Part shown: positions 1 to 64,000 of the stretch, piece by piece | Numbering within the stretch: the first letter of the stretch is position 1 | Layout of the letters: every line of letters starts with the position of its first letter | DNA from: Adhaeribacter swui | Lineage (GTDB): Bacteria; Bacteroidota; Bacteroidia; Cytophagales; Hymenobacteraceae | Assembly: GCF_014217805.1 (NCBI RefSeq) | Contig: NZ_CP055156.1 | Location: 3,912,585 to 3,976,584 of the forward strand | Reading direction: 5' to 3' | DNA length: 64,000 bases | The notes under the pieces: generated by a model | Told to the model about the DNA's origin: nothing | Databases searched by the model: none | Seen by the model: only the letters and a program-made list of their open reading frames with translations | Program-made: the position numbers and the translations under genes

Positions 1-627
1 ACGAAAAATGGCGTAAACTCCGGGTAGCATTGGTAATACGGCGGTATAGAGGCCTGCAAAGTAATAATGGCCGGTAGTTTGGTAATAGTAGTTCGGCATG
101 GCAGCAATTTCTACGCCTTTAATTACCCTGCTAATATCCTGGGGATTTGCCGGATCGATTTGCGGTTCTAATAAAGGGAAAATAAAATGGGTGAATTCGG
201 CTACACCCGGACCAATAAAAATAAACCACGCCACAAAACCTGCTAGTGGTATTTTGTAGTACAAGCCCAGGGTGGTTAAGGTATAAATGGTAGGACCAAT
301 CAAAGCAAAAATCAATAAAAAACTTTTTTCACTCCACGGAATGTTAAATAACCTGCTCATAGCAGGTCCGAACCCCATTTGGTATTCTTCCACAATATGT
401 ATTTGCAAAGCAGCAACCGTTAATACAAATAAGGGTAATATGATTTTAGGATCTGTCGGATTTTTAAAATAAGTGAAATACCAGCACACAAATCCGACAA
501 CAGCAGAGCCACCCACAATAATTACCGGAGGTAACCCAATTTTTAAATAACCTATAATAGGAGCTAAAATGCAGAGGCAAACGGCGACAGTTAAATTAAA
601 AAATTGGTTAATTCTTGAAGTTTTCAA
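1..627 (-). CDS. HXXEE-family membrane protein (3' end beyond window)
   Basis: The reverse strand reads open from position 627 to the window edge, about 209 codons, with the C-terminus missing. It is very hydrophobic, with about five membrane segments. It contains the motif IHIVEEYQMGFGP (His-x-x-Glu-Glu) and later EFTHFIFP and a Tyr-rich PNYYYQTTGHYY stretch. These match the HXXEE family (Pfam HXXEE), whose biochemical role is not known. The first possible start after an in-frame stop at 631-633 is TTG at 627; no ATG lies nearby, so the start is tentative. It follows a Crp/Fnr regulator on the same strand with a 67-bp gap, so the two may be co-transcribed. Family assignment is from motif memory only. 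Confidence 0.7.
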   Translation of the reverse strand, partial: MKTSRINQFFNLTVAVCLCILAPIIGYLKIGLPPVIIVGGSAVVGFVCWYFTYFKNPTDPKIILPLFVLTVAALQIHIVEEYQMGFGPAMSRLFNIPWSEKSFLLIFALIGPTIYTLTTLGLYYKIPLAGFVAWFIFIGPGVAEFTHFIFPLLEPQIDPANPQDISRVIKGVEIAAMPNYYYQTTGHYYFAGLYTAVLPMLPGVYAIFR

Positions 628-694
628 GGCTTAAGTTTTGGTGCCTTTAAACTTCCAAAGAAAAAAAGATGAATTATTTTACAAATGTTAAAAA

Positions 695-1264
695 CTATTT
701 TTTAGCCCTGATCCGGCTTAAGGAAACCTGAGTAATGCCTAGATAACTTGCCAGGTCGCCTAAGCTAATTCGTTGCAGAAGTTGCTTGTTCTCGCTTAAG
801 AAGTGGTTATAGCTCTTAGTTCCGTTTTCTTCCAGCATTTCGCTAATGCGTTTCATCATGTTAATAGAAGCAACAGAAACTAACTTTCTGAAAAATGTTT
901 CGATGCGATGATGCTTATTACATAATTCTTCTAAATGAGTATGGGATATGAAAGTTAAAGAAGTATCTTCTAAGGCTATAATGGAGTAAAGCGAAGGGGT
1001 TTGCGTTAAAAAACTATCCAGCACCGTAAACATGGAGTACTCCGGAAAAAAACGCATAATAAATTCTTTGTCTTCTTTTAAAAAGAAAGTTTTAGTAAGT
1101 CCTTCGTTTATAAAATACAGGTGTTTGCAAACTTCACCATCTCGCAATAAGTAGTCACCCTTAAGGACTGATTTTGTTACTAAATTATTTTGCAAAGCAG
1201 CCATTGCTGGTGCATCGAGTGGAGAAAGCCGGATGGCATAATCAATAAAACTAGCCCTGATCAT
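695..1264 (-). CDS. Crp/Fnr family transcriptional regulator
   Basis: A 189-residue protein with an N-terminal cyclic-nucleotide-binding-like beta-barrel (about residues 15-120; note VLKGDYLLRDGEVCKHLYFI) and a C-terminal winged-helix region (about 130-189) ending in a helix-turn-helix (LGDLASYLGITQVSLSRIR). The length fits the short Crp-like regulators common in Bacteroidota. I see no Fnr-type cysteine cluster, so an oxygen-sensing iron-sulfur site is unlikely and the ligand is unknown. The gene starts with ATG and is followed after 67 bp by the HXXEE membrane protein on the same strand, its likely target or operon partner. Confidence 0.85.
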   Translation of the reverse strand: MIRASFIDYAIRLSPLDAPAMAALQNNLVTKSVLKGDYLLRDGEVCKHLYFINEGLTKTFFLKEDKEFIMRFFPEYSMFTVLDSFLTQTPSLYSIIALEDTSLTFISHTHLEELCNKHHRIETFFRKLVSVASINMMKRISEMLEENGTKSYNHFLSENKQLLQRISLGDLASYLGITQVSLSRIRAKK

Positions 1265-1667
1265 ATTGATTGATCTGTGTATACTTGGCGGATAGCTGTG
1301 ATTATATTAAACTTTATAAGGGTTCCTTTGTAACTGGTTAAGCGAAAATAAAAGAGTTTACTATTCTGCCTCCGGTTTTAATTATTCAAATTTTTGTAAA
1401 TCGGTTTTTATTTAAAATTAAAGCGCCAGAAATAAGAAAATTTAAAAAATGAATAGCATAGAATAGTTGAGTTTTGTGCGGGATAACAGGTAGTTTTTAC
1501 AAGTTATTTCATGCAAATCAACCGTAAACAAAAGATTTAAATTAAAATTATTTATACCTTATTAGCTCCTGAAACTACCGTTATATTTATATTATCAAAA
1601 TTTTAAAAGTTATGGGCTGTTCAACCAATAGCAAATCCTCTAATACTTCTTGCTTTTTCCTGCTAGG
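1265..1667. other. Intergenic region, no gene recognised
   Basis: AT-rich spacer of about 400 bp between the Crp/Fnr start and the end of the CNNM protein gene, so it should hold the Crp/Fnr promoter. The only small reading frame I noted is a 19-codon one at 1612-1671 on the plus strand, which I do not call a gene. Confidence 0.5.
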
Positions 1668-2984
1668 TTAAATCATTGTATCAGAATAAAGAATTTCATC
1701 TTCCGGAACCTCTAATTTGGTTAAGATTACCTTATCAATGCGTTTGCCATCCATATCCACAATTTCCATTTCGTAACCATTAAATGCCAACTTTTCTCCG
1801 GTGTTAGGCAACCGGGTTAATTGGTAGATGATAAAACCGGCCAAGGTGGTATAATCGGCAGCCGCCGCCGGGATTAAGGCTTGCTTTAAGGCTTTATTTA
1901 AATCCGAGATGGGAATAGCGCCGTTTACCAGGTAAGATTTTTCGTCGCGCGGTACAATGTCGGCTTCATCGGTTTCGTCCACATCCGGAATATCGCCCAC
2001 AATACTTTCCAGGATATCATGCAAGGTTATTATGCCAATGGTAGCGCCAAATTCATCGACCACAATGCCTAAATACTGTTTTTGCTTTTTAAATAAAGTT
2101 AAAACATCCCGGGCAAACATGGTATCGGCCACATAAATGGGCTGCTTTATAATTTCCAGTAAAGGCTTGTGCTGCACCATTAAGTTTTCGTAAAAATCTT
2201 TGGTGGCTAAAATACCTACCACGTTGTTAAAGTCGTTTTCGCAGATCGGGAATTTGGTGTGGGCGCTTTGTTTGATTTTTTCCTGAATAGTTTCTAAAGT
2301 AGCATTTAAATCAATCCACTCGGTATCGAGCCGGTGGGTCATTAAATTTTTAGCTTTTTGGTTGGCGTATTGAAAAATATTCTGGTGCAGCTCTGTTTCG
2401 TCGCGGCGAATAACGCCTTGTTTCCCGGCGGTTTTAATAAGCTGCCTTAATTCATCTTCTGACATTTTATCTTCGCTAGAGTCTTTAATGCCAAATAAGC
2501 GAATAACCAGGTTAGTAGATACCGAAAGAATTTTTACCAGCGGCAAAGTTAAAGAGGTAAACGTTTTAATGATGGGAGCTACCAGAAAAGCAATTTTCTC
2601 GGCATTGCCCAGAGCCAACGTTTTCGGGATTAATTCCCCGATAACAATCGAAAAGTAAGTAATCGAGCCAATTACTAACACCAGAGCTAACCAATCGGCA
2701 TAGGGTGCTAAAAAAGAAACCTGGCTTAATAAACCTTGCATATCGTCGGTTAAGGCGGCGCCGCCGTAAGCACCCGAAATAATTCCAATTAGGGTAATGC
2801 CCACCTGAACCGCTGAAAGAAAATCTTCCGGTTCCTGAATTAATTGTAAAAGAGCGCGGGCATTTTTACTGCCCTGCTGGGCTTTTTCTTCCACGCGACT
2901 TTTACGAACAGAAATAATGGAGATTTCAGAAATGGCGAAAAAACCGTTGAGCAAGGTTAAAATAAAAATGATGGCTATTTCCAT
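1668..2984 (-). CDS. CNNM/CorC (HlyC/TlyC-like) membrane protein with CBS domains
   Basis: A 438-residue protein with the usual three-part layout. An N-terminal DUF21/CNNM transmembrane domain (about 1-195) begins MEIAIIFILTLLNGFFAISE and contains a conserved GELIPKTLAL segment. A CBS pair follows (about 205-340, with LGIVVDEFGATIGIITLHDILE). The C-terminal CorC/HlyC-type domain spans about 350-435 (YLVNGAIPISDLNKAL). Proteins of this family are linked to Mg2+/Co2+ transport or magnesium homeostasis; the name hemolysin is historical. Length is typical and the protein looks intact. An 82-residue unknown lies 78 bp upstream on the same strand and may share its transcript. Confidence 0.9.
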   Translation of the reverse strand: MEIAIIFILTLLNGFFAISEISIISVRKSRVEEKAQQGSKNARALLQLIQEPEDFLSAVQVGITLIGIISGAYGGAALTDDMQGLLSQVSFLAPYADWLALVLVIGSITYFSIVIGELIPKTLALGNAEKIAFLVAPIIKTFTSLTLPLVKILSVSTNLVIRLFGIKDSSEDKMSEDELRQLIKTAGKQGVIRRDETELHQNIFQYANQKAKNLMTHRLDTEWIDLNATLETIQEKIKQSAHTKFPICENDFNNVVGILATKDFYENLMVQHKPLLEIIKQPIYVADTMFARDVLTLFKKQKQYLGIVVDEFGATIGIITLHDILESIVGDIPDVDETDEADIVPRDEKSYLVNGAIPISDLNKALKQALIPAAAADYTTLAGFIIYQLTRLPNTGEKLAFNGYEMEIVDMDGKRIDKVILTKLEVPEDEILYSDTMI

Positions 2985-3062
2985 TTTGGCTTAGAACTAT
3001 GTGCCTTTAACGATTAAACTTAAAATTTGGGTATAAATAAAAGAATGGCTTGGTTCTGCTAT

Positions 3063-3311
3063 TTATAGAGTCAAGTCCGGGTAATCTATTAAAGCGAGGT
3101 AAGGCTCTAAAAAACAGATGTTATTAAAGCTGCGGATGATTACAATTTTATTGGATTGCAGGTGGTACCAGATTTCGGCGTAAAAGGAGCCCATATCGTA
3201 AAGTAATATCCGGTGCTTTACGTAATTACGCATTAGCAGAAAATTGCCGCGCTGCCAGATTAAATGGGCCTGGTCTTCTTTTAAATTTTGTTGAAATTCG
3301 GGAAGGGTCAT
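3063..3311 (-). CDS. Small hypothetical protein (82 aa)
   Basis: An 82-residue ATG-started frame, rich in aromatic residues and without a signal peptide or a clear membrane helix. It reads like a compact soluble alpha/beta protein (LLMRNYVKHRILLYDMG, AEIWYHLQSNKIVIIRSF). It lies 78 bp upstream of the CNNM/CorC gene in the same orientation. I do not recognise the family. Amino-acid composition and codon use look like a real gene, and no competing frame covers the site. Confidence 0.6.
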   Translation of the reverse strand: MTLPEFQQNLKEDQAHLIWQRGNFLLMRNYVKHRILLYDMGSFYAEIWYHLQSNKIVIIRSFNNICFLEPYLALIDYPDLTL

Positions 3312-3740
3312 AAGTTAATGGGCGGCTAAAGCCAATTAAAAATTTTACATACTCCATATTTCCCAGCTGCCCAGGTAAGCAGATTAAGTTGCAAATGCTT
3401 TCGGTGGAAAGGCTACGGCTGATCGGTACTCTTCCGAACCAAAGCGGGCAAAATTTTAAAAAACTGATGCCGGAAAATAGCTTTGTTGAATCAGAAAATT
3501 ATTCAGGTTTTCGTCTGGCTTAGGGTTTACTTCTGAATAATAGATGGAGGATTATGTTGTCGGAGCAATAGTTCTTGGTTCGCCGTTAGGCTTTTACCAG
3601 CAGCTTACTAAGTTCATATATAGTTAGCATAGCGCCCGAATCTTTTTTTAAGCTCCAATTAACAGATGTTGGCAAAAGAGCCTTACCAAAGCTGTTGGAC
3701 TGAAGGCTTGTGATAAAAAATTTTGGAGGAGGAAAGAAAT
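3312..3740. other. Intergenic region, nothing recognised
   Basis: A stretch of about 430 bp between two small minus-strand genes. I found no convincing coding frame, hairpin terminator or RNA gene. Confidence 0.45.
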
Positions 3741-4124
3741 TTAAAATTCCGGTGGCGGACTAATTACTCGCAAATATTTAGAAAGATAGAAAGAAGCAGT
3801 TTGGATTGTACATACCCGGGTAATAAGCTGGTACGCTGCATTGGGAGGGAGATAGGTACTTAGTTGGTAGAAAAAATCAATTTTTTTAAAATTTGAGCCG
3901 GTGCCACCTTGATCGTCGGGTTCATCGTGTTCTGCCACTGCATTGTGCATACCCAAACAATTCTCCAGAATTAACTCCGTGACGCTCTCTACGTCGTTAA
4001 ACGTAAGATCTTCGGCTGCGGAAACAGGTCTATTATCCGGGGCATCAATACTCAGGTTAAGGATGTGGCAAGCCAATACCAACCAGAAACAACGGAACAA
4101 TATGTGAAACCTAAGTCGCTGCAT
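3741..4124 (-). CDS. Secreted acidic hypothetical protein
   Basis: I take the ATG at 4124 (127 residues) rather than a TTG at 4151, because the ATG gives a compact signal-like N-terminus: MQRLRFHILFRCFWLVLAC. The mature part has an acidic segment with DLTFNDVESVTELILEN and AEHDEPDDQGG, then a short aromatic region (KIDFFYQLSTYLPP). The pattern of FNDxESVxELILE followed by an EHDExDD stretch resembles a small secreted family found in Cytophagales. I have no function for it. It stands alone, with a 184-bp or longer spacer on each side. Confidence 0.55.
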   Translation of the reverse strand: MQRLRFHILFRCFWLVLACHILNLSIDAPDNRPVSAAEDLTFNDVESVTELILENCLGMHNAVAEHDEPDDQGGTGSNFKKIDFFYQLSTYLPPNAAYQLITRVCTIQTASFYLSKYLRVISPPPEF

Positions 4125-4335
4125 CGTATTTGGTAAATGTATAAATAACAAGCGCAGTTTTTTACCAATTTAGTAAATTAATGTTTTACGTATAGATTAT
4201 TCACTTACCAAAACAGATTGGTCGAAGTAAGGCGACTAACCGTAATTTAAAATCTATATTTAAATTGGTCTTAAGGCGTTTTTTAAAAAAGATGGTAGTT
4301 TCCGGATTTATCTAAAGTGTAAAGGGCTAGTTGGC

Positions 4336-5412
4336 TTATTTCTTTAGGCCGTAGTTTTGGTCGATCAGGTTTTGAATATGGTTCCAGTCGTAGAAGTGAA
4401 ACGTACGGCCATTACTCATCGCAACAAACAAACCGTTACTGAATTTACCACCGAAATTAACATGTATCGCATCCGCTCCGTCGCATTCAATGGTAGATAC
4501 CGGTATTTCGGCCATTAGGGGGTAAGTGTTCGGGTTGTTGTTAAACCCTTCGCGCGGATAAACCATAAAGGTATTCGCCTGCTGATTAGATACTAAAATA
4601 TAACCAGTAGTATTTGTTTTTTTGTAAATGGCAATGCCCTCGTGGTCGGCCTTAAAGTCTTTTTTACCAAAAACAGTGATCTCGGCATCATCTTTCGCAT
4701 CCGGATCGGCTTGGTATTTTTTAATACCTACTTGCTCATCGCTGTAGTAAATATACCCGAGCTCATTATCTACGGCAATGGCTTCAATTTCTTTTTTAAC
4801 GCTAAAGCTGCCAAATTTACGCACTACCGTGGCGGTAGCTTGGCCGTTGCCGGCATCCGTAATTTTGTATTGCCATAAGTAAGAACCGGATGGGCCACTT
4901 TTACGGCCTACCACCGCAAAAATTGCCTGGTCGGTGGGTCGGGTGTAAATGGCAATACCCATAGGGTCTTTTTCGGTTTCTCCGGCAAAAACTTCAATGC
5001 CGCCATTGTCCAGCGGTTGCAAGTCTGGAAGGGAAAAAATCCGGATCTTATTTGTTTCTCTTTCGGTGGTGATGGCTACATCGTAACTTTTTTCGCCTAT
5101 AACCAGGCCATAAGCTACATCCACGTTATTGGGTCTTTGCAACGGTATACTTTTGTGTACAATTTCTCCCTTTAGATTGTACACATAAAGCCCTCCGTCT
5201 GTATCCTTATCGGTGCCAACGATCAGGCTTTTACTGGTATCTAAACGGTTTATCCAAATGGCCGGATCATCGGTATCGTGGGGAGTTGGCTGGGTTATAA
5301 CTACTGGTTTTAAGGCATCTTCCCGCACAGGGGCCAGACTGCTTTGGCATGATACAAAGGTGAATAAGGTAATTATTAAAATAGAAGATAGGCGCATTCG
5401 GTATTGATTCAC
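4336..5412 (-). CDS. Beta-propeller phytase (3-phytase) lipoprotein
   Basis: A 358-residue exported protein. The N-terminus carries a lipoprotein signal with a cysteine at about residue 22 (ITLFTFVSCQSS), so it is probably anchored in a periplasmic or outer membrane face. A second ATG at 5397 would give a shorter signal. The mature part follows the BPP phytase pattern: HDTDDPAIWINRLDTSKSL near residue 45, GTDKDTDGGLYVYNLKGE, RPNNVDVAYG, and the late DGADAIHVNFGG. Such enzymes hydrolyse phytate with Ca2+ as cofactor, releasing phosphate. The gene lies downstream of a large TonB-dependent receptor on the same strand. A hairpin between them suggests partly separate transcripts. The family call is strong; the substrate is inferred. 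Confidence 0.9.
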   Translation of the reverse strand: MNQYRMRLSSILIITLFTFVSCQSSLAPVREDALKPVVITQPTPHDTDDPAIWINRLDTSKSLIVGTDKDTDGGLYVYNLKGEIVHKSIPLQRPNNVDVAYGLVIGEKSYDVAITTERETNKIRIFSLPDLQPLDNGGIEVFAGETEKDPMGIAIYTRPTDQAIFAVVGRKSGPSGSYLWQYKITDAGNGQATATVVRKFGSFSVKKEIEAIAVDNELGYIYYSDEQVGIKKYQADPDAKDDAEITVFGKKDFKADHEGIAIYKKTNTTGYILVSNQQANTFMVYPREGFNNNPNTYPLMAEIPVSTIECDGADAIHVNFGGKFSNGLFVAMSNGRTFHFYDWNHIQNLIDQNYGLKK

Positions 5413-5568
5413 GGGTTAACTGTAGAACAGCTGCCTTTTACTTATAGCGCAGGCTTAGGCTGAATTTTAAATTTTTTAAAATTTTCTTTAAAAGGTAAGG
5501 GTTGCTTTATCTCTTTCCGATATCGGATTGTTTTATAGGATCAAAAGGCTAAGTTTTTTAAAAATTTA

Positions 5569-5598
5569 AGCCGGGCTAATAATTATAATAGCCCGGCT
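5569..5598 (-). terminator. Intrinsic terminator after TonB-dependent receptor
   Basis: Perfect 10-bp arms (AGCCGGGCTA and its complement) enclose a 10-base AT loop. Read on the minus strand the stem is followed by a T-rich run (plus-strand TTTAAAAATTTA just left). It sits 21 bp past the receptor stop codon and separates the receptor from the phytase gene. Confidence 0.8.
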
Positions 5599-5619
5599 CC
5601 ATTAGTAGTTTAGTTTATA

Positions 5620-8442
5620 CTACAAATCGAACTTAAAGCCTAAGTTGTACCGGCCTTGGTAAAATTCTATCTGTTTGGTGCGGGACGGAATGCCCTGATA
5701 GTAACGTAAAGGCTGATTAGTTAAATTATTGGCTTCAACGAACAGGCGCAGCTTTGAAGTAAATTTGTAAGAAGCGTTGGCATCCAGAAATAATTGCTTG
5801 TCGTAAAAACTGTCCTGAAATGAATCCGAGCCCAGTTCGTCGAGGTAATCGGAGGCATAATTCATGGATAAGCGCGCCGAGAATTTACTGTTATCCCAGA
5901 ATAAAGACCCGTTCAGCATGTGCGGGGCCGTACCGGGTAAACTTACGTCGGTTCTTTCTTCACCGTCCTCGTTGGTGACGCCATTCGCTTTAGACTTAGT
6001 ATAGGTGTAATTGGCGTATAAACCAAAGTGTTTTAAAAATCCCGGTAGAAAATCCAGTTGCCGCTGGAAGGCAACTTCAAAGCCGTATACATTTACACTC
6101 CGGCCATTTCTGGCTTGCAGGAAAGTCCAGTTTTCATTAACCGGTACGGGGTTGCTTTGGCCCGGAAAGTCAATGGCAAAATCGGCGGAGGTATACTGGT
6201 TATTGCTGTAATTGTAAATGAAATTGTTTAATTTTTTAAAAAACACGCCACCCGAAACTAAACCCACCGATTTAAAATAATTTTCGGCCATAAAATCGTA
6301 ATTGTAGGCGTAGGTAGCTTTCAGGTTAGGGTTACCGGCGCTAATTTCGGCATCAGAAGCCACATTGTTTACGTAAGGAGCCAGGGCGTAGTAATTGGGG
6401 CGGGCCAATGCCGTAGTAAAGGCCGCCCGTAAAATTAAGTTATCGGAAGCGCTGTATTTAAACGAAAGGTTCGGAAGTACATTGGTGTAAGAATTGGTAT
6501 TGTTCAACTGACCTTCTAGTTCTTCTTCGTCCAGTACCCGGTTGCCCTGATAATCGATGTAAGTGTGTTCTAGGCGGGCACCTACGATCATGGCCAGTTT
6601 ATCGCTTAAGTCCTGATCCCAGCGGATATACCCAGCGTATATGTTTTCCCGGGCCGTGTAGTTTACAGCCAAAAATTCCGATGGGTCTGATTCACTGGTA
6701 AACAAGGCCGGATTGTTCAGGTTAAGGTTGCCCAGGTAATTAGCCGAGGCAAAAACGCCCGGCACGTATTTGCTGCCCGGGTTAAAACCTTCGCCGTTGA
6801 AATTGCTGGTGGTTACATTGTTCAGGGTAACATCATCCAGGGGTTCGTAGGTGAAAAAATTGTTATCGCGCAGTTTATCTTTAATGCGTAATCGTAATCC
6901 GGTTCTTAGGCGGCCTTTTTGAGCAGGAATCATAGAAAGCGGAAAACGGACATTTACTTTTGCGCCAAACTCCGACTCTTCGGTATTGTCGCGATTTTCG
7001 GTTAATTCGGATTGCTCAAACAAGTTCATGCTTTCGCCGGAAGCTGAGATAAATGGCCTTTCGGGGCTATTGCCTGCCTGCGAAAAAGTAACATCTTCCT
7101 GCTGAAATTCAATGTAGCGTTCGTTAGGTCTAAACTCCCGCGCTTTAGCGTAATTCACCGACCAGTCCAAGTCCAGTTTTGGGGTTAACAGGTGCTCGCC
7201 CCGCAAACTGTAGTTTAGTACTCGTTGGTCTTCCAAGCGCCGGCTTTGGTTACGGTTGTTGTTTATTCCGCCTTTGGTTTCCCGGGTTATGCGACCAGTA
7301 AAACCCGTAATAATTTCGCCGTTATACTCCGGTTCAATGTCGTCGTAAGTAGTCCGGAAGCGATTTTCCCGGTCGTCCCGCCAGGTATAAATAGCATTGG
7401 CGTACAAAGTATGATTGCCGTTAAACTTGTAATCCAAAGCCACTGAACCACTTCTTCGGATGCGTTGTACATCGTACTTCCGGATTTCAGCTTCTTCTAC
7501 GTATACATTGTTAAAATCGTCTTGTACCCATACGGCTTCCACGTTATCCGAACCGTAATCATTATTGTTGTAAGAAGCACTAAGTACCACGCCCAACTTA
7601 TTGTTATTATACCGATTTCCGTATATCAATCCACCGGTATAAATGGCTTTTTCCCGGATGGGGCCGTAACCGCCGGCCAGGGTAGCCGAAATCCGCTCGC
7701 CGTTGGGCGAAGCCCGGGTAATCAGGTTTACCGAACCGCCAATAGCATCGGCATCCATATCCGGCGTAAGGGTTTTATTTACCTCAATGGTAGAGATCAT
7801 GTCAGACGGAATAAGATCCATCTGCACGTTCCGGTTATCGCCTTCCGCCGAAGGAATACGGTCGCCGTTTAAGGTTACCGAATTTAAAGCCGGCGCCAGA
7901 CCCCGGATGATGATGTTACGGGCTTCACCCTGGTCGTTTTGCATGGTAATGCCGGGCACCCGTTTTAAAGCATCGCCAATATTGGCGTCCGGAAACCGGC
8001 CCACCTGATCCGAAGAAATAACGTTGGTAATATTTTGATTGTTCTTTTGCTGATTTAAAGCCCGGGCCTGGCCTTTTAACCGATCCCCCACAATTACCAT
8101 TTCCTGGAGCATGCCGGTATTGGTACTCATATTAAAATTTACCACGGTATTTTTTCCGGCTTCTACCGTAACCTGTTGCACTTGGCGTTGGTACCCCAGA
8201 TAAGATATTTCCACCTCATAGCTGCCAACCGGAATATTTAAAAATTCATAATCGCCAGTTTGGTTAGAAATGGTATAGCGGTTGCCGTTGCTAAACTTAA
8301 CGGTGGCGCCGGGCAGCGAAAAGTTGTTTTCGGCATCGGTTACCTTCCCCGATACAACCCCATTTTGCGCGAAACAGAAGGCAGGTATCATCCATGCCAC
8401 AACAAAGAGTAAATTTTTAAGCATAACGTGCGTAGTGAACAA
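5620..8442 (-). CDS. TonB-dependent receptor with carboxypeptidase-regulatory domain
   Basis: A 940-residue outer-membrane receptor. It has a signal peptide ending near AFCFAQ (about residue 26; an alternative ATG lies at 8424). A CarboxypepD_reg-like domain covers about 28-110 (VSGKVTDAENNFSLPGATV), and a plug domain about 130-240 (SSDQVGRFPDANIGDALKRV, NIIIRGLAPALNSVTLNGDR). The barrel runs to the C-terminus. The plug signature (VGRFPDANIGDALKRVPGI) is typical of large single-component receptors that lack a SusD partner, and no SusD gene is present here. The next gene is a beta-propeller phytase, so uptake of phytate or inositol phosphates is a reasonable inference, not shown by the sequence. 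Confidence 0.92.
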   Translation of the reverse strand: MFTTHVMLKNLLFVVAWMIPAFCFAQNGVVSGKVTDAENNFSLPGATVKFSNGNRYTISNQTGDYEFLNIPVGSYEVEISYLGYQRQVQQVTVEAGKNTVVNFNMSTNTGMLQEMVIVGDRLKGQARALNQQKNNQNITNVISSDQVGRFPDANIGDALKRVPGITMQNDQGEARNIIIRGLAPALNSVTLNGDRIPSAEGDNRNVQMDLIPSDMISTIEVNKTLTPDMDADAIGGSVNLITRASPNGERISATLAGGYGPIREKAIYTGGLIYGNRYNNNKLGVVLSASYNNNDYGSDNVEAVWVQDDFNNVYVEEAEIRKYDVQRIRRSGSVALDYKFNGNHTLYANAIYTWRDDRENRFRTTYDDIEPEYNGEIITGFTGRITRETKGGINNNRNQSRRLEDQRVLNYSLRGEHLLTPKLDLDWSVNYAKAREFRPNERYIEFQQEDVTFSQAGNSPERPFISASGESMNLFEQSELTENRDNTEESEFGAKVNVRFPLSMIPAQKGRLRTGLRLRIKDKLRDNNFFTYEPLDDVTLNNVTTSNFNGEGFNPGSKYVPGVFASANYLGNLNLNNPALFTSESDPSEFLAVNYTARENIYAGYIRWDQDLSDKLAMIVGARLEHTYIDYQGNRVLDEEELEGQLNNTNSYTNVLPNLSFKYSASDNLILRAAFTTALARPNYYALAPYVNNVASDAEISAGNPNLKATYAYNYDFMAENYFKSVGLVSGGVFFKKLNNFIYNYSNNQYTSADFAIDFPGQSNPVPVNENWTFLQARNGRSVNVYGFEVAFQRQLDFLPGFLKHFGLYANYTYTKSKANGVTNEDGEERTDVSLPGTAPHMLNGSLFWDNSKFSARLSMNYASDYLDELGSDSFQDSFYDKQLFLDANASYKFTSKLRLFVEANNLTNQPLRYYQGIPSRTKQIEFYQGRYNLGFKFDL

Positions 8443-8625
8443 GCCGCAAAATTAAGCGCGGCGGTTCCGAGTTAGCTTTTTAGGTGATTAACAAAATGTT
8501 AAATAAAAAAGCCAAATGTTATGCTAATGTTATTTGCAGCAGGTGGAAGTAAACTAGTTTGGTTTAAGTTATAATTTTTTTCTGTAATATAAATTTAAGT
8601 AAGCGCCCCAGCCGGATACATGCCA

Positions 8626-10155
8626 TTACCAGTTGTCCATGGTACCCGCCGACCAGTATAGTAAAGCAATGGATTTAACGTACTTGGTTTTTAATTCCCA
8701 TAATTTTACATTCTGGTTAATTAAGTTCATTTCCCGGGTATTTACTAAAAACAAAGAGCTTTCGCCGTTTTCGAACCGGGTTTGTTCGCCCCGGCGCAGG
8801 ATATCGGCTTGCGATACCAGGGTTTCCTGAGTATTTATCTGGGCCGCTAACATCTGCAATTCGTTGTAGGTAGTTTGCAAGGCAGTGGTTATATCGCGTT
8901 GGGTTTGAGTTAGCGCCAAATCAGTTTCAGTTAACTTATACCGGGTAAGCTGCCATTTGCCGCGTTCGCTCCGGAGCAGTAAAGGGTAACTAAAGCTCAC
9001 TCCTAATTTGTAATTATTTAAAAAATAAGTAGAGTTCAGCCGCTCCACGGGTAAACCAAAGTCCTGACGCAGAAAATTATATTCTAGGTTGAGTTTTGGT
9101 TTAAATTTATCGGCGGCTAACCGGCGCTCAATTTCGAGTTGTTTGTATTTAAAATCCAGTTTCCGTAATTCCGGATGGTTCTCCTGGGCAAACCGGAAAA
9201 GTTGCTGTAGCGTATCCGCGGGGATCAGGTTTAAATCGCTTTCATTAAATGCTGGTACAGCTGATGAAACTAGTTCCACGGGATTTTGATCGGAGGTCCA
9301 GAGGTAGTTCGAAACTACCAGGCGGCTATTCTGGAATTCGGTTAAGGATTGCTGCAACAATTGCTGGCGGTTAATTAAATCGACCCGGGCTTCCACAGTA
9401 TCAATGGCGGCTAAATCGCCGTACCGGGCCCGCTCGGATACCCCGCGGTAGCGTACTTCCGATAAGTTGTAGGCAGTTTGGTATAGCTGCCACCGTTGGT
9501 ATGCCAACACCCAATCCCAGTAATCCTTAGAAGCTTCCAGCAGTAACTTGTTAATAATTTTAATTTTATCGGCTTCGGCGGCATTAATTAACAACTGCGC
9601 CTGCCGCAAGGTGGCCCGCCGTTGATCGATGAGCCATCCTTGGCCGATGGGTAAGGAAATACCCGCGTAAGTTAAACCCGCGGCGGGCGTTTTTACTTCC
9701 GGGTTAACGTTTACGCCTTTGTTACGCTCGTATCCGGCTTTTAAATCGGCACCAAACCACAAGGGTACTTTTACCATGCTATTCCAGTTCTCGTAGTATA
9801 ACTGGTCTTTAAAATCTTTGCGGTCGTAGTAACTGATGGCCTGCGGATCGAAATAACCGCGGGCGATGCGGAGTTCCTGCTGCGCCTGTTTCGGTAACAA
9901 AGCAGCCTGGCGTACCACCGGGTGATTGGCTTTAATTTGGTCGTAAAAAGCCGCAAAGGTTACTACTTTTATAGAATCATTTAAAATTTCGGCTTGGCTG
10001 CGGATGGAAATACCGGTAATTAGCAGCTCTAGAAGCAACAGTAATTTATATTGAGTAATTCTGGCAAGGAAGGCACGTAGGGGTTGACCGGAGTTTACCC
10101 GTGAAAAAACCAATAGCGCCGGTTTGATGATAAAGTTATTCAGCACTGGTTTCAT
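8626..10155 (-). CDS. TolC family outer membrane efflux protein
   Basis: A 509-residue TolC-like outer-membrane channel. The N-terminus has a long basic leader before the hydrophobic segment (KLLLLLELLITGISI). The body shows the two repeated helical hairpins of the family (for example RQAQLLINAAEADKIKIINK and ALTQTQRDITTALQTTYNEL) and ends with the second coiled coil before a short tail. The start overlaps the end of the HlyD gene by 20 bp, so it is translated with the ABC-HlyD export genes. It should be the exit duct of that machine. Confidence 0.85.
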   Translation of the reverse strand: MKPVLNNFIIKPALLVFSRVNSGQPLRAFLARITQYKLLLLLELLITGISIRSQAEILNDSIKVVTFAAFYDQIKANHPVVRQAALLPKQAQQELRIARGYFDPQAISYYDRKDFKDQLYYENWNSMVKVPLWFGADLKAGYERNKGVNVNPEVKTPAAGLTYAGISLPIGQGWLIDQRRATLRQAQLLINAAEADKIKIINKLLLEASKDYWDWVLAYQRWQLYQTAYNLSEVRYRGVSERARYGDLAAIDTVEARVDLINRQQLLQQSLTEFQNSRLVVSNYLWTSDQNPVELVSSAVPAFNESDLNLIPADTLQQLFRFAQENHPELRKLDFKYKQLEIERRLAADKFKPKLNLEYNFLRQDFGLPVERLNSTYFLNNYKLGVSFSYPLLLRSERGKWQLTRYKLTETDLALTQTQRDITTALQTTYNELQMLAAQINTQETLVSQADILRRGEQTRFENGESSLFLVNTREMNLINQNVKLWELKTKYVKSIALLYWSAGTMDNW

Positions 10156-11527
10156 CGGTTAAAGCATTAGATTCTTTTTTGTCTTTCGGGGCGTAAGTAG
10201 CCCCAGTTTCCTGGGTTGGATAATCGGCCGGGAAGCCATTTAACTGCCGCCACAGCTCGTACCAAATAGGCACGTCGTTTAATAAAGCCCAGCCATAAAC
10301 GCCGGACCCAATGCGCAGGGCTTCCGGCCAGGGCTCAGTTTGTGGGTCTGGCACTACCAGAATGCGGTATTTACCCATGGTAGCTACGTTATCAATTACG
10401 GCAATGCGGCCGCCAAAGGTACCAAAACCCGTATTGGGCCAACCCGAAAATACCAGGGCCGGCCAGCCATCAAATTGCAAACGAATGTGTTGTCCTTTGC
10501 GGATCAATGGAAAATCCATGGGCTTTACGAAGAGCTCCACGGCTAATTGCGCTTCGCGTGGTAAAATGGTGGCTACCGCTTCTCCTTCTTTTACAGTTTC
10601 GCCGATACCGGCTTTCATGGCTTTTACCACGATGCCATTTTGTGGGGCCGTTATGTGGTAAAAGCCCGCCCGGATTTTAGTATTGGCGTATTCGTTTTTC
10701 ATTTTGGCCAGTTCGCCGTTGGTGGTATAGGCGTAGCCGCGGGTAGCACTTAATTCGGATTCAGCTTTGGCAGTTTTTTCGCCGTACTCGGCCGTTAAAG
10801 AATTTAGTTCAATGCGGGCATTTTGCAACTCGTTGTGGGTGCTAGCCACTTTGTTTTCGTAGCCCTGCAATTTTGCCCGCACTTCCTGAAATTTCAATCG
10901 GCGGGTTTCCAGTTCGGTCAAAGATTTAAGACCTTGCTGATACAATGCTTCCTGGCGTTCCAGTTGCACCTGGGCAATTTTGTAATCGGTTTGGGCAGCT
11001 ACTAATTCGGCGCTGTCGCTTTGCAATTTAAATTTTACCTGATCTATTTTGTTTCGCGCTTTATTTAAGCTAAAAGTTAAACCTCCTCTTAAATTGGCAA
11101 TCTGATCTTCCAGGGCTTTGGCTTTTTGTTGCGTGGCAACTAAACTCATTCTTTTTGCTTCGATTTGTTCATTTAAACGTTGCAACAACTGCGGATCGAA
11201 GTACTTATCTTTTACCTCCGAGATGCTGATCAGGGTATCGCCTTTTTGCACGGTTTGTCCTTCTTGCACGTGCCATTTTTCAATCCGGCCAGAAATAACA
11301 CTTTGCAGCGTTTGAGGCCGGCCAGCAGGGTTTAACGCCGTGAGGGTACCATTGGAGCGGATATTCTGCGTCCAGGGGAGAAACAAGGCTAAGCAAAGAA
11401 CCAAAAAAATGCCTCCGCACCAAAGCGCCAGGGTACGCCCGGTGGGAGCCGTTTTTAATAAATCGGCGGTACTGTAATGCGGTTGGGCTTGTGCGGGGTA
11501 TTCTTTATTTTTAACAGCGGGTGCCAT
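10136..11527 (-). CDS. HlyD family periplasmic adaptor (membrane fusion protein)
   Basis: A 463-residue adaptor. It has a cytoplasmic N-terminus of about 32 residues, one membrane helix (about 33-52, WCGGIFLVLCLALFLPW) and a first lipoyl half (SGRIEKWHVQEGQTVQKGDT). Long coiled-coil arms (about 120-280) lead to the second lipoyl half (ITAPQNGIVVKAMKAGIGET) and a C-terminal beta domain. Such proteins link an inner-membrane transporter to TolC. It begins 2 bp after the ABC gene ends and its 3' end overlaps the TolC gene, so the three are one operon. The C-terminus is rather acidic and polar (KDKKESNALTDETSAE). Confidence 0.9.
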   Translation of the reverse strand: MAPAVKNKEYPAQAQPHYSTADLLKTAPTGRTLALWCGGIFLVLCLALFLPWTQNIRSNGTLTALNPAGRPQTLQSVISGRIEKWHVQEGQTVQKGDTLISISEVKDKYFDPQLLQRLNEQIEAKRMSLVATQQKAKALEDQIANLRGGLTFSLNKARNKIDQVKFKLQSDSAELVAAQTDYKIAQVQLERQEALYQQGLKSLTELETRRLKFQEVRAKLQGYENKVASTHNELQNARIELNSLTAEYGEKTAKAESELSATRGYAYTTNGELAKMKNEYANTKIRAGFYHITAPQNGIVVKAMKAGIGETVKEGEAVATILPREAQLAVELFVKPMDFPLIRKGQHIRLQFDGWPALVFSGWPNTGFGTFGGRIAVIDNVATMGKYRILVVPDPQTEPWPEALRIGSGVYGWALLNDVPIWYELWRQLNGFPADYPTQETGATYAPKDKKESNALTDETSAE

Positions 11528-11529
11528 GA

Positions 11530-13716
11530 TTATACAGTGGTTTCGGTTAACACGGTTAAAGGTAAATGCGGTTGAATAGCGGTGTAAGTACCCTGGTGGG
11601 TAATGGTGCCTTCTTGCATCAACATCACGCGGTCGCAGAACTGCATAATTTTTTTGTCGTGCGATATAATTATTAAAGTGCAGTTTAGGCGTTGGTGCAA
11701 GGCTTGCAGAATAGGCAGTTTCTCGGCCCGGTTAATGGCTAATAAGTTATTATCCAGTACAACCAGTTTGGGTTTGCGCACCAGGCAACGGGCCAGCATA
11801 ATTTTAGAAACCACGCTACGGGGTAATTGCCAGTCGGTGCCGGTTAAAACGGTGTGTAAGCCTTTGGGTAGGTTTTGCACGTATGCCGAGAGCTGACAAA
11901 TTTCTAATGCTTCGAGCACCTCCTGGGTGGTAATGTTGCTTTCGCCGCAGGTAATGTTTTGCAGCAGGGTACCTTCAAAAATTTGGTCGGTGGCAATAAT
12001 GGCGGCCATCTGGCTCCGCAAATTCACCACATCTAAATCGCGGAGCGATAAGTTATTGTAAGCCAGCCGCCCTTCGTAGCCCGGGGTTAATCCTAGTAAT
12101 ATTTGCGATAAAGTAAATTTACCGGCATCGCTGATGCCCGTTAAGGCCACTTTCTCCGAAGCGTTTATTTTTAAATTAATGTCGTGTAATTTTATCTGCG
12201 CTTCTGAAGGACTGTGGTAAGCCAGATGGGCGGCTTGTACGCTTATGCCTGGTCCGGATTCTGTTTCGGTAATTTTTAATCCCCGGGCTTCTTCTAAAGG
12301 TAAATCCGTTACCGCGGTAATCTTTTTTAAGCCGGTTAAAACATCGTACACCACATCTAATTTTAAAATTATTTTTTCTACCGAGTTCATGGTTAAGATG
12401 ATGATGATTTCGGAGGCCACAAATTGCCCAATGTTGATTTGGCGCTGTAAAACCAGGTAACAGCCCAATATGAGTAAGCCGGCGGTAATGAGCGATTTAA
12501 AAAAGATAAAGCCCCAGTACTGGGTCATGAGCACGCTAAAATGCTGCCGACGAGCTAATATGTACTGGCTGGTAATGTAATCGGTTTGTTGCATGCCCAG
12601 ATTAGAGTAGCTGGCCATTTTAAACGTATAGATCGCCCGGGCCATACTCTCCAGCCAACTTACCAACTGGTATTTGTATTTGGATTCAACTAAACTGGTT
12701 TGCACGCCTTTATTACCCGTAGCATAGATAATAAGACTAAGCGTAGCCGCCAGAAATATACCGAAAAAGATAAACGAAGAATGGTACAAAGACAGCAATA
12801 TTAAACCAAAAAGGATTTGCAGTAAGGCCGCATTAAATTCGAGTAGAATTTTGGCAATGCCTTTTTGCAAAGTCAAGGTTTCGAAAAAGCGGTTCATGAG
12901 CTCTACCGGCTGCTCCGACTGTAAACTTTCGAGTTGTAAGCGGGGAATACGGTGAGCAAAATCAAAGGACATGCGGCTGAACAAACGTTGCTGTAAATGC
13001 TCCACCAAATAAACCTGCATAATTTGTAGCCCACCCACCGCAAAGATGCCCACTACAATAAAGCCAATGAGTACCACAATAGAGGTAGACATTTGCCCCC
13101 CTGAAACAAACCCGATAATGCTTTGAATACCCAAAGGCAAAGAAAGACTGATAATACCCGCAATAGCAGCGTAGATATAGATATAACCGATCTGGCTTTT
13201 TTCAACGGCTAAAAACTTAAATAACCGCCCTAAGTGCGAGGGTTTTTTAGCTTGGTCCGCATCGGTAAAGCCGGGCGGTTGGTGCACCAAACTGGTTAGT
13301 AAGTACGTTTGACCTTCCGGGCGATTTGGAATTTGATAGCAGCTTTGGCTTATTTCTTCTACGGAATGAAAGGTTAATTTTTCGGGCTTGGCTTGCCTAA
13401 ACCGATAAACGTGATAGTGGTTATGCTGTCGCTGAATTACTACCGGTACTACCTGGTTATCTATTACCTGGCACAAAACTACGGGTGATTTGCTGTGTTC
13501 CAGAATAGTAGGCAATTCGGCTGTAGTTGGTTCCGATAAAACGTATATTAGCTTTTCTTTAATGGCCGTTTCTTGTAAGTAAGCCAAAAACGAAGGCACG
13601 CTGGCTGGTTTATCAACCGGCAGCGTTAAAGGTTCTTTGGCCGGGGTAGGAGCCGCCGAAAGCCCTTGCAATTGGCTTACAATTTTATTTATCGCTGGTA
13701 AAAGGGTTAAATCCAT
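11530..13716 (-). CDS. Type I secretion-like ABC transporter with degenerate nucleotide-binding domain
   Basis: A 728-residue membrane-plus-ATPase fusion if begun at the ATG at 13716 (an upstream ATG at 13755 would overlap the TetR gene). Residues to about 165 form a soluble N-terminal part resembling the pseudo-peptidase region of HlyB-like exporters. Six membrane helices follow (about 175-460), then the nucleotide-binding domain (about 490-728). Key ATPase motifs are altered. Walker A reads GISDAGKFT (Phe where Ser/Thr should follow Lys). The Q-loop reads IIATDQIF with no Gln in place. The signature LSGGQ is replaced by LPRSV. Walker B ends LVVLDNN (Asn for catalytic Glu). The switch His is kept (IIISHDKK). 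The frame is unbroken, so this is divergence and not a sequencing slip. Confidence 0.85.
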   Translation of the reverse strand: MDLTLLPAINKIVSQLQGLSAAPTPAKEPLTLPVDKPASVPSFLAYLQETAIKEKLIYVLSEPTTAELPTILEHSKSPVVLCQVIDNQVVPVVIQRQHNHYHVYRFRQAKPEKLTFHSVEEISQSCYQIPNRPEGQTYLLTSLVHQPPGFTDADQAKKPSHLGRLFKFLAVEKSQIGYIYIYAAIAGIISLSLPLGIQSIIGFVSGGQMSTSIVVLIGFIVVGIFAVGGLQIMQVYLVEHLQQRLFSRMSFDFAHRIPRLQLESLQSEQPVELMNRFFETLTLQKGIAKILLEFNAALLQILFGLILLSLYHSSFIFFGIFLAATLSLIIYATGNKGVQTSLVESKYKYQLVSWLESMARAIYTFKMASYSNLGMQQTDYITSQYILARRQHFSVLMTQYWGFIFFKSLITAGLLILGCYLVLQRQINIGQFVASEIIIILTMNSVEKIILKLDVVYDVLTGLKKITAVTDLPLEEARGLKITETESGPGISVQAAHLAYHSPSEAQIKLHDINLKINASEKVALTGISDAGKFTLSQILLGLTPGYEGRLAYNNLSLRDLDVVNLRSQMAAIIATDQIFEGTLLQNITCGESNITTQEVLEALEICQLSAYVQNLPKGLHTVLTGTDWQLPRSVVSKIMLARCLVRKPKLVVLDNNLLAINRAEKLPILQALHQRLNCTLIIISHDKKIMQFCDRVMLMQEGTITHQGTYTAIQPHLPLTVLTETTV

Positions 13717-13726
13717 TGTCTGAACT

Positions 13727-14413
13727 TTAAATTTTGTAGGCGGCAATGGCCGCAAAAACCAGATGTTTTAAAAAATCAGCTACTTTAACTGTTACATTTT
13801 CTCCGGACTTAATATCCGTTAGGGCAGGCAGATGCTGCACAAAGTACGTTTGTTGGTGAGTAGCTTCCATTATTGTGCTAATAAGCGTATGCGGATACGG
13901 GTAGTCCGGGGCAATCTCCAGAAGAACCGTAGCAATTTTTCTGCATAGTGTTTTATACTCCTGAAAAAACTGCGCTTTGTTATCCTCATCCACTCCTTTG
14001 GTTAAATAAGCTTTGGCCGCATCGGCAATAACAATCCGGTGCAAGGCAGCTTCATCAATGTAAGTAGTCTGCAAATTATCCAAAGAGGCCTCGGTTAGTA
14101 TACGAATGATAATGCCAAGTCGCTGTGCCGGATCCAAAATGTTATTCGTCTGAAAGCTTATTTGATAATCGAGCCACACCCAATAATACGATACGAGGTA
14201 AATCAACAGTTTGTGTTTATTCTCAAAATACCGGTACACCGACGCTTCGGTAGAGTTAATTTCCTGCGCTAACTTTTTAAAGGTAAATTCTTCAAAACCT
14301 AAATAGTCGATCAGACGAATGCTTTCGGCTATTATCTTCTTTCCCAGCGCGGTTTCTTCGGGGTTCCGGAGGTAGGATTTATGGTTTAAATTAATTTTCA
14401 ATACGGTGTTCAC
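13727..14413 (-). CDS. TetR/AcrR family transcriptional regulator
   Basis: A 228-residue regulator with an N-terminal TetR DNA-binding domain (about 20-70): KLAQEINSTEASVYRYFENKHKLL is cut here as FTFKKLAQEINSTEASVYRY. The remaining helical part would bind the ligand. It is the first gene of the ABC-HlyD-TolC operon, ending 10 bp before the ABC start, so it probably represses its own transcription and that of the exporter. Two palindromes in the AT-rich spacer upstream (14469-14508) are candidate operators. The ligand is unknown. Confidence 0.9.
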   Translation of the reverse strand: MNTVLKINLNHKSYLRNPEETALGKKIIAESIRLIDYLGFEEFTFKKLAQEINSTEASVYRYFENKHKLLIYLVSYYWVWLDYQISFQTNNILDPAQRLGIIIRILTEASLDNLQTTYIDEAALHRIVIADAAKAYLTKGVDEDNKAQFFQEYKTLCRKIATVLLEIAPDYPYPHTLISTIMEATHQQTYFVQHLPALTDIKSGENVTVKVADFLKHLVFAAIAAYKI

Positions 14414-14718
14414 CTGATTTTTGCCTTAAAATTAAATCTGAAGTATTAAAATGATATTAAAACTATTGAATAATATACAAATATTATTAAGGTTGATAGT
14501 AATACTATTATAATGGTGAATGATTGCGTTGCCGGAAAACTTAACCTTTATTTAACCTAACAAAGTCTGATTCTTACAGGGGGGATTCTGATCTTGGTGC
14601 CTTATTGCTTTCTTCTGCACTGGCGAAAGCCTTTGTTTGCTGAAATGAAAATTAGTTTGTTAATTTAAAAACAGCTTCTACTGGTTTTCCTATTAATAAG
14701 TATTTACCTCTCTTCACC
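14414..14718. promoter_or_regulatory. Divergent regulatory region between TetR operon and PhoX-like gene
   Basis: This 305-bp spacer must drive the TetR operon leftward and the PhoX-like gene rightward. Near the TetR start it is strongly AT-rich and holds two palindromes, listed separately. Toward the PhoX-like gene a TTTG at about 14633 lies 17 bases before TAGTTTG, a loose match to the Bacteroidota promoter pattern (TTTG, spacer, TAnnTTTG). Confidence 0.45.
14469..14508. promoter_or_regulatory. Tandem palindromes, candidate TetR operator
   Basis: First palindrome at 14469-14488: perfect 8-bp arms AATAATAT and ATATTATT around ACAA. Second at 14496-14508: ATAGT-AAT-ACTAT. They lie 55-95 bp upstream of the TetR start codon. 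Their size suits a dimeric TetR-type repressor; binding is inferred. Confidence 0.5.
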
Positions 14719-16128
14719 ATGAAACAGAATCTAGGTAGCTCCCGACGCGCATTTCTTAAAAAAACCGGCATTGCTTCGCTTGGCTTTATGGGCTTACATC
14801 ATTTTGTCCAAAATCCTTTATTGGCGAGCAGCAATCCGGTTGGCCCGGTTGGTTACGGACCATTAATCCCCGATCCGCAGGGATTGTTAAGTTTACCCCA
14901 GGGCTTTTCTTATAAAATTATCTCGAAAAAAGGTAATCCGATGAGCGACGGCTTGCTGGTACCGGGTGCTCCCGATGGTATGGCTACTTTTAAAGGCCCC
15001 AACGGACGGGTTATTTTGGTGCGTAATCACGAACTAAGCGCCAGCCCGGATAAAGGGGCATTTGGGGCAACGAACGAAATGCTTGCTAAGATTGATAAAA
15101 GTAAAGTTTACGATTTTGGTAAAGGTAACCCGGAGTTAGGGGGCACCACCACGCTGGTTTATAACCCAGCCACCGGCCAGGTAGAAAAAGAATTTTTAAG
15201 TTTAGTGGGCACTACCCGCAATTGTGCCGGCGGACCAACTCCCTGGAATACCTGGATAACCTGCGAAGAATCGGTTTTAAAACCGGAGCAGGCTAATAGT
15301 TGCGAAAAAGAGCACGGTTATAATTTTGAGGTGCCCGCCAGTGATAAAATGCAACTCACAAAAGCCCTACCCATTAAAGCCATGGGCCGCATGAACCACG
15401 AAGCAGTAGCGGTTGATCCGCGAACCGGCATTGTTTACATGACCGAAGATACCTCGGATAGCTTAATCTACCGCTTTATCCCGAACAAAAACGGACAATT
15501 ACTAAAAGGTGGTAAACTGCAGGCGCTGGTGGTCCGGGAGCAGAAAAGCCTCGATACCCGCAACTGGGAAAAATTAACCACGCCACCCATGCCCATTGGG
15601 CAGCCTTTTGCAGTAGATTGGATTGATATTGAAAATGTAGAATCGCCGGAAAATGACTTACGCTTGCAGGGCTACGACAAAGGAGCTGCCCGGTTTGCGC
15701 GCGGCGAAGGCATGTGGTTCGGGAACAATGAAGTATACTTTGCCTGCACCAATGGCGGAAAGTTTTCTTTCGGGCAAGTATTTCGGTACACACCCAGTTT
15801 GCACGAAGGTAAACCCGAAGAAAAGAAACAGCCGGGCAAATTGGAGCTTTTTGTTGAATCGCATGATTCTACCATTGCCAATGCCTGCGACAACATGACG
15901 GTATCGGCCTGGGGCGATTTAATTTTATGCGAAGATAATGCCGCGCCATTTGTGGTAGGTATTACTCCCAAAGGAGAGTTTTATAAATTAGCCCAAAATA
16001 TTGGCTCGCCAAGCGAATTTGCGGGTGGTGTATTTTCGCCCACCGGCGAAACATACTTTGTAAATTTACAAGGGGTTGGCCTAACCTTGGCGATTACTGG
16101 TCCTTGGCGTACCGGTTCGGCTAATTAA
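14719..16128 (+). CDS. PhoX-like (DUF839) phosphatase, Tat-exported
   Basis: A 469-residue protein with a twin-arginine signal at the start (SSRRAFLKKTGIASLGFMG), so it is exported folded, as expected for a metal-binding enzyme. The mature part follows the DUF839/PhoX pattern: LPQGFSYKIISKKG, GMATFKGPNGRVILVRNHE near residue 95, TTTLVYNP, GTTRNCAGGPTPWNTW, MGRMNHEAVAVDP and EDNAAPFVVGITPKGE. PhoX enzymes are Ca2+/Fe-dependent alkaline phosphatases, although this shorter type is usually annotated only as DUF839 and may have another ester substrate. With the phytase pair 6 kb away it suggests investment in organic phosphate use. It is monocistronic, with a hairpin after it. Confidence 0.85.
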   Translation: MKQNLGSSRRAFLKKTGIASLGFMGLHHFVQNPLLASSNPVGPVGYGPLIPDPQGLLSLPQGFSYKIISKKGNPMSDGLLVPGAPDGMATFKGPNGRVILVRNHELSASPDKGAFGATNEMLAKIDKSKVYDFGKGNPELGGTTTLVYNPATGQVEKEFLSLVGTTRNCAGGPTPWNTWITCEESVLKPEQANSCEKEHGYNFEVPASDKMQLTKALPIKAMGRMNHEAVAVDPRTGIVYMTEDTSDSLIYRFIPNKNGQLLKGGKLQALVVREQKSLDTRNWEKLTTPPMPIGQPFAVDWIDIENVESPENDLRLQGYDKGAARFARGEGMWFGNNEVYFACTNGGKFSFGQVFRYTPSLHEGKPEEKKQPGKLELFVESHDSTIANACDNMTVSAWGDLILCEDNAAPFVVGITPKGEFYKLAQNIGSPSEFAGGVFSPTGETYFVNLQGVGLTLAITGPWRTGSAN

Positions 16129-16142
16129 TAAACTTTAAGTTT

Positions 16143-16178
16143 CTCTAGCCGGCAGTTCTATATTATTGCCGGCTAGAG
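16143..16178 (+). terminator. Hairpin terminator after PhoX-like gene
   Basis: Perfect 12-bp arms (CTCTAGCCGGCA and complement) with a 12-base loop, starting 14 bp after the stop codon. The tail is only moderately T-rich (TATTATTTATA). Confidence 0.7.
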
Positions 16179-16448
16179 TATTATTTATATGAAGTTGCTA
16201 GTTGTATTTTGTAAATAACACTAAGTGATTTCTAACTATAGGCTGGTTGAAGAATTTTAATTTAGCCTAGTGGTTAAATCAATCTCCCGAAGGGCTTAAT
16301 TAAAAGCATTTGATAGTGCTTAATAAGAAATGAGCAAAAGCAAAAATTTAAAAATTGGGTTGTATTATAAACGAAAGCTTAGCCTGATTTTTTAAATTTT
16401 TTAAATTTAGGTGATCCAGTAGAAAGGTCATCTACCATTATCTACCTG
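16179..16448. other. Intergenic spacer between PhoX-like gene and clpP
   Basis: With the terminator, this completes a 320-bp gap between convergent genes. It contains an AT-rich block (16387-16411, TTTTTTAAATTTTTTAAATTT) of the type that recurs across the window. No gene is seen. Confidence 0.5.
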
Positions 16449-17138
16449 TTACTTTTTCTTTTCTTTCACCAGAACATCATCAATTAAACCGTAATCGCGG
16501 GCTTCGTCGGCTTTTAACCAGTAATCGCGATCCGAAGCGTCATGTATTTCCTGGTAAGTTTTGCCGGTATGATGGGCGATTATCTCGTATAATTCCTGGC
16601 GCATTTTTAAAATTTGACGGGCCGAAATCTCAATATCGGACGCAGGGCCCTGGGCGCCGCTGCTGGGTTGGTGCATCATGATGCGGGCGTGGGGTAAGGC
16701 CGACCGTTTGTTTTCAGCGCCGCCGCACAACAATACCGAAGCCATGGAAGCGGCCAAACCCGTACAAATGGTAGCTACATCCGGGTGGATGTACTGCATG
16801 GTATCGTAAATGCCCAAACCGGCATACACCGAACCACCCGGACTATTAATGTACAACAAAATATCCTTTTTGGCATCTACCGACTCCAGAAACAGCATTT
16901 GCGCCACAATAATGTTGGCAATGTTATCGTCTACGGCGGTGCCTAAAAAAACAATCCGGTCGGCCATTAACCTGGAAAAAACATCTACTTCTCTAAAGTT
17001 TACCGGTCTTTCTTCAATAACCGAGCGGGTCATGTTTTGGATAGTGGTTACGTATTGGTCAAACGCCAAACCATTCACAGATCGGCCTTTTACGGCAAAC
17101 TGCCGGAAATCTTTGGTACTAAATTCTGCTGGATACAT
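16449..17138 (-). CDS. clpP: ATP-dependent Clp protease proteolytic subunit
   Basis: A 229-residue ClpP, the barrel peptidase that degrades proteins fed by ClpX or ClpC/ClpA. The nucleophile is Ser131 in GLAASMAS, the histidine is His156 in [12 protein letters not shown], and the acidic residue lies in the following ASDRDYWL region. [19 protein letters not shown] is the conserved oxyanion and substrate-strand segment. The N-terminal extension before the first conserved strand is about 45 residues and may hold the propeptide. No clpX gene follows here, so it is a stand-alone unit. The C-terminus is a basic tail (VKEKKK). Confidence 0.96.
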
Positions 17139-17342
17139 ATAAAGGATGGTTAAATTTTAAAAAATTAGACATGGAGGTTCCTGACCAGTTAAAAAACTAA
17201 CCGGTACATTTTGGAAAATAGAACTATTCTGGGGCGATCAGGCTAAAAGAACAGGCGCCAAGCGGCAGGTAAATAAAGGGTTATTTCTTTTAGAATACTC
17301 TAAAATTAAGGCAGACTATCTAAAATTTAAAAATTTAAAAAA

Positions 17343-17561
17343 TCAGGGAAATAAACGGTTGTGGATGGCATTTAGCTCGGCTCGTAATTGTTGCCGGCCC
17401 GCTGCTTGTATAGCCCAATAAGCTACATTTTGCTGATGCAAACCAGCCTGCCAGGTTTGGTTCCATAGTAACCGGATTTGGACATCTTGGGTTTTATCCG
17501 GAGGTAAAGTGCCTTTTATAAAGCCTTCTAATGTTTTAATTTCTTCCAGTTCGGGCCGCAT
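17343..17561 (-). CDS. Small protein downstream of sigma factor (72 aa)
   Basis: A 72-residue helical protein beginning MRPELEEIKTLEGFIKG and containing a Trp-rich stretch (LWNQTWQAGLHQQNVAYWA). It lies 151 bp downstream of the sigma-factor gene on the same strand. The first 25 residues (an LExFIxGxLPPDKxxxVQ-like pattern) resemble the N-terminal segment of small anti-sigma-like or zf-HC2-type proteins of Bacteroidota, but there are no zinc ligands and no membrane helix. A role in controlling the sigma factor is a guess from position. Confidence 0.6.
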   Translation of the reverse strand: MRPELEEIKTLEGFIKGTLPPDKTQDVQIRLLWNQTWQAGLHQQNVAYWAIQAAGRQQLRAELNAIHNRLFP

Positions 17562-17712
17562 AGTTTTTAGTTCTTTTTATAGTTTTTGTAACAGGTTAAT
17601 GCCAGCATCAAAAGAGAATTTTAAGCGATTGAAAAAGCGAAAAATTTAAAAAATAAGAAGGTTGCTACTTCCCGGAATAACCTGGATAGTTGAAAAAACA
17701 GTTGCTCTTCTT

Positions 17713-18279
17713 TTACCGGAAATAATGAACTGAAAAACCAGCTAAGGATTTACGCAGCCGCTCCAGGCATTTAAATTTTTGGACGGTAGCGCTGCGGATG
17801 GTGCGGTAGCTATTTTGTTCGGCAATAGTTGCCATTGACTGACCGAAATAGTAAAACGAAGTTAAAATACCGCGGCATTTCTGACCGAGTTGGTCCACAA
17901 AATATATCAGTTCCAAAACGGGTTGTTCTGATTTTTCCGGTACCGGTTCTATTACAGGGTTAGATTCTGCAGTAGTCAGGTTTTTTTGGCGTTGTTTTTT
18001 CTCCAGTTCCTGGTGCCACAAATTTTTGCAAATGCCCATCAGGTAGGTGGTAATTTGAGCCGTTAGTTGAAACTGCTCCTGCATTACCTTCTCGTAGAAT
18101 ACAATAATGGCTTCCTGCAACAAATCCTGCGCATCTGCGGGCTGGCCCTCGTGTTGAATGACGTAGTGTAAGACCTTGGGGTAAGTTAAAGCATAAATTT
18201 GCGTTAAAGCTTTTTCCCGATTGGCTGTAAAAGCTTGCCGCCAATCGGTATTTGTTACGGAAGAAAGTACGGTTTGCAT
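17713..18279 (-). CDS. Sigma-70 family RNA polymerase sigma factor (ECF-like)
   Basis: A 188-residue protein with the two-domain ECF plan. Region 2 is at about 25-95 (DAQDLLQEAIIVFYEKV, ITTYLMGICKNLWHQEL). A linker of about 35 residues follows, then region 4 at about 125-180, with a helix-turn-helix around QSMATIAEQNSYRTIRSATV. The region 4 helix is less canonical than in housekeeping ECF factors, but the spacing fits. A tiny gene follows on the same strand. No membrane anti-sigma gene or FecR gene is nearby, so the signal is unknown. Confidence 0.85.
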   Translation of the reverse strand: MQTVLSSVTNTDWRQAFTANREKALTQIYALTYPKVLHYVIQHEGQPADAQDLLQEAIIVFYEKVMQEQFQLTAQITTYLMGICKNLWHQELEKKQRQKNLTTAESNPVIEPVPEKSEQPVLELIYFVDQLGQKCRGILTSFYYFGQSMATIAEQNSYRTIRSATVQKFKCLERLRKSLAGFSVHYFR

Positions 18280-18377
18280 GCGCTTTTTATCTTTAATCGG
18301 GTTTTTGCAAAAATATCACCCGATAGTAAACAAAATTTTAAAAATTTTAGCGCGCAGGCAGCGGTAAATAAGCTAAC

Positions 18378-18776
18378 CTAATTAAAATGTTGTTCTATAA
18401 TTTCCTGTAAAGCTTTTTTAGACAGCGGTTTGTTAATAAGGCCGGCAATTTTGGCTTGTTCCACTTTTTGCACATCCATCGGGTTCAGGGAGGTAGTTAG
18501 CACAACAATAATAATATTCTGCTTTTCCTTGAAATTTAACTGCTCATATGCCTCCAGAAATTCAAATCCATCCATAATAGGCATATTAATATCCAGCAAA
18601 ATAAGGGTAGGGCAGCCTTTACCGGGGCAATTTTCCGTAAGTAACGTAAGCGCTTCTTGCCCATTATGGGCCACGAGTAATTTTTCAGTTGCTTCTAATC
18701 TTTCAAAAAGTAACTGATTTAAGTAGTTGGCTGTATTATCATCATCTACCAGTAAGGTACAGGCAATTTTATTCAT
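18378..18776 (-). CDS. Single-domain response regulator
   Basis: A 132-residue receiver domain with no output domain. Conserved positions are visible: the acidic pair in LLVDDDNTANYL, phospho-acceptor Asp62 in LILLDINMPIMDGFEF, the Thr of VVLTTS and Lys116 in GLINKPLSKK. It starts 49 bp after the large PAS histidine kinase on the same strand, so it is very likely that kinase's partner. Its architecture (NTANYLNQLLFERL after the Asp pocket) is that of the stand-alone receivers common beside PAS kinases in Cytophagales. It may act by protein contact or as a phosphate shuttle. Confidence 0.92.
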   Translation of the reverse strand: MNKIACTLLVDDDNTANYLNQLLFERLEATEKLLVAHNGQEALTLLTENCPGKGCPTLILLDINMPIMDGFEFLEAYEQLNFKEKQNIIIVVLTTSLNPMDVQKVEQAKIAGLINKPLSKKALQEIIEQHFN

Positions 18777-18825
18777 GCTGGGTGCCTCCTAAAGCGTTTT
18801 AACCAAGTTCAGGTAATTCTTTTTA

Positions 18826-21800
18826 TTACGCGCTTAAAGGAAAAAATACTTTAAATGTAGATCCTTCTCCCACTTTACTCTCTACTGTTATTTTACCGCC
18901 GGCATTTTCTATTATTTTTTTTACCATGTATAAACCAATACCAGTACCCTCTACGTGGTTGTGCATGCGTTTAAACATGGCAAAAAGTTTATGCCCCTGC
19001 GATAAATCCATGCCTAAACCATTATCCTGGACAGTTAAAACCTGGTATTCGGCGGCGAGATAACAGCGCACCGCTATTTGGGGTGTACGATCCGGCGAAT
19101 GGTATTTAATAGCATTAGAAAGCAAATTGTAGATTATGCTGCGCATATTCTTTTCTGAGAAACGAATGGGAAGGCAGGAGGTTACATCTACCGTGAGTTG
19201 GGCTTGGGTATTTTTAACCAGAGGAGCCAGATCTAGCTGCACTTCGGCAATAATGGTAGCCAAGTCTACCGACGATGCTTCGTCGTTATTTTCTTTTTGT
19301 AGTTTGGTGATTTCGGTTAAATGGTCGATGGTGCGTTTAAAGCGCTCCACCGATTCGTTGATGAGCTCGGTAGTACGCTGCACCGTGTTAATTTTTAAAA
19401 TTTCTTCCGGTAACTGTTCCAGTAGTGCCTCCATTAACCCTTCTATATTGGAAATTGGTGCTTTTAAATCGTGCGAAGCGGTGTAAATAAAATTATCCAG
19501 GTCTATGTTGGTGCGCGTAAGTTGCCGCTGCAACTCAATTTGCTCATGAATTTCGATATTTACTCCGCTAAAACCTTGAAAGCTACCATCCTCGCCCAAT
19601 AAAGGCTGAATGCGGGTAATAGACCAGCGGTATTCCCCGTCGCGGCGGCGCATGCGGTAGGCCGGGCTTTCCCATGCTTTGCCCGACTGAAAGGCGGCAG
19701 CTAAGCCCAAGGTAATATCGGGTAAGTCTTCCGGGTGAATCAGGCTCCACACTTCATCTAACCGGGCTTCGTGCCGTACCAGGCCGCTCCACACAAAAAA
19801 GGTTTCGTTTACGTAGTTAAGGTGGCCGGCGGCATCGGCCCGAAAAATAAATACCGGCGCGTTGGACGCAATCATTTGCGATTCGGCTGCCGACTGCGCT
19901 AAACGTTGCTGCGCTTCTACCTGGTCGGTAATGTCCTGCACCATGCTGTAAAAACCAACAACTTTACCATCTTGTATATCCGGAATGTAATTGGTGTGAA
20001 TGTGCCTGGTAAAACCGGGCCGGTAGTGCATAGTGATATCAAAACTAAAACGCTCGCCGGCTAAAGCCCGATCAATGTATTGTTTTACATTTTTATACGC
20101 TTTTTCCCCGATTACCTCCACTACTGGTTTACCCAGCATAGCATCGGCTTTTAAATTAAACCAGGCTTCGTAAGGGCGGTTGGCAAACCGGTACTTTTCC
20201 TGGGTATCCACGTAACCAATCAATACGGGTAAATTATCGGTTACCAGGCGCAGTTGTTTGGCGCTTTCTTCAACGGTGCGGCGGGCTTTTACCTGATCGG
20301 TTACCTCGTAAGCAAACGCCAGTGCGCCATCAATTACACCCTGGGCGTTGTAGCGGGCCTGGTAGGTAAAGGTCCAGTAAATTTCTTCCAGCGGGCCACC
20401 TTCGTTACGGGCCAGCAATAAAGGCATTTCCTGGGCTACGTAGGTTTTGCCGGTGCGGTAAACGTTTTCCAGAATGGCCGGTAATTGGGTATCTTTTAAT
20501 TCCGGTAAGGCTTCTAACAGTTTCTTGCCCAGTAGTTCCCGGCCCGGAAAAATGCGTTGATAAGCCGGATTTACCAATTGATAAACCATCTCGGGACCAT
20601 CCAGAATTACAATGGGGGCGGGCGCATCCATAAACAAGGTTTGCAACATTTTTTGCTGCTGATTGGCTTCTTTTCGGGCCAGTACCTGGTTGGTTACATC
20701 GTAGGCAAACACCGAAATTCCTACAGTTTCCCCGTTTTCTTGATAAGCTTGATAGGTAAAGTTAAAGTAAGTATCTACTGGCGGTTTTCCGGGTTCTTGT
20801 TCTATTGCCAGCAGCAATTCATTCCCGTAAAAAGTTTCGCCGGTTTGGTAAACCCGATCGAGTAAGGCAACAAAACCTTGTTCTAAAGCTTCCGGTTGAA
20901 TTTCGGCTATGGTTTTACCCCGCATCTGCCGACCAGGAAACAACTTTTGATAGGCTAAGTTGTAATAATCTACCCGGTGTTCCGGGCCACGCAGCAATAC
21001 AATGCAAGCCGGCGTTTGTTCAAAAATCTGGTAAAACGATTCCCGTTCCTGAACCTGGCGCTGCGCGGCCGCCAATACTTCGGTCTGCAATATTTCGGCC
21101 CGTTGCTGCGCCAGTACCTGATCGGTAACTTCAAAAGCAAACACCATCACCCCATCTACCCGGCCTTTATCGTCGTAACGGGCCTGTTGAATGTAATTAA
21201 AATACAGGTCTTCCAGCGGTCCGTCTTGGTAACGGGCAGCCGGAAACAGAACGCCGTAAGCTTCGTGCGTTCGGCCCGATTGGTATACTTGCTGCAGGGT
21301 TTGATAAACCGGATGGTCTTTTACTTCGGGCAGGGCTTGCAGGATGGGTTTACCTAACAACTTACGCCCGGCAAACAATTGCTGGTACCGGGGATTTACC
21401 AACTCGAAAATTAACTCCGGCCCGTCCAGAATGCAGATGGCTGCGGGAGCTTGTTCAAAAAAACGTTCCAGACGGGCCCGTTGTTGTTCGGTAGCAGCTT
21501 TAGCGGTTTGTAATTGGTTGGTCCGTTCGAGCACGCGTGCTTCCAGTTCTTCGTTCAGGTGCTGTAAGGCTTTCTGGGTATCTAATAACTCCGTATTGGT
21601 AGCCAGCAGCTCTTCGTTAGAAACCTGAAATTCTTCGTTTAAATCTAATAATTGCTGATGGCTGTATTCTAACTGGCGATGTGCCCGTACTTGTTCGGTT
21701 ACCTCGTAGGCAAATACCATGATGCCGTTAATTTTACCATTTAGGTCGCGGGTAGCCTGATATACAAAGTTATAATAATTCTGGCCCAGGTCGCCGCCTG

Positions 21801-22542
21801 CGTTATTATGGTCGAGTTGCACGAGCATTTCCTGGGCATAATAGGTTTCGCCGGTGCGGTAAACTTTATCCAGTAAACCAAAAATTGGCTGACCAGCCAG
21901 TTCGGGCATGGCTTCGGCAATGGGTTTGCCCAGCAAATCCCGGTTACCCACTAAACGCTGATACGGCGGATTTACTAATTTAAAAACATGCTTTGGCCCT
22001 TCAAGAATGCAGATCATGGCGGGTGCCGCCATAAAAATAGCCTGTAATTGCTGCTGTTGTAATTCGGCCTCGTCGCGGGCGGCTTCTTCGCGGGCCTGGC
22101 TTTCGCGCAAAGCTACTTCTACCGCCGAACGGTTTTGGGTAGCTGTATCGCTAAAGCTTACCAACAATAATTTACCCGTGCGCTGGGCCGCTAAATGAAA
22201 GTAATTATCCAGGCCATCGTGTTGGTAATTAACTTCATATTGTGCGGCCTGGCCGGATAAAAACGTATCGCGGTAAAAAGCAAAAACCCCGGTGTCGTGG
22301 GTATAAGGAAATTGCGTGAGTAAGGTAACCTGGGGCCGCTCCGGTAAACCTACCATCTGCTGCCCGGCAGGATTCACGTATTCAATAACAAAATCAACTA
22401 TTTCGGAAGATCCGGGTTGAAATACCGGCCGTAACAGATTAATGGCCGTTAGCGAAAGATGAAATAAATTATGTAACAATTCATCCGTAGAAACTAAATC
22501 TTCGGACAAAAAGGCCAACGGCTTAGCAGCAAAATCAGACAT
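18826..22542 (-). CDS. Multi-PAS hybrid-free sensor histidine kinase
   Basis: A 1238-residue soluble kinase with no evident membrane helix. I read seven PAS-like units. One is divergent at the N-terminus (about 20-135). Four are closely related to each other (about 165-290, 355-480, 500-625, 645-765), each with the pattern APA-I-IL-GP---(F/Y)-LVNP-YQ and later GKPI-EALPEL. Two more standard units follow (about 770-890 and 895-1010). A coiled coil separates the first two repeats. HisKA follows, with the phospho-acceptor His1024 (FIYTASHDLKAPISNIEGL), then the ATPase domain with N box (NLLSNAIKYH), G1 (DNGLGMD) and G2 (GTGIGLYMV). A single-domain response regulator lies 49 bp downstream. The array suggests duplication of one sensory unit; ligands are unknown. 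Confidence 0.92.
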   Translation of the reverse strand: MSDFAAKPLAFLSEDLVSTDELLHNLFHLSLTAINLLRPVFQPGSSEIVDFVIEYVNPAGQQMVGLPERPQVTLLTQFPYTHDTGVFAFYRDTFLSGQAAQYEVNYQHDGLDNYFHLAAQRTGKLLLVSFSDTATQNRSAVEVALRESQAREEAARDEAELQQQQLQAIFMAAPAMICILEGPKHVFKLVNPPYQRLVGNRDLLGKPIAEAMPELAGQPIFGLLDKVYRTGETYYAQEMLVQLDHNNAGGDLGQNYYNFVYQATRDLNGKINGIMVFAYEVTEQVRAHRQLEYSHQQLLDLNEEFQVSNEELLATNTELLDTQKALQHLNEELEARVLERTNQLQTAKAATEQQRARLERFFEQAPAAICILDGPELIFELVNPRYQQLFAGRKLLGKPILQALPEVKDHPVYQTLQQVYQSGRTHEAYGVLFPAARYQDGPLEDLYFNYIQQARYDDKGRVDGVMVFAFEVTDQVLAQQRAEILQTEVLAAAQRQVQERESFYQIFEQTPACIVLLRGPEHRVDYYNLAYQKLFPGRQMRGKTIAEIQPEALEQGFVALLDRVYQTGETFYGNELLLAIEQEPGKPPVDTYFNFTYQAYQENGETVGISVFAYDVTNQVLARKEANQQQKMLQTLFMDAPAPIVILDGPEMVYQLVNPAYQRIFPGRELLGKKLLEALPELKDTQLPAILENVYRTGKTYVAQEMPLLLARNEGGPLEEIYWTFTYQARYNAQGVIDGALAFAYEVTDQVKARRTVEESAKQLRLVTDNLPVLIGYVDTQEKYRFANRPYEAWFNLKADAMLGKPVVEVIGEKAYKNVKQYIDRALAGERFSFDITMHYRPGFTRHIHTNYIPDIQDGKVVGFYSMVQDITDQVEAQQRLAQSAAESQMIASNAPVFIFRADAAGHLNYVNETFFVWSGLVRHEARLDEVWSLIHPEDLPDITLGLAAAFQSGKAWESPAYRMRRRDGEYRWSITRIQPLLGEDGSFQGFSGVNIEIHEQIELQRQLTRTNIDLDNFIYTASHDLKAPISNIEGLMEALLEQLPEEILKINTVQRTTELINESVERFKRTIDHLTEITKLQKENNDEASSVDLATIIAEVQLDLAPLVKNTQAQLTVDVTSCLPIRFSEKNMRSIIYNLLSNAIKYHSPDRTPQIAVRCYLAAEYQVLTVQDNGLGMDLSQGHKLFAMFKRMHNHVEGTGIGLYMVKKIIENAGGKITVESKVGEGSTFKVFFPLSA

Positions 22543-22805
22543 TCAAATAAAAATTAATAATTCCGGACTCCATAAACTTTCGCTCTTTAAAGTAGATAAA
22601 AGGTACGTTAAAGAAGCTAATTTTAGTTTTAGTACGGAGCGATACGTTTGTTGCGGAAAGAAAGCTTACTTGCCAAACTTTGCTTTTGGTGCTATACCGT
22701 TAATCTAACTTTATTTTAAAAGCAGGTAAAACCATGCACCGGAGTGCTCTGATAAAAGTAAAATTCAGGTATCTAATTTGGTTGCGCTATTTCCCCAAAG
22801 TAATA

Positions 22806-23645
22806 CTACACTTGGGTAGCAATAGTTTTGTTATTTCGCGACCATTCGCTCCAGGAGCCTACGTAAAGTACCGGTATATCCAGGTCAGCCTCGGCCATGG
22901 CCAGCAGCGTATGGCAAGCGGTAACACCCGAGCCGCAATGAACGATTACCTGGCTGGGTTCGCGGTTGCCCAGAGCTTCTGTGTATTTTGCTTTCAATTC
23001 TTCGGCTGGCAAAAAGAATCCATTAGGGTCTAAGTTGGTGCTAAAGGGTATGTTTACGGCTCCCGGAATATGTCCGGCCACTAAATCGATGGGTTCTTTT
23101 TCGCCGCGGTACCGCTCGGGCTCGCGTACATCAATCACTAAAAACTGCGGATCGGCGGCAGCTTTTTCCACTTCTGACAGGCTGGCCGTAGCTAATTGCC
23201 ACGTGCTTACCGGATAAGGCGCCACTGGCGCCGGGGTTTCTTCGCCGGACGAAGTAGGATAACCAGCCGCCAGAGCTGCTTGAATGCCGCCGTTAAGTAC
23301 CTGCACTTTTTCGTGACCGACGGCGCGTAACATCCACCAGAACCGGGCTGCTGCGTTGGCGCCGTTTTTATCGTCGTATACTATTACCTGGCTGTCTGGG
23401 GTTATTCCTAATTTAGCTAAAACCTGAGCAAATTGGTTTATATCGGGTAGGGGATGGCGGCCCCCTTCGGCGGCACTGGCTTTTTTATGCGAAAGTTCTT
23501 GTTCCAGATCAACGAACCGTGCGCCCTGTAAGTGCAGTTGTTGGTAATTCGCGCGCGATTCCGGGCCGCTGCGGGCATCCACCAAAACCAACTGCGGGCT
23601 TTGTTGTAATAAAACTAATTCTTCCGGGTTTATAATCGCATTCAT
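22806..23645 (-). CDS. sseA: 3-mercaptopyruvate sulfurtransferase (two-domain rhodanese)
   Basis: A 279-residue protein made of two rhodanese domains, about 1-135 and 155-279. The N-terminal one is inactive (no cysteine at the loop). The C-terminal one has the active loop CGSGVTAC with the nucleophile Cys237. A CGSGVT loop is the signature of 3-mercaptopyruvate sulfurtransferases, whereas thiosulfate sulfurtransferases carry CRKGVT. It would transfer sulfur from 3-mercaptopyruvate to an acceptor in the cytoplasm. The domain-linking YPVSTWQ segment and FLVIDVREPERYRGE are typical. The gene is monocistronic and faces a long empty spacer upstream. Confidence 0.9.
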   Translation of the reverse strand: MNAIINPEELVLLQQSPQLVLVDARSGPESRANYQQLHLQGARFVDLEQELSHKKASAAEGGRHPLPDINQFAQVLAKLGITPDSQVIVYDDKNGANAAARFWWMLRAVGHEKVQVLNGGIQAALAAGYPTSSGEETPAPVAPYPVSTWQLATASLSEVEKAAADPQFLVIDVREPERYRGEKEPIDLVAGHIPGAVNIPFSTNLDPNGFFLPAEELKAKYTEALGNREPSQVIVHCGSGVTACHTLLAMAEADLDIPVLYVGSWSEWSRNNKTIATQV

Positions 23646-24466
23646 AATTTTTTAAATTTTAAGGAAAATACGCCAAATAAAAATCTGGTGGTTAGCCACT
23701 TTAAATAGCTTCTGGTTTTTAAACTTTCTGCAGCAATTTAAACTACCGGCCGGTTTTTTCCAGCGGTTAGCACATAATAGTTTTAAAGTGTTTAACCTAC
23801 CCATTTAATCAACAAGCGCCATTTTGTTTCTTATGGTACGTAGGTTTTATTAAGTACGAACCTGTTAATCGAGTTAGTACGCCTTGTTCCAGAAATAATT
23901 TCTCAGGTAGCCTAATCTATACAGATATGTAAGAAAAAGAGAAAATTTAAAAAAAAACGTAGCGAGCTAGCTAAAAATATAGGCTTATTGCTGCAACTCA
24001 CGCCATAATCCGGGAAATACTGAAAAAGCGCTGGTATTAAAGTTCTTAAACCGGCAATTAGCTCACGGATTGTTCTAAAATGGAACACATTTTTTTATAA
24101 ATGGACAGTTATTTAATCTAAGTCAGAACAAAAAGTTTATTACGGCTTACCAGAGGCTTTTTTTAGAACTGGCTTAGGGCTTGTAATGGCTCAAGTAAAA
24201 CAAATAATAACCAAGCATTTTTTTAAAATTAAGCGTTTTGAGTGCCGGTAAAAGCTATCTTTTTTAAAGGTAACTTGCTAATAGGCAAAGTTTTAGGTGC
24301 CGGAATGCAAATGAGCAATATTGCCTATAAAATTGAGTACTAGTACTTATACCGTTCGGCTCAGGCACCTATTACCTTTGTCTTATTCTAAAGCGGAATT
24401 AATATAATCGCCAGAAAACTAAAGAACTAAACGACTATTTATACCACATAAAAACTTAATCAAACC
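23646..24466. other. Long intergenic region (820 bp), no gene
   Basis: The longest gene-free stretch in the window, between the divergent sulfurtransferase and a small lipoprotein gene. I see AT-rich blocks (23645-23665, 23945-23960), a wide inverted repeat ATAGGCAA (24281-24288) / TTGCCTAT (24321-24328), and the promoter-like box TACCTTTG near 24373-24380. It shows no convincing coding frame or RNA gene fold. Decayed coding sequence is possible. Confidence 0.45.
24373..24380 (+). promoter_or_regulatory. Candidate -7 box of a Bacteroidota promoter
   Basis: TACCTTTG matches the TAnnTTTG consensus and lies about 85 bp before the lipoprotein start. No clear -33 TTTG is present at the right spacing, so this is tentative. 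Confidence 0.35.
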
Positions 24467-24751
24467 ATGAAAAAAATTGCTAAAGCTTCCGTTCTTTTTG
24501 CCTTAACCTTATCCATGACTAGCTGCGCTACTTTGTTTGGGGGCAAGGTAACCGCGTATCAAAAAACAACGCCGGCTCCGGGCCAGCCACAACGCCAAAT
24601 TCGGGTAGGTGCCTTAGTGGCCGATGTGCTTTTATTCTGGCCCAGCTTAGCCGTAGATTTTGCGACAGGCGCTATTTACAAACCGCAGCCTAAAGCTGCC
24701 GCCGCTACTCCAGTGCCCGCTGCCACTAATTCTGCTTCAACTGCCAATTAA
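24467..24751 (+). CDS. Small lipoprotein (94 aa)
   Basis: A 94-residue protein with a lipoprotein signal (ALTLSMTSCATLFGG, cysteine near residue 23). The mature part holds one hydrophobic stretch (VGALVADVLLFWPSLAVDFA) followed by a short Ala/Pro/Lys-rich tail. The GALVADVLLFWP-DFATGAIYKP pattern is like small YceK-type or DUF-type envelope lipoproteins that insert a hairpin near the membrane. It is followed 130 bp downstream by a secreted protein in the same orientation. Function is unknown. Confidence 0.7.
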   Translation: MKKIAKASVLFALTLSMTSCATLFGGKVTAYQKTTPAPGQPQRQIRVGALVADVLLFWPSLAVDFATGAIYKPQPKAAAATPVPAATNSASTAN

Positions 24752-24881
24752 ATAAGGTTAAAGGCCAGCCCGTAAGCCGGCCGCCTTATTGCATGCTCTT
24801 AGCTACTATTTTCTCGGGTATATTTTTATTTACATTCATTAATCAATCATCCAACCTAAACAATAACAATCCTATAAAACC

Positions 24882-25535
24882 ATGAAAATTTTAAGCTTTT
24901 TACTTCTGTTTATTTTAACCGCTACCTTGGCTTCGGCGCAAGTAATGTTGGGCGAAAGCGCAAAGCAAATTTTTGCCAGTCCGCAACTTAAAACGGAAAT
25001 TGGCCAGCATAAAACAGTTGCCATTTTACCTTTCGCGGCTAAAATATCTTACCGCAAACAACCCAAAAACTTTAACGCCGAGGCGCACCAGGAACAAGAA
25101 GAAAACCTGGCCAAAAACATTCAGGCCAGCATGTACACGTATTTGCTCCGGAAATCTAAATCGTACTCAGTTACTTTTCAGGATGTAGAAAAAACCAATA
25201 TTCTCTTGAAAAAAGCGGGCATGTTCGGCAAACTAGACGAGTTTACCCGTCAGGAAATTGCCGAAGCCTTGAGCGTAGACGCGGTAATTGGTGGCAAGTT
25301 TGATATGGAACAAACCCGCTCCGATGGGGCTGCGTTTGCTACGGCGGTGGTATTTGGGGGTTATGCCGGTAAAACCGGTTCTGGTTCCTTAACCATGACC
25401 ATTAACAACGGCAAAGACGGCGAGTTGCTGTGGCGCTTTTTCAAAACCATGGACGATGATTTTACTTCATCCACCGACGACTTAGTGGAACGGATGATGC
25501 GCAAAGTGTCCCGCAATTTCCCTTACGCCATCTAA
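24882..25535 (+). CDS. Secreted CsgG/LPP20-like protein
   Basis: A 217-residue exported protein with a cleavable signal (FLLLFILTATLASAQ, about 1-19). The mature part has features of the curli-assembly CsgG-like fold family: a strand KTVAILPFAAKISYRK, helices and an LSVDAVIGGKFDMEQTRS segment, then GSGSLTMTINNGKDGELLWRF describing a duty to sum up components. It lacks a lipobox cysteine. The family assignment is from the ILPF - DAVIGG - LWR pattern and is moderate. It is downstream of a small lipoprotein and upstream of a YceI gene; together these form a short run of envelope genes. Confidence 0.65.
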   Translation: MKILSFLLLFILTATLASAQVMLGESAKQIFASPQLKTEIGQHKTVAILPFAAKISYRKQPKNFNAEAHQEQEENLAKNIQASMYTYLLRKSKSYSVTFQDVEKTNILLKKAGMFGKLDEFTRQEIAEALSVDAVIGGKFDMEQTRSDGAAFATAVVFGGYAGKTGSGSLTMTINNGKDGELLWRFFKTMDDDFTSSTDDLVERMMRKVSRNFPYAI

Positions 25536-25774
25536 TTATATAATCGGGTTAGGCGGCTACTTACCCAGCCCTTAACTACGCTGCAATAAAACTATGTAAA
25601 ACTTATTTATGCGGCTCTTCTAAAATGTAAATAGTAGGCCGCATAAATAAACCACAATCAAACCAGAATTAATCAATCCAAATTAGCTGCTTATCCGGTG
25701 TATTTTCTAAAAATTTAAAAATTTAGAAAGTTGCCGGATAGGCATTTAGCTCCAGTCTGCATTTTGCCTTTACT
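25536..25774. other. Spacer with AT-rich motif
   Basis: A 239-bp spacer containing the AT-rich palindromic block TAAAAATTTAAAAATTTA near 25708-25725, one of the recurring copies noted in the findings. No gene is seen. Confidence 0.4.
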
Positions 25775-26389
25775 ATGAAAATTGTATTCTTATCAATCCT
25801 GTTAATTTTAACTTTTGTTTACAACGGTATATTTTCGCCGAATCAAGCCAAAGTAAATTTTACCTTAGATCCCGATAAATCCATAGTAGAGTGGTCGGGA
25901 GCCAGCCCGAAAGTGTCGCATCAGGGTTCTTTTGCTGTTACCTGCCAGGAGCTGCAAATAACCGACGAACAAATACAAGGTGGTACTTTTGTGATACCCA
26001 TTGCTTCAATTAAAAATTATGATTTACCCAAAGCGATTAAACCTGTATTGCTCAAACACCTGAAAAGCAAAGACTTTTTTAATCTGGCCTTATACCCCGA
26101 AGCCATTTTTAAAATTACGCAGGTAGAGCCCCTTATTGTCCCCGCCGTAGGCGATACCACGGCAGCCAACACCCGGGTAACCGGCGACTTAACCTTGTTG
26201 GGCCAAACCCATGCGATATCGTTTCCGGCTAAAATTGAAGTACAAGAAAATAACGTACTCGTGGACGCTGCTTTTAAACTTGATCGCACGCAATGGGGCA
26301 TGAACTACGCCGCCGATCCGGCCCTGGATAACCGCCACATTTTCCCCGAAGTAGCTATTCGCCTGAAGGTAGCAGGTAGCAGAAACTAA
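25775..26389 (+). CDS. YceI family protein
   Basis: A 204-residue exported protein with a signal or anchor segment (IVFLSILLILTFVYNGIF). It has the YceI lipocalin-like barrel: FTLDPDKSIVEWSGASPK at the start, GGTFVIPIASIKNYDL, LKSKDFFNLALYPEAIFKI, TGDLTLLGQTHAISFPAKI and DRTQWGMNY near the end. YceI proteins bind isoprenoid or other lipids in the periplasm. Length is typical, and all the strands appear to be present. It is monocistronic by spacing. Confidence 0.9.
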   Translation: MKIVFLSILLILTFVYNGIFSPNQAKVNFTLDPDKSIVEWSGASPKVSHQGSFAVTCQELQITDEQIQGGTFVIPIASIKNYDLPKAIKPVLLKHLKSKDFFNLALYPEAIFKITQVEPLIVPAVGDTTAANTRVTGDLTLLGQTHAISFPAKIEVQENNVLVDAAFKLDRTQWGMNYAADPALDNRHIFPEVAIRLKVAGSRN

Positions 26390-26620
26390 GCTGCGCCCGG
26401 CTTGCCTAAATTTTAAAAATTTAAAAAACGCCGCAAGATTAACATTTAGTTAAGCTTTACTTGCTTAATTTTTAACCGACTTAAAGGAAGGATATTTGCT
26501 CCACCAGCAAGTGCGCTAAATAGTTGGCTAAAAGCTGATCTTGTAATTAATGCGAAAAAAGGCCTTGTATTATTTGGTTGTAATGAATAACCCGGAATAA
26601 ATTGTTTGCAGATTTAAAAA

Positions 26621-27049
26621 ATGAAAAGTGTAATCGACCAGTTTTTTAAAAATCAGGTTGGGTTTACAAACGAGTTTTATCCACCCGGCAACCTGAGTCA
26701 GGTTTTACAGATTGAACAGGAACTTGATTTGACCTTACCCGAAGACTACAAAGCATTTATTAAAGTAACTAACGGCTTTAAAGGTTTTGTGGGGGAAAAT
26801 TACTGCACCTTTAACAAACTGGAAGAACTGGTAGAAATTACCGAAGGGTACTGCAAAGAATATTTCCCGTGGGCGGTGCAGATTGGCAGCGATGGTGGCG
26901 GCGAAATGTATGTTTTAGGCAAACGAAATAAAAAACTAGTGTATGGTATTTTGCCTGCTTTCAGCGAGGAAGAAGACTTTATTCCGCTGGGTACCAACTT
27001 CGAAGAGTTTATCAAACGCTTGTATTACAACGATTATCATAGTAGTTGA
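26621..27049 (+). CDS. SMI1/KNR4 (SUKH) family protein
   Basis: A 142-residue soluble protein with the SUKH pattern: an N-terminal LxxxEQELDLTLPEDYKAFIKVTNG segment (split here as EQELDLTLPEDYKAFI and KVTNGFKG), a central VQIGSDGGGEMYVLG strand pair and a C-terminal GTNFEEFIKRLY helix. SUKH proteins often act as immunity factors for polymorphic toxins. I see no toxin gene beside it, so here it is an orphan and may serve another role. A clear terminator follows. Confidence 0.85.
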   Translation: MKSVIDQFFKNQVGFTNEFYPPGNLSQVLQIEQELDLTLPEDYKAFIKVTNGFKGFVGENYCTFNKLEELVEITEGYCKEYFPWAVQIGSDGGGEMYVLGKRNKKLVYGILPAFSEEEDFIPLGTNFEEFIKRLYYNDYHSS

Positions 27050-27109
27050 TATTATATAAGTCCTGTTTTAGCACCTGAAACTTTCGGGAAATAGAAATTT
27101 TTAAAAATA

Positions 27110-27139
27110 ATCGGCCGCACCCAGCGGCCGGTTGTTTTT
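27110..27139 (+). terminator. Intrinsic terminator after SUKH gene
   Basis: Arms CGGCCGC (27112-27118) and GCGGCCG (27124-27130) around ACCCA, followed by GTTGTTTTT. It lies about 60 bp past the stop codon. Confidence 0.8.
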
Positions 27140-27332
27140 CTGACCATCTTTTAAAAGGTTTTGTGCTGTTCTATTGATTTGATTATCAAAAATTTGCCTA
27201 GATAATAAACACCTTGTGGAAAAATTTAAACTGGCCGGAGTATAGCGAAATAAAGAAGTATTATCCAATTTAGGGGAAGGAGAGCCGCCTCAGCTTAATT
27301 TATTATTGGCTTTCTGTTGACCTACTTGTATT

Positions 27333-28052
27333 ATGTTCGCACAGCTTAAACTGGAAGACCTGCTTTTTATAGATATTGAAACGGTGCCGGGTCAGGCCAA
27401 CTTTGCTGATTTAGACGAACGGTTTCAGGAATTGTGGGCTAAAAAGTCGCGGCAGTTAGCCAAAATAGAACCCGACCCCGCCGATATTTACGAACGGGCT
27501 GGTTTACACGCCGAGTTTGGCCAGATTGTTTGCATTTCCATCGGCATCTTACGCGAAACTTCGGCTGGCCATTACACCCTGCGCCTGAAATCTTTTGCCA
27601 ATACCAAAGAGAAAGAATTACTCCTGGAGTTGTGCGAGTTATTAAATACCAAGTTTACCGGCAAAAGCCATTGTTTGTGCGGCCATAACATTAAAGAATT
27701 TGACATACCGTATTTGTGCCGCCGCATGTTGGTAAACGATATCTGCATCCCTAAACTAGTGGATTGCACCGGACTAAAACCCTGGGAAGTACCGCACCTG
27801 GATACCTTGCATTTGTGGCGTTTTGGCGATTCGCGCAGCTACGTATCACTGGACTTGCTGGCGGCACTTTTTAAAATTCCGAGTCCCAAAACCGAAATGG
27901 ACGGCTCGGATGTGGCCCGGGTATTTTACGAAGAGTGCGATTTATTAAAAATTAGCCGGTATTGTGAGCAGGACGTAGTAACGGTGGCCCAGCTTTTACT
28001 CCGGTTTAAAAGTTTACCCATGCTGCAACCCGAAGATATTCTGCTGGCCTGA
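27333..28052 (+). CDS. Predicted 3'-5' exonuclease (DNA polymerase B-like, DEDDy)
   Basis: A 239-residue protein with the three DEDDy exonuclease motifs: Exo I FIDIETVPG near residue 13, Exo II CGHNIKEFDIPYL near residue 128, and Exo III SRYCEQDVVTVAQL near residue 215 (Tyr, then Asp after three). It matches the stand-alone polymerase-B-type exonuclease family (Pfam DNA_pol_B_exo2). The expected role is nucleic-acid trimming or repair. The neighbouring DUF72 gene converges on it with only 10 bp between stop codons. Confidence 0.85.
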   Translation: MFAQLKLEDLLFIDIETVPGQANFADLDERFQELWAKKSRQLAKIEPDPADIYERAGLHAEFGQIVCISIGILRETSAGHYTLRLKSFANTKEKELLLELCELLNTKFTGKSHCLCGHNIKEFDIPYLCRRMLVNDICIPKLVDCTGLKPWEVPHLDTLHLWRFGDSRSYVSLDLLAALFKIPSPKTEMDGSDVARVFYEECDLLKISRYCEQDVVTVAQLLLRFKSLPMLQPEDILLA

Positions 28053-28062
28053 TTTACTTAGC

Positions 28063-28794
28063 TTACTGCACCAGTTCCTGTAAACGCCGGGCATTATAAG
28101 GAGCGTACCCGTGCATGTCGTTATCAAAATAAATAAAAACTTCTTTGCCGCTTTGTTGCCAGGCTTTGCACCGGCTGGCCCATTCGGTTAAGGTTTCTTC
28201 GGAGTAGCTGCCATCGTACTTATTCACTGGCCCGTGCAGGCGCACGTATACAAAATCAGCGGTAATTTGCAGCGGCGATAAATGGTATTCTAAATCGTAA
28301 ATACAAAAAGCTGCTTTATGTAATGCTAATAATTGATATACCTCGGGATTATACCAACTATGATCCCGGAACTCGAACGTATAGCGGTAATAAGGTGGCA
28401 GGGCTTGCAGAAAGTTTTCTAAACGATCTACATTGCAGGACCATTGCGGCGGCAATTGAAACAAGATTGGGCCAAGCTTTTCTTTTAAAAAACTTACATT
28501 TTCCAGAAACCGAAGCAGCGATTGCTGCGGATCTTTCAGCTTTTTCATGTGGGTAATAAACCGGCTGGCTTTTACAGCAAATAAGAAGTCGGCCGGAACG
28601 GACTCGTACCAACCCGTAAACGTTTCGGGAGTAGGTAAGCGGTAAAAAGAATTATTAATTTCGACGGTGCTAAAATCCTTTAAGTAATACGCTAGATAAT
28701 CCGGGGTAGCCGTGCCAGCCGGGTAATAAATATTGCGCCAATGCTTGTAATGATAACCCGAACAGCCCACCCAGATTTTGCGCGTATCCTCCAT
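28063..28794 (-). CDS. DUF72 domain-containing protein
   Basis: A 243-residue protein of the DUF72 (YecE) family. It starts KIWVGCSGYHYKHWRNIYYP, then has TVEINNSFYRLPTPETFTGW, FLFAVKASRFITHMKKL, GPILFQLPPQWSCN, FEFRDHSWYNPEVYQLL, ADFVYVRLHGPVNKYDGSY and a late EVFIYFDNDMHGYAPYNA. The fold is a TIM barrel and no activity is established. The GNDM-like (DNDMHGYAPYNA) ending is the family's conserved strand. The gene looks complete. Its stop lies 10 bp from that of the exonuclease on the other strand. Confidence 0.9.
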   Translation of the reverse strand: MEDTRKIWVGCSGYHYKHWRNIYYPAGTATPDYLAYYLKDFSTVEINNSFYRLPTPETFTGWYESVPADFLFAVKASRFITHMKKLKDPQQSLLRFLENVSFLKEKLGPILFQLPPQWSCNVDRLENFLQALPPYYRYTFEFRDHSWYNPEVYQLLALHKAAFCIYDLEYHLSPLQITADFVYVRLHGPVNKYDGSYSEETLTEWASRCKAWQQSGKEVFIYFDNDMHGYAPYNARRLQELVQ

Positions 28795-29179
28795 TTGCTT
28801 TTTACCCCGGTATACCTGGTTTCTAGATGCAGGGTTTAGTGTTAATTTTTTAAAAAATTATAATTCGGACTCGGGTAAAAATGCCACTAACCTGCTTTAT
28901 ATAATGTTCCCGCGTTATGCGGAGCGTTCGCGTGATCGGGCTCTCCGCAATTTCCGGACAAATAATATCGGATTGGCGTTTACCAGCATTCAGATATACA
29001 GATACGCCAATCAGAGATTGGCGGCACGAAAAGTACTTAGAGCGCTATGCTAACTCTAAGTACAACTCATAAGTGCTTGAAACATTTCGCTAAATCTAAG
29101 TACAAGTACAACTCCCAATACAACTTGGTGTTTAAAGAGAAATTTTAAAATTTTGTTATTCTTACTTCCCGAAAAATAA
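28795..29179. other. Non-coding repeat-bearing intergenic region
   Basis: A spacer of about 385 bp with several small repeats. An inverted pair GATTGGCGT (28971-28979) and ACGCCAATC (29004-29012) is followed by another GATTGGCG (29016-29023). GCGGAG (28919-28924) pairs with CTCCGC (28943-28948). CTAAGTACAA occurs twice (about 29056 and 29096). A weak 91-codon plus-strand frame crosses it but is basic, lacks any family pattern and looks like noise. Probably a decayed dispersed repeat. Confidence 0.4.
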
Positions 29180-29207
29180 AAAAGTCCGGTTTTTACACCG
29201 GACTTTT
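29180..29207 (-). terminator. Intrinsic terminator after outer-membrane receptor
   Basis: Perfect 11-bp arms AAAAGTCCGGT and ACCGGACTTTT around TTTTAC. It lies 55 bp past the stop codon of the minus-strand receptor at 29262. Confidence 0.85.
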
Positions 29208-29261
29208 AGGATGGATTGCTAATTGTTTATAAAAATCTTTCTGGTAAATACCTTTGCTTCT

Positions 29262-31700
29262 TTAATTGTTACCACCGGCCCGGTTTAGTTCTTCCAGGTT
29301 GGTGTTGCGGTTCTTCTCTTCAAATTTGGCGCCTTTGTTAAACCGGTAGCGCAGGTTTAGCCGCAAGCTCCGGGAGCCAAAATACTGGTCGAATTCGTTG
29401 ATGTTGCCGTTGTAATTAGCCCGGCCGATTATTTGCTGCCCCCGGAAAATATCGTTTACGTTTACTGAGAACTCCAGCTTGTCGTTCAGGAAAGAGCGTT
29501 TCAGGCCCACATCAATACCCCACAATCCGGAAATGCGGTACAAGGCATACGCTCCTGGCCCCTGGTAGAAGGCGTTTACCTCCAGGCGCACTTTTTTGGG
29601 TAATTGAATATTCTGGGTAGATTGGCCGTAGTAACTTAACAGCTTGTTCCGCAACGACCGTTCTTTTTGTTCGATGGTATAATCCTGGTAAGCCACGTTA
29701 AAAGTGTTGTTCATATCCCAGTTCTTCGAAATTTTAATGGGTAATACCAGGTTGCTGTTCACGTTTTCGTAGCGTTTCACGTTGCTTTGCATAAACACGG
29801 TCCGGTTCAGCTCGGGAAATTGTTCCGGCACTTCGGCAATAAAGTTGGTAGTAACCGCGTAGCCCATTTTAAAAATATACTTACTTTTTAAAGTTTGCGT
29901 CACTTCAAAAGAGTTGGTATAAGCCGGGCGCAAGCTCGGGTTACCCTGCGCATAGGTATACGGGTCGATGTAGAACACAAACGGGTTTAAGCTTTCGTAG
30001 CGGGGGCGGTTAATGCGGCGGCTATAGTTATAAGAAATCTGGTAATCTTTGCTGATGTTGTTCATCAGGAAAATACTCGGGAAAAGATTCAGATAATGGC
30101 GTTTAAAAGTAGTGTTGGTGGTAATCAGGTTACCTTCGCCTAAAGTTTGTTCGGCGCGTAAACCGCTTTGCAAACTCCATTTTTCGCTTAGCTTGGTGTT
30201 AAAGTTGGCGTAGGCGGCCAGTATTTTTTCTTTGTAAATAAAGTGGTTGCTTTTTAAAGCATCCGGCACGTTCACGTTATCTACGTTATAAAAGAAACGT
30301 AAATCGTTATCCGAAACTACCCGGCTAAATTTAGCCCCGAGCTCCAGTTTGGTATCTTTGGAGTAAGGCTTAGTAAAATCGGTTTTGGCCGAAAAGATAT
30401 TGTAGTCCGAAGGGTTGTCGCTGCCGGGTAAAACCAACCGCGAATTACCGTTATTAAGCTGCTGGTATAAATTGTAAAACCGGGAATTAGAGCTGTTATT
30501 AATCATTACGTAATCTACATCCGCAGATAGGGTAGTGCCGGCCGTATCGAGTTTGCCCATGTAATGGCCGTTAAAGGTGTAGTTTGAAAACTGACCGTTA
30601 ATTAAGTTAGTAGCTGTAATAAGCGAATCTACTTCGGGGTTGCCATTGGAAGTGAACGTACGCGTTATAAATTCACTATCGAAATCCTGGTAATACAAAT
30701 TAGCCGTTACGCCTACGCTGTGCTTATCCGTAATATCGTAATCGGTGGTTAAGCGCATGGAAGGTACTTGCCGAATATCTTCTTGCCGGCCATTTGATTT
30801 TTGCTTACTGCTGCTGCTATCGGTATTAAATTCGCGGTTAAACATGGCATTGCGGTAGAATACCCGGCGTGCCGCATCAATATTGGCCGAAGTACTCCAT
30901 TTTCCTTTTTTATAATTGAGGGTACCTCCCGTACTTAATCCCGACATGCCGTTGTGGAAGCTGCCCACGTACACGCTGCCGTTCATGCCGGTAAGCGAGT
31001 TTTTTTTCAGGTTAATATTTAAAATTCCGGCGTTACCTTCGGCATCGTACTTAGCTGAGGGGTTGGTTATAATTTCAATATCTTTTAAATTTTCCGCCGA
31101 CATGCCCTGCAGCATGGTTTGCAGCTCTTTTCCGGATAAGTACGTTAATTTACCATCAATCATGATTTGAATGCCGGCTTTGCCGTTTAGCTGAATGTTG
31201 CCATCCTGGTCGATGAATACGCCCGGCGATTTGGCTAAAACTTCGTAAGCAGTGCTGCTGGCGGCAAGGGCAGTACCATCCACACTCACCACCATTTTAT
31301 CGGCCTGAGCTACCACTTTGGGGCGCATCGATTGTACGGTAACTTCTTTTAATAATTTGGCATCTTCCTGCACGGTTAAAGTGCCAAAGTTTTTCGAGAA
31401 CTCCGCGCTGTTTACTTCAAAAGGGGACGTATCTAAAGTGGTAAAACCAATAGCGGTAACGCGCAGCAGGTAAGTGCCGGTAGCCGGACTTTTAATGGCA
31501 AATGTTCCTTGTTCATCGGTGGTAGCGCCGGTAATTATAGCTTTGGTATTGGTTTGTACCACGGCTACGCTGGCGTAAGGCACTACGGTTCCTTTGGCAT
31601 CTTTTACTATACCGGTAAGTTGGTTAGCCGTTTGGGCCAGGCTTTGTTGGCAGGTAAAAAGCAGGAGAAAAGCACTAAGATAACGGTACAAGTTCTTCAT
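29262..31700 (-). CDS. Outer membrane beta-barrel family protein (TonB receptor-like)
   Basis: An 812-residue outer-membrane protein. Signal peptide about 1-22 (LLLFTCQQSLAQT), then a CarboxypepD_reg-like domain (LTGIVKDAKGTVVPYASVAV, about 28-110). A plug-like segment covers about 120-240 (YEVLAKSPGVFIDQDGNIQL, KDIEIITNPSAKYDAEGNAG), and a beta-barrel of the OMP_b-brl_3 type continues to the end. The plug resembles the shortened OMP_b-brl_3 plugs that replace a classic TonB-box receptor. No SusD gene is adjacent and no substrate can be inferred. The C-terminal tail after the last barrel strand is polar. Confidence 0.9.
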   Translation of the reverse strand: MKNLYRYLSAFLLLFTCQQSLAQTANQLTGIVKDAKGTVVPYASVAVVQTNTKAIITGATTDEQGTFAIKSPATGTYLLRVTAIGFTTLDTSPFEVNSAEFSKNFGTLTVQEDAKLLKEVTVQSMRPKVVAQADKMVVSVDGTALAASSTAYEVLAKSPGVFIDQDGNIQLNGKAGIQIMIDGKLTYLSGKELQTMLQGMSAENLKDIEIITNPSAKYDAEGNAGILNINLKKNSLTGMNGSVYVGSFHNGMSGLSTGGTLNYKKGKWSTSANIDAARRVFYRNAMFNREFNTDSSSSKQKSNGRQEDIRQVPSMRLTTDYDITDKHSVGVTANLYYQDFDSEFITRTFTSNGNPEVDSLITATNLINGQFSNYTFNGHYMGKLDTAGTTLSADVDYVMINNSSNSRFYNLYQQLNNGNSRLVLPGSDNPSDYNIFSAKTDFTKPYSKDTKLELGAKFSRVVSDNDLRFFYNVDNVNVPDALKSNHFIYKEKILAAYANFNTKLSEKWSLQSGLRAEQTLGEGNLITTNTTFKRHYLNLFPSIFLMNNISKDYQISYNYSRRINRPRYESLNPFVFYIDPYTYAQGNPSLRPAYTNSFEVTQTLKSKYIFKMGYAVTTNFIAEVPEQFPELNRTVFMQSNVKRYENVNSNLVLPIKISKNWDMNNTFNVAYQDYTIEQKERSLRNKLLSYYGQSTQNIQLPKKVRLEVNAFYQGPGAYALYRISGLWGIDVGLKRSFLNDKLEFSVNVNDIFRGQQIIGRANYNGNINEFDQYFGSRSLRLNLRYRFNKGAKFEEKNRNTNLEELNRAGGNN

Positions 31701-32087
31701 GATGTTTTTGTTTGAATAAGAGCTGGAGTTCTTATGCTATCATCTTCTACTTTTGTACCAATCTGGAAATTAATTTTTAAATATCTGATTTTTAAATGTT
31801 TGTATAATATGGTGTAGGTTTAGGGACTAAAATAGTGTACGATAACGTACAATTCTGTAATAATTTCGAACAGTAAAACTGATGAGAGAAAGGCGGATTA
31901 TTGAAAATTTAGGTAGGCGCCGTGCGGGACAGATAATTTTAAAAAATTGAGTTATGGCGAAAATTAGCGAAAGGATTAAAATAAAAAAAGCTTTTACTTC
32001 CTGCCTCACTGCTGTCGGTTTCCGGACAAAAATGATTTAGGAAATAAAAGCTTTTAAGGGAAGCAACCCCGCAGGGCTAATTTATTA
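31701..32087. other. Spacer holding the terminator of the S74-like gene
   Basis: A spacer of about 390 bp upstream of the beta-barrel protein gene. It contains the hairpin 31986-32055, listed separately, and AT-rich sequence that should include the receptor promoter. No gene is seen. Confidence 0.45.
31986..32055 (-). terminator. Long-loop terminator after S74-like protein
   Basis: Arms AAAAGCTTTTACTTCCT (31986-32002) and AGGAAATAAAAGCTTTT (32039-32055), complementary with one mismatch, around a 36-base loop. On the minus strand a T-rich run follows. It lies 33 bp past the stop of the gene at 32088. Confidence 0.65.
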
Positions 32088-32567
32088 TTAGTTACTCTGA
32101 GTAGTTTTTTGAGTAGTATTCTGACTGGTATTTTGGTTGGAAGGTCTTTGGGTAGCGTCCAACTGTTTTTTAAGTTCATCTATTTGTTGTTGCTGCTCTT
32201 TAATGGCGGCTACTAACAAAGGCACTAAACTCTCCAGGTCGGTATTTTTTAAAGTAGTATTGCGGTAGGTGTTTTTGGCTACCATATACGACTGCGACTG
32301 TGAGCTTACCAAATTAGGTAATACTTTTTGCACGTCATCGGTCAGAAAACCGTATTGCTGACCGACTGGTAAGTTAAGCCTATTAAAACGGCGGGTATCG
32401 TACTCGTACGCTTTAGGCTCTAACTTTTGCACATAACTTAAAGCATTTTCCAAGGGCGTGATATTCTTTTTTAATTCTTGTTCCGGAATTTGCTGGCCAA
32501 AACTTAACGAAGCACTACTGAAAAATACAATTACGGCTGCGGCTATTTTATATTTTAAGATATTCAT
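32088..32567 (-). CDS. Secreted protein with S74 (tail-fibre chaperone-like) domain
   Basis: A 159-residue exported protein with signal peptide about 1-24 (VIVFFSSASLSFGQQ). The mature part is a compact peptidase S74 or intramolecular-chaperone-like segment: ALSYVQKLEPKAYEYDTRRF, QQYGFLTDDVQKVLPNLV, then a short YRNTTLKNTDLESLVPLLV block. A Gln-rich coiled coil (KEQQQQIDELKKQL) leads to an Asn/Gln/Thr tail. In phages this domain ends tail fibres and releases itself. In Bacteroidota it occurs on many secreted proteins without phage context, as here. Confidence 0.75.
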   Translation of the reverse strand: MNILKYKIAAAVIVFFSSASLSFGQQIPEQELKKNITPLENALSYVQKLEPKAYEYDTRRFNRLNLPVGQQYGFLTDDVQKVLPNLVSSQSQSYMVAKNTYRNTTLKNTDLESLVPLLVAAIKEQQQQIDELKKQLDATQRPSNQNTSQNTTQKTTQSN

Positions 32568-33044
32568 TTTATTTGAAATTTAGGGGTTAAACATTTATTG
32601 TTATTAATTAACACAAAAGTAATTTCTGTAAATTAAAAGTAAATTAAAGACACATTAAAATTAGATTAAAATTTAACAATTTTATAGGTTATTAAGGTAT
32701 ATACTGGCTTATTATTAAAATTGATGCAATTTACATCCTTTTTAGAACTTTTAAATTTGTAATTTTTTAAAAATTTGATTTTCTGATTTAAAAAGTTCCG
32801 GTAAAAGTTAGACAGGTTTTATTTAAAATGGTGGATTGCCCAATCTCATTAATAAGTTGGTTTGCAAGTTGTTTTCACGAAAAGATGTGTACTTGGAAAT
32901 ATTATATTTATATCGTTTTGTGAAAACCGGTTGAAATTAAAAGTGGTTAAGTTGAAAATAGCATGAAAAATAAGATAAGCCATTAAAAACAAAAGCCTCA
33001 TTTTATTAAAATGAGGCTTTTAAGAATTTAGAGGTTAAAATATT
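32568..33044. other. AT-rich intergenic spacer
   Basis: A spacer of about 480 bp, very AT-rich, holding a terminator (32991-33021) for the ankyrin gene and an AT palindromic block near 32755-32785. No gene is seen. It should contain the promoter of the S74-like gene. Confidence 0.4.
32991..33021 (-). terminator. Terminator after ankyrin gene
   Basis: Arms AAAAGCCTCATTTTA and TAAAATGAGGCTTTT, nearly touching, so the real loop is small. It lies about 24 bp past the stop of the gene at 33045. Confidence 0.8.
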
Positions 33045-33527
33045 TTACCTCAGGAAAGGTATAGCTTCTACGTTTCCCTGGCTCAAAGCCATATCTAATG
33101 CCGTCAGGCCCCGGCTGTCGCGGATAGATAAGTCAGCTCCGGCTTCTACCAAAATCTTCACGATTTTATTTCGCCCGAACATGGTGGCAAACATTAAGGC
33201 CGTGCCACCGCTGCCATTCTGTAAATTTAAATCGGCTCCATTAGCAATCAGTAATTGGGCTATTTCGGGATAACCTTTAAAACTAACGCCCATTAAGGCG
33301 GTGTTGCCGGCTAAATCCTGGTGGTTTACGTTTGCGCCCCGTTCAATTAAGTATTTGGCGGCTTCCAGGTGTTCGTCGTAGGTAGCTAAAATCAGGGGGG
33401 TAAAACCGCGGCCATTCTGCACATCAATATCGGCTACCTGGCTCAACAACTCCTGAATCAGGGCAACATCGCCTTTACGGACGGCATCAAAAAGCAAATC
33501 AGAAGGTTCGGAAGAATAAAAAGACAT
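33045..33527 (-). CDS. Ankyrin repeat protein
   Basis: A 160-residue protein made almost wholly of ankyrin repeats. I count about four and a half, with the pattern GxTPLxxAxxxGHLEAAKYLIERGANVN visible in GRGFTPLILATYDEHLEA, LAGNTALMGVSFKGYPEI, GGTALMFATMFGRNK and RGLTALDMALSQGNVEA. It has no signal peptide, so it is probably cytoplasmic and binds another protein. Nothing nearby suggests a partner. It ends with a short cap (AIPFLR) and is monocistronic. Confidence 0.88.
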   Translation of the reverse strand: MSFYSSEPSDLLFDAVRKGDVALIQELLSQVADIDVQNGRGFTPLILATYDEHLEAAKYLIERGANVNHQDLAGNTALMGVSFKGYPEIAQLLIANGADLNLQNGSGGTALMFATMFGRNKIVKILVEAGADLSIRDSRGLTALDMALSQGNVEAIPFLR

Positions 33528-34130
33528 ATCTAAAATTTAAAATTTTTAAAAATAATTGCTTAGCTCCAAATTGCGTAATGGCGCGAACTAGCATATAAAG
33601 CTCAAAAATAAGAAATTGAACCGAAGATTATAGCAGCTACCATTTGCAGCAACCAACCGGAAAGCAACTTGCAGGCGGTTTATGTTAGATAAAGTACGGC
33701 CATACTACCAAAATGGCTCAACAAGGTTGGGAATTAATTTGGCTTACCGGTAAGATATACATTCAGAGTAGAGAATCTTAAATGCCGGTGTTGCCGTGAT
33801 TATCGGGGTAACGAGGGTGAAAAATAATGATAACGAAAGAAAAATTCGGAAGTACGTTTTAGCTACAGCTTAATGGATTAAGGAACTTGCATTTTTAAAT
33901 TTTTATCAAAGTTGACGGGGTTTGAAGGTGTAAAATTTGAAATTTTTAAAAAACAAAGCTACTTCTTATTTTTTAGTTAAATAAAGGCAATATTGGTTTG
34001 TTTCAGCGGCTTTAAAAATGATGGGTTATGCAATAATTTTTTAAAGGTTTGTTAAAAAATGCCTGTTTTATTTATCATGTTTGTGTAGTATTACTATTTC
34101 TGCTGGCACTACAGCTTATTTGTTACCTGC
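33528..34130. other. Divergent intergenic region upstream of the TolC-like gene
   Basis: A spacer of about 600 bp between divergent ankyrin and TolC genes. It has several AT-rich blocks (33530-33555, 33885-33950) but no clear coding frame, repeat or RNA fold. Promoters for both genes should lie here. Confidence 0.45.
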
Positions 34131-35537
34131 ATGTTTACAAAAAGTAGTATTCGTATTTTTATTACCGCTGCCGTTTTATTTATTTCAGTTAAAGCTAATT
34201 GCCAGGATAAAGTTCTTTCCTTACCCGAGGCCCTGCAAACCAGTTTGGCCAATTACGGGACCATTAAAGCCAAAACCAATTACGTTCTGGCCGCCGAAGC
34301 CGCAGTAAAACAAAGCCAAAAAGAATATTTGCCGGATTTCAGCATTTCGGGGCAGCACGATTACGGCACAATTAACGGACAAAACGGAGCTTTCTATGGC
34401 TTCCGGGGTTTAAATTCTTCTTCTTCGGGCCCACCCATGGAAAACCAAAACTGGAACGCGGCTTTTGGTTCTTTGTATCTGGCAAACGTGAGCTGGGATT
34501 TTTTCTCTTTTGGTAAGGCGCGCGAAAGGATTGAACTAGCTAAAGCATCCCGGTCGCAGGACGAAGCGGATTTAACCCAGGAACAATTTCAGCACCAAGT
34601 ACGGGTTGCGGCCGCTTATTTAAATTTGCAAGCCGCCCAACGGCTTACCCAATCGCAGGAACGCAACCTGGAACGGGCTTTGGCTTTGAAGCGGGTAGTA
34701 GTTGCCCGGGCGAAAAACGGTTTAAACCCCGGGGTTGATTCGTCGCTGGCCAACGCCGAAGTGTCCAGCGCCAAAATAGCTTTAACCCGTAGCCGCGATA
34801 CCGAACAAGAACAAAGCAACCAACTCGCCCAGTTATTAGGAATATTGCCCCAAGGTTTTCGCCTGGATAGTACCTTTATCACTAAAGTACCGGTAGTTTT
34901 TGCGGCTACTACCAACTCGCCAACAGAAGGCCACCCGGTTTTAACTTTTTACCGGCAGCGGGTAAAAGTAAGCCAGGAAAGGGAAAAGTATTTTCGCACC
35001 TTACAATATCCTACATTTTCGTTTTTCAGTGTGCTGCAGGGGAGGGGCTCCGGTTTTGGGTACGATTACAACGAATTAAATACCCAGGCTTACACTAAAA
35101 GCTACCGCGAAGGCATAGTACCCACCCGCGGCAATTATTTGGTGGGCGTGGGCCTGGTCTGGAATTTAACCAGTTCGTTGCGCATACACCAGCAGGTACA
35201 AGCCCAGGAATATACCACCCGGGGTTTAAATGCCGAATATGAACTAGCGAACCAGCGGCTGCAAGCGCAAAAAAACCTGGCCGAAAACAAAGTGCAGAAC
35301 GCCCTGAGCAATTACCGCGAAGCGCCTATCCAGATCCAGGCAGCCTCGAACGCCTATCTGCAAAAGAATGTACTATACAGCAACGGCCTGGCCACCATCG
35401 TGGATATCACCCAAGCTCTATACACCTTAAATCGGGCCGAAATTGACCGCGATATCGCCAATACCAATGTCTGGCAAGCCTTACTGCTCCAAGCCGCCGC
35501 CGCCGGTGACCTGAGTATTTTTACAAATGAATTTTAG
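34131..35537 (+). CDS. TolC family outer-membrane efflux channel (RND system)
   Basis: A 468-residue TolC-like protein with a signal peptide about 1-24 (FITAAVLFISVKANCQ). Two tandem helical units follow: the first contains LQAAQRLTQSQERNLERALA and VVVARAKNGLNPGVDSSLAN, the second LAENKVQNALSNYREAPIQ and NGLATIVDITQALYTLNRAE. These fit the outer-membrane channel of tripartite pumps. An RND pump and an adaptor follow in the same direction, but with a 570-bp spacer that contains one arm of a long inverted repeat, so it is separated from them. The TolC-RND-adaptor order is recognisable in Bacteroidota. Confidence 0.88.
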   Translation: MFTKSSIRIFITAAVLFISVKANCQDKVLSLPEALQTSLANYGTIKAKTNYVLAAEAAVKQSQKEYLPDFSISGQHDYGTINGQNGAFYGFRGLNSSSSGPPMENQNWNAAFGSLYLANVSWDFFSFGKARERIELAKASRSQDEADLTQEQFQHQVRVAAAYLNLQAAQRLTQSQERNLERALALKRVVVARAKNGLNPGVDSSLANAEVSSAKIALTRSRDTEQEQSNQLAQLLGILPQGFRLDSTFITKVPVVFAATTNSPTEGHPVLTFYRQRVKVSQEREKYFRTLQYPTFSFFSVLQGRGSGFGYDYNELNTQAYTKSYREGIVPTRGNYLVGVGLVWNLTSSLRIHQQVQAQEYTTRGLNAEYELANQRLQAQKNLAENKVQNALSNYREAPIQIQAASNAYLQKNVLYSNGLATIVDITQALYTLNRAEIDRDIANTNVWQALLLQAAAAGDLSIFTNEF

Positions 35538-35553
35538 AAAATAGACACCCATG

Positions 35554-35580
35554 CTCCTCCTAAGCTTAGAAGGAGAGTTT
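35554..35580 (+). terminator. Possible terminator after TolC gene
   Basis: Arms CTCCTCCTAAG and CTTAGAAGGAG, complementary with one mismatch, directly abutting and followed by AGTTTT. It starts 17 bp after the stop codon, so the TolC transcript may stop before the pump genes. Confidence 0.5.
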
Positions 35581-36107
35581 TCATATTATTGCTATCTACT
35601 TAACCATGGTAATTAAAATGTTTATGAAGGAATTAGGTGTATCACTCTCAAAGGATAATTAAGTGATGTGACACAAAGAAGAGGCTTACACACTATGTAA
35701 CGATGTTGCTACATAGCCAAATAGTTTCGGAATGAATGACAAAGATTTTTAAAGTTTATAAAAATCAAATTTTTAAATTTTTAAGCTAGCTATGCAACAA
35801 GTAGCCTTATCCAAGTGCAAAGATTGACGCTAAACTGTTTGAGCGGCAGCGATTTTTTAGCGTCTTGACTTTTTTGGTTCTTTTTGTGTCAAGACAAAAA
35901 GAACAGAACCTGAGCAATGAAGTAACTTCACTAAGAAACTAATGCTAGGACTGTAGCTATGCGAACGAGAACTTTTTTTGAATTAACAACTTGCACTGTT
36001 CTATAAGTCACGGAAGTAACTTCCGCGCCATAATAGAGAAGCAAGGCATGAAAGTAAATGCGCGCTAAAATGCGCGATCAAAATTTTAATTTCACTAATT
36101 ATCCACG
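35581..36107. other. Spacer between TolC and pump genes, mostly repeat
   Basis: Besides the left inverted-repeat arm (35812-36066) it has an AT-rich block at 35765-35785 and a small hairpin CTATGTA (35693-35699) / TACATAG (35710-35716). No gene is seen; the pump promoter must lie in or near the repeat. Confidence 0.5.
35812..36066 (+). repeat. Left arm of long imperfect inverted repeat flanking RND genes
   Basis: This stretch recurs in reverse complement at 40540-40826. The core 35827-35977 matches with about a dozen differences over about 150 positions, counted by eye. A second block, 36005-36032, is identical in 28 of 28. Inside are hairpins: GTTCTTTTTGT (35877-35887) with ACAAAAAGAAC (35894-35904), and CGGAAGT-A-ACTTCCG. 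It looks like a structured dispersed intergenic repeat. It lies between the TolC gene and the pump gene. Confidence 0.85.
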
Positions 36108-39100
36108 ATGGATTTAATCAGGAGTGCGCTACGAAAACCCATTACCATTATGGTAATTGTGGCGGGAGTGTTTTTCTTTGGGATCAATGCCATTCGTAAC
36201 ATCAAAATAGATATTTTTCCGGACCTTAAACTGCCTGTAATTTACATTTCGCACCCGTACGGCGGCTACACCCCGTCCCAAATGGAAGCCTACTTCGGGA
36301 AACAATACGTAAACCTGATGTTGTACGTGGCAGGGGTAAAAAGCATAGAAACCCGCAACATTCAAGGGCTTACCCTCATGAAATTAACTTTTTACGAGGG
36401 CACCAACATGGCCCAGGCCGCCGCCGAGGTAACCGCCTTTACCAACCGGGGGCAAGTGCTCTTCCCGCCGGGGTCGCAGCCGCCGTTTATCATGCGCTTT
36501 GATGCTACTACTTTGCCGGTGGGGCAATTGGTTTTAAGTAGCGCCATCCGCTCCAACAACGAATTGCAGGATATGGCCAATACCTATTTGCGATCGTCGT
36601 TTACCTCTATTCCGGGTTTGGTGTCACCGCCACCGTTCGGGGGAAATGTGCGCACTATTGTGATAAAAGTTAATCCGGAATTATTGCGATCGCATAATCT
36701 AACGCCCGACCAGGTAGTTTTGGCGATGCGGGAATACAACCAAAACTCGCCCGCGGGTAACGTGCGCATCGGGGACTATAATTATTTAACGCCCGCTAAT
36801 ACCTCTATTAAACGGGTGCAGGATTTTGAAAATATACCTTTGTATAAAGGCGCCATTCATAACGTGTATTTGCGCGACGTTGCCACCGTGGAAGATGCCG
36901 CTGACGTAACTACCAGTTATGCCTTAGTAAACGGGAAGAGGTCGGTTTATCTGGCAATTACTAAATCTGCGGATGCTTCGACCTGGGAGGTAGTTAAAAA
37001 TTTAAAAAAAGCGCTGCCCCGCTTCCAAAGCCAATTACCGCCCGACGTGAAATTATCGTATGAGTTCGACCAGTCAGTTTACGTGATTAACTCCGTGAAA
37101 AGTTTGATATCCGAAGGAGTAATCGGGGCGATTCTTACCGGTTTAATGGTATTGTTTTTCCTCGGCGACAAACGGGGAGCGCTCATTGTGATATTAACTA
37201 TCCCTACTTCCATCATCGCCGGGGTTTTATTCCTATATCTTTTCGGTCAAACCATCAACATTATGACCTTAAGTGGTTTGTCGCTGGCGATTGGTATATT
37301 GGTTGACGAATCCACGGTAACCATCGAAAACATTCACCAGCACCTAGATATGGGTAAACCCAAAGCTTTGGCTATCTGGGATGCTTGTCAGGAAATTGCT
37401 TTTCCCAAGCTGTTAATCCTGTTTTGTATTCTGGCGGTGTTTGCCCCGGCTTTAACCATGAAGGGCATTCCGGGAGCTTTATTTTTGCCGCTGGCTTTAG
37501 CCATTGGGTTTTCCATGATTACATCGTATTTGCTGGCGCAAACTTTTGTACCCATTATGGCAAACTGGCTCATGCAGGATCATCATAAAACCAACCACGC
37601 TTTGCCGCCATCCCATACCAACCACGACCTGGAAGATACCTGGGATCAAAAGAAAATATTACTGGAAGGCAGTAAAGATGGGAAAGTAACGCGTTTTGAT
37701 AAATTCCGGTTGCGTTTTCTGCGATGGATCGAAGTTATGCTGCCGCGCCGAAAAGTAATAGTGTTGGGCTACGTGGTGTTGGCGCTGGGCATTTCGGCGG
37801 TATTACTCACTACCATTGGCCGCGATGTGTTACCCAAAGTAAACAGCGGCCAGTTTCAGGTGCGTTTGCGGGCTCCCGATGGAACCCGTATCGAGCGTAC
37901 TGAAGCTAAACTGGTAAAAACTTTAAAAGTGCTCGAAAACATGGTGGGTAAAGAAAATATTGAAATTTCTTCCGCCTTTATCGGGCAGCATCCGGGTCAG
38001 TATTCTACGGCGCCTATTTATTTGTTCATGAGCGGCCCCCAGGAAGCCGTGTTGCAGGTAAATTTAAGCGAAGATTACCACGTGAATATGGACGAACTCA
38101 AAGAGCGGTTCCGGAAAGAAATTAAAGCCGCCATGCCGGAGTTGCGGGTATCTTTCGAGCCTATAGAATTGACCGATAAAATTTTGAGCCAGGGTTCGCC
38201 TACGCCCATCGAAGTAAAAGTATCGGGCAAGAACAAAAAGCTCAATGAAGAGTATGCCCAAAAAGTAACGCAAAAACTAAAGCAAATTGCTTACCTCCGC
38301 GACGTGCAAATCGGGCAGGCCATTAAATACCCGACCATCAACATTAATATCGATCGTACTCGGGCTTCGCAGCTAGGTTTAAGCGTGTCGGATATTTCCC
38401 GGTCGCTGGTAGCTTCTACGTCGTCGTCCAGGTTTATCGAGAAAAACGTTTGGGTAGATGATAAAGCCAGCCAAACCTACAGCGTGCAGGTAGAAGTGCC
38501 GGAATACAACATGGCCAGTATCAACGATATCCGGGAAATCCCGTTGATGGCTAACCGCACCCGGCCGGTTTTAAGCGATGTTGCCGATATAGAACCAGCC
38601 ACTTCTTACGGCGAAAACGACAACGTGGGTGTTTTACCGGTAATTTCGGTAACGGCTAATTTAAACCAAATAGACTTAGGTACGGCTTCGGCGGACGTGC
38701 AGGCGGCTATAAAAGCATTAGGTGAATTGCCCCGCGGCTTAACCATCGAAACTACTGGTTTATCCCGCACCCTCGACGAAACCCTGGATAGTTTGCAGTC
38801 GGGTTTACTGGTGGCCATTGTGGTGATTTTTTTAATGCTGGCTGCCAACTTTCAATCATTTAAAGTTTCGCTGGTGGTATTATCCACGGTACCGGCCGTA
38901 ATCTTAGGTTCTCTAGCTTTGCTACTCTTAACCGGTTCTACGCTTAATTTACAATCGTACATGGGCATGATTATGTCGGTGGGCGTGTCGGTGTCTAATG
39001 CGGTTTTACTCGTAACCAATGCCGAACATTTGCGGCGGCACAACGGCAATGCGCTGGAGTCGGCGAAAGAAGCGGCGGCTTTGCGGCTGCGACCCATATT

Positions 39101-39347
39101 AATGACTAGTTTGGCCATGATTGCCGGTATGATTCCCATGGCCTCGGGTCTGGGCGAAGGCGGCGATCAGGCTTCGCCTTTGGGCCGGGCGGTAATTGGG
39201 GGCTTAATTGCTTCTACGTTTGCGGCTTTGCTTATTTTGCCGTTGGTTTTTGCCTGGGTGCAAGGTAAGGCCAGCACCCAATCCGTATCTTTAGATCCGG
39301 AAGACAAGGAAAGTAAATTTTATATTCCCTCACTCCATGAAAATTAA
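36108..39347 (+). CDS. RND family efflux pump permease
   Basis: A 1079-residue inner-membrane pump with 12 membrane helices in two halves, the first starting about residue 12 (ITIMVIVAGVFFFGINAI) and the rest after large periplasmic loops. It has the AcrB/MexB plan: IDIFPDLKLPVIYISHPYGG, then LMVLFFLGDKRGALIVILTI. The fourth helix proton-relay site reads GLSLAIGILVDESTVTIENI: the first Asp is kept and the second is Glu. The second half repeats with ATSVVIFLMLAANFQSF-like VAIVVIFLMLAANFQSFK. It overlaps its adaptor gene by 11 bp. Substrate is unknown. The operon sits inside a pair of inverted repeats. Confidence 0.93.
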   Translation: MDLIRSALRKPITIMVIVAGVFFFGINAIRNIKIDIFPDLKLPVIYISHPYGGYTPSQMEAYFGKQYVNLMLYVAGVKSIETRNIQGLTLMKLTFYEGTNMAQAAAEVTAFTNRGQVLFPPGSQPPFIMRFDATTLPVGQLVLSSAIRSNNELQDMANTYLRSSFTSIPGLVSPPPFGGNVRTIVIKVNPELLRSHNLTPDQVVLAMREYNQNSPAGNVRIGDYNYLTPANTSIKRVQDFENIPLYKGAIHNVYLRDVATVEDAADVTTSYALVNGKRSVYLAITKSADASTWEVVKNLKKALPRFQSQLPPDVKLSYEFDQSVYVINSVKSLISEGVIGAILTGLMVLFFLGDKRGALIVILTIPTSIIAGVLFLYLFGQTINIMTLSGLSLAIGILVDESTVTIENIHQHLDMGKPKALAIWDACQEIAFPKLLILFCILAVFAPALTMKGIPGALFLPLALAIGFSMITSYLLAQTFVPIMANWLMQDHHKTNHALPPSHTNHDLEDTWDQKKILLEGSKDGKVTRFDKFRLRFLRWIEVMLPRRKVIVLGYVVLALGISAVLLTTIGRDVLPKVNSGQFQVRLRAPDGTRIERTEAKLVKTLKVLENMVGKENIEISSAFIGQHPGQYSTAPIYLFMSGPQEAVLQVNLSEDYHVNMDELKERFRKEIKAAMPELRVSFEPIELTDKILSQGSPTPIEVKVSGKNKKLNEEYAQKVTQKLKQIAYLRDVQIGQAIKYPTININIDRTRASQLGLSVSDISRSLVASTSSSRFIEKNVWVDDKASQTYSVQVEVPEYNMASINDIREIPLMANRTRPVLSDVADIEPATSYGENDNVGVLPVISVTANLNQIDLGTASADVQAAIKALGELPRGLTIETTGLSRTLDETLDSLQSGLLVAIVVIFLMLAANFQSFKVSLVVLSTVPAVILGSLALLLLTGSTLNLQSYMGMIMSVGVSVSNAVLLVTNAEHLRRHNGNALESAKEAAALRLRPILMTSLAMIAGMIPMASGLGEGGDQASPLGRAVIGGLIASTFAALLILPLVFAWVQGKASTQSVSLDPEDKESKFYIPSLHEN

Positions 39348-40476
39348 TTTTTTAAAAATAAATGCTTTTTCGGGCAAAATAATAGTGGGTAGTAGTCTGG
39401 TGTTGCTCTCGTGTTTTTCCGGTTGTCACTCGGCCAATAGTAAAAACGAAGAAAATGCCGAAATGGTAGAAGCTCCTCCCGTAGAAGTGATTACGTTGCA
39501 AAAAGGAAAAATTTCTTCTAACCTACAGATTCCCGGCGAGCTGTTGCCCTTTCACCAGGTTGATTTGTACGCCAAGGAAAATAGTTACGTCCGGAAAATG
39601 TTCGTGGATGTGGGCTCGGAGGTAAAGCAAGGGCAATTGCTGGTGAGCCTAGAAGCGCCCGAACTAAACTCCCGGCTCGCCGAAACGCAGTCGCGGTTAA
39701 AATCGCAGGAAGCTTTGTATACCGCCAGTAAAGCGCATTATCAACGTCTTCTGGAAACCAGTAAAACGCCCGGCACCATTTCGCCCAACGACCTGGACCA
39801 AGCCTTAGCTAAACAGAATTCGGATTTTGCGCAGTTAGAAGCCGCGCAGGCAGCTTACCGGTCGGTAGTGGCTACCCGTAATTATCTGGAGATAAAGGCA
39901 CCCTTTAACGGAGTGGTTACGGCTCGGAATGTCAGCGTCGGCGCTTACGTAGGGCCATCTGGTAAAGGCTCGGAGTTTCCTTTGTTAACCTTGCAGGAAC
40001 AGAAAAAACTGCGTTTAGTGGTATCGGTGCCGGAAATGTACACCGGCCTGTTAAGCAAGCAAGACCAGGTAACGTTTAAAGTGAAATCCTTACCGAACGA
40101 AGAATTCAAAGCCCAGGTAAAACGCATGGCCGGGGCGCTGGATACCCGTTTACGCGCCGAGCGCCTGGAAATGGACGTAGCCAATACTAACGGTAAACTA
40201 TTACCGGGGATGTACGCCGAAGTAAACCTACCTTTACCCGCCAAAGACAGCACCTTTGTGGTGCCTACCAGTGCGGTAGTGGCTTCTACCGAGAAAATAT
40301 TTGTAATTAAAGTAGCCGATCATAAAGCCCAGTGGGTAGAGGTTCATAAAGGCCGCCAAGCAGAGGAGAAAGTAGAAATCTACGGAAATCTAAATCCCGG
40401 TGACCAGTTGGTAACCGTTGCAACGGATGAAATACGCGATGGCTCGGAGTTGCCGCGGGTACAATTAGGGCAGTAA
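39337..40476 (+). CDS. RND efflux periplasmic adaptor lipoprotein
   Basis: A 379-residue membrane-fusion protein with a lipoprotein signal (SSLVLLSCFSGCHSAN; Cys26 or Cys30). It has the usual parts: a lipoyl half around IPGELLPFHQVDLYAKE, a helical hairpin (about 100-170), the second lipoyl half (IKAPFNGVVTARNVSVGAYV), and beta-barrel and membrane-proximal strands to the end (GDQLVTVATDEIRDGSEL). It starts inside the last codons of the pump gene (11-bp overlap), so it is translationally coupled. It anchors to the inner membrane by lipid and links the pump to TolC. Confidence 0.9.
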   Translation: MKINFLKINAFSGKIIVGSSLVLLSCFSGCHSANSKNEENAEMVEAPPVEVITLQKGKISSNLQIPGELLPFHQVDLYAKENSYVRKMFVDVGSEVKQGQLLVSLEAPELNSRLAETQSRLKSQEALYTASKAHYQRLLETSKTPGTISPNDLDQALAKQNSDFAQLEAAQAAYRSVVATRNYLEIKAPFNGVVTARNVSVGAYVGPSGKGSEFPLLTLQEQKKLRLVVSVPEMYTGLLSKQDQVTFKVKSLPNEEFKAQVKRMAGALDTRLRAERLEMDVANTNGKLLPGMYAEVNLPLPAKDSTFVVPTSAVVASTEKIFVIKVADHKAQWVEVHKGRQAEEKVEIYGNLNPGDQLVTVATDEIRDGSELPRVQLGQ

Positions 40477-40539
40477 GTTTTCGCTAGCGCGAGTGTGCTG
40501 TTTGTGCTTGCTGTATTAGTTTGCATAGATGATAAATAT

Positions 40540-40826
40540 GGCGCGTATTTACATCGTGCTTTGCTATTTCCCTTACTATGGCGCGGAAGTTACTTCCGTG
40601 ACTTGCAGATTCTCGTTCGCATAGCCGCTGTACCAGCCCTTTCGAATCAAGTTAGCTTAAAAAGTTCTCGTTCGCATAGCTACAGTCCTAGCATTAGTTT
40701 CTTATTGAAGTTGTTTCATTGCTAAGGTTCTGTTCTTTTTGTCTTGACACAAAAAGAACCAAAAAAAGTCAAGACGCTAAAAATTCGCTGAACGCTCGGA
40801 CAGTTTAGCGTCAATACTTGCACCTG
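40540..40826 (-). repeat. Right arm of long inverted repeat flanking RND genes
   Basis: Reverse complement of 35812-36066 with an extra segment of about 55 bases. The motif TCTCGTTCGCATAG is found twice in it (40611-40624 and 40666-40679), which explains the length difference. Blocks 40577-40604 and 40660-40814 match the left arm best. The distance between outer ends is about 5.0 kb, and the enclosed genes are just the pump and adaptor. Confidence 0.85.
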
Positions 40827-40901
40827 GTTACCGCTGTTTATTTCATAGTAGATTAGCAGATTTTTAAATTTTTTAAAATTTAAAAATCTTTAAATACTGG
40901 T

Positions 40902-40919
40902 GCGAGCGTCCACGCTCGC
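40902..40919. repeat. Short GC hairpin (GCGAGCGT/ACGCTCGC)
   Basis: Perfect 8-bp arms with a 2-base centre, standing out in an AT-rich spacer. The related text CTAGCGC(G/A)AGTGT occurs at about 40485 and 48846. It resembles short palindromic intergenic repeats seen in several bacterial phyla. Confidence 0.5.
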
Positions 40920-41054
40920 GATAGGTTAAGGGCGTATAAATACCTTTTAGAGAGATAAGAATAATTTTATTAAGTGACTGGAACCACAACAAAGTTTAAC
41001 TTTCGTGGATGCGCGGGTAGTTAATTTTTATTAAAGTTATTTAGAGCAGAACCC

Positions 41055-41098
41055 AAACAACAATCCCCAACTATCATGACAGTTTGGGATTGTTGTTT
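41055..41098 (-). terminator. Possible terminator after DUF4097 gene
   Basis: Arms AAACAACAATCCCCAACT and AGTTTGGGATTGTTGTTT are nearly complementary around CATCATGAC-like sequence. It lies about 46 bp past the stop of the gene at 41145. There is no strong T-run, so confidence is moderate. Confidence 0.5.
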
Positions 41099-41144
41099 AA
41101 ATCATTCAGAAATCAAAAATTTAAAATTCTAAAAATTTAAAAGA

Positions 41145-42083
41145 TTATAGGCGGTAAGCTAGTTCGGTGGTGCCGCCGGAAGTGCTCATTTTAACCGGAA
41201 TGCCGCCGCCATTTACGGTACCTTTTACCCGGCGGGTGTCGGAGGTGCCGTTAAAGTTGGTTAAAGCGGTTTTTACCCGGTTGCCTTCTAAATCCAAATC
41301 CAGGCCTTCGCCGCCAGGGATGGTGGCGTGCACACTGCCGCCGCTGGTTTCCAGGGTTAAATATTTGCCTAAACTGGTAATATCGGCATGGATGCTGCCG
41401 CCGCTGGTGTGGGCATCAATGTCGCCGGCTATGTCGTGTAACTGAATGCTGCCGCCGCTGGTATGGGCTTTTACCCGGCCTTTGGCATCTTTAATGGTAA
41501 TAGAACCGCCACTGGTTTGCGCATTTAAGTTACCTTGGTAATCATCCAGCGTAATGCTGCCACCGCTGGTATGGGCATTCATGTTGCCTTTTATATTTTT
41601 AAAATCGAGGCTGCCTCCGCTGGTCTTTACTTCTTGATCGCCGGTAACGGAGGCCAGATTGATGCTGCCGCCGCTGGTGTGCAGGTTGCAAGCCATTTGC
41701 TCCGGCACCTCAATTTCAAAACCAATGCTTAGGGCGTCTTCCTTGTTCCAACCTTTATCTTTACGTTCGGCAATGGCGTAAATGGTATTACCTTCCTGGC
41801 GCACATCAATGGTGTATTTGGCCAGGGCTTCCGGCGACGGGGCATCTAATCTTTTTTTCCAGTTGGCGGGGGTAACAAACACCATTACTTTAACCTGGTT
41901 GCCAGAGCCACCGGTTACTTTAATGCTGCCACCCGAGGTTTTGGCTTGCAGCTTGCCCACTCCATTTAAAGTAAATTCTTTTACCTGAAAAGGTTTTTTA
42001 TCTAATGCCAGGCTGGCGAAACTGGTTGCCAAAGTGGCCAGGGTGAGCAACAAGGCGAAAGAGTATGCGGTAATCTTTTTCAT
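41145..42083 (-). CDS. DUF4097 domain protein with TSGGSI repeats
   Basis: A 312-residue exported protein with a signal peptide (about 1-27). From about residue 40 on, the motif (H/K/Q/E)TSGGS(I/L/V)xx recurs nine times at about 17-35 residue spacing, plus a C-terminal STSGGTTEL. The copies alternate with strands such as NLASVTGDQEV and ITLDDYQGNLNAQ, which is the pattern of a right-handed beta-helix or DUF4097-type head (the family is often named putative adhesin). It probably sits at the cell surface or in the periplasm. Function is unknown. Confidence 0.85.
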   Translation of the reverse strand: MKKITAYSFALLLTLATLATSFASLALDKKPFQVKEFTLNGVGKLQAKTSGGSIKVTGGSGNQVKVMVFVTPANWKKRLDAPSPEALAKYTIDVRQEGNTIYAIAERKDKGWNKEDALSIGFEIEVPEQMACNLHTSGGSINLASVTGDQEVKTSGGSLDFKNIKGNMNAHTSGGSITLDDYQGNLNAQTSGGSITIKDAKGRVKAHTSGGSIQLHDIAGDIDAHTSGGSIHADITSLGKYLTLETSGGSVHATIPGGEGLDLDLEGNRVKTALTNFNGTSDTRRVKGTVNGGGIPVKMSTSGGTTELAYRL

Positions 42084-42541
42084 AGCGGTTTATTTTAGGA
42101 TGATTAATTGAATAAGGGTGATTTACTAACTTAGATGCTGCTTAGATGCCGAAGGTTGCCTGATTACACAAGCTTTCTTCGTTAATTTTTAAGTAGTAAA
42201 AAGTAGTAAGCGCAATTACGGTTTAATACTTATTTAAATGCCAACATAAGTATTGGCCTTAGTTTAAGTTTGTGTTTTGATTATGTTAATAAGTTTACAG
42301 TTAGTAAATTATTAAATATATCGATAAGGTTGGCCTGAGCTGCATTTTTTATTTAGCGCTACAAAAGAGTGAAAATAGATCAATAAGTCTAGGCTGTTAA
42401 TGGAAATGCAATGAAGCTTTATCAATCCATAAAAATCAAAATAGGGGTTAGTGCCGTATGGCTGATAGGATGTTGTTTGGGGTAAGTAAAGGGTAGGAAA
42501 TATTTATTTTACCAATATGCCGATTATCTTTTTACCTTAAC
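42084..42541. other. Divergent intergenic region, nothing recognised
   Basis: About 460 bp of AT-rich sequence between the divergent DUF4097 and NadR-type genes. It should hold both promoters. No coding frame or fold was found. Confidence 0.4.
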
Positions 42542-42592
42542 TTGCAAACCATATTAGCAGTAGCTACCAAATTTTTTAAAAATTTAAATTCT

Positions 42593-43123
42593 TTGCCCGA
42601 AAAAATTATTAAAATAGGCATTACCGGACCAGAATCTACGGGTAAATCTACCTTAGCCGAGCAATTAGCCAATCATTACGGAGCTGTATGGGTTCCGGAA
42701 TACGCCCGCGAATACCTGGCCAATTTACAAAGGCCGTACACGCAAACGGATGTAGCGCAAATTGCCTCCGGGCAGTTGGCCCGCATGGACCAGGCCTTAA
42801 AGCAAAACCCTAAACTTATTTTCTTTGATACCGAATTAATAGTTTTAAAAATATGGCTGGAAAACGCTTACGGCACTAGTCCGGATTGGCTGCGGCAAGC
42901 CATTGAGCAACAAAATATAGATTTGTACCTGCTCATGGATATTGATTTACCCTGGGAACCCGATCCGCAACGCGAGCACCCGCACCTGCGGCAGTTTTTT
43001 TACGATTGGTACCAGCGCGAATTAAAAGCCCATAAGTTTAACTTTGTCACTATTTCCGGATCTTACCAACACCGGTTACAAGCTGCCCGCCAACAAATAG
43101 ATAAGTTGCTGGCAAGTAATTAG
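42593..43123 (+). CDS. NadR-type P-loop kinase (ribosylnicotinamide kinase-like)
   Basis: An ATPase of about 176 residues with a P-loop at its start, IGITGPESTGKSTLAEQL. Then come VWVPEYAREYLANLQRPYT, the LIFFDTELIVLKIWLE segment and LLMDIDLPWEPDPQREHP. This matches the C-terminal kinase domain of NadR and its stand-alone relatives, which phosphorylate nicotinamide riboside. There is no ATG before the P-loop. I choose the TTG at 42593. A TTG at 42542 would add 17 residues, but its codons run through an AT-rich block that elsewhere in the window is always intergenic. Confidence 0.8.
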   Translation: MPEKIIKIGITGPESTGKSTLAEQLANHYGAVWVPEYAREYLANLQRPYTQTDVAQIASGQLARMDQALKQNPKLIFFDTELIVLKIWLENAYGTSPDWLRQAIEQQNIDLYLLMDIDLPWEPDPQREHPHLRQFFYDWYQRELKAHKFNFVTISGSYQHRLQAARQQIDKLLASN

Positions 43124-43295
43124 ACTTTAGATACTAGATGTTAGACTTTTGGTATTTAAACAACAGGGCTACGCCAAATTATGAAATAAGAATTAATGCG
43201 CTCTGCTTTTCTCTACCAAATGAAAACTTGCGACTTTTAACTTAATACTTTCTACGTAAAACCTGTAACCTGCAACCTGTAACCTAAAACCTCCC
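43124..43295. repeat. Short degenerate repeats between NadR-type and epimerase genes
   Basis: The spacer starts with TTAGACTTTAGA-TACTAGATG-TTAGACTTT (43120-43149, written here in pieces) and ends with ACCTGTAACCTGCAACCTGT and AACCTAAAACCT (43261-43292). These are runs of near 7-base units. They are simple low-complexity arrays, with no coding sign. Confidence 0.55.
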
Positions 43296-44171
43296 ATGAT
43301 GCATACCCTACAAAACAGTACTTACCAGATTGGCGTGCAGGAACACGGCGCCGAATTGTGCAGTTTTAAAAATACGCAAACCGGTTTAGAATATATCTGG
43401 CAAGCCAATCCGGCTATCTGGGCGCGGCATGCTCCGGTTCTATTCCCGACGGTAGGTAAACTCAAAAATAACCAATACACATATCAGGGTAAAAACTATA
43501 CCTTGCCGCAACACGGTTTTGCCCGCGACTTTCCGTTTGTTCTGGAAAGCAAAATCGAAAACGCTTTAACTTTTTTGCTGGAGCAATCCAAAGCTTCGTT
43601 GGCTAATTATCCTTTTAATTTCCGGTTGTATATTCGTTATCAACTAGATGAAAATGCTTTAACGGTATCTTATCGGGTTGAAAATCCGAATAGCCATGAT
43701 CTGTATTTTTCTTTGGGCGCTCATCCGGGTTTTACTTGTCCTTTGTTCCCCAAGGAACAGTTCTCAGATTATTACTTAGAATTGGAGCAGCCTGAAAATT
43801 TAGAAAGATACTTACTCGATGCTGGCTTGCAGAATGGCGCTACAGAACCGGTGCCGCTGGAAAATAAGAAGCAATTGCCGCTTACCTATGAATTGTTCGA
43901 GAAAGATGCCATTGTTTTAAAAAATTTAAAATCCCGGAAGATTTCTTTACGCAGCCGTAACCACGAACATGGCCTGGATTTTTTATTCCCAAACTATCCC
44001 TATTTTGGCATCTGGACTAAAGAGAAAAATGCGCCCTTTATTTGCCTGGAGCCCTGGCACGGCATTGCCGACAGCGTGAACAGTTCCGGTGAACTTACCC
44101 AGAAAGAAGGCATTATAATGCTGCCTCCCGGTCAGGATTTTACTTGTGCGTATACGATTGTTGTAAGGTAG
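43296..44171 (+). CDS. Aldose 1-epimerase family protein
   Basis: A 291-residue protein of the galactose mutarotase-like fold. It begins ATG ATG CAT; the second ATG (43299) is equally good. Recognisable segments are VQEHGAELCSFKNTQTGLEY, IWARHAPVLFPTVGKL, QHGFARDFPF (the family's His-Gly-Phe-Ala-Arg), SLGAHPGFTCPLFP and PFICLEPWHGIADSVNSSGE, which carry the putative catalytic His and acid. The family includes galactose mutarotases and glucose-6-phosphate epimerases; the true sugar is not known. A bidirectional terminator follows. Confidence 0.9.
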   Translation: MMHTLQNSTYQIGVQEHGAELCSFKNTQTGLEYIWQANPAIWARHAPVLFPTVGKLKNNQYTYQGKNYTLPQHGFARDFPFVLESKIENALTFLLEQSKASLANYPFNFRLYIRYQLDENALTVSYRVENPNSHDLYFSLGAHPGFTCPLFPKEQFSDYYLELEQPENLERYLLDAGLQNGATEPVPLENKKQLPLTYELFEKDAIVLKNLKSRKISLRSRNHEHGLDFLFPNYPYFGIWTKEKNAPFICLEPWHGIADSVNSSGELTQKEGIIMLPPGQDFTCAYTIVVR

Positions 44172-44211
44172 AAGGAAATGTAATATTAACAGGATTTGAA
44201 TGTATTCAATC

Positions 44212-44260
44212 AAAAAAGCTTTTGCTCTGATGGATGAAACCTCAGGGCAAAAGCTTTTTT
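44212..44260. terminator. Bidirectional terminator between convergent genes
   Basis: Arms AAAAAAGCTTTTGCTCTGA (44212-44230) and TCAGGGCAAAAGCTTTTTT (44242-44260), complementary with one mismatch. T-runs lie on both strands. It serves the epimerase (plus) and the small membrane protein (minus). Confidence 0.9.
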
Positions 44261-44279
44261 AATTTTTACGATTTTCTAC

Positions 44280-44534
44280 TCAGGAATATACTAACACGCC
44301 ATCTTCGCGCACAAAAATGCGGGGCGTAGGCTTATTATAGTCCGGTTCAAAATCACTTACTGGCAGGGAAATGCCCGGCGGTAAATCCAGGTCTGGTAAG
44401 TCTAAACCAATTGGCTCGCCACCATCATCGTCACTGCCTTCTGACGAAGGTCTATTGTATTTGCGGCGGGGCATCACAATAAAATATGCCAATATCGTAA
44501 GCACCGCAAAGGTATAAAGTAGTGAAATTAACAT
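44280..44534 (-). CDS. Small membrane-anchored hypothetical protein (84 aa)
   Basis: An 84-residue protein with one N-terminal membrane helix (LISLLYTFAVLTILAYFIVM) and a cytosolic or periplasmic tail rich in Asp and Pro (GSDDDGGEPIGLDLPDLDLP, cut from a DLPDLDLPPGISLP run). The tail ends with PTPRIFVREDGVLVYS. I do not recognise it. The composition looks real, and the shared terminator supports a transcribed gene. There is a 347-bp spacer upstream of it. Confidence 0.6.
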   Translation of the reverse strand: MLISLLYTFAVLTILAYFIVMPRRKYNRPSSEGSDDDGGEPIGLDLPDLDLPPGISLPVSDFEPDYNKPTPRIFVREDGVLVYS

Positions 44535-44720
44535 AATATTTAGTCACTATTAAAGGTTAATCTGCATAAAAAGCCATAATGATGTAACGTAATACCCCCT
44601 AAGAGGTTTTTAGTTTGGGTCCTGATTCCCAAAGTATTTTATTACTCTAGTTCAAGATAACAAGATAACAATTAAAAAGTATAATGGATATAAAATTTGT
44701 AATAAAAAAAAATGCCGCTA
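44535..44720. promoter_or_regulatory. Divergent promoter region before the TPP riboswitch
   Basis: AT-rich sequence between the small membrane protein and the riboswitch. TATAAAATTTG near 44689-44699 is close to the TAnnTTTG box. No gene is seen. Confidence 0.35.
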
Positions 44721-44725
44721 CCTTT

Positions 44726-44811
44726 GGCGCAGTTTAGGGGTGCCTTATAATTTCAGGCTGAGATCATACCCATTGAACCTGATCCGGGTAATGCCGGCGA
44801 AGGGAAAAACG
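44726..44811 (+). ncRNA. TPP riboswitch (THI element)
   Basis: The conserved parts are all present: GGGGTGCC at 44737-44744, AGGCTGAGA at 44755-44763 with CATACCC just after, then TTGAACCTGATCCGGGTAA (44773-44791) and TGCCGGCGAAGGGAA (44792-44806). Their order and spacing are those of the thiamine pyrophosphate-binding riboswitch, which turns genes down when TPP is plentiful. It sits in the leader of the TonB-dependent receptor at 44882, about 70 bp upstream of its ATG. Confidence 0.95.
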
Positions 44812-44881
44812 GATTTTCTTTTTTACTGCTCTTTTGTCGGGCACTCCTGCTTCTATTTTTAAAAATAAAAAATTTAGCGGG

Positions 44882-47293
44882 ATGAAACACGCACTTTTAC
44901 TTAGTTTTTTAATTTTTTGCCCTTTATTTGTTTTTGCCCAGTTTACCGTAACTGGCCAGATTACCGAAGCCGGTTCCCAAAAGCCTTTGGTGGGAGCCAC
45001 CGTGCAAATTAATCAAACCGGCACCATTACCAACGAGCAAGGGTATTACGAGTTAAACGCCATTCCCTCCGGAAAGCAAGTATTGCAGGTATCGTACGTG
45101 GGCTACGAAGCCAGTAAAACGGAAATTACCGTTAATCAAAATACTACGCGTAACTTAACGCTCAACCTCAGCAGCATCCGGGCCAACGAAGTGGTAATAC
45201 AGGCTACCCGCGCCAACGATAAAACCGGTACTACTTTTACCAACGTCAGCAAAGAGCAAATTGCCGCCCGCAATTTTGGGCAGGATTTACCTTATTTGCT
45301 GGAGCAAACGCCTTCGGTAGTAGTTAATTCCGATGCGGGTGCCGGTGTGGGGTATACGGGTATCCGCATCCGGGGCTCCGATATTACCCGCATTAACGTT
45401 ACGGTAAATGGTATTCCGGTAAACGATGCCGAGTCGCACGGGGCTTTTTTCGTGAATATGCCGGATTTAGCTTCGTCGGTGCAGGATATGCAGGTGCAAC
45501 GGGGCGTAGGAACTTCTACCAATGGCGCTGGTGCCTTTGGGGCCAGCATCAACATGCGCACCATAGGGGTAAACCGCGAAGCCTATGCCGAAGTCAACAA
45601 TACCTTTGGGTCTTATAACACCTGGAAGCATACCGTTGCTTTTGGTACTGGTTTAATTAATAACAAGTTTACGGTGGATGGCCGCTTATCCCGGATTTCG
45701 TCGGATGGTTACGTCGACCGGGCTTTTTCCAAATTAAAGTCGTACTACCTGGCGGCGGGTTACAACGGTAAATCGGGCATGCTCAAATTTGTTACTTTCT
45801 CGGGGCAGGAGCAAACCTATCAAGCCTGGAATGGGGTACCCGAAGATTCGCTTAAAACCAATCGGCGGTATAATTCTTTAACCTACGACAACGAAACTGA
45901 TAATTACCAGCAAGATCACTACCAACTGCATTATTCTAAAACTTTCGGGCCGCAGTTTGATTTTGGTGGCGCTTTTCATTTAACCCGCGGCAAAGGCTAC
46001 TACGAACAATACAAAACTGACCAGAGCCTGGCTAATTATAATGTGCCTCCGGTAGTATTGGGCGATACTACCATAACGAACACCGATTTAATCCGCCGCA
46101 AATGGCTCGATAATTATTTTTACGGGGCAACCTACGCTTTAAACTACCGGGCGCCCCAAAGCACCTTCTCGGCTACCTTGGGTGGTTCCTGGAACCGCTA
46201 CGACGGCGACCATTACGGCGAAATTATCTGGGCGCGTTACGCTTCCAGCAGCGAAATTCGGCAGCGTTATTACCAGGGCGATGCTTTAAAAACCGACTTT
46301 ACAGTGTATGGCAAAGTAAATTATCAGGCGAACGAGCAATTGGGCTTTTTTGGCGATGTGCAATACCGCACCATTACTTACGACCTGAAAGGCACCGACG
46401 ATAACCAGCGCAACGTAACGCAGCAAGCTGATTTTCAATTTTTAAATCCGAAGGCCGGCGTTACTTACGCTTTTACTCCGGGCCAGACTATTTACGCTTC
46501 TTACGCCGTAGGAAACCGCGAACCCGTTCGCAGCGATTTCGTGGACCGCAAAGGAGCCGAGCAACCCAAGGCCGAAACCATGTACAACCTGGAAGCCGGT
46601 TACCGTTTACGCGGTAACCAAACAAACAGCAACGGCCAGCCCCTCACGTATAGCCTGGATGTTAATTACTTTTACATGGATTATTACAACCAACTGGTGT
46701 TAACCGGCCAGTTAAACGATGTGGGTTCGGCGTTGCGCACCAACATAAAACGCAGCTACCGCACCGGGGTAGAACTCGCGGGTTTGGCTAACTGGCGCAA
46801 TGTGGTGGAAGTGAGTAGCACTTTAACCTTAAGTCGTAATAAAATTAAAAATTACGCCGAAACGGTTTACGTGTACGATGCTGATTACAACGTAGAAAAT
46901 ACGGTAGTTAATAATTACGCCGAAACTGATATTTCTTTCTCGCCCAACGTAGTGTCGGCGCATAAAGTAGAGGTACAACCAGTAAAAGGTTTTAAAGCAG
47001 CTATTTTGTATAAAACCGTGAGCAAGCAATACTTGGATAATACTTCCAGCGAAGAGCGTAAAATAAACGGATACCAAGTGGCCGATCTACGCTTCCGGTA
47101 CGTTGTTCAACCCACTTTTATGAAAGAACTGGAATTGGCTTTGTTGATCAATAACGTTTTAAATAAAAAGTACGAAGCCAACGGCTATACTTTCAGCGAA
47201 CAATACTCCGGCGACCCCACCCGCTACGATTATAATTACTATTATCCGCAGGCCACCCGTAATTTCCTGTTATCGGTAGGCGTTAAGTTCTAG
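44882..47293 (+). CDS. TonB-dependent receptor under TPP riboswitch control (thiamine-type uptake)
   Basis: I take the ATG at 44882 (804 residues); the upstream TTG at 44834 gives a non-signal leader. Signal peptide LLSFLIFCPLFVFAQ, then a CarboxypepD_reg-like domain (about 22-105, VTGQITEAGSQKPLVGATVQ). The plug (about 115-225) has QDLPYLLEQTPSVVVNSDAG and GYTGIRIRGSDITRINVTVN. The barrel follows. Because a TPP riboswitch controls it, it most likely imports thiamine, a phosphate ester or a pyrimidine precursor. This kind of TPP-controlled outer-membrane receptor is known in Bacteroidota from comparative studies. No inner-membrane partner gene is nearby. Confidence 0.9.
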   Translation: MKHALLLSFLIFCPLFVFAQFTVTGQITEAGSQKPLVGATVQINQTGTITNEQGYYELNAIPSGKQVLQVSYVGYEASKTEITVNQNTTRNLTLNLSSIRANEVVIQATRANDKTGTTFTNVSKEQIAARNFGQDLPYLLEQTPSVVVNSDAGAGVGYTGIRIRGSDITRINVTVNGIPVNDAESHGAFFVNMPDLASSVQDMQVQRGVGTSTNGAGAFGASINMRTIGVNREAYAEVNNTFGSYNTWKHTVAFGTGLINNKFTVDGRLSRISSDGYVDRAFSKLKSYYLAAGYNGKSGMLKFVTFSGQEQTYQAWNGVPEDSLKTNRRYNSLTYDNETDNYQQDHYQLHYSKTFGPQFDFGGAFHLTRGKGYYEQYKTDQSLANYNVPPVVLGDTTITNTDLIRRKWLDNYFYGATYALNYRAPQSTFSATLGGSWNRYDGDHYGEIIWARYASSSEIRQRYYQGDALKTDFTVYGKVNYQANEQLGFFGDVQYRTITYDLKGTDDNQRNVTQQADFQFLNPKAGVTYAFTPGQTIYASYAVGNREPVRSDFVDRKGAEQPKAETMYNLEAGYRLRGNQTNSNGQPLTYSLDVNYFYMDYYNQLVLTGQLNDVGSALRTNIKRSYRTGVELAGLANWRNVVEVSSTLTLSRNKIKNYAETVYVYDADYNVENTVVNNYAETDISFSPNVVSAHKVEVQPVKGFKAAILYKTVSKQYLDNTSSEERKINGYQVADLRFRYVVQPTFMKELELALLINNVLNKKYEANGYTFSEQYSGDPTRYDYNYYYPQATRNFLLSVGVKF

Positions 47294-47649
47294 ATCGCAG
47301 ATTTTCGCGGATTTGGCGGATTGCGCGGGTTCATTAATATGTAGCGTTTCAAATAAAATAAACTTGGATAAATGTTAGAAAAGGCTTCTTCGGAGGTCTT
47401 TTTTGTTTTGCACCAACGGGTAGAAAGAAGTAAGCAGGAAAACATTGGGAATGGGAGAGGAAATAAAATCAACTTATTTTATCTAAACCATTTCTAAACT
47501 CAATAGAATTCTAAACTTTGGTAACAGCACATCTCCATCCAAGATTAAATAGTATATTTAGATTTACGATAAAAGAACCCGGATACTGTTGCTTAGTAGA
47601 ATAATAACACATTCTGTGAAATCCGTTTAATCTGCCAAATCCGCGATTT
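47294..47649. other. Spacer with terminator and CGCGGATTTGGC repeat arms
   Basis: A spacer of about 356 bp upstream of the acyl-CoA dehydrogenase. CGCGGATTTGGCGGA (47306-47320) and its near reverse complement TCTGCCAAATCCGCG (47631-47645) bracket it. A terminator (47379-47404) ends the receptor transcript. No gene is seen. Confidence 0.5.
47379..47404 (+). terminator. Terminator after TonB-dependent receptor
   Basis: Stem GGCTTC / GAGGTC (with G-T pairs) closed by a stable TTCG tetraloop, extended by AAAA/TTTT and followed by six T bases. Confidence 0.75.
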
Positions 47650-48807
47650 ATGACTGACTATTTTAAAATTTCGGACCTGCTCACCGACGAACACCGGCTC
47701 ATTCAGCAAACCATGCGCGATTTTGTGCAGCGCGAAATTTCTCCCAACATCGAGCAATGGGCGCAGGAGGCGTACTTTCCGCCGGAAATCGTGCGCAAGT
47801 TTGGGGAGGTAGGGGCGTTTGGGCCAACCATTCCAACGGAGTACGGTGGGGGCGGACTGGATTATATTTCGTATGGCCTGATCATGCAGGAATTAGAACG
47901 CGGCGACTCAGGCATGCGGTCTACGGCATCGGTGCAAGGTTCGCTGGTAATGTTCCCTATCTACCAGTACGGCTCCGAAGAACAACGGCGGAAATATTTG
48001 CCTAAACTGGCCAGCGGTGAATGGTTAGGTTGTTTTGGTTTAACGGAACCCGATTATGGTTCTAATCCGGGCGGCATGCTCACGAACATCAAAGAAGAAG
48101 GCGATTATTATATTCTGAACGGATCCAAAATGTGGATTTCTAACGCACCAGCTTGCCAGGTTGCGGTAGTATGGGCCAAAAATGAGGCCGGTCGCATTAA
48201 AGGCGTGATCGTGGAGCGCGGCATGGAAGGTTTTTCTACGCCCGAAATTCATAATAAATGGAGTTTGCGCGCCAGCACTACCGGCGAGTTGGTTTTTGAT
48301 AATGTAAAAATCCCGAAAGAAAATATTTTGCCCAACATCGAAGGTTTAAAAGGACCATTAAGTTGCCTGGATTCGGCCCGGTACGGTATTGCTTGGGGAG
48401 CCATTGGTGCCGCTATTGATTGTTACGAATCGGCGCTCCGGTACGCTCAACAACGCATACAATTCGATAAACCTATTGCTTCTTTTCAGTTAATCCAAAA
48501 AAAACTGGCCGAAATGCTCACCGAAATTACCAAAGCCCAACTGCTAGCCTGGCGTTTAGGTATGCTTAAAAACGAAGGCAAAGCTACCACCCAGCAAATA
48601 TCTATGGCCAAGCGCAACAGTGTAGATATGGCTTTACAAGTAGCCCGCGAAGCCCGCCAAATCCACGGGGGCATGGGCATAACCGGTGAGTACCCCATCA
48701 TGCGCCACATGATGAACCTGGAATCCGTAATCACCTACGAAGGCACCCACGACATTCATTTACTCATTACCGGCGCTGATATTACCGGCATTCCAGCTTT
48801 TAAATAA
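47650..48807 (+). CDS. Acyl-CoA dehydrogenase, glutaryl-CoA type
   Basis: A 385-residue flavoprotein. The all-alpha N-terminal domain holds GLIMQELERGDSGMRSTASV, then come the beta domain with LGCFGLTEPDYGSNPGG and the alpha C-terminal domain. The catalytic base is Glu364 in the conserved YEGTHDIH, and the RHMMNLESVITYEG stretch precedes it. Among acyl-CoA dehydrogenases the VQGSLVMFPIYQYGSEEQRR and LTEPDYGSNPGGM patterns are closest to glutaryl-CoA dehydrogenase (lysine/tryptophan breakdown). The last codons (Ile-Pro-Ala-Phe-Lys, then stop) lie in a long palindrome that probably serves as terminator. Confidence 0.9.
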   Translation: MTDYFKISDLLTDEHRLIQQTMRDFVQREISPNIEQWAQEAYFPPEIVRKFGEVGAFGPTIPTEYGGGGLDYISYGLIMQELERGDSGMRSTASVQGSLVMFPIYQYGSEEQRRKYLPKLASGEWLGCFGLTEPDYGSNPGGMLTNIKEEGDYYILNGSKMWISNAPACQVAVVWAKNEAGRIKGVIVERGMEGFSTPEIHNKWSLRASTTGELVFDNVKIPKENILPNIEGLKGPLSCLDSARYGIAWGAIGAAIDCYESALRYAQQRIQFDKPIASFQLIQKKLAEMLTEITKAQLLAWRLGMLKNEGKATTQQISMAKRNSVDMALQVAREARQIHGGMGITGEYPIMRHMMNLESVITYEGTHDIHLLITGADITGIPAFK

Positions 48808-48845
48808 TATAAATTTTAAAAATTTATATTATTTAAAAGCTGGAA
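48791..48845. terminator. Perfect 55-bp palindrome across the stop codon
   Basis: 27-bp arms (48791-48817 and 48819-48845) are perfectly complementary around a single A. The left arm includes the last four codons and the TAA stop of the acyl-CoA dehydrogenase. Its AT-rich, self-complementary form would fold as a terminator hairpin, although it lacks a GC-rich stem. Confidence 0.75.
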
Positions 48846-48910
48846 CTAGCGCAAGTGTTAAGCCTAGCGTCACTTGTGCTCCATAGACAACTGGAAGTCT
48901 CCCGACTTCT
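48846..48910. repeat. Small hairpin repeats after palindrome
   Basis: AGCGCAAGTG (48848-48857) pairs loosely with CACTTGTGCT (48871-48880). GGAAGTC and GACTTCT-like text follows near 48894-48909. Similar AGCGC(G/A)AGTGT text stands at about 40485. Confidence 0.4.
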
Positions 48911-48958
48911 GAAACAAATGAATAATTCTTGTTTTACCATTTAATTAATATACCCACA

Positions 48959-49345
48959 ATGACTAGACAAAATATTGCTTCGGGTGCTATTTGGGAAGAT
49001 GTGGTAGGATATTCAAGAGCCGTACGGGTTGGAAATGTAGTGGAAGTAGCCGGTACCACCGCCGTAGCTGGTGACCTGATTATTGGCCTGGACGATCCTT
49101 ATGAGCAAACCAAATTTATTTTAAGTAAAATAGAAAAAGCGTTGCAGGAAGCTGGAGCCAGTCTGGCAGATGTAGTCCGGACTCGGATGTTTGTGGTAGA
49201 TATTTCGAGTTGGGAAGAAATTGGGCGGGCGCACGGCGAATTTTTTAAAAATATTAAACCGGTAACTTCTATGCTGGAGGTAAAAGCCCTCATTCAACCT
49301 GGATTATTGGTAGAAATAGAAGCAACTGCTATTATTCCGGATTAA
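48959..49345 (+). CDS. RidA family protein (reactive intermediate deaminase)
   Basis: I take the ATG at 48959 (128 residues); the TTG at 48929 would add 10 residues of no sense. The protein has the YjgF/RidA fold: IASGAIWEDVVGYSRAVRVG, VEVAGTTAVAGD, QTKFILSKIEKALQEAGASL, VVRTRMFVVDIS and the C-terminal MLEVKALIQPGLLVEIEATA. The usual active-site Arg (in VVRTRMFV) and Glu (EIEATA) are present. RidA enzymes hydrolyse reactive enamine/imine products in amino-acid metabolism. It probably has its own promoter. Confidence 0.88.
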   Translation: MTRQNIASGAIWEDVVGYSRAVRVGNVVEVAGTTAVAGDLIIGLDDPYEQTKFILSKIEKALQEAGASLADVVRTRMFVVDISSWEEIGRAHGEFFKNIKPVTSMLEVKALIQPGLLVEIEATAIIPD

Positions 49346-49579
49346 AAAAACTCTTAATTAATATTGCCTAATACAATGCTTTTAGTTTAAGATAATCCTG
49401 CCGTAAACTTAATTTTAATAGGGCTTAGTTATTGATATGTTTTGCTAATTAAATTAGAAATTATGTGTGAATAATTAAAATATTTAGTTTTTTAGTTGAT
49501 TTTCTTACTAAAAAGGAGCCTTTTACCGGCTAAAAGTGTTATCTTTAAGTTATAAAAACGGACTTCGAGTTATACTTAT

Positions 49580-50620
49580 ATGCGTGAAGATTATTTAAGC
49601 GGCGATGACGAAAACATGTCGCAGGCTGAAAAAGAAATAGATAAAGCGCTCCGGCCCCTTAGTTTTCGGGATTTTACCGGTCAGGATAAAATTGTCGAAA
49701 ATTTAAAAATATTCGTGTTGGCTGCCCGTCGCCGCGGCGAAGCCCTCGACCACGTCCTCTTGCATGGGCCTCCCGGTTTAGGTAAAACTACCCTATCGCA
49801 CATTATTGCATCGGAACTGGACGCCAATATTAAAATGACTTCCGGGCCAGTACTGGATAAACCAAGCGATTTAGCCGGTTTGTTAACCAATTTAGAACGT
49901 AACGATGTTTTATTCATCGACGAGATTCACCGGTTAAACCCTATTGTGGAAGAGTATTTATACTCGGCCATGGAAGATTATAAGATTGATATTATGCTGG
50001 ACTCCGGCCCCAATGCCCGGACTGTGCAAATCAGTCTGAATCCGTTTACGTTAATTGGGGCTACCACCCGTTCGGGTTTATTGACATCGCCACTACGAGC
50101 CCGTTTTGGCATTAACTCGCGGCTGGAGTATTACGATTCTGCTTTGTTAACCAGCATTGTCAAGCGGTCGGCGGATATTTTGGGTTCACCTATCCACGAT
50201 GATGCAGCCTATGAAATTGCCCGCCGGAGCCGTGGTACCCCGCGTATTGCCAACAACTTACTGCGACGTACCCGCGACTTTGCCCAGATTAAAGGTGATG
50301 GTACCATTACCGTAGAAATTGCCCAGTTTGCCCTGAATGCCCTGGACGTAGATCATAATGGCCTGGACGAAATGGATAACCGAATTTTAAATACCATTAT
50401 CGATAAATTTAAAGGTGGTCCGGTAGGGTTATCTACCATTGCTACAGCTTGCGGCGAAGAATCCGAGACCATTGAAGAAGTATACGAACCATTCCTGATC
50501 CAGGAAGGCTATATTAAACGGACGGCTCGCGGACGGGAAGCTACGGAATTAGCTTATATCCACCTGGGTAAAATACCGCCCCGGCAAATTGGTACTTTGT
50601 TTGATTCGCCTTTATCTTAA
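49580..50620 (+). CDS. ruvB: Holliday junction branch migration ATPase RuvB
   Basis: A 346-residue RuvB, the hexameric motor that drives branch migration with RuvA. Walker A is GPPGLGKT (residues 63-70), Walker B is LFIDEIHRL, and sensor 1 falls in [22 protein letters not shown]. The C-terminal winged helix contains [16 protein letters not shown] and [17 protein letters not shown]. The start is an ATG. It has a conserved length and no sign of damage. A terminator follows, so the next gene (QueG) is separate. No ruvA or ruvC is seen here. Confidence 0.97.
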
Positions 50621-50641
50621 AAGCTAAAATTTAAAAATTTT

Positions 50642-50670
50642 AAAAAAGCAGGCTACGTGCCTGCTTTTTT
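50642..50670 (+). terminator. Terminator after ruvB
   Basis: Perfect 12-bp arms AAAAAAGCAGGC and GCCTGCTTTTTT around TACGT, 21 bp after the stop codon. Confidence 0.9.
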
Positions 50671-50759
50671 GCTTTTATGGGCAGTAACCGTGCTCAAGAA
50701 ATTTTTTGTAATTGAAGCTGGATGATAAAAGTAGTCGTGGGTAAGGATTAATTTTCTTT

Positions 50760-50767
50760 TAATTTTG
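50760..50767 (+). promoter_or_regulatory. Candidate -7 box before queG
   Basis: TAATTTTG fits TAnnTTTG, 26 bp before the queG start. No clear -33 element is seen at the usual distance. Confidence 0.35.
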
Positions 50768-50792
50768 TTATCGGCCTAAAGTAGGAAATCCA

Positions 50793-51728
50793 TTGACACC
50801 AACGCAACACTATACCCATTTAATAAAGCAAAAAGCAACCGAGCTGGGTTTTATGTATTGCGGTATATCCCGGGCTGAATTTCTGGAAGAAGAAGCGCCT
50901 AGGCTGGAAAACTGGCTTAACCGCCAGATGCATGGCCAAATGCATTACATGGAAAACCACTTCGACAAACGCCTGGACCCGCGCTTGCTCGTAGATGGCG
51001 CCAAATCCGTAGTTTCATTATTGCTCAATTATTATCCCGAAGAACAGCAGCCCGATGATACTTTTAAAATTTCCAAATACGCCTATGGTCAGGATTACCA
51101 TTTTGTTATAAAAGATAAATTGAAAAGTTTGCTGGCCTACATTCAGGAAGCAATCGGGGAAGTAGGAGGTCGGGCCTTTGTGGACTCGGCGCCGGTACTG
51201 GATAAAGCCTGGGCTAAAAAAAGTGGTTTGGGTTGGGTTGGTAAAAACAGCAATTTAATAACGCCGCAGGTAGGCAGTTTTTATTTTATTGCCGAGTTAA
51301 TTATTGATCTGGAACTGGAATACGATGGTCCGATAAAAGATTACTGCGGCACCTGCACCAAATGCCTGGATGCTTGCCCGACCAATGCTATTCTGGAGCC
51401 TTACGTGGTAGATGGCAGCAAATGTATTTCGTATTTTACCATTGAATTAAAAGACCAAATTCCGGCCGAGGTAAATGGTAAGTTTGGCAACTGGGTATTT
51501 GGCTGCGACATTTGCCAGGATGTTTGCCCCTGGAACCGTTTTGCCAAAGCCCATCAGGAACCAGCTTTTACGCCGCACCCGGGAATAAAAGAATTTTCAA
51601 AAAAAGATTGGCAGGAAATTACCGAAGAAATATTTAAAGAAGTGTTTCGTAAGTCGGCCGTTAAACGCACTGGTTATAACGGCCTCTTACGAAATATTAC
51701 ATTTGTGACGGAAAAAAACGAAGATTAA
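50793..51728 (+). CDS. queG: Epoxyqueuosine reductase
   Basis: A 311-residue cobalamin-dependent iron-sulfur enzyme for the last step of queuosine synthesis on tRNA. The start is a TTG. N-terminal segment: [20 protein letters not shown] and [18 protein letters not shown]. The middle part has [20 protein letters not shown] with catalytic Asp. Two [4Fe-4S] cluster motifs follow: Cys185, 188, 191, 195 ([12 protein letters not shown]) and Cys238, 241, 245 ([10 protein letters not shown]), with the remaining ligand presumably Cys211. Length and order are normal. It lies between ruvB and a small unknown gene. Confidence 0.95.
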
Positions 51729-51732
51729 TTAA

Positions 51733-51921
51733 CTAGGAAGCTTTCGCAAAAACCCGGTTGATGATGCCATGATAAATGCCGGAGAAGCGGACGTAGCACC
51801 ATTTCCGTAATTCTTCTAGTTCTTCCTGAATGAGCATTTTAAAAGCTTTACGCAATTCTTTCTCAAATAACCGGACATCAAAACTTACTTTAACAAGAAT
51901 AGTTTTAACATACTCTAACAT
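51733..51921 (-). CDS. Small conserved-looking hypothetical protein (62 aa)
   Basis: A 62-residue ATG-started frame, basic and helical (VSFDVRLFEKELRKAFKMLI, EELEELRKWCYVRFSGIYHG). It converges on queG with only 4 bp between stop codons. I believe similar short proteins with an FEKELRKAxKML pattern exist in Cytophagales, but have no function for it. No signal or membrane helix is present. Confidence 0.6.
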   Translation of the reverse strand: MLEYVKTILVKVSFDVRLFEKELRKAFKMLIQEELEELRKWCYVRFSGIYHGIINRVFAKAS

Positions 51922-52140
51922 TTTGTTTGTTTATTTTAAAAATGAAATTATTCTTTAAACTACTCAAACCAAGTGCTTGTTTTGAGCTATCTAATATACG
52001 GGAATGTAGCTTAGATGTTGAATTAATTTTAAAGAATTGTTCAAATTTTAATAAACATGTTAATAATTAAGTTGTTAAAAATAGATTGGTTGTATTTTTT
52101 TAAATTCAAAAAAATATTTAAATTTTTTAAATTTATAACA

Positions 52141-52167
52141 AAAAAGGACGGGTTGTCCGTCCTTTTT
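52141..52167 (-). terminator. Terminator after ferritin-like genes
   Basis: Arms AAAAAGGACGG and CCGTCCTTTTT around GTTGT, 23 bp past the stop codon of the minus-strand gene at 52191. Confidence 0.85.
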
Positions 52168-52190
52168 AAGTATTACTAGGGAAAGCTTGT

Positions 52191-53027
52191 TTAATTTTTT
52201 AAAAAAGGCGTAACGATCGCTTGTATTTGTTCGGTACTTAAGGTCTCATCGAATGCTTCTGAAGCAGCCGCGTCGCTGATGGATATACCACCAAAAGTGC
52301 CCGTAATTTTTACGCCAGCCTGGGTGGTGGCTTCTTCTCCGTCGTAAATAGCCTGTACTAAAGCTGGTAAACCGCCCCGGTCTTTACCGGTAATCCAGGG
52401 CTTTTGATCAGCGGGAGCAGCTGCAAAATCGCGGCGCATGCGCCGAATATGGGCTGCGTGGCGTGCTTCTACCGAGTGAATTTGCAAAGCAGCCTGTAGT
52501 ACGTCGTTGTTGCTGATTAAAAAGGCCGCTTGACCTTTGTAGGCACGTACGCCGGTGTCTTCAAAAGCTTGAGCTACGGCCAACATTGTTGGGTAATCTT
52601 TAAATGTCATACCGCCCAAAGCGCCTTTAGCATCAAAATCAAAGCTGTCGGCGGTGTAAGTAGGAGCATCAGCACCCAGTGCACCTTTCAAGAAATTTAC
52701 GTGCGCTACTTCGTGGTTCCGGATGGTTTCAAAAGCTCCTTTACCAGCGGCACTGGCAAAAATATCGGTGGCAGCAGCTTGTTTGTAAAATTCTGCTTCC
52801 AGGTTTTCTAATAAGTAAGCAAATTTAAGTACATCGGTAACCGAGCGCGTAGTTGTTTGGCCATAGGCTTTGTTAAGCATAGCACCAAAAGCCAGGGGAA
52901 TGGCGGTGGCAGCTAACTTTTTGCCAAAACCAGCAAAATGTTTAAATACGGCCCGGCGCGAATCTAAACGCTCGTATATTTCCGGATCAGCTTTTTCTAT
53001 TTGGGTAAGCAGGTTATATATATTCAT
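52191..53027 (-). CDS. Exported ferritin-like domain protein (paralogue A)
   Basis: A 278-residue protein. The N-terminus has a long charged part and then a twin-arginine-like signal (DSRRAVFKHFAGFGKKLAAT), cut near AYGQ. The mature part is a four-helix ferritin-like domain with YLLENLEAEFYKQAA, NHEVAHVNFLKGAL, an FEDTGVRAYKG segment and SVEARHAAHIRRM. The Glu, the ExxH motifs and their spacing could form a di-iron site. It follows its paralogue (53051) on the same strand with a 23-bp gap, so the two are co-transcribed. Its role may be metal or oxidative-stress protection (inferred). Confidence 0.88.
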   Translation of the reverse strand: MNIYNLLTQIEKADPEIYERLDSRRAVFKHFAGFGKKLAATAIPLAFGAMLNKAYGQTTTRSVTDVLKFAYLLENLEAEFYKQAAATDIFASAAGKGAFETIRNHEVAHVNFLKGALGADAPTYTADSFDFDAKGALGGMTFKDYPTMLAVAQAFEDTGVRAYKGQAAFLISNNDVLQAALQIHSVEARHAAHIRRMRRDFAAAPADQKPWITGKDRGGLPALVQAIYDGEEATTQAGVKITGTFGGISISDAAASEAFDETLSTEQIQAIVTPFLKN

Positions 53028-53050
53028 GATTAGTTTCTCCTGATTTTAAA

Positions 53051-53800
53051 TTAAGATGTAGGTAATTTGCTGAAATCAATGGTTTCCTTAATAAAGGATT
53101 TAGCGGCGGCAAGAACTTCGGATGGCATTTTAGCATCATCAAAACCATTGGCATTGTTAGCCGTGTTGGCAAAAGTTCCGTTCGAGATCAGGTCAGCAAT
53201 TTCAGCAGCATGACGCGCTTCCACCGAAACGATTTTACCCGCGATAGTTAAAAAATCCGGATTGGTTAATAATTTGCCGGCGCCGTTGTAAGCCGTAACA
53301 CCTAAATCTTCAAAAGTTTTAGCAGCGGTTAGCACAGCATTTCGGTCTCCGAAATTAATAGAAGAAAAATCGGGAGTTAAGGCCGGAATAATGGCTGTAG
53401 GAGCAGCGGCGGTAATGGCTGCTTTAAAGAATTCGCGGTGCGCAATTTCGTGATCGCGAATGTCCGTGAAAATAGAAGTTTCCAGAGCCGTCATGCCCGA
53501 AAATTTGGTAGCTACCACTTGGGTGTAAAAAGCAGCTTCTAATTGTTCCAGCGCATACGCATAATTTAAAATTCCTACATCGCCCGAGCCCAGGCTTACG
53601 GCACCAGTACCGGTAGTTGGGGGAGTATCTACTACGCCGTTAAATTTCCCGTCATCGTCGTCGTTACAACCAGATATCAGGAGGGTAGTTAATGCGGCTC
53701 CCGCTCCGGCAAATTTAAAGAAGCTTTTCCGGTTAATGGGTTTATTAACCGACTCGGTTAACCCATTACCGCTTGCATTCGGTTTTGATAGTTTCGTCAT
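53051..53800 (-). CDS. Exported ferritin-like domain protein, lipoprotein-like (paralogue B)
   Basis: A 249-residue protein, first gene of the pair. The signal part reads INRKSFFKFAGAGAALTTLL followed by ISGCNDDDDG: a Tat-like segment (Arg-Lys, not Arg-Arg) joined to a lipobox with Cys. The ferritin-like domain has YALEQLEAAFYTQVV, RDHEIAHREFFKAAI, FEDLGVTAYNGA and SVEARHAAEIADL. All match the paralogue downstream. It should be a lipoprotein on the periplasmic side. Bacteroidota often carry these as pairs. Confidence 0.88.
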   Translation of the reverse strand: MTKLSKPNASGNGLTESVNKPINRKSFFKFAGAGAALTTLLISGCNDDDDGKFNGVVDTPPTTGTGAVSLGSGDVGILNYAYALEQLEAAFYTQVVATKFSGMTALETSIFTDIRDHEIAHREFFKAAITAAAPTAIIPALTPDFSSINFGDRNAVLTAAKTFEDLGVTAYNGAGKLLTNPDFLTIAGKIVSVEARHAAEIADLISNGTFANTANNANGFDDAKMPSEVLAAAKSFIKETIDFSKLPTS

Positions 53801-54117
53801 AATTAGGTATGTTTTATAGAGTGTAACAAAAACTCTGACGAGCTGCCGCCAACTTTAATCATAGCGAATGAGGTAGCTGTTTCTCTTCAGATTTAACCGA
53901 CCTACGAAGTATGTCCGGAGTCTGGATTTTAAGATTTTTAAAAAAACGCGGTTTTATTTCTGATTTTTTAAAAAATCTGATTTCTTGATTTTGTGTAATG
54001 GTGTAAGTAATAGATTATCAATTATTTAAATTGGGTTGATATTTTGAGTAGTATAAATTTGAAAGAATAAATTTTAACTTGCCAACGTTGTTTTTACTGG
54101 AGATTTAAAAGACTCCG
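53801..54117. other. Spacer between divergent ferritin-like and BatD genes
   Basis: About 317 bp, AT-rich, with an AT block at 53930-53985. It should hold both promoters. No gene is seen. Confidence 0.4.
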
Positions 54118-54135
54118 GTGTTTATTAGCTATTCT

Positions 54136-55545
54136 GTGTTAAAAAAATATATTCTTTTATGTTTGTTTGGGTTGGTCTTACTCCCGGTTTACGGGCAACA
54201 GATTAGCATTGAGTTTGGCCCCAATCAAATCCCCATCGAAACGTATTTTACCATCTCAATCCGGTTAAAAGGAGAACCTTTAAAAGAGGCATCGCCTTTT
54301 CCCGAAATCGAAGGATTTCAAAAAAGTAACCGCTTTTCGAAGAAAGTTACTTTAAAAACGGGCAATAACTTGGTAGAGGAGGTGCATACCCAAAATTATG
54401 CGGCTTTAAACGAAGGTACTTTCACGATTAAACCATTCTCTATAACCGTTAATGGTCAGGCAGTAAAAAGTCCGGGAATAACCGTGCAGGTTGGCCCGGT
54501 CAACGACGATGAAGTGCCCGGTACTGTAGATGAGCCCGATGCCGAGCAAGCAGAGTTACCTAATACGGGTGGTCAATCTTTTTTAAATGTAGAAGTAAGT
54601 AAAAAACAAATTTACACCGGCGAAGGAGTACACGTAGCTTTGTATTTTTATTTATCATCGGCCGAAAACGGACAACTGGAATTTTATGATTTTTTGCAGC
54701 AACTACCCGAAATATTTAAAAAAATTAAGCAGCCAACGTGCTGGGAAGAAGTATGGGAACAAAGCGAAGTTTTGCCGGATACGGTAATGGTGAAAAAAGA
54801 AAAGTACATCCGGTACAAATTATACGAAGCGGTAAATTATCCGCTTAATGCCCAAAATTTGGTGTTTCCGGCCTTAACTTTAAAAATGCTGAAATATACG
54901 CCGGCTAAAGACGCCACCTTTGCCGATGAAAAGCGGCAGTCTGAAGTTAAACTGTTTTATTCCACGACTAAAATGGTTGCCGTAAAAGCTTTACCTCCTC
55001 ATCCGCGCCGGGAGTCAGTGCCGGTTGGTATTTACCGGTTAGATGAAAATCTGGAACGTGCCAAAGTGCCTATTAATCGGGCGGTAAATTATAATTTTTC
55101 TATTATCGGGGAAGGTAATATTGCCGCATTGCCAGCACCGGTTTTGCAAAACCTGCCTACTTTAGAAATATATCCTCCCCAAATTAAAGAAAGTATATTG
55201 CGTCAGCAGCAACGCATCTCAGGCTCTAAGCAGTTTAACTATTCCATTATTCCTAAAACGCCTGGTAAAGTGCCTCTTCGGCAATTAATGCAATTTATTT
55301 ACTTCGATCCCAAGCGGGAGCGATACGATACGCTTCAGTCCCGGTTTACCTTACAGGTAATAGGCACCGTAGACCGCGACGCCGCAATTGGTACCGGAGT
55401 AGCCGGCGACTTCTATAATCTAATTCAAACAGAAGATAATAACCTGGTCAGTATCCATAAATTCGAAAAACTTAAATTGTATACCAACCTGATTGTATTA
55501 CTTTTGCTGGCCATATCTATTTACACTTTTTTTAGAAAAACATAA
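54136..55545 (+). CDS. BatD family protein (oxygen-tolerance locus type)
   Basis: A 469-residue exported membrane protein. I prefer the GTG at 54136, giving MLKKYILLCLFGLVLLPVYG as a signal peptide; a GTG at 54118 adds six residues. The body shows the BatD-type domains: ISIEFGPNQIPIETYFTISI, VEVSKKQIYTGEGVHVALYF, FKKIKQPTCWEEVWEQSEVL and YPLNAQNLVFPALTLKM. One C-terminal membrane helix ends it (LIVLLLLAISIYTFF). BatD normally lies in a batA-E cluster; none of the others is present here. Its stop lies 4 bp before aroC, so the two are probably co-transcribed. Confidence 0.85.
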   Translation: MLKKYILLCLFGLVLLPVYGQQISIEFGPNQIPIETYFTISIRLKGEPLKEASPFPEIEGFQKSNRFSKKVTLKTGNNLVEEVHTQNYAALNEGTFTIKPFSITVNGQAVKSPGITVQVGPVNDDEVPGTVDEPDAEQAELPNTGGQSFLNVEVSKKQIYTGEGVHVALYFYLSSAENGQLEFYDFLQQLPEIFKKIKQPTCWEEVWEQSEVLPDTVMVKKEKYIRYKLYEAVNYPLNAQNLVFPALTLKMLKYTPAKDATFADEKRQSEVKLFYSTTKMVAVKALPPHPRRESVPVGIYRLDENLERAKVPINRAVNYNFSIIGEGNIAALPAPVLQNLPTLEIYPPQIKESILRQQQRISGSKQFNYSIIPKTPGKVPLRQLMQFIYFDPKRERYDTLQSRFTLQVIGTVDRDAAIGTGVAGDFYNLIQTEDNNLVSIHKFEKLKLYTNLIVLLLLAISIYTFFRKT

Positions 55546-55549
55546 CAGC

Positions 55550-56628
55550 ATGAGTAATTCGTACGGTAAAATTTTCCGGATAACTACTTTCGGCGAATCA
55601 CACGGGCAATCGGTGGGCGTGGTAATTGATGGTTGTCCGGCAGGTTTAGAAATTACGGCCGAAGAAATACAAAAAGAGTTAGACCGGCGGCGGCCGGGTC
55701 AGTCTAATATTACTACCCAGCGTAAAGAAGAAGACGAAATTTTAATTTTATCCGGACTGTACGACAATAAAACCACGGGCACCCCCATTGCCATGATGGT
55801 AAACAATAAAAACCAAGCCGGCAAAGATTACTCGCACCTGGAGCATGCCTTCCGGCCCTCGCATGCCGATTATACCTATACCGCCAAATACGGCTTGCGC
55901 GATCACCGGGGTGGAGGCCGGTCTTCGGCCCGCGAAACTTTGGCCCGGGTGGCCGCCGGAGCCGTGGCCAATAAATTTTTAAAGCAGCAAGGCATTCAGA
56001 TTGCTTCTTATGTTTCTAGTGTGGGGCCCATTAGCTTAACAGAAACTTACGAACAACTCGATCTTGATCTGATTGATAGCAATAAAATCCGGTGCCCGCA
56101 GCCGCAGGTAGCCGAAGAAATGATTAAACTGGTAGAAGAAACCCGCAAAAACCGCGATACCATTGGGGGGTTATTACCTGCGTGATTAAAGGCACTCCGG
56201 TTGGTTTAGGTGAACCGGCTTTTGATAAACTGCACGCCGAACTAGGCAAAGCTATGTTGAGCATAAATGCCGTGAAAGGTTTTGAATACGGCAGTGGTTT
56301 TGAAGGTACTAAGCTATACGGCTCCCAGCACAACGATGAATTTTACACCGACGAAAATGGCCAGGTGCAAACCCGCACCAACCATTCGGGAGGTATCCAG
56401 GGTGGCATTTCCAATGGGCAGGATATTTATTTCCGGGTAGCATTTAAGCCGGTTGCTACTATTTTACAGCCGCAAACCAGCATTAACGACCAAGGCGAAA
56501 CCATTACGCTGGAGGGCAAAGGCCGCCACGATCCTTGTGTGCTGCCCCGGGCCGTACCAATTGTGGATGCCATGGCCGCTTTGGTATTGATTGATTTTTT
56601 ACTGCGCCAAAGAACCGTTAAGATTTAA
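55550..56628 (+). pseudogene. aroC: Chorismate synthase, interrupted by a frameshift
   Basis: The two halves of one protein lie in different frames. From the ATG at 55550 the frame has FGESHGQSVGVVIDG, HAFRPSHADYTYTAKYGLRD and GGGRSSARETLARVAAGAVA, and stops at 56183-56185 right after [11 protein letters not shown]. The continuation (from about 56171) reads [38 protein letters not shown] and [20 protein letters not shown] to a stop at 56628. The break is a run of six G (56165-56170). Seven G would restore [13 protein letters not shown] and a 359-residue protein, the normal length. The total, 1079 bp, is one short of a multiple of three. A sequencing error in the homopolymer is likeliest. Confidence 0.93.
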
Positions 56629-56678
56629 TCCGACCTAAAAGATTACGGCGTTCTATTAAGGTAAATGCTAGAAATTTT

Positions 56679-56710
56679 AAAAAGCCACTTTCTTGTAAGG
56701 TGGCTTTTTT
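56679..56710 (+). terminator. Terminator after aroC
   Basis: Arms AAAAAGCCAC (56679-56688) and GTGGCTTTTT (56700-56709) around TTTCTTGTAAG; 50 bp past the stop codon. Confidence 0.85.
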
Positions 56711-56811
56711 ATTTATTTAAAAATTTGGCATATTTTTTCCTTTAAACTTAACTATCCTTAAGGTTTCCTCTTTTAAACTTTAAGGCCGCCCGCACCTAAA
56801 AACCTATTCGC

Positions 56812-57966
56812 ATGGAACAATTATTCACAATCCCAAAACACTTTATTATAAGCAAAATTTTACCGTTTGGCTTATTGGTGCTGCTATCTGCTTGTTCTAG
56901 TGGCAAGCAGTCATTTCAAAAAGGCGATTATGACCGGGCCGTTTATCAGGCGGTTAATAGGTTGCAGAAAGATCCCGGTAACAAAAAAGCCGTAAGCACT
57001 TTACAACAAGCCTATAAATTTGCCCAGGAAGATCACCAAACCCGCATCGAAGAAGCTATGAAATCTTCGGAAACTTTCCGGTGGGAAACGGTAGTGCAGG
57101 AATACGAAAACCTGAATAACCTGATAGTAGACGTGCGGCAGTGCCCCGCCTGCCGTTCAATTACCGGAACCAATACCAAGTACCCGGAGCAACTAAGTGC
57201 CGCTAAGCAAAAGGCTGCTGATGTGCGCTATAATCTGGGGCTTACATTATTAAAAGAAAACAATCGCCAAAGTGCGAAAGAAGCTTACCAGCATTTCGAG
57301 AAAGTAAAACAGTTTGTACCGGATTATAAAAACACCCGGCAAAAGCAAGACGAAGCTTACCAGGCAGCTCTACTAAAAGTAGTAGTAGAACCGGTAGAAG
57401 TAAATAAAGGTATTTACCAGTTAAGTAACGAGTACTTTCAAAACAAAATATACGAGTACCTGGAGCATTACGAACAGAAAAGTTTTATTAAGTTTTATAC
57501 TCCCCAGGAAGCCGGTAGCAAAACCTTAGTGCCCGACCATGTGCTAACATTAACATTCGATGATTTTGCCGTGGGCCAAACGTATTTAAAAGAAAAAGAA
57601 CAAAACGTAGCACGGGACAGCGTAAAAACGGGCACCGTTGAAGGAAAAGAGGTGTATGGAACTGTAAAAGCCAAGTACATCACCTACGAGAAAACCATTA
57701 CCTCCAGCGGCTTACTCGATTTCCGGGTGATGGATTGGAAATCGAAAAATATTATAACCCAGGAGAAAATGCCCGGTACTTTTGTGTGGCGTGACGAGTG
57801 GGCTACGTACAAAGGCGATGAACGCGCTTTAAGTAAAGAACAGTTAAAAAGAGCTAAACGGCGGGAGAGTGCTGTGCCTAACCCGCAATTTTTGTTTGTA
57901 GAGTTTACGAAGCCTATTTACAACCAACTAACAAGTAAAATTTCAAATTTTTACCGGAGATATTAA
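56812..57966 (+). CDS. TPR-like lipoprotein of Bacteroidota
   Basis: A 384-residue protein with lipoprotein signal (FGLLVLLSACSSGKQ, Cys28). Helical repeats cover about 30-190: FQKGDYDRAVYQAVNRLQKD, YKFAQEDHQTRIEEAMKSSE and EAYQHFEKVKQFVPDYKNT. A separate beta-rich C-terminal domain follows, with ASDVLTLTFDDFAVGQTY-like VLTLTFDDFAVGQTYLK, KYITYEKTITSSGLLDFRVM and TFVWRDEWATYKGDE. It may bind or process something at the outer membrane, but no function is known. The motif CPACRS is a possible small metal site. It is monocistronic by its promoter spacer. Confidence 0.8.
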   Translation: MEQLFTIPKHFIISKILPFGLLVLLSACSSGKQSFQKGDYDRAVYQAVNRLQKDPGNKKAVSTLQQAYKFAQEDHQTRIEEAMKSSETFRWETVVQEYENLNNLIVDVRQCPACRSITGTNTKYPEQLSAAKQKAADVRYNLGLTLLKENNRQSAKEAYQHFEKVKQFVPDYKNTRQKQDEAYQAALLKVVVEPVEVNKGIYQLSNEYFQNKIYEYLEHYEQKSFIKFYTPQEAGSKTLVPDHVLTLTFDDFAVGQTYLKEKEQNVARDSVKTGTVEGKEVYGTVKAKYITYEKTITSSGLLDFRVMDWKSKNIITQEKMPGTFVWRDEWATYKGDERALSKEQLKRAKRRESAVPNPQFLFVEFTKPIYNQLTSKISNFYRRY

Positions 57967-58101
57967 CTCTTTTAACCTTACCAGTTACGCCTAATAATTG
58001 CGTTTGATAGTAAGCAAGTGGGAAGTTATTTTTAAAAATTAATAATTGAATGATTAAGTAAATAAAGGGGTAATATCAAAAATCTTGATGCTGGTGTTTC
58101 T

Positions 58102-59478
58102 TTATAAATAAATCACCAACAGCCAAATCAAGAATAAAACTGGCAACAAAAACGGGATGGAAAAGGCGGTAATGTATTTAAAAAAACTCGGCATTTTTAC
58201 ACCGGCTTCTTCCGCAATAGCTTTTACCATAAAATTAGGCCCGTTGCCAATGTAAGAAAACGCTCCGAATAGAACGGAACCTATCGAAATGGCTTCGAGT
58301 AAGTGAAAAGTTTCGGGGGCTTGCGTTAAACCGTACGCAAAGTTTTTAACGTGATCTACGCTGCTGTAGCTTAAGCCGTATTTAGCCATGGCTAAAGATA
58401 AAAAGTTGGCGTACGTGGGGGCGTTATCCAGAAAACCCGAAAGCGTACCTGCGCTCCAGTAAAGCGTATTGGCATTTAATAATTGGGCAAATGCCGGAGA
58501 ACCCGCCACATAGGCTGCGTACTGTAAGGCTGGCATCATCGTGAAAAATATTCCGAAGAAAAGAAATACTACCTCCAGAATGGGGCCAAAGCTAAAATGA
58601 TTGCCGTTTAAGGCAGTTTTACTGGCAAAATGGTAACAGAAAAAGGCTGCCGTTAATTGAATAACTTCGCGGATATATGAAAATTTAAATTCGTGAAATG
58701 GAATGTGCGGTAAACCCGATAATACATTCGGATCGAGAAAAATAGCCCCAATAATAATAGCCAGCCAAATTAAATTACGTTTACCGGTAAAGAAAAATTC
58801 TGTTTTCTGATTTATCTTTTCTAATACTTCTTCTTTGGGTTGATAATTTAACCACACATGGCGTCTTTCCAGGTAAAAGAAAATGGCCGCTAAACCCAGA
58901 ATTGCCATAAGCCAGGGCAAGAGTAAATGCTGCAAAGTCCAGAAGAAAGGAACTCCTTTTAAAAAACCAATAAACAATGGTGGGTCGCCGAGTGGCGTAA
59001 GTAAACCGCCCGCGTTGCTCACGATAAATATAAAAAAGATAATGTGGTACGTGCGAATTTGGTTGATGTTTAACCGGATATAAGGCCGGATGAGCAGGAG
59101 GGAAGCTCCCGTTGTGCCAATTAAGTTGGCCAGCACCGCTCCGGTAATTAAAATAAAAACGTTGATAAAGGGAGTGGCCCGGGCATTTACGTTAATGTAA
59201 ATGCCTCCTGCCGCAATATACAAGGAACTCAGTAAAACCGCGAAAGAAACATAATCTGCCAACGTTTCGGCTGGCAAGTGGGTGTCGTGGAGTACCACTA
59301 AATAGTAGAGTAATATCAATAATCCTAAAGTTACCGCAATAACCCGGTAGTAATGGTGCCAAAACTTCTCGAAAAAGATGGGGCCGCAAGCAATTAAGCC
59401 GAGTAAGATTAAAAAAGGGGCAGTGATATATAGGGGTATCGGAGCTATAGGGGCAGCGAGTAACAAATAGTTAAGCAT
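58102..59478 (-). CDS. CitMHS/NhaD-like sodium:proton antiporter family protein
   Basis: A 458-residue membrane protein with about 11-12 helices. Family segments: VLANLIGTTGASLLLIRPYI, IFIVSNAGGLLTPLGDPPLF (the conserved Asn-Ala-Gly-Gly-Leu region), and near the end LSGFLDNAPTYANFLSLAMA and YIGNGPNFMVKAIAEE, the second copy of the ion-binding signature. This matches the ion-transporter superfamily type often annotated as sodium:proton antiporter or putative citrate transporter in Bacteroidota. The NAPTY motif agrees with NhaD-like antiporters. Substrate is uncertain. It faces the Nfu gene divergently. Confidence 0.85.
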   Translation of the reverse strand: MLNYLLLAAPIAPIPLYITAPFLILLGLIACGPIFFEKFWHHYYRVIAVTLGLLILLYYLVVLHDTHLPAETLADYVSFAVLLSSLYIAAGGIYINVNARATPFINVFILITGAVLANLIGTTGASLLLIRPYIRLNINQIRTYHIIFFIFIVSNAGGLLTPLGDPPLFIGFLKGVPFFWTLQHLLLPWLMAILGLAAIFFYLERRHVWLNYQPKEEVLEKINQKTEFFFTGKRNLIWLAIIIGAIFLDPNVLSGLPHIPFHEFKFSYIREVIQLTAAFFCYHFASKTALNGNHFSFGPILEVVFLFFGIFFTMMPALQYAAYVAGSPAFAQLLNANTLYWSAGTLSGFLDNAPTYANFLSLAMAKYGLSYSSVDHVKNFAYGLTQAPETFHLLEAISIGSVLFGAFSYIGNGPNFMVKAIAEEAGVKMPSFFKYITAFSIPFLLPVLFLIWLLVIYL

Positions 59479-59640
59479 ACATCAGAGTTATATCAGCTGA
59501 CTTGCTAATCAGCAACTTTTCCGGCGAAGGTAAAGGCTTTTAAACATTAGGTCAACGAACTTGTTTTTTATTTGCGGCGCTTACCCGTATTTTGCCTTTC
59601 AAATAAACTACCCACCTAGTGGAATATTCTTAAAACCTGT

Positions 59641-59648
59641 TACTTTTG
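59641..59648 (+). promoter_or_regulatory. Candidate -7 box before Nfu gene
   Basis: TACTTTTG matches TAnnTTTG 52 bp upstream of the ATG at 59700. The upstream -33 element is not obvious. Confidence 0.35.
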
Positions 59649-59699
59649 AAACTTTAATAATTATTACTAAGTTTTTACCTTATTAAGGAAGCAATCACC

Positions 59700-60320
59700 A
59701 TGATAGAAAATAAAGAAAAAGCCGTTTCGGTTTACGCAGAAGCGAACCCGAACCCGGAATCGATGAAATTTGTGCTGAGCACCATTTTGTTACCCGATGG
59801 CGTTAGCGTAGATTACCCTAACGTAGAAGCTGCCGCTAATTCGCCGTTTGCGCAGGAGCTGTTTAATTTTGATTACGTTTCGCGGGTATTTATTGCCAGC
59901 AATTTTGTTACCGTAACCAAAAACACGAATGATCAGTGGGTGCAGTTAATTCCGGAATTGCGCTTGTTTATAAAATCGTACGTAGAAGCCGGAGGGCCTA
60001 TATTCCTGCAAGATCCGGTGGCCGAGCAAACCCAGGCAGTTACTGATGTTACCGGCGAACTAAGTGGCGATGATGCCGTTATTTCGCATAAAGTAATTGA
60101 TTTATTAGAAAATTATGTGCGTCCAGCGGTAGAGCAGGATGGTGGCAATATCACTTTTAAATCGTATAAAGACGGGGTTGTTACGGTAAATTTACAAGGT
60201 TCTTGCAGTGGCTGTCCATCTGCTACGATTACGTTAAAGTCCGGCATCGAAAACTTGTTAAAACGGATGGTTCCGGAAGTAACCGAAGTAGTTGCCGAAG
60301 GCGTTACCGAATCCTGGTAA
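59700..60320 (+). CDS. NifU/Nfu-type iron-sulfur cluster carrier
   Basis: A 206-residue protein with an N-terminal Nfu_N domain (about 10-100, EANPNPESMKFVLSTILLPD) and a C-terminal NifU-like domain (about 125-200). The latter has the cluster-binding pair Cys169 and Cys172 in QGSCSGCPSATITLKSGIEN. It would accept and hand on [4Fe-4S] clusters in the cytoplasm. The start ATG is preceded by a candidate TACTTTTG box. It shares a bidirectional terminator with SecDF. Confidence 0.94.
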   Translation: MIENKEKAVSVYAEANPNPESMKFVLSTILLPDGVSVDYPNVEAAANSPFAQELFNFDYVSRVFIASNFVTVTKNTNDQWVQLIPELRLFIKSYVEAGGPIFLQDPVAEQTQAVTDVTGELSGDDAVISHKVIDLLENYVRPAVEQDGGNITFKSYKDGVVTVNLQGSCSGCPSATITLKSGIENLLKRMVPEVTEVVAEGVTESW

Positions 60321-60374
60321 TTAATCTCTTTTGTTAAAGAATTTAAAATTTTTTAAATTTTTACTTTTCTTAGA

Positions 60375-60415
60375 AAAACAAAAAGCCCGACCATTTAGGT
60401 CGGGCTTTTTGTTTT
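60375..60415. terminator. Bidirectional terminator between Nfu gene and secDF
   Basis: Perfect 18-bp arms (AAAACAAAAAGCCCGACC and complement) with loop ATTTA. A/T runs on both sides let it work in both directions. Confidence 0.93.
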
Positions 60416-60429
60416 GCACTTGTATTGTA

Positions 60430-63400
60430 CTAAGACCGTACTTTTCCGGTAGCAGCCAATTTAGGCGTAACCGTAGCTGCCGCTACGTTTGATTTATCAT
60501 CATCAATGGTATCAAGCAGGATAGGAGTAGCAATGTATAAGGTAGAATAAGTACCTGAAATTACCCCTACCAACATGGCGTAAGAGAAGCCACGCAGGGT
60601 TTCGCCCCCGAATACAAACAGAATTACTACCACAAATAACACGGTTAAAGAGGTAATAATGGTCCGGCTTAAAGTATCGTTCAAGGCCGGGTTAATCACG
60701 TCTTTAATGCGGGTTTTCGGATGATTCGTTAAATGCTCCCGGATCCGGTCGTAAATAACTACGGTATCGTTAATAGAGAAACCGATAATCGTTAAAATGG
60801 AAGCAATAAACACCTGGTCCATCTCGTAATTTAAACCAAATAAACGACCAATCGCGAAGAAAACAGTTACCATTAATGCATCGTGAACCAATGCTATAAC
60901 CCCGCCTAAGCTATATTGCCATTTCCGGAAACGCAGCATCACATACAGGAAGATACCCGCAAACGATAGCAATACCGAAAGTACCGCAGTTTTCTGAATA
61001 TCATCGGCCATGGTAGCGCCTACTTTAGACGAGCTTAATACTTTTGGTTTTTGAGCACTAAATTGCTGTAATCCCGCTTCCAATGCTGCTTGTACCGTTT
61101 CATCGGCCTTGGTAGATTCATCTTCGGCCAGGTAGCTGGTAGTTACTTTTAAGCGGTTCGAAGCGCCAAAGGTTTTTACATCGGTACCAGAACCTTTAAA
61201 CTCATCCAATAACGCAGTTCTTACATCCGAAGCCGGTACAGCCTGATCAAAGTTAACTACGTAAGCCCGGCCGCCTTTAAAATCAACACCCAGGTTAGGC
61301 CCACCCTGAATGTACATTAAGATAAAACCAAAGACAATAACGGCACTAGAGCCGATATAGGCCATTTTGCGGTATTTAATAAAATTAAAATTAAAGTTCT
61401 TGAACAGATTTTTAGAAAATGCTGTCGAGAAGCTCATCGTATTTACTTTTTTGCCACTGGTCATGTACTCCAGAATTAACCGGGATACGTAAACGGCAGT
61501 AAAGAACGAAGTAGCAATACCTAACATTAAGGTAATAGCAAAACCTTTTACCGGACCAGAACCAAAAAAGTAAAGAATAACACCGGCAAGTAAAGTAGTT
61601 ACGTTCGAGTCGAAGATGGAGCTGAAAGCCCGGTCGTACCCTTTATGAATGGCATCTTTTATACTCACTCCCATGGCCAGTTCTTCCCGGATCCGTTCGA
61701 AAATAAGTACGTTCGCATCCACCGACATACCCATGGTTAAAACCATACCGGCAATACCTGGTAAAGTAAGGGCCGCGTTAAATTGGGCCAGAATACCCAC
61801 GATAAAGAAAATGTTGAAGAACAAGGCTAAGTCAGCTACAAAACCACCTTTGCTGTAGTAGAAAATCATAAAGATTACTACTAAACCCATAGCAGCTATT
61901 GAAGATAATAAACCTTGGTTAATGGCTTCTTGACCTAAAGATGGGCCCACAATAGCTTCTTCTACAATCCGGGTGGGAGCAGGCATTTTACCCGCTTTTA
62001 AGATATTAGCTAAGTCTTGAGCTTCTTCTACAGTAAAATTACCCGAAATAGAAGAGTTACCGTTTGGAATTTCGCCTTGTACTACCGGCGCCGAGTACAC
62101 GTAGTTATCCAGCACAATCGCAACCTGGCGCCCAATAGAAGATGCCGTTAAACGCTGCCATTTTTTAGCCCCAGCCACATTCATACCCATATTTACTTCC
62201 GGACGACCTTGCTGGTCGAAGTCCTGGCGGGCATCACTGATGGCATCGCCACCTACCGGCGCTTTGTTATCGCGGCCTTTTTTAATGGCGTATAATTCTA
62301 TAAATTCTTGTTTTGCTTGACCAGCCTGAGCAGTTGGTAAGGAAGTAGGCTTAACAGCCCATAAAAACTTCATGTTCGCCGGGAACAGAGCCCGTACATC
62401 CGGACGATGTAGTAAAGCATTAACTTTGGCGGTATCGCGCACGTTTGCTTGTAAAAGGCCAGATTGTAAAAGCGGGAATAACCGGGTAAGCTGGGTGCTT
62501 TGATTGGTAGCTAAAGAATCTGTTTTGGTTGAATCGGTTTTAGCAGAAGCTACGCTATTGGCGTTTGCCGAATCAGTTACCGGCTTGCCGGTTAATGGGT
62601 CGATAGCGGGCTGGGCAGATGCTTTTGTTAATACATCAGCATCCGCTTTGGCGTTATCAGATTTGCCAGCGGTTAATTTATTAGCAGCTTCTTGCTTAAG
62701 TAAAATCTCATTTAACTGGCCAAAATAAGGAAAATACTCTTCGGGCTTCCATACTTCCCAGAACTCCAGGTTAGCCGTTCCTTGTAACAGCTTACGCACC
62801 CGGGTAGCATCGGTAACCCCGGGTAATTCAATCTGAATTTGGTCGGTGCTTTTTAACCGCTGAATGTTGGGCTGGTTTACCCCAAATTTATCAATCCGGG
62901 TTTGTAAAATATTAAAAGAACGATCGATAGCCGCACTTACTTCGGTATCGATGGCAGCAATTACCTGGGCATTGGTAGAGTTGTAGTTAATTCGGCCCTT
63001 ATTAGCAGTGTTAGAGAAAATAGCCGCTAACTTGCCACTTGGGTTAATTTCGCGGTAAGCCTGGGCAAATAAAGTAGTAAATTTAGCCTGGCTGCTGGAT
63101 TGGCGTTGTTGCGCTACTTCAAGAGCCTTTAAAAAGCTGGGATCTTTGCTGTTACCCGCCATGGATTTAATAATTTCCACGGGCGAAACTTCCAGCACTA
63201 CGTGCATCCCACCTTTTAAGTCCAAACCTAAGCTTAATTCGCTGTTCTGGATTTCTTCGTAAGTATAGCTTATACCTAAAAAGTTAAAAACAGGCTCTTT
63301 CCGAACCGAGTCCAGGTAAGCAAATTTTTTGTTTGTGTTTACATTGCCTTTGGCATCCGTGGCATACGCTTCAGCTTGTTGTTGCACGCGTTTGGATACA

Positions 63401-63477
63401 AAGGTAAACGACAGGTAATACGCGCAAAGGGCGGTAACCAATATCGTTAACAACAATATTCCGGTTTTGTTACGCAT
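60430..63477 (-). CDS. secDF: Fused protein translocase subunit SecDF
   Basis: A 1015-residue fusion of SecD and SecF, as is usual in Bacteroidota. SecD part: one N-terminal helix, then the first conserved motif SLGLDLKGGMHVVLEVS (about residues 80-96) and the periplasmic P1 domain, here lengthened by an Ala/Ser/Thr/Lys/Asp-rich segment (about 265-345) of low complexity. Six membrane helices follow with GMVLTMGMSVDANVLIFERI. SecF starts near 690 (PNLGVDFKGGRAYVVNFDQA), with a second periplasmic domain and helices ending near GISVINDTVVIYDRIRE-like GFSINDTVVIYDRIREH. It drives protein export with the proton gradient. A single gene, with a terminator downstream. Confidence 0.95.
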   Translation of the reverse strand: MRNKTGILLLTILVTALCAYYLSFTFVSKRVQQQAEAYATDAKGNVNTNKKFAYLDSVRKEPVFNFLGISYTYEEIQNSELSLGLDLKGGMHVVLEVSPVEIIKSMAGNSKDPSFLKALEVAQQRQSSSQAKFTTLFAQAYREINPSGKLAAIFSNTANKGRINYNSTNAQVIAAIDTEVSAAIDRSFNILQTRIDKFGVNQPNIQRLKSTDQIQIELPGVTDATRVRKLLQGTANLEFWEVWKPEEYFPYFGQLNEILLKQEAANKLTAGKSDNAKADADVLTKASAQPAIDPLTGKPVTDSANANSVASAKTDSTKTDSLATNQSTQLTRLFPLLQSGLLQANVRDTAKVNALLHRPDVRALFPANMKFLWAVKPTSLPTAQAGQAKQEFIELYAIKKGRDNKAPVGGDAISDARQDFDQQGRPEVNMGMNVAGAKKWQRLTASSIGRQVAIVLDNYVYSAPVVQGEIPNGNSSISGNFTVEEAQDLANILKAGKMPAPTRIVEEAIVGPSLGQEAINQGLLSSIAAMGLVVIFMIFYYSKGGFVADLALFFNIFFIVGILAQFNAALTLPGIAGMVLTMGMSVDANVLIFERIREELAMGVSIKDAIHKGYDRAFSSIFDSNVTTLLAGVILYFFGSGPVKGFAITLMLGIATSFFTAVYVSRLILEYMTSGKKVNTMSFSTAFSKNLFKNFNFNFIKYRKMAYIGSSAVIVFGFILMYIQGGPNLGVDFKGGRAYVVNFDQAVPASDVRTALLDEFKGSGTDVKTFGASNRLKVTTSYLAEDESTKADETVQAALEAGLQQFSAQKPKVLSSSKVGATMADDIQKTAVLSVLLSFAGIFLYVMLRFRKWQYSLGGVIALVHDALMVTVFFAIGRLFGLNYEMDQVFIASILTIIGFSINDTVVIYDRIREHLTNHPKTRIKDVINPALNDTLSRTIITSLTVLFVVVILFVFGGETLRGFSYAMLVGVISGTYSTLYIATPILLDTIDDDKSNVAAATVTPKLAATGKVRS

Positions 63478-63658
63478 TGATGATTAATTAAAAAATGATG
63501 AATGGTGAAAATTTAATATTTTAAAAATTTAAAAGCAGATTTTTTGGGCTCCGGAAGAGCCACTAAAAAACCACCTTGCCGGGTGTTGTTGGTTTCCGAA
63601 ATAGTTATGTAGCAGCAACAAAGCTATTGTGGGTAAAATTCGGAAACTACCCGAAAAT

Positions 63659-64000
63659 TTAGGGGGCGTTTGGAATTATGGTAAAACCTAAAAAAACGCG
63701 AAAGAAGGGAATAAAAGATTCCTGGAGTGGTAGCAGCTTAACCGTAACACGTACCGGATTGAAAAAATCAAAAGATAACCAGCGGGTTAAATCAACCAGA
63801 TGTAAAACAAAATACGTGTTAGTGGCTTCAAAACTAACTTTTTGCTTTACAATGGTTTTCTGTTTTTTGGAGCTCTGTAAATGGCTATTGTTCTCAGGGT
63901 TTGCTTTGGCAGCAACCGAAGAGTAGGTAGGTACTTCCTGGTTGTTTAATAACAAAACGCAAAACAAGGTTACTGCGGTAAACAGGAACCTGATATGTTG
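63659..64000 (-). CDS. Secreted hypothetical protein (5' end beyond window)
   Basis: The minus-strand frame runs from the window edge to a TAA at 63659-63661, 113 residues. It begins with a hydrophobic stretch (HIRFLFTAVTLFCVLLL) that reads like a signal peptide, so the true start is probably just outside the window. The rest is basic and Lys/Gln/Ser-rich in its middle (HLQSSKKQKTIVKQKVS) and aromatic later (LTRWLSFDFFNPVRVTVKLL). I do not recognise the family. An overlapping plus-strand frame (63678-63926) is less plausible. Confidence 0.5.
   Translation of the reverse strand, partial: QHIRFLFTAVTLFCVLLLNNQEVPTYSSVAAKANPENNSHLQSSKKQKTIVKQKVSFEATNTYFVLHLVDLTRWLSFDFFNPVRVTVKLLPLQESFIPFFRVFLGFTIIPNAP

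Follow-up and report, generated by a model that had tools for sequence, protein, structure and literature searches.

The ABC protein encoded at positions 11,530 to 13,716 of the window, i.e., the 64,000-nucleotide stretch of Adhaeribacter swui DNA analysed here, is probably the inner-membrane component of an HlyD/TolC tripartite exporter that is driven without ATP hydrolysis, possibly by a proton gradient. ATP hydrolysis is the defining feature of type I secretion and of ABC export. Judged by sequence, the nucleotide-binding domain (NBD) is catalytically stripped in grades across the family of this protein, with purifying selection persisting in the close pairs examined, and one clade is without an NBD while the set of transmembrane domain (TMD), HlyD and TolC persists. 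Since the ATP sites would be incomplete in a homodimer as well as in a canonical pairing, and since the TMD-only form is kept together with HlyD and TolC, transport without hydrolysis is the best reading.

The exporter gene of the window and its operon

The gene is an uninterrupted open reading frame (ORF) of 728 aa on the minus strand (11530-13716) with its ATG at 13716, and it is part of a tight TetR-ABC-HlyD-TolC operon. The initial annotation had reported an intact frame and tightly coupled partners, and both hold: the HlyD, TolC and TetR partners were identified by Pfam, and the genes are separated by 2 nt, a 20 nt overlap and 10 nt, respectively. The features of the locus are as follows.

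8626..10155, minus strand: TolC-type outer membrane factor, overlapping HlyD by 20 nt
10136..11527, minus strand: HlyD-type periplasmic adaptor, starting 2 nt past the ABC stop
11530..13716, minus strand: type IV ABC exporter, ATPase-dead by its motifs, 728 aa, with a probable C39-like domain, TMD and degenerate NBD (ORF, Pfam, predicted fold)
13727..14413, minus strand: TetR-type regulator, separated from the downstream ABC start by 10 nt
13285..13599, minus strand: N-terminal domain, residues 40-144, probably C39-like, with no Cys in the first helix (the domain's Cys residues are confined to 82 and 126; predicted secondary structure, PCAT1/HlyB alignments)
12307..13236, minus strand: elbow helix and six-helix TMD, residues 161-470 (Pfam, model, Foldseek; omega 0.02)
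13000..13002, minus strand: Glu239 at the cytoplasmic end of TM2, invariant within the class set
12589..12630, minus strand: coupling helix 2, residues 363-376, NBD-docking element, less conserved in the NBD-less clade
12409..12411, minus strand: Glu436 in TM6, Glu/Asp in the family and acidic in 0/22 comparators
12373..12378, minus strand: Glu447-Lys448 in TM6 (Glu in 107 and Lys in 107 of 109)
11569..12249, minus strand: degenerate NBD, residues 490-716 (Pfam, motif alignment; omega 0.05)
12112..12138, minus strand: Walker A GISDAGKFT, residues 527-535, with Phe replacing Ser/Thr (motif alignment)
11977..12006, minus strand: Q-loop region AAIIATDQIF, Gln gone at the aligned position (motif alignment)
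11812..11826, minus strand: signature LPRSV (631-635) instead of LSGGQ (motif alignment)
11749..11766, minus strand: Walker B LVVLDN, with Asn656 where the catalytic Glu is expected (motif alignment)
11659..11661, minus strand: switch His686, kept in the window protein (Asn in 70/142 relatives, His in 11)

In the window protein, ABC_membrane (PF00664) and ABC_tran were each detected by Pfam above the gathering cut-off. The AlphaFold2 model (mean pLDDT 82.1) places an N-terminal alpha/beta domain first, followed by the elbow with the six-helix TMD and then the NBD. Foldseek matched the fold to PCAT1, HlyB and ComA, pointing to the type IV exporter TMD fold, and the matches to PCAT1 and HlyB extended over 683-724 columns with large rmsd values, which are probably due to differing domain positions. 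Because alignments of that length must include the N-terminal domain, this domain is probably C39-like. The best NCBIfam score was 161.9 bits for NHLM_micro_ABC2 (TIGR03797), below the cut-off of 709.4; TIGR01846, TIGR03375 and TIGR01842 gave 127-158 bits against cut-offs of 510-726, and the protein was far under the cut-offs of all of the 25 best models listed. The exporter thus has the frame of type I secretion, yet it falls outside that family both by the ATPase that defines it and by the NCBIfam cut-offs. Note that a TonB-dependent receptor-like ORF (5620-8442 of the window), recognised by eye, is located on the same strand about 180 nt past TolC; the congener stretch L070 has no similarly large ORF after TolC.

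The motif readings of the initial annotation were compared with the alignments. Walker A reads GISDAGKFT with no Ser/Thr after the Lys, the aligned Gln position of the Q-loop (575) is Ala within IIATDQIF with one Gln three residues further, LPRSV is found at 631-635 in place of the LSGGQ signature, and Walker B ends Asp-Asn (VVLDNN) with Asn656 at the position of the catalytic Glu, all as originally read. The statement that only the switch His remains was right as to His686 but too narrow, as Walker A Lys533 and Walker B Asp655 are also kept. The motif positions agree with the predicted secondary structure, and misread or shifted motifs were ruled out by the agreement of Pfam, the 157-row family alignment, the alignment with 22 comparators and the predicted fold.

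It had been proposed to look for the same losses in neighbouring genomes, with intact motifs in close relatives counting against the reading. Both close congeners, G003 (95% identical) and G005 (83% identical), share the losses. Omega values, calculated by the Nei-Gojobori method for the window gene against its counterpart in the 95%-identical G003, were 0.02 (TMD), 0.05 (NBD) and 0.15 (N-terminal part), indicating that the NBD is under constraint without its catalytic residues; the selection on the NBD that had been suggested as a check is therefore seen. Local decay was ruled out by the shared losses in congeners together with the low omega. In another congener, G006 (L071:7477-11481), an insert with IS4/5-type and other DDE transposase genes splits the exporter gene, which therefore seems dispensable there; Walker A is gone too from the remaining piece.

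Grades of motif loss across the family

Homologues were found at E<=1e-40 in 45/59 genomes, and TMD homologues at E<=1e-25 in 163/296 genomes of the window's class, taken to be Bacteroidia, with the own genome counted in both cases. For the class search, the motif state was read in 90 fetched stretches, the window's own among them. The family alignment consisted of 157 rows, i.e., the window plus 156, near-duplicates included, and 13 of these rows had no NBD, including L120, where the contig ends. After a duplicate of the window (L001) and the disrupted L071 were dropped, 142 NBD-bearing proteins were left. Among them, the canonical residue was kept in 131 at the Walker A Lys, 118 at the next Ser/Thr, 63 at the Walker B Asp, 28 at the catalytic Glu, 15 at the first and 15 at the second signature Gly, 11 at the switch His and 6 at the Q-loop Gln. 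No family protein kept more than 5 of the 8 determinants, and neither an S-G-G signature nor a complete set of Walker A, Walker B with Glu, His and Gln was present in any of the 142. Walker A K-S/T occurred together with Walker B D-E in 17/142 proteins, two of which kept the His too and none the Q-loop Gln. Glu and His were both kept in three proteins (L058, L138 and L149), with damaged signatures. The P-loop was intact in 110/142 and not in the remaining 32. In L155, L163, L165 and L179 the P-loop is destroyed too and an NBD-length tail is left, a further grade of decay.

We also aligned 22 intact exporters with 120 family rows. The intact exporters were canonical in 20-22/22 at the K, S/T, Q, S, second G, D, E and H positions, so the comparator alignment is regarded as sound; the first signature Gly was canonical in 12/22. 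Mean pairwise identity in the family was 0.50 for the TMD versus 0.31 for the NBD, and the NBD was the more similar domain in 11/5886 pairs. In the comparators the means were 0.24 (TMD) and 0.44 (NBD), and the NBD was the more similar domain in 226/231 pairs. The usual conservation of TMD and NBD is inverted in this family.

When the phylum was searched with an NBD-less protein, matches were obtained in 39/148 genomes, 15 of them outside the class, and 14 of these were fetched. Two of the fetched loci (L220 and L221) fall among class members, and the other 12 (L208-L219) form a separate clade (SH-aLRT 99) with HlyD downstream in 12/12. In this clade the Walker A Lys and Walker B Asp were kept in 12/12 each, the catalytic Glu in 11, the His in 10, the second signature Gly in 10, the first signature Gly in 1 and the aligned Q-loop Gln in 0, and by these motifs its members are candidates for residual ATPase activity. 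Taken at the level of motifs, the pattern suggests stepwise loss in the exporter family, in which the Q-loop and signature were likely lost before the Glu and His, followed by the P-loop in some members and the whole NBD in one clade. This order rests on the separateness of the out-of-class clade (SH-aLRT 99) and on motif state, with no firm root, the root via intact exporters being weak (long branches).

The NBD-less clade, its operon and the TMD

The association with HlyD was examined in 152 loci showing at least 700 nt past the exporter, and HlyD was located downstream on the same strand within 500 nt in 148 of them; the four misses (L086, L038, L039 and L101) had no recognisable HlyD directly downstream. 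TolC follows in 98/101 loci. A TetR gene recognisable by the window TetR was upstream on the same strand in 67/149 loci and on the other strand in 10; because 69 loci gave no match, it is not a constant part of the operon. Neither an adjacent intact exporter that could serve as a partner half-transporter (in the ORF tables) nor a conserved cargo gene beside the exporter (by eye in the ORF lists) was found in 20 neighbourhoods. Note that after the family member of L038 (5902-8070) the next long same-strand ORF has 458 aa and no match to the window HlyD; the family member of L086 is located at 8228-10117.

The NBD-less state was found in 12 loci (L064, L075-L080 and L121-L125) belonging to the families f1, f11, f17 and f58 and a Cytophagaceae MAG, where the TMD protein has 333-369 aa; Pfam detected ABC_membrane alone in the three such proteins analysed. 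In a tree built on TMD columns, 11 of the 12 loci formed a single clade (SH-aLRT 100) beside L089 with one state change. Repeated independent NBD loss, which the scattered families had brought into consideration, was ruled out since the tree gives a single event. If the most upstream possible HlyD start is taken, the NBD-less exporter gene and HlyD overlap by 8 nt in 11/12 loci, and the twelfth has a 34-nt gap; in 3 of the 11 overlapping loci the nearest HlyD ATG is 31-103 nt past the exporter stop, so with either start there is no room for an NBD between the two genes. An HMM of intact NBDs, which did detect the degenerate NBD in three control loci, found no NBD ORF near the 12 NBD-less genes within the fetched stretches (9-18 kb each). 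Among the pairs listed, the five closest gave omega values of 0.10, 0.10, 0.15, 0.17 and 0.27 for the NBD-less TMD. Genera g4 and g5 were represented by 14 genomes, of which 13 had one match each (5 NBD-less, 8 full-length) and one had none; none of the 14 had both forms together, as if one form replaces the other. NBD-less members have Lys/Arg at 397 in 12/12 versus 20/142 NBD-bearing proteins, and an acid at 242 in 9/12 versus 10/142, which may represent one event, given the single clade.

Within the TMD, the identity of coupling helix 2 (363-376) was 0.21 in NBD-less members versus 0.40 in the rest of the family, a value that depends on the alignment as this helix has small indels. All other TMD regions were at least as conserved in the NBD-less clade as among the remaining family members, bearing in mind that the clade is narrower and so generally more alike. 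According to the available part of PMC8277102, coupling helix 2 touches only the opposite NBD. Coupling helix 1 (ELxNRFF) is largely kept in NBD-less members, so that some cytoplasmic partner could dock there.

Charged residues of the TMD were counted in 109 NBD-bearing proteins, 11 NBD-less proteins and the 22 comparators. Glu239 was present in 109/109 and 11/11, with Glu in 1/22 comparators. Position 436 was acidic in 109/109 (Glu in 105, Asp in 4) and Glu in 11/11, versus acidic in 0/22; Glu447 occurred in 107/109, with 10 Glu and 1 Asp in NBD-less proteins, and Lys448 in 107/109 and 11/11, each versus 0/22. Lys285 and Lys348 were found in 109/109 and 11/11, His312 in 101/109 and 11/11, and Lys/Arg407 in 106/109 and 11/11, each in at most 1/22 comparators, plus one Arg at position 285. 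Lys465 was dropped as a family-specific charge because Arg is there in 18/22 comparators. Judged from the helix boundaries of the model, Glu436 and Lys407 are expected within the membrane, with Glu447/Lys448 nearer to its inner side and Glu239 at the inner interface. The out-of-class clade L208-L219 has TMD charges much like those of the family, with Asp for Glu239 in 9/12 and Glu436 in 12/12. Relatives that keep Walker A/B and His already carry these charges, so the charges did not evolve as a substitute for ATP. The acidic residues are older than the loss of ATPase residues, which fits a dual-energy-coupled ancestor; they could also have a structural or substrate-binding role.

Energy source, rival explanations and known systems

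In a cycle consistent with these features, the TMD homodimer would alternate access alone and hand its substrate to HlyD-TolC. Energy might come, less certainly, from an ion (proton) gradient via Glu436, Glu447/Lys448, Lys407 of TM5 and Glu239 of TM2, and an NBD, where kept, would not be a motor but would clamp coupling helix 2, either structurally or as a nucleotide sensor. Precedent points to proton coupling as the most likely energy source. In the available parts of the sources, drug export by an engineered NBD-less MsbA is driven by the proton gradient (PMC4979069), and NBD-less LmrA shows apparent proton symport that needs Glu314 of TM6 (PMC6155054). The LmrA currents triggered by ATP are absent with the NBD-less form, as described in the same part of PMC6155054, so the TMD by itself does not account for every activity. 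The intact P-loop of 110/142 proteins and the omega of 0.05 in the window NBD likewise mean that nucleotide binding may still matter.

Another possibility is that the NBD binds ATP without hydrolysing it and thereby gates or regulates a passive conduit in a CFTR-like manner. This would agree with the intact P-loops (110/142), an Arg after the signature helix in 141/142 and the constrained NBD (omega 0.05); however, 32/142 proteins have no intact P-loop and the operon is kept in 12 loci with no NBD, and we consider it unlikely. The exporter might also pair with an ATPase encoded elsewhere, either a canonical half-transporter in a heterodimer or a stand-alone NBD on the TMD. Other ABC exporters of the genome do have intact motifs, exporters with a degenerate site are well documented (PMC7756269, available part), and coupling helix 1 is conserved even without an NBD. 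On the other hand, degenerate-site heterodimers retain one complete composite site, whereas here, as S-G-G and the full Walker/His/Gln set are each found in 0/142, neither composite site formed with a partner would be complete. In addition, no NBD ORF was found within the stretches fetched for the 12 NBD-less loci, and coupling helix 2, the contact to the opposite NBD in the available text of PMC8277102, is decayed in that clade, leaving the pairing quite unlikely. Among the three options offered by the initial annotation, work without ATP hydrolysis is therefore well supported by the family-wide losses and the NBD-less clade, pairing with a canonical ATPase is disfavoured, and the remaining NBD may have a regulatory role, given the intact P-loop in 110/142.

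That the ABC protein has lost transport and is a scaffold or sensor for HlyD-TolC would be in line with the lack of any conserved cargo gene noticed by eye in the ORF lists of 20 neighbourhoods, but constraint is strongest in the TMD (omega 0.02) and the exporter fold is kept, making this very unlikely. Pseudogene decay once the need was lost has a negligible chance: a split gene is seen in L071 (G006) and an in-frame stop in L162, but the other 141/142 NBD-bearing proteins have no internal stop, omega is 0.02-0.15 by domain in the window pair, and HlyD is kept in 148/152 loci. For the family as a whole, such decay is refuted by omega, HlyD retention and stop-free frames.

We return to transport without hydrolysis, which was compared with known systems. 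The window family shares domain order, type IV fold and HlyD and TolC partners with the type I exporters HlyB, PCAT1 and ComA, but differs from them in that catalytic motifs are lost or the NBD is absent, and in scoring below the NCBIfam cut-offs. With the heterodimers TAP, TmrAB and TM287/288 it shares degenerate NBD residues; these, as is generally known, have one competent site and a partner, neither of which was found in the window family. Engineered NBD-less MsbA and LmrA provide proton-coupled drug transport by a TMD alone, as far as the available text of their descriptions goes, but were made in the laboratory, whereas the present clade is natural.

SbmA is described in the available part of PMC13316013 as proton-driven and with a glutamate ladder, as thought to derive from an ABC TMD, and as lacking NBD and coupling helices. 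On that basis, SbmA/BacA (SLiPT) and the window family have in common an ABC-exporter TMD, a shed NBD, decayed NBD docking and conserved glutamates; but SbmA imports, and it is described with TM0 helices and with neither an elbow helix nor HlyD/TolC partners (PMC13316013, same part). The window family, unlike SbmA/BacA, keeps the elbow and coupling helix 1, has HlyD/TolC partners and survives in graded intermediates; SbmA/BacA has no NBD, whereas the window protein has one and the NBD-less state is confined to 12 loci. Of the two coupling helices, helix 2 is decayed and helix 1 kept in the NBD-less clade. No match was obtained to SbmA_BacA, which we take to be the Pfam name for the SbmA/BacA family, for the window protein (E up to 0.1), where ABC_membrane and ABC_tran were the only matches, or for three NBD-less proteins (E up to 1). 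SbmA was absent among the 50 structure matches listed per search with an NBD-less model as query, which excludes nothing. The window family resembles SbmA in logic, not in membership.

More tentatively, and with somewhat less than even confidence, an ATP-driven type I secretion exporter may have become, stepwise, a proton-driven secondary transporter with an HlyD/TolC conduit. This would be a natural, phylum-wide conversion from ABC to secondary transport, the second besides SbmA and independent of it, and directed towards export. Its intermediates would be living at three grades, namely members that mostly keep Walker/His, members without the catalytic residues and members without the NBD. 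Among the matches listed, which comprised open-licence papers only, there was no prior description of this exporter family. If the family indeed has no working ATPase, a trans-envelope HlyD/TolC conduit can run on non-ATP energy, and the family occurs in roughly half of the genomes sampled from the class (163/296); graded intermediates between ABC exporter and secondary transporter would be available, and the contribution of the NBD would be testable in natural proteins. Family genes match ABC-transporter domains and may be counted as ATP-dependent in genome surveys. Note that a family member was also seen in a Gemmatimonadetes MAG (L046), and another in a MAG labelled Streptomyces griseus (L050), with motifs nearly the same as those of the Bacteroidetes members; the L050 bin is probably mislabelled or contaminated.
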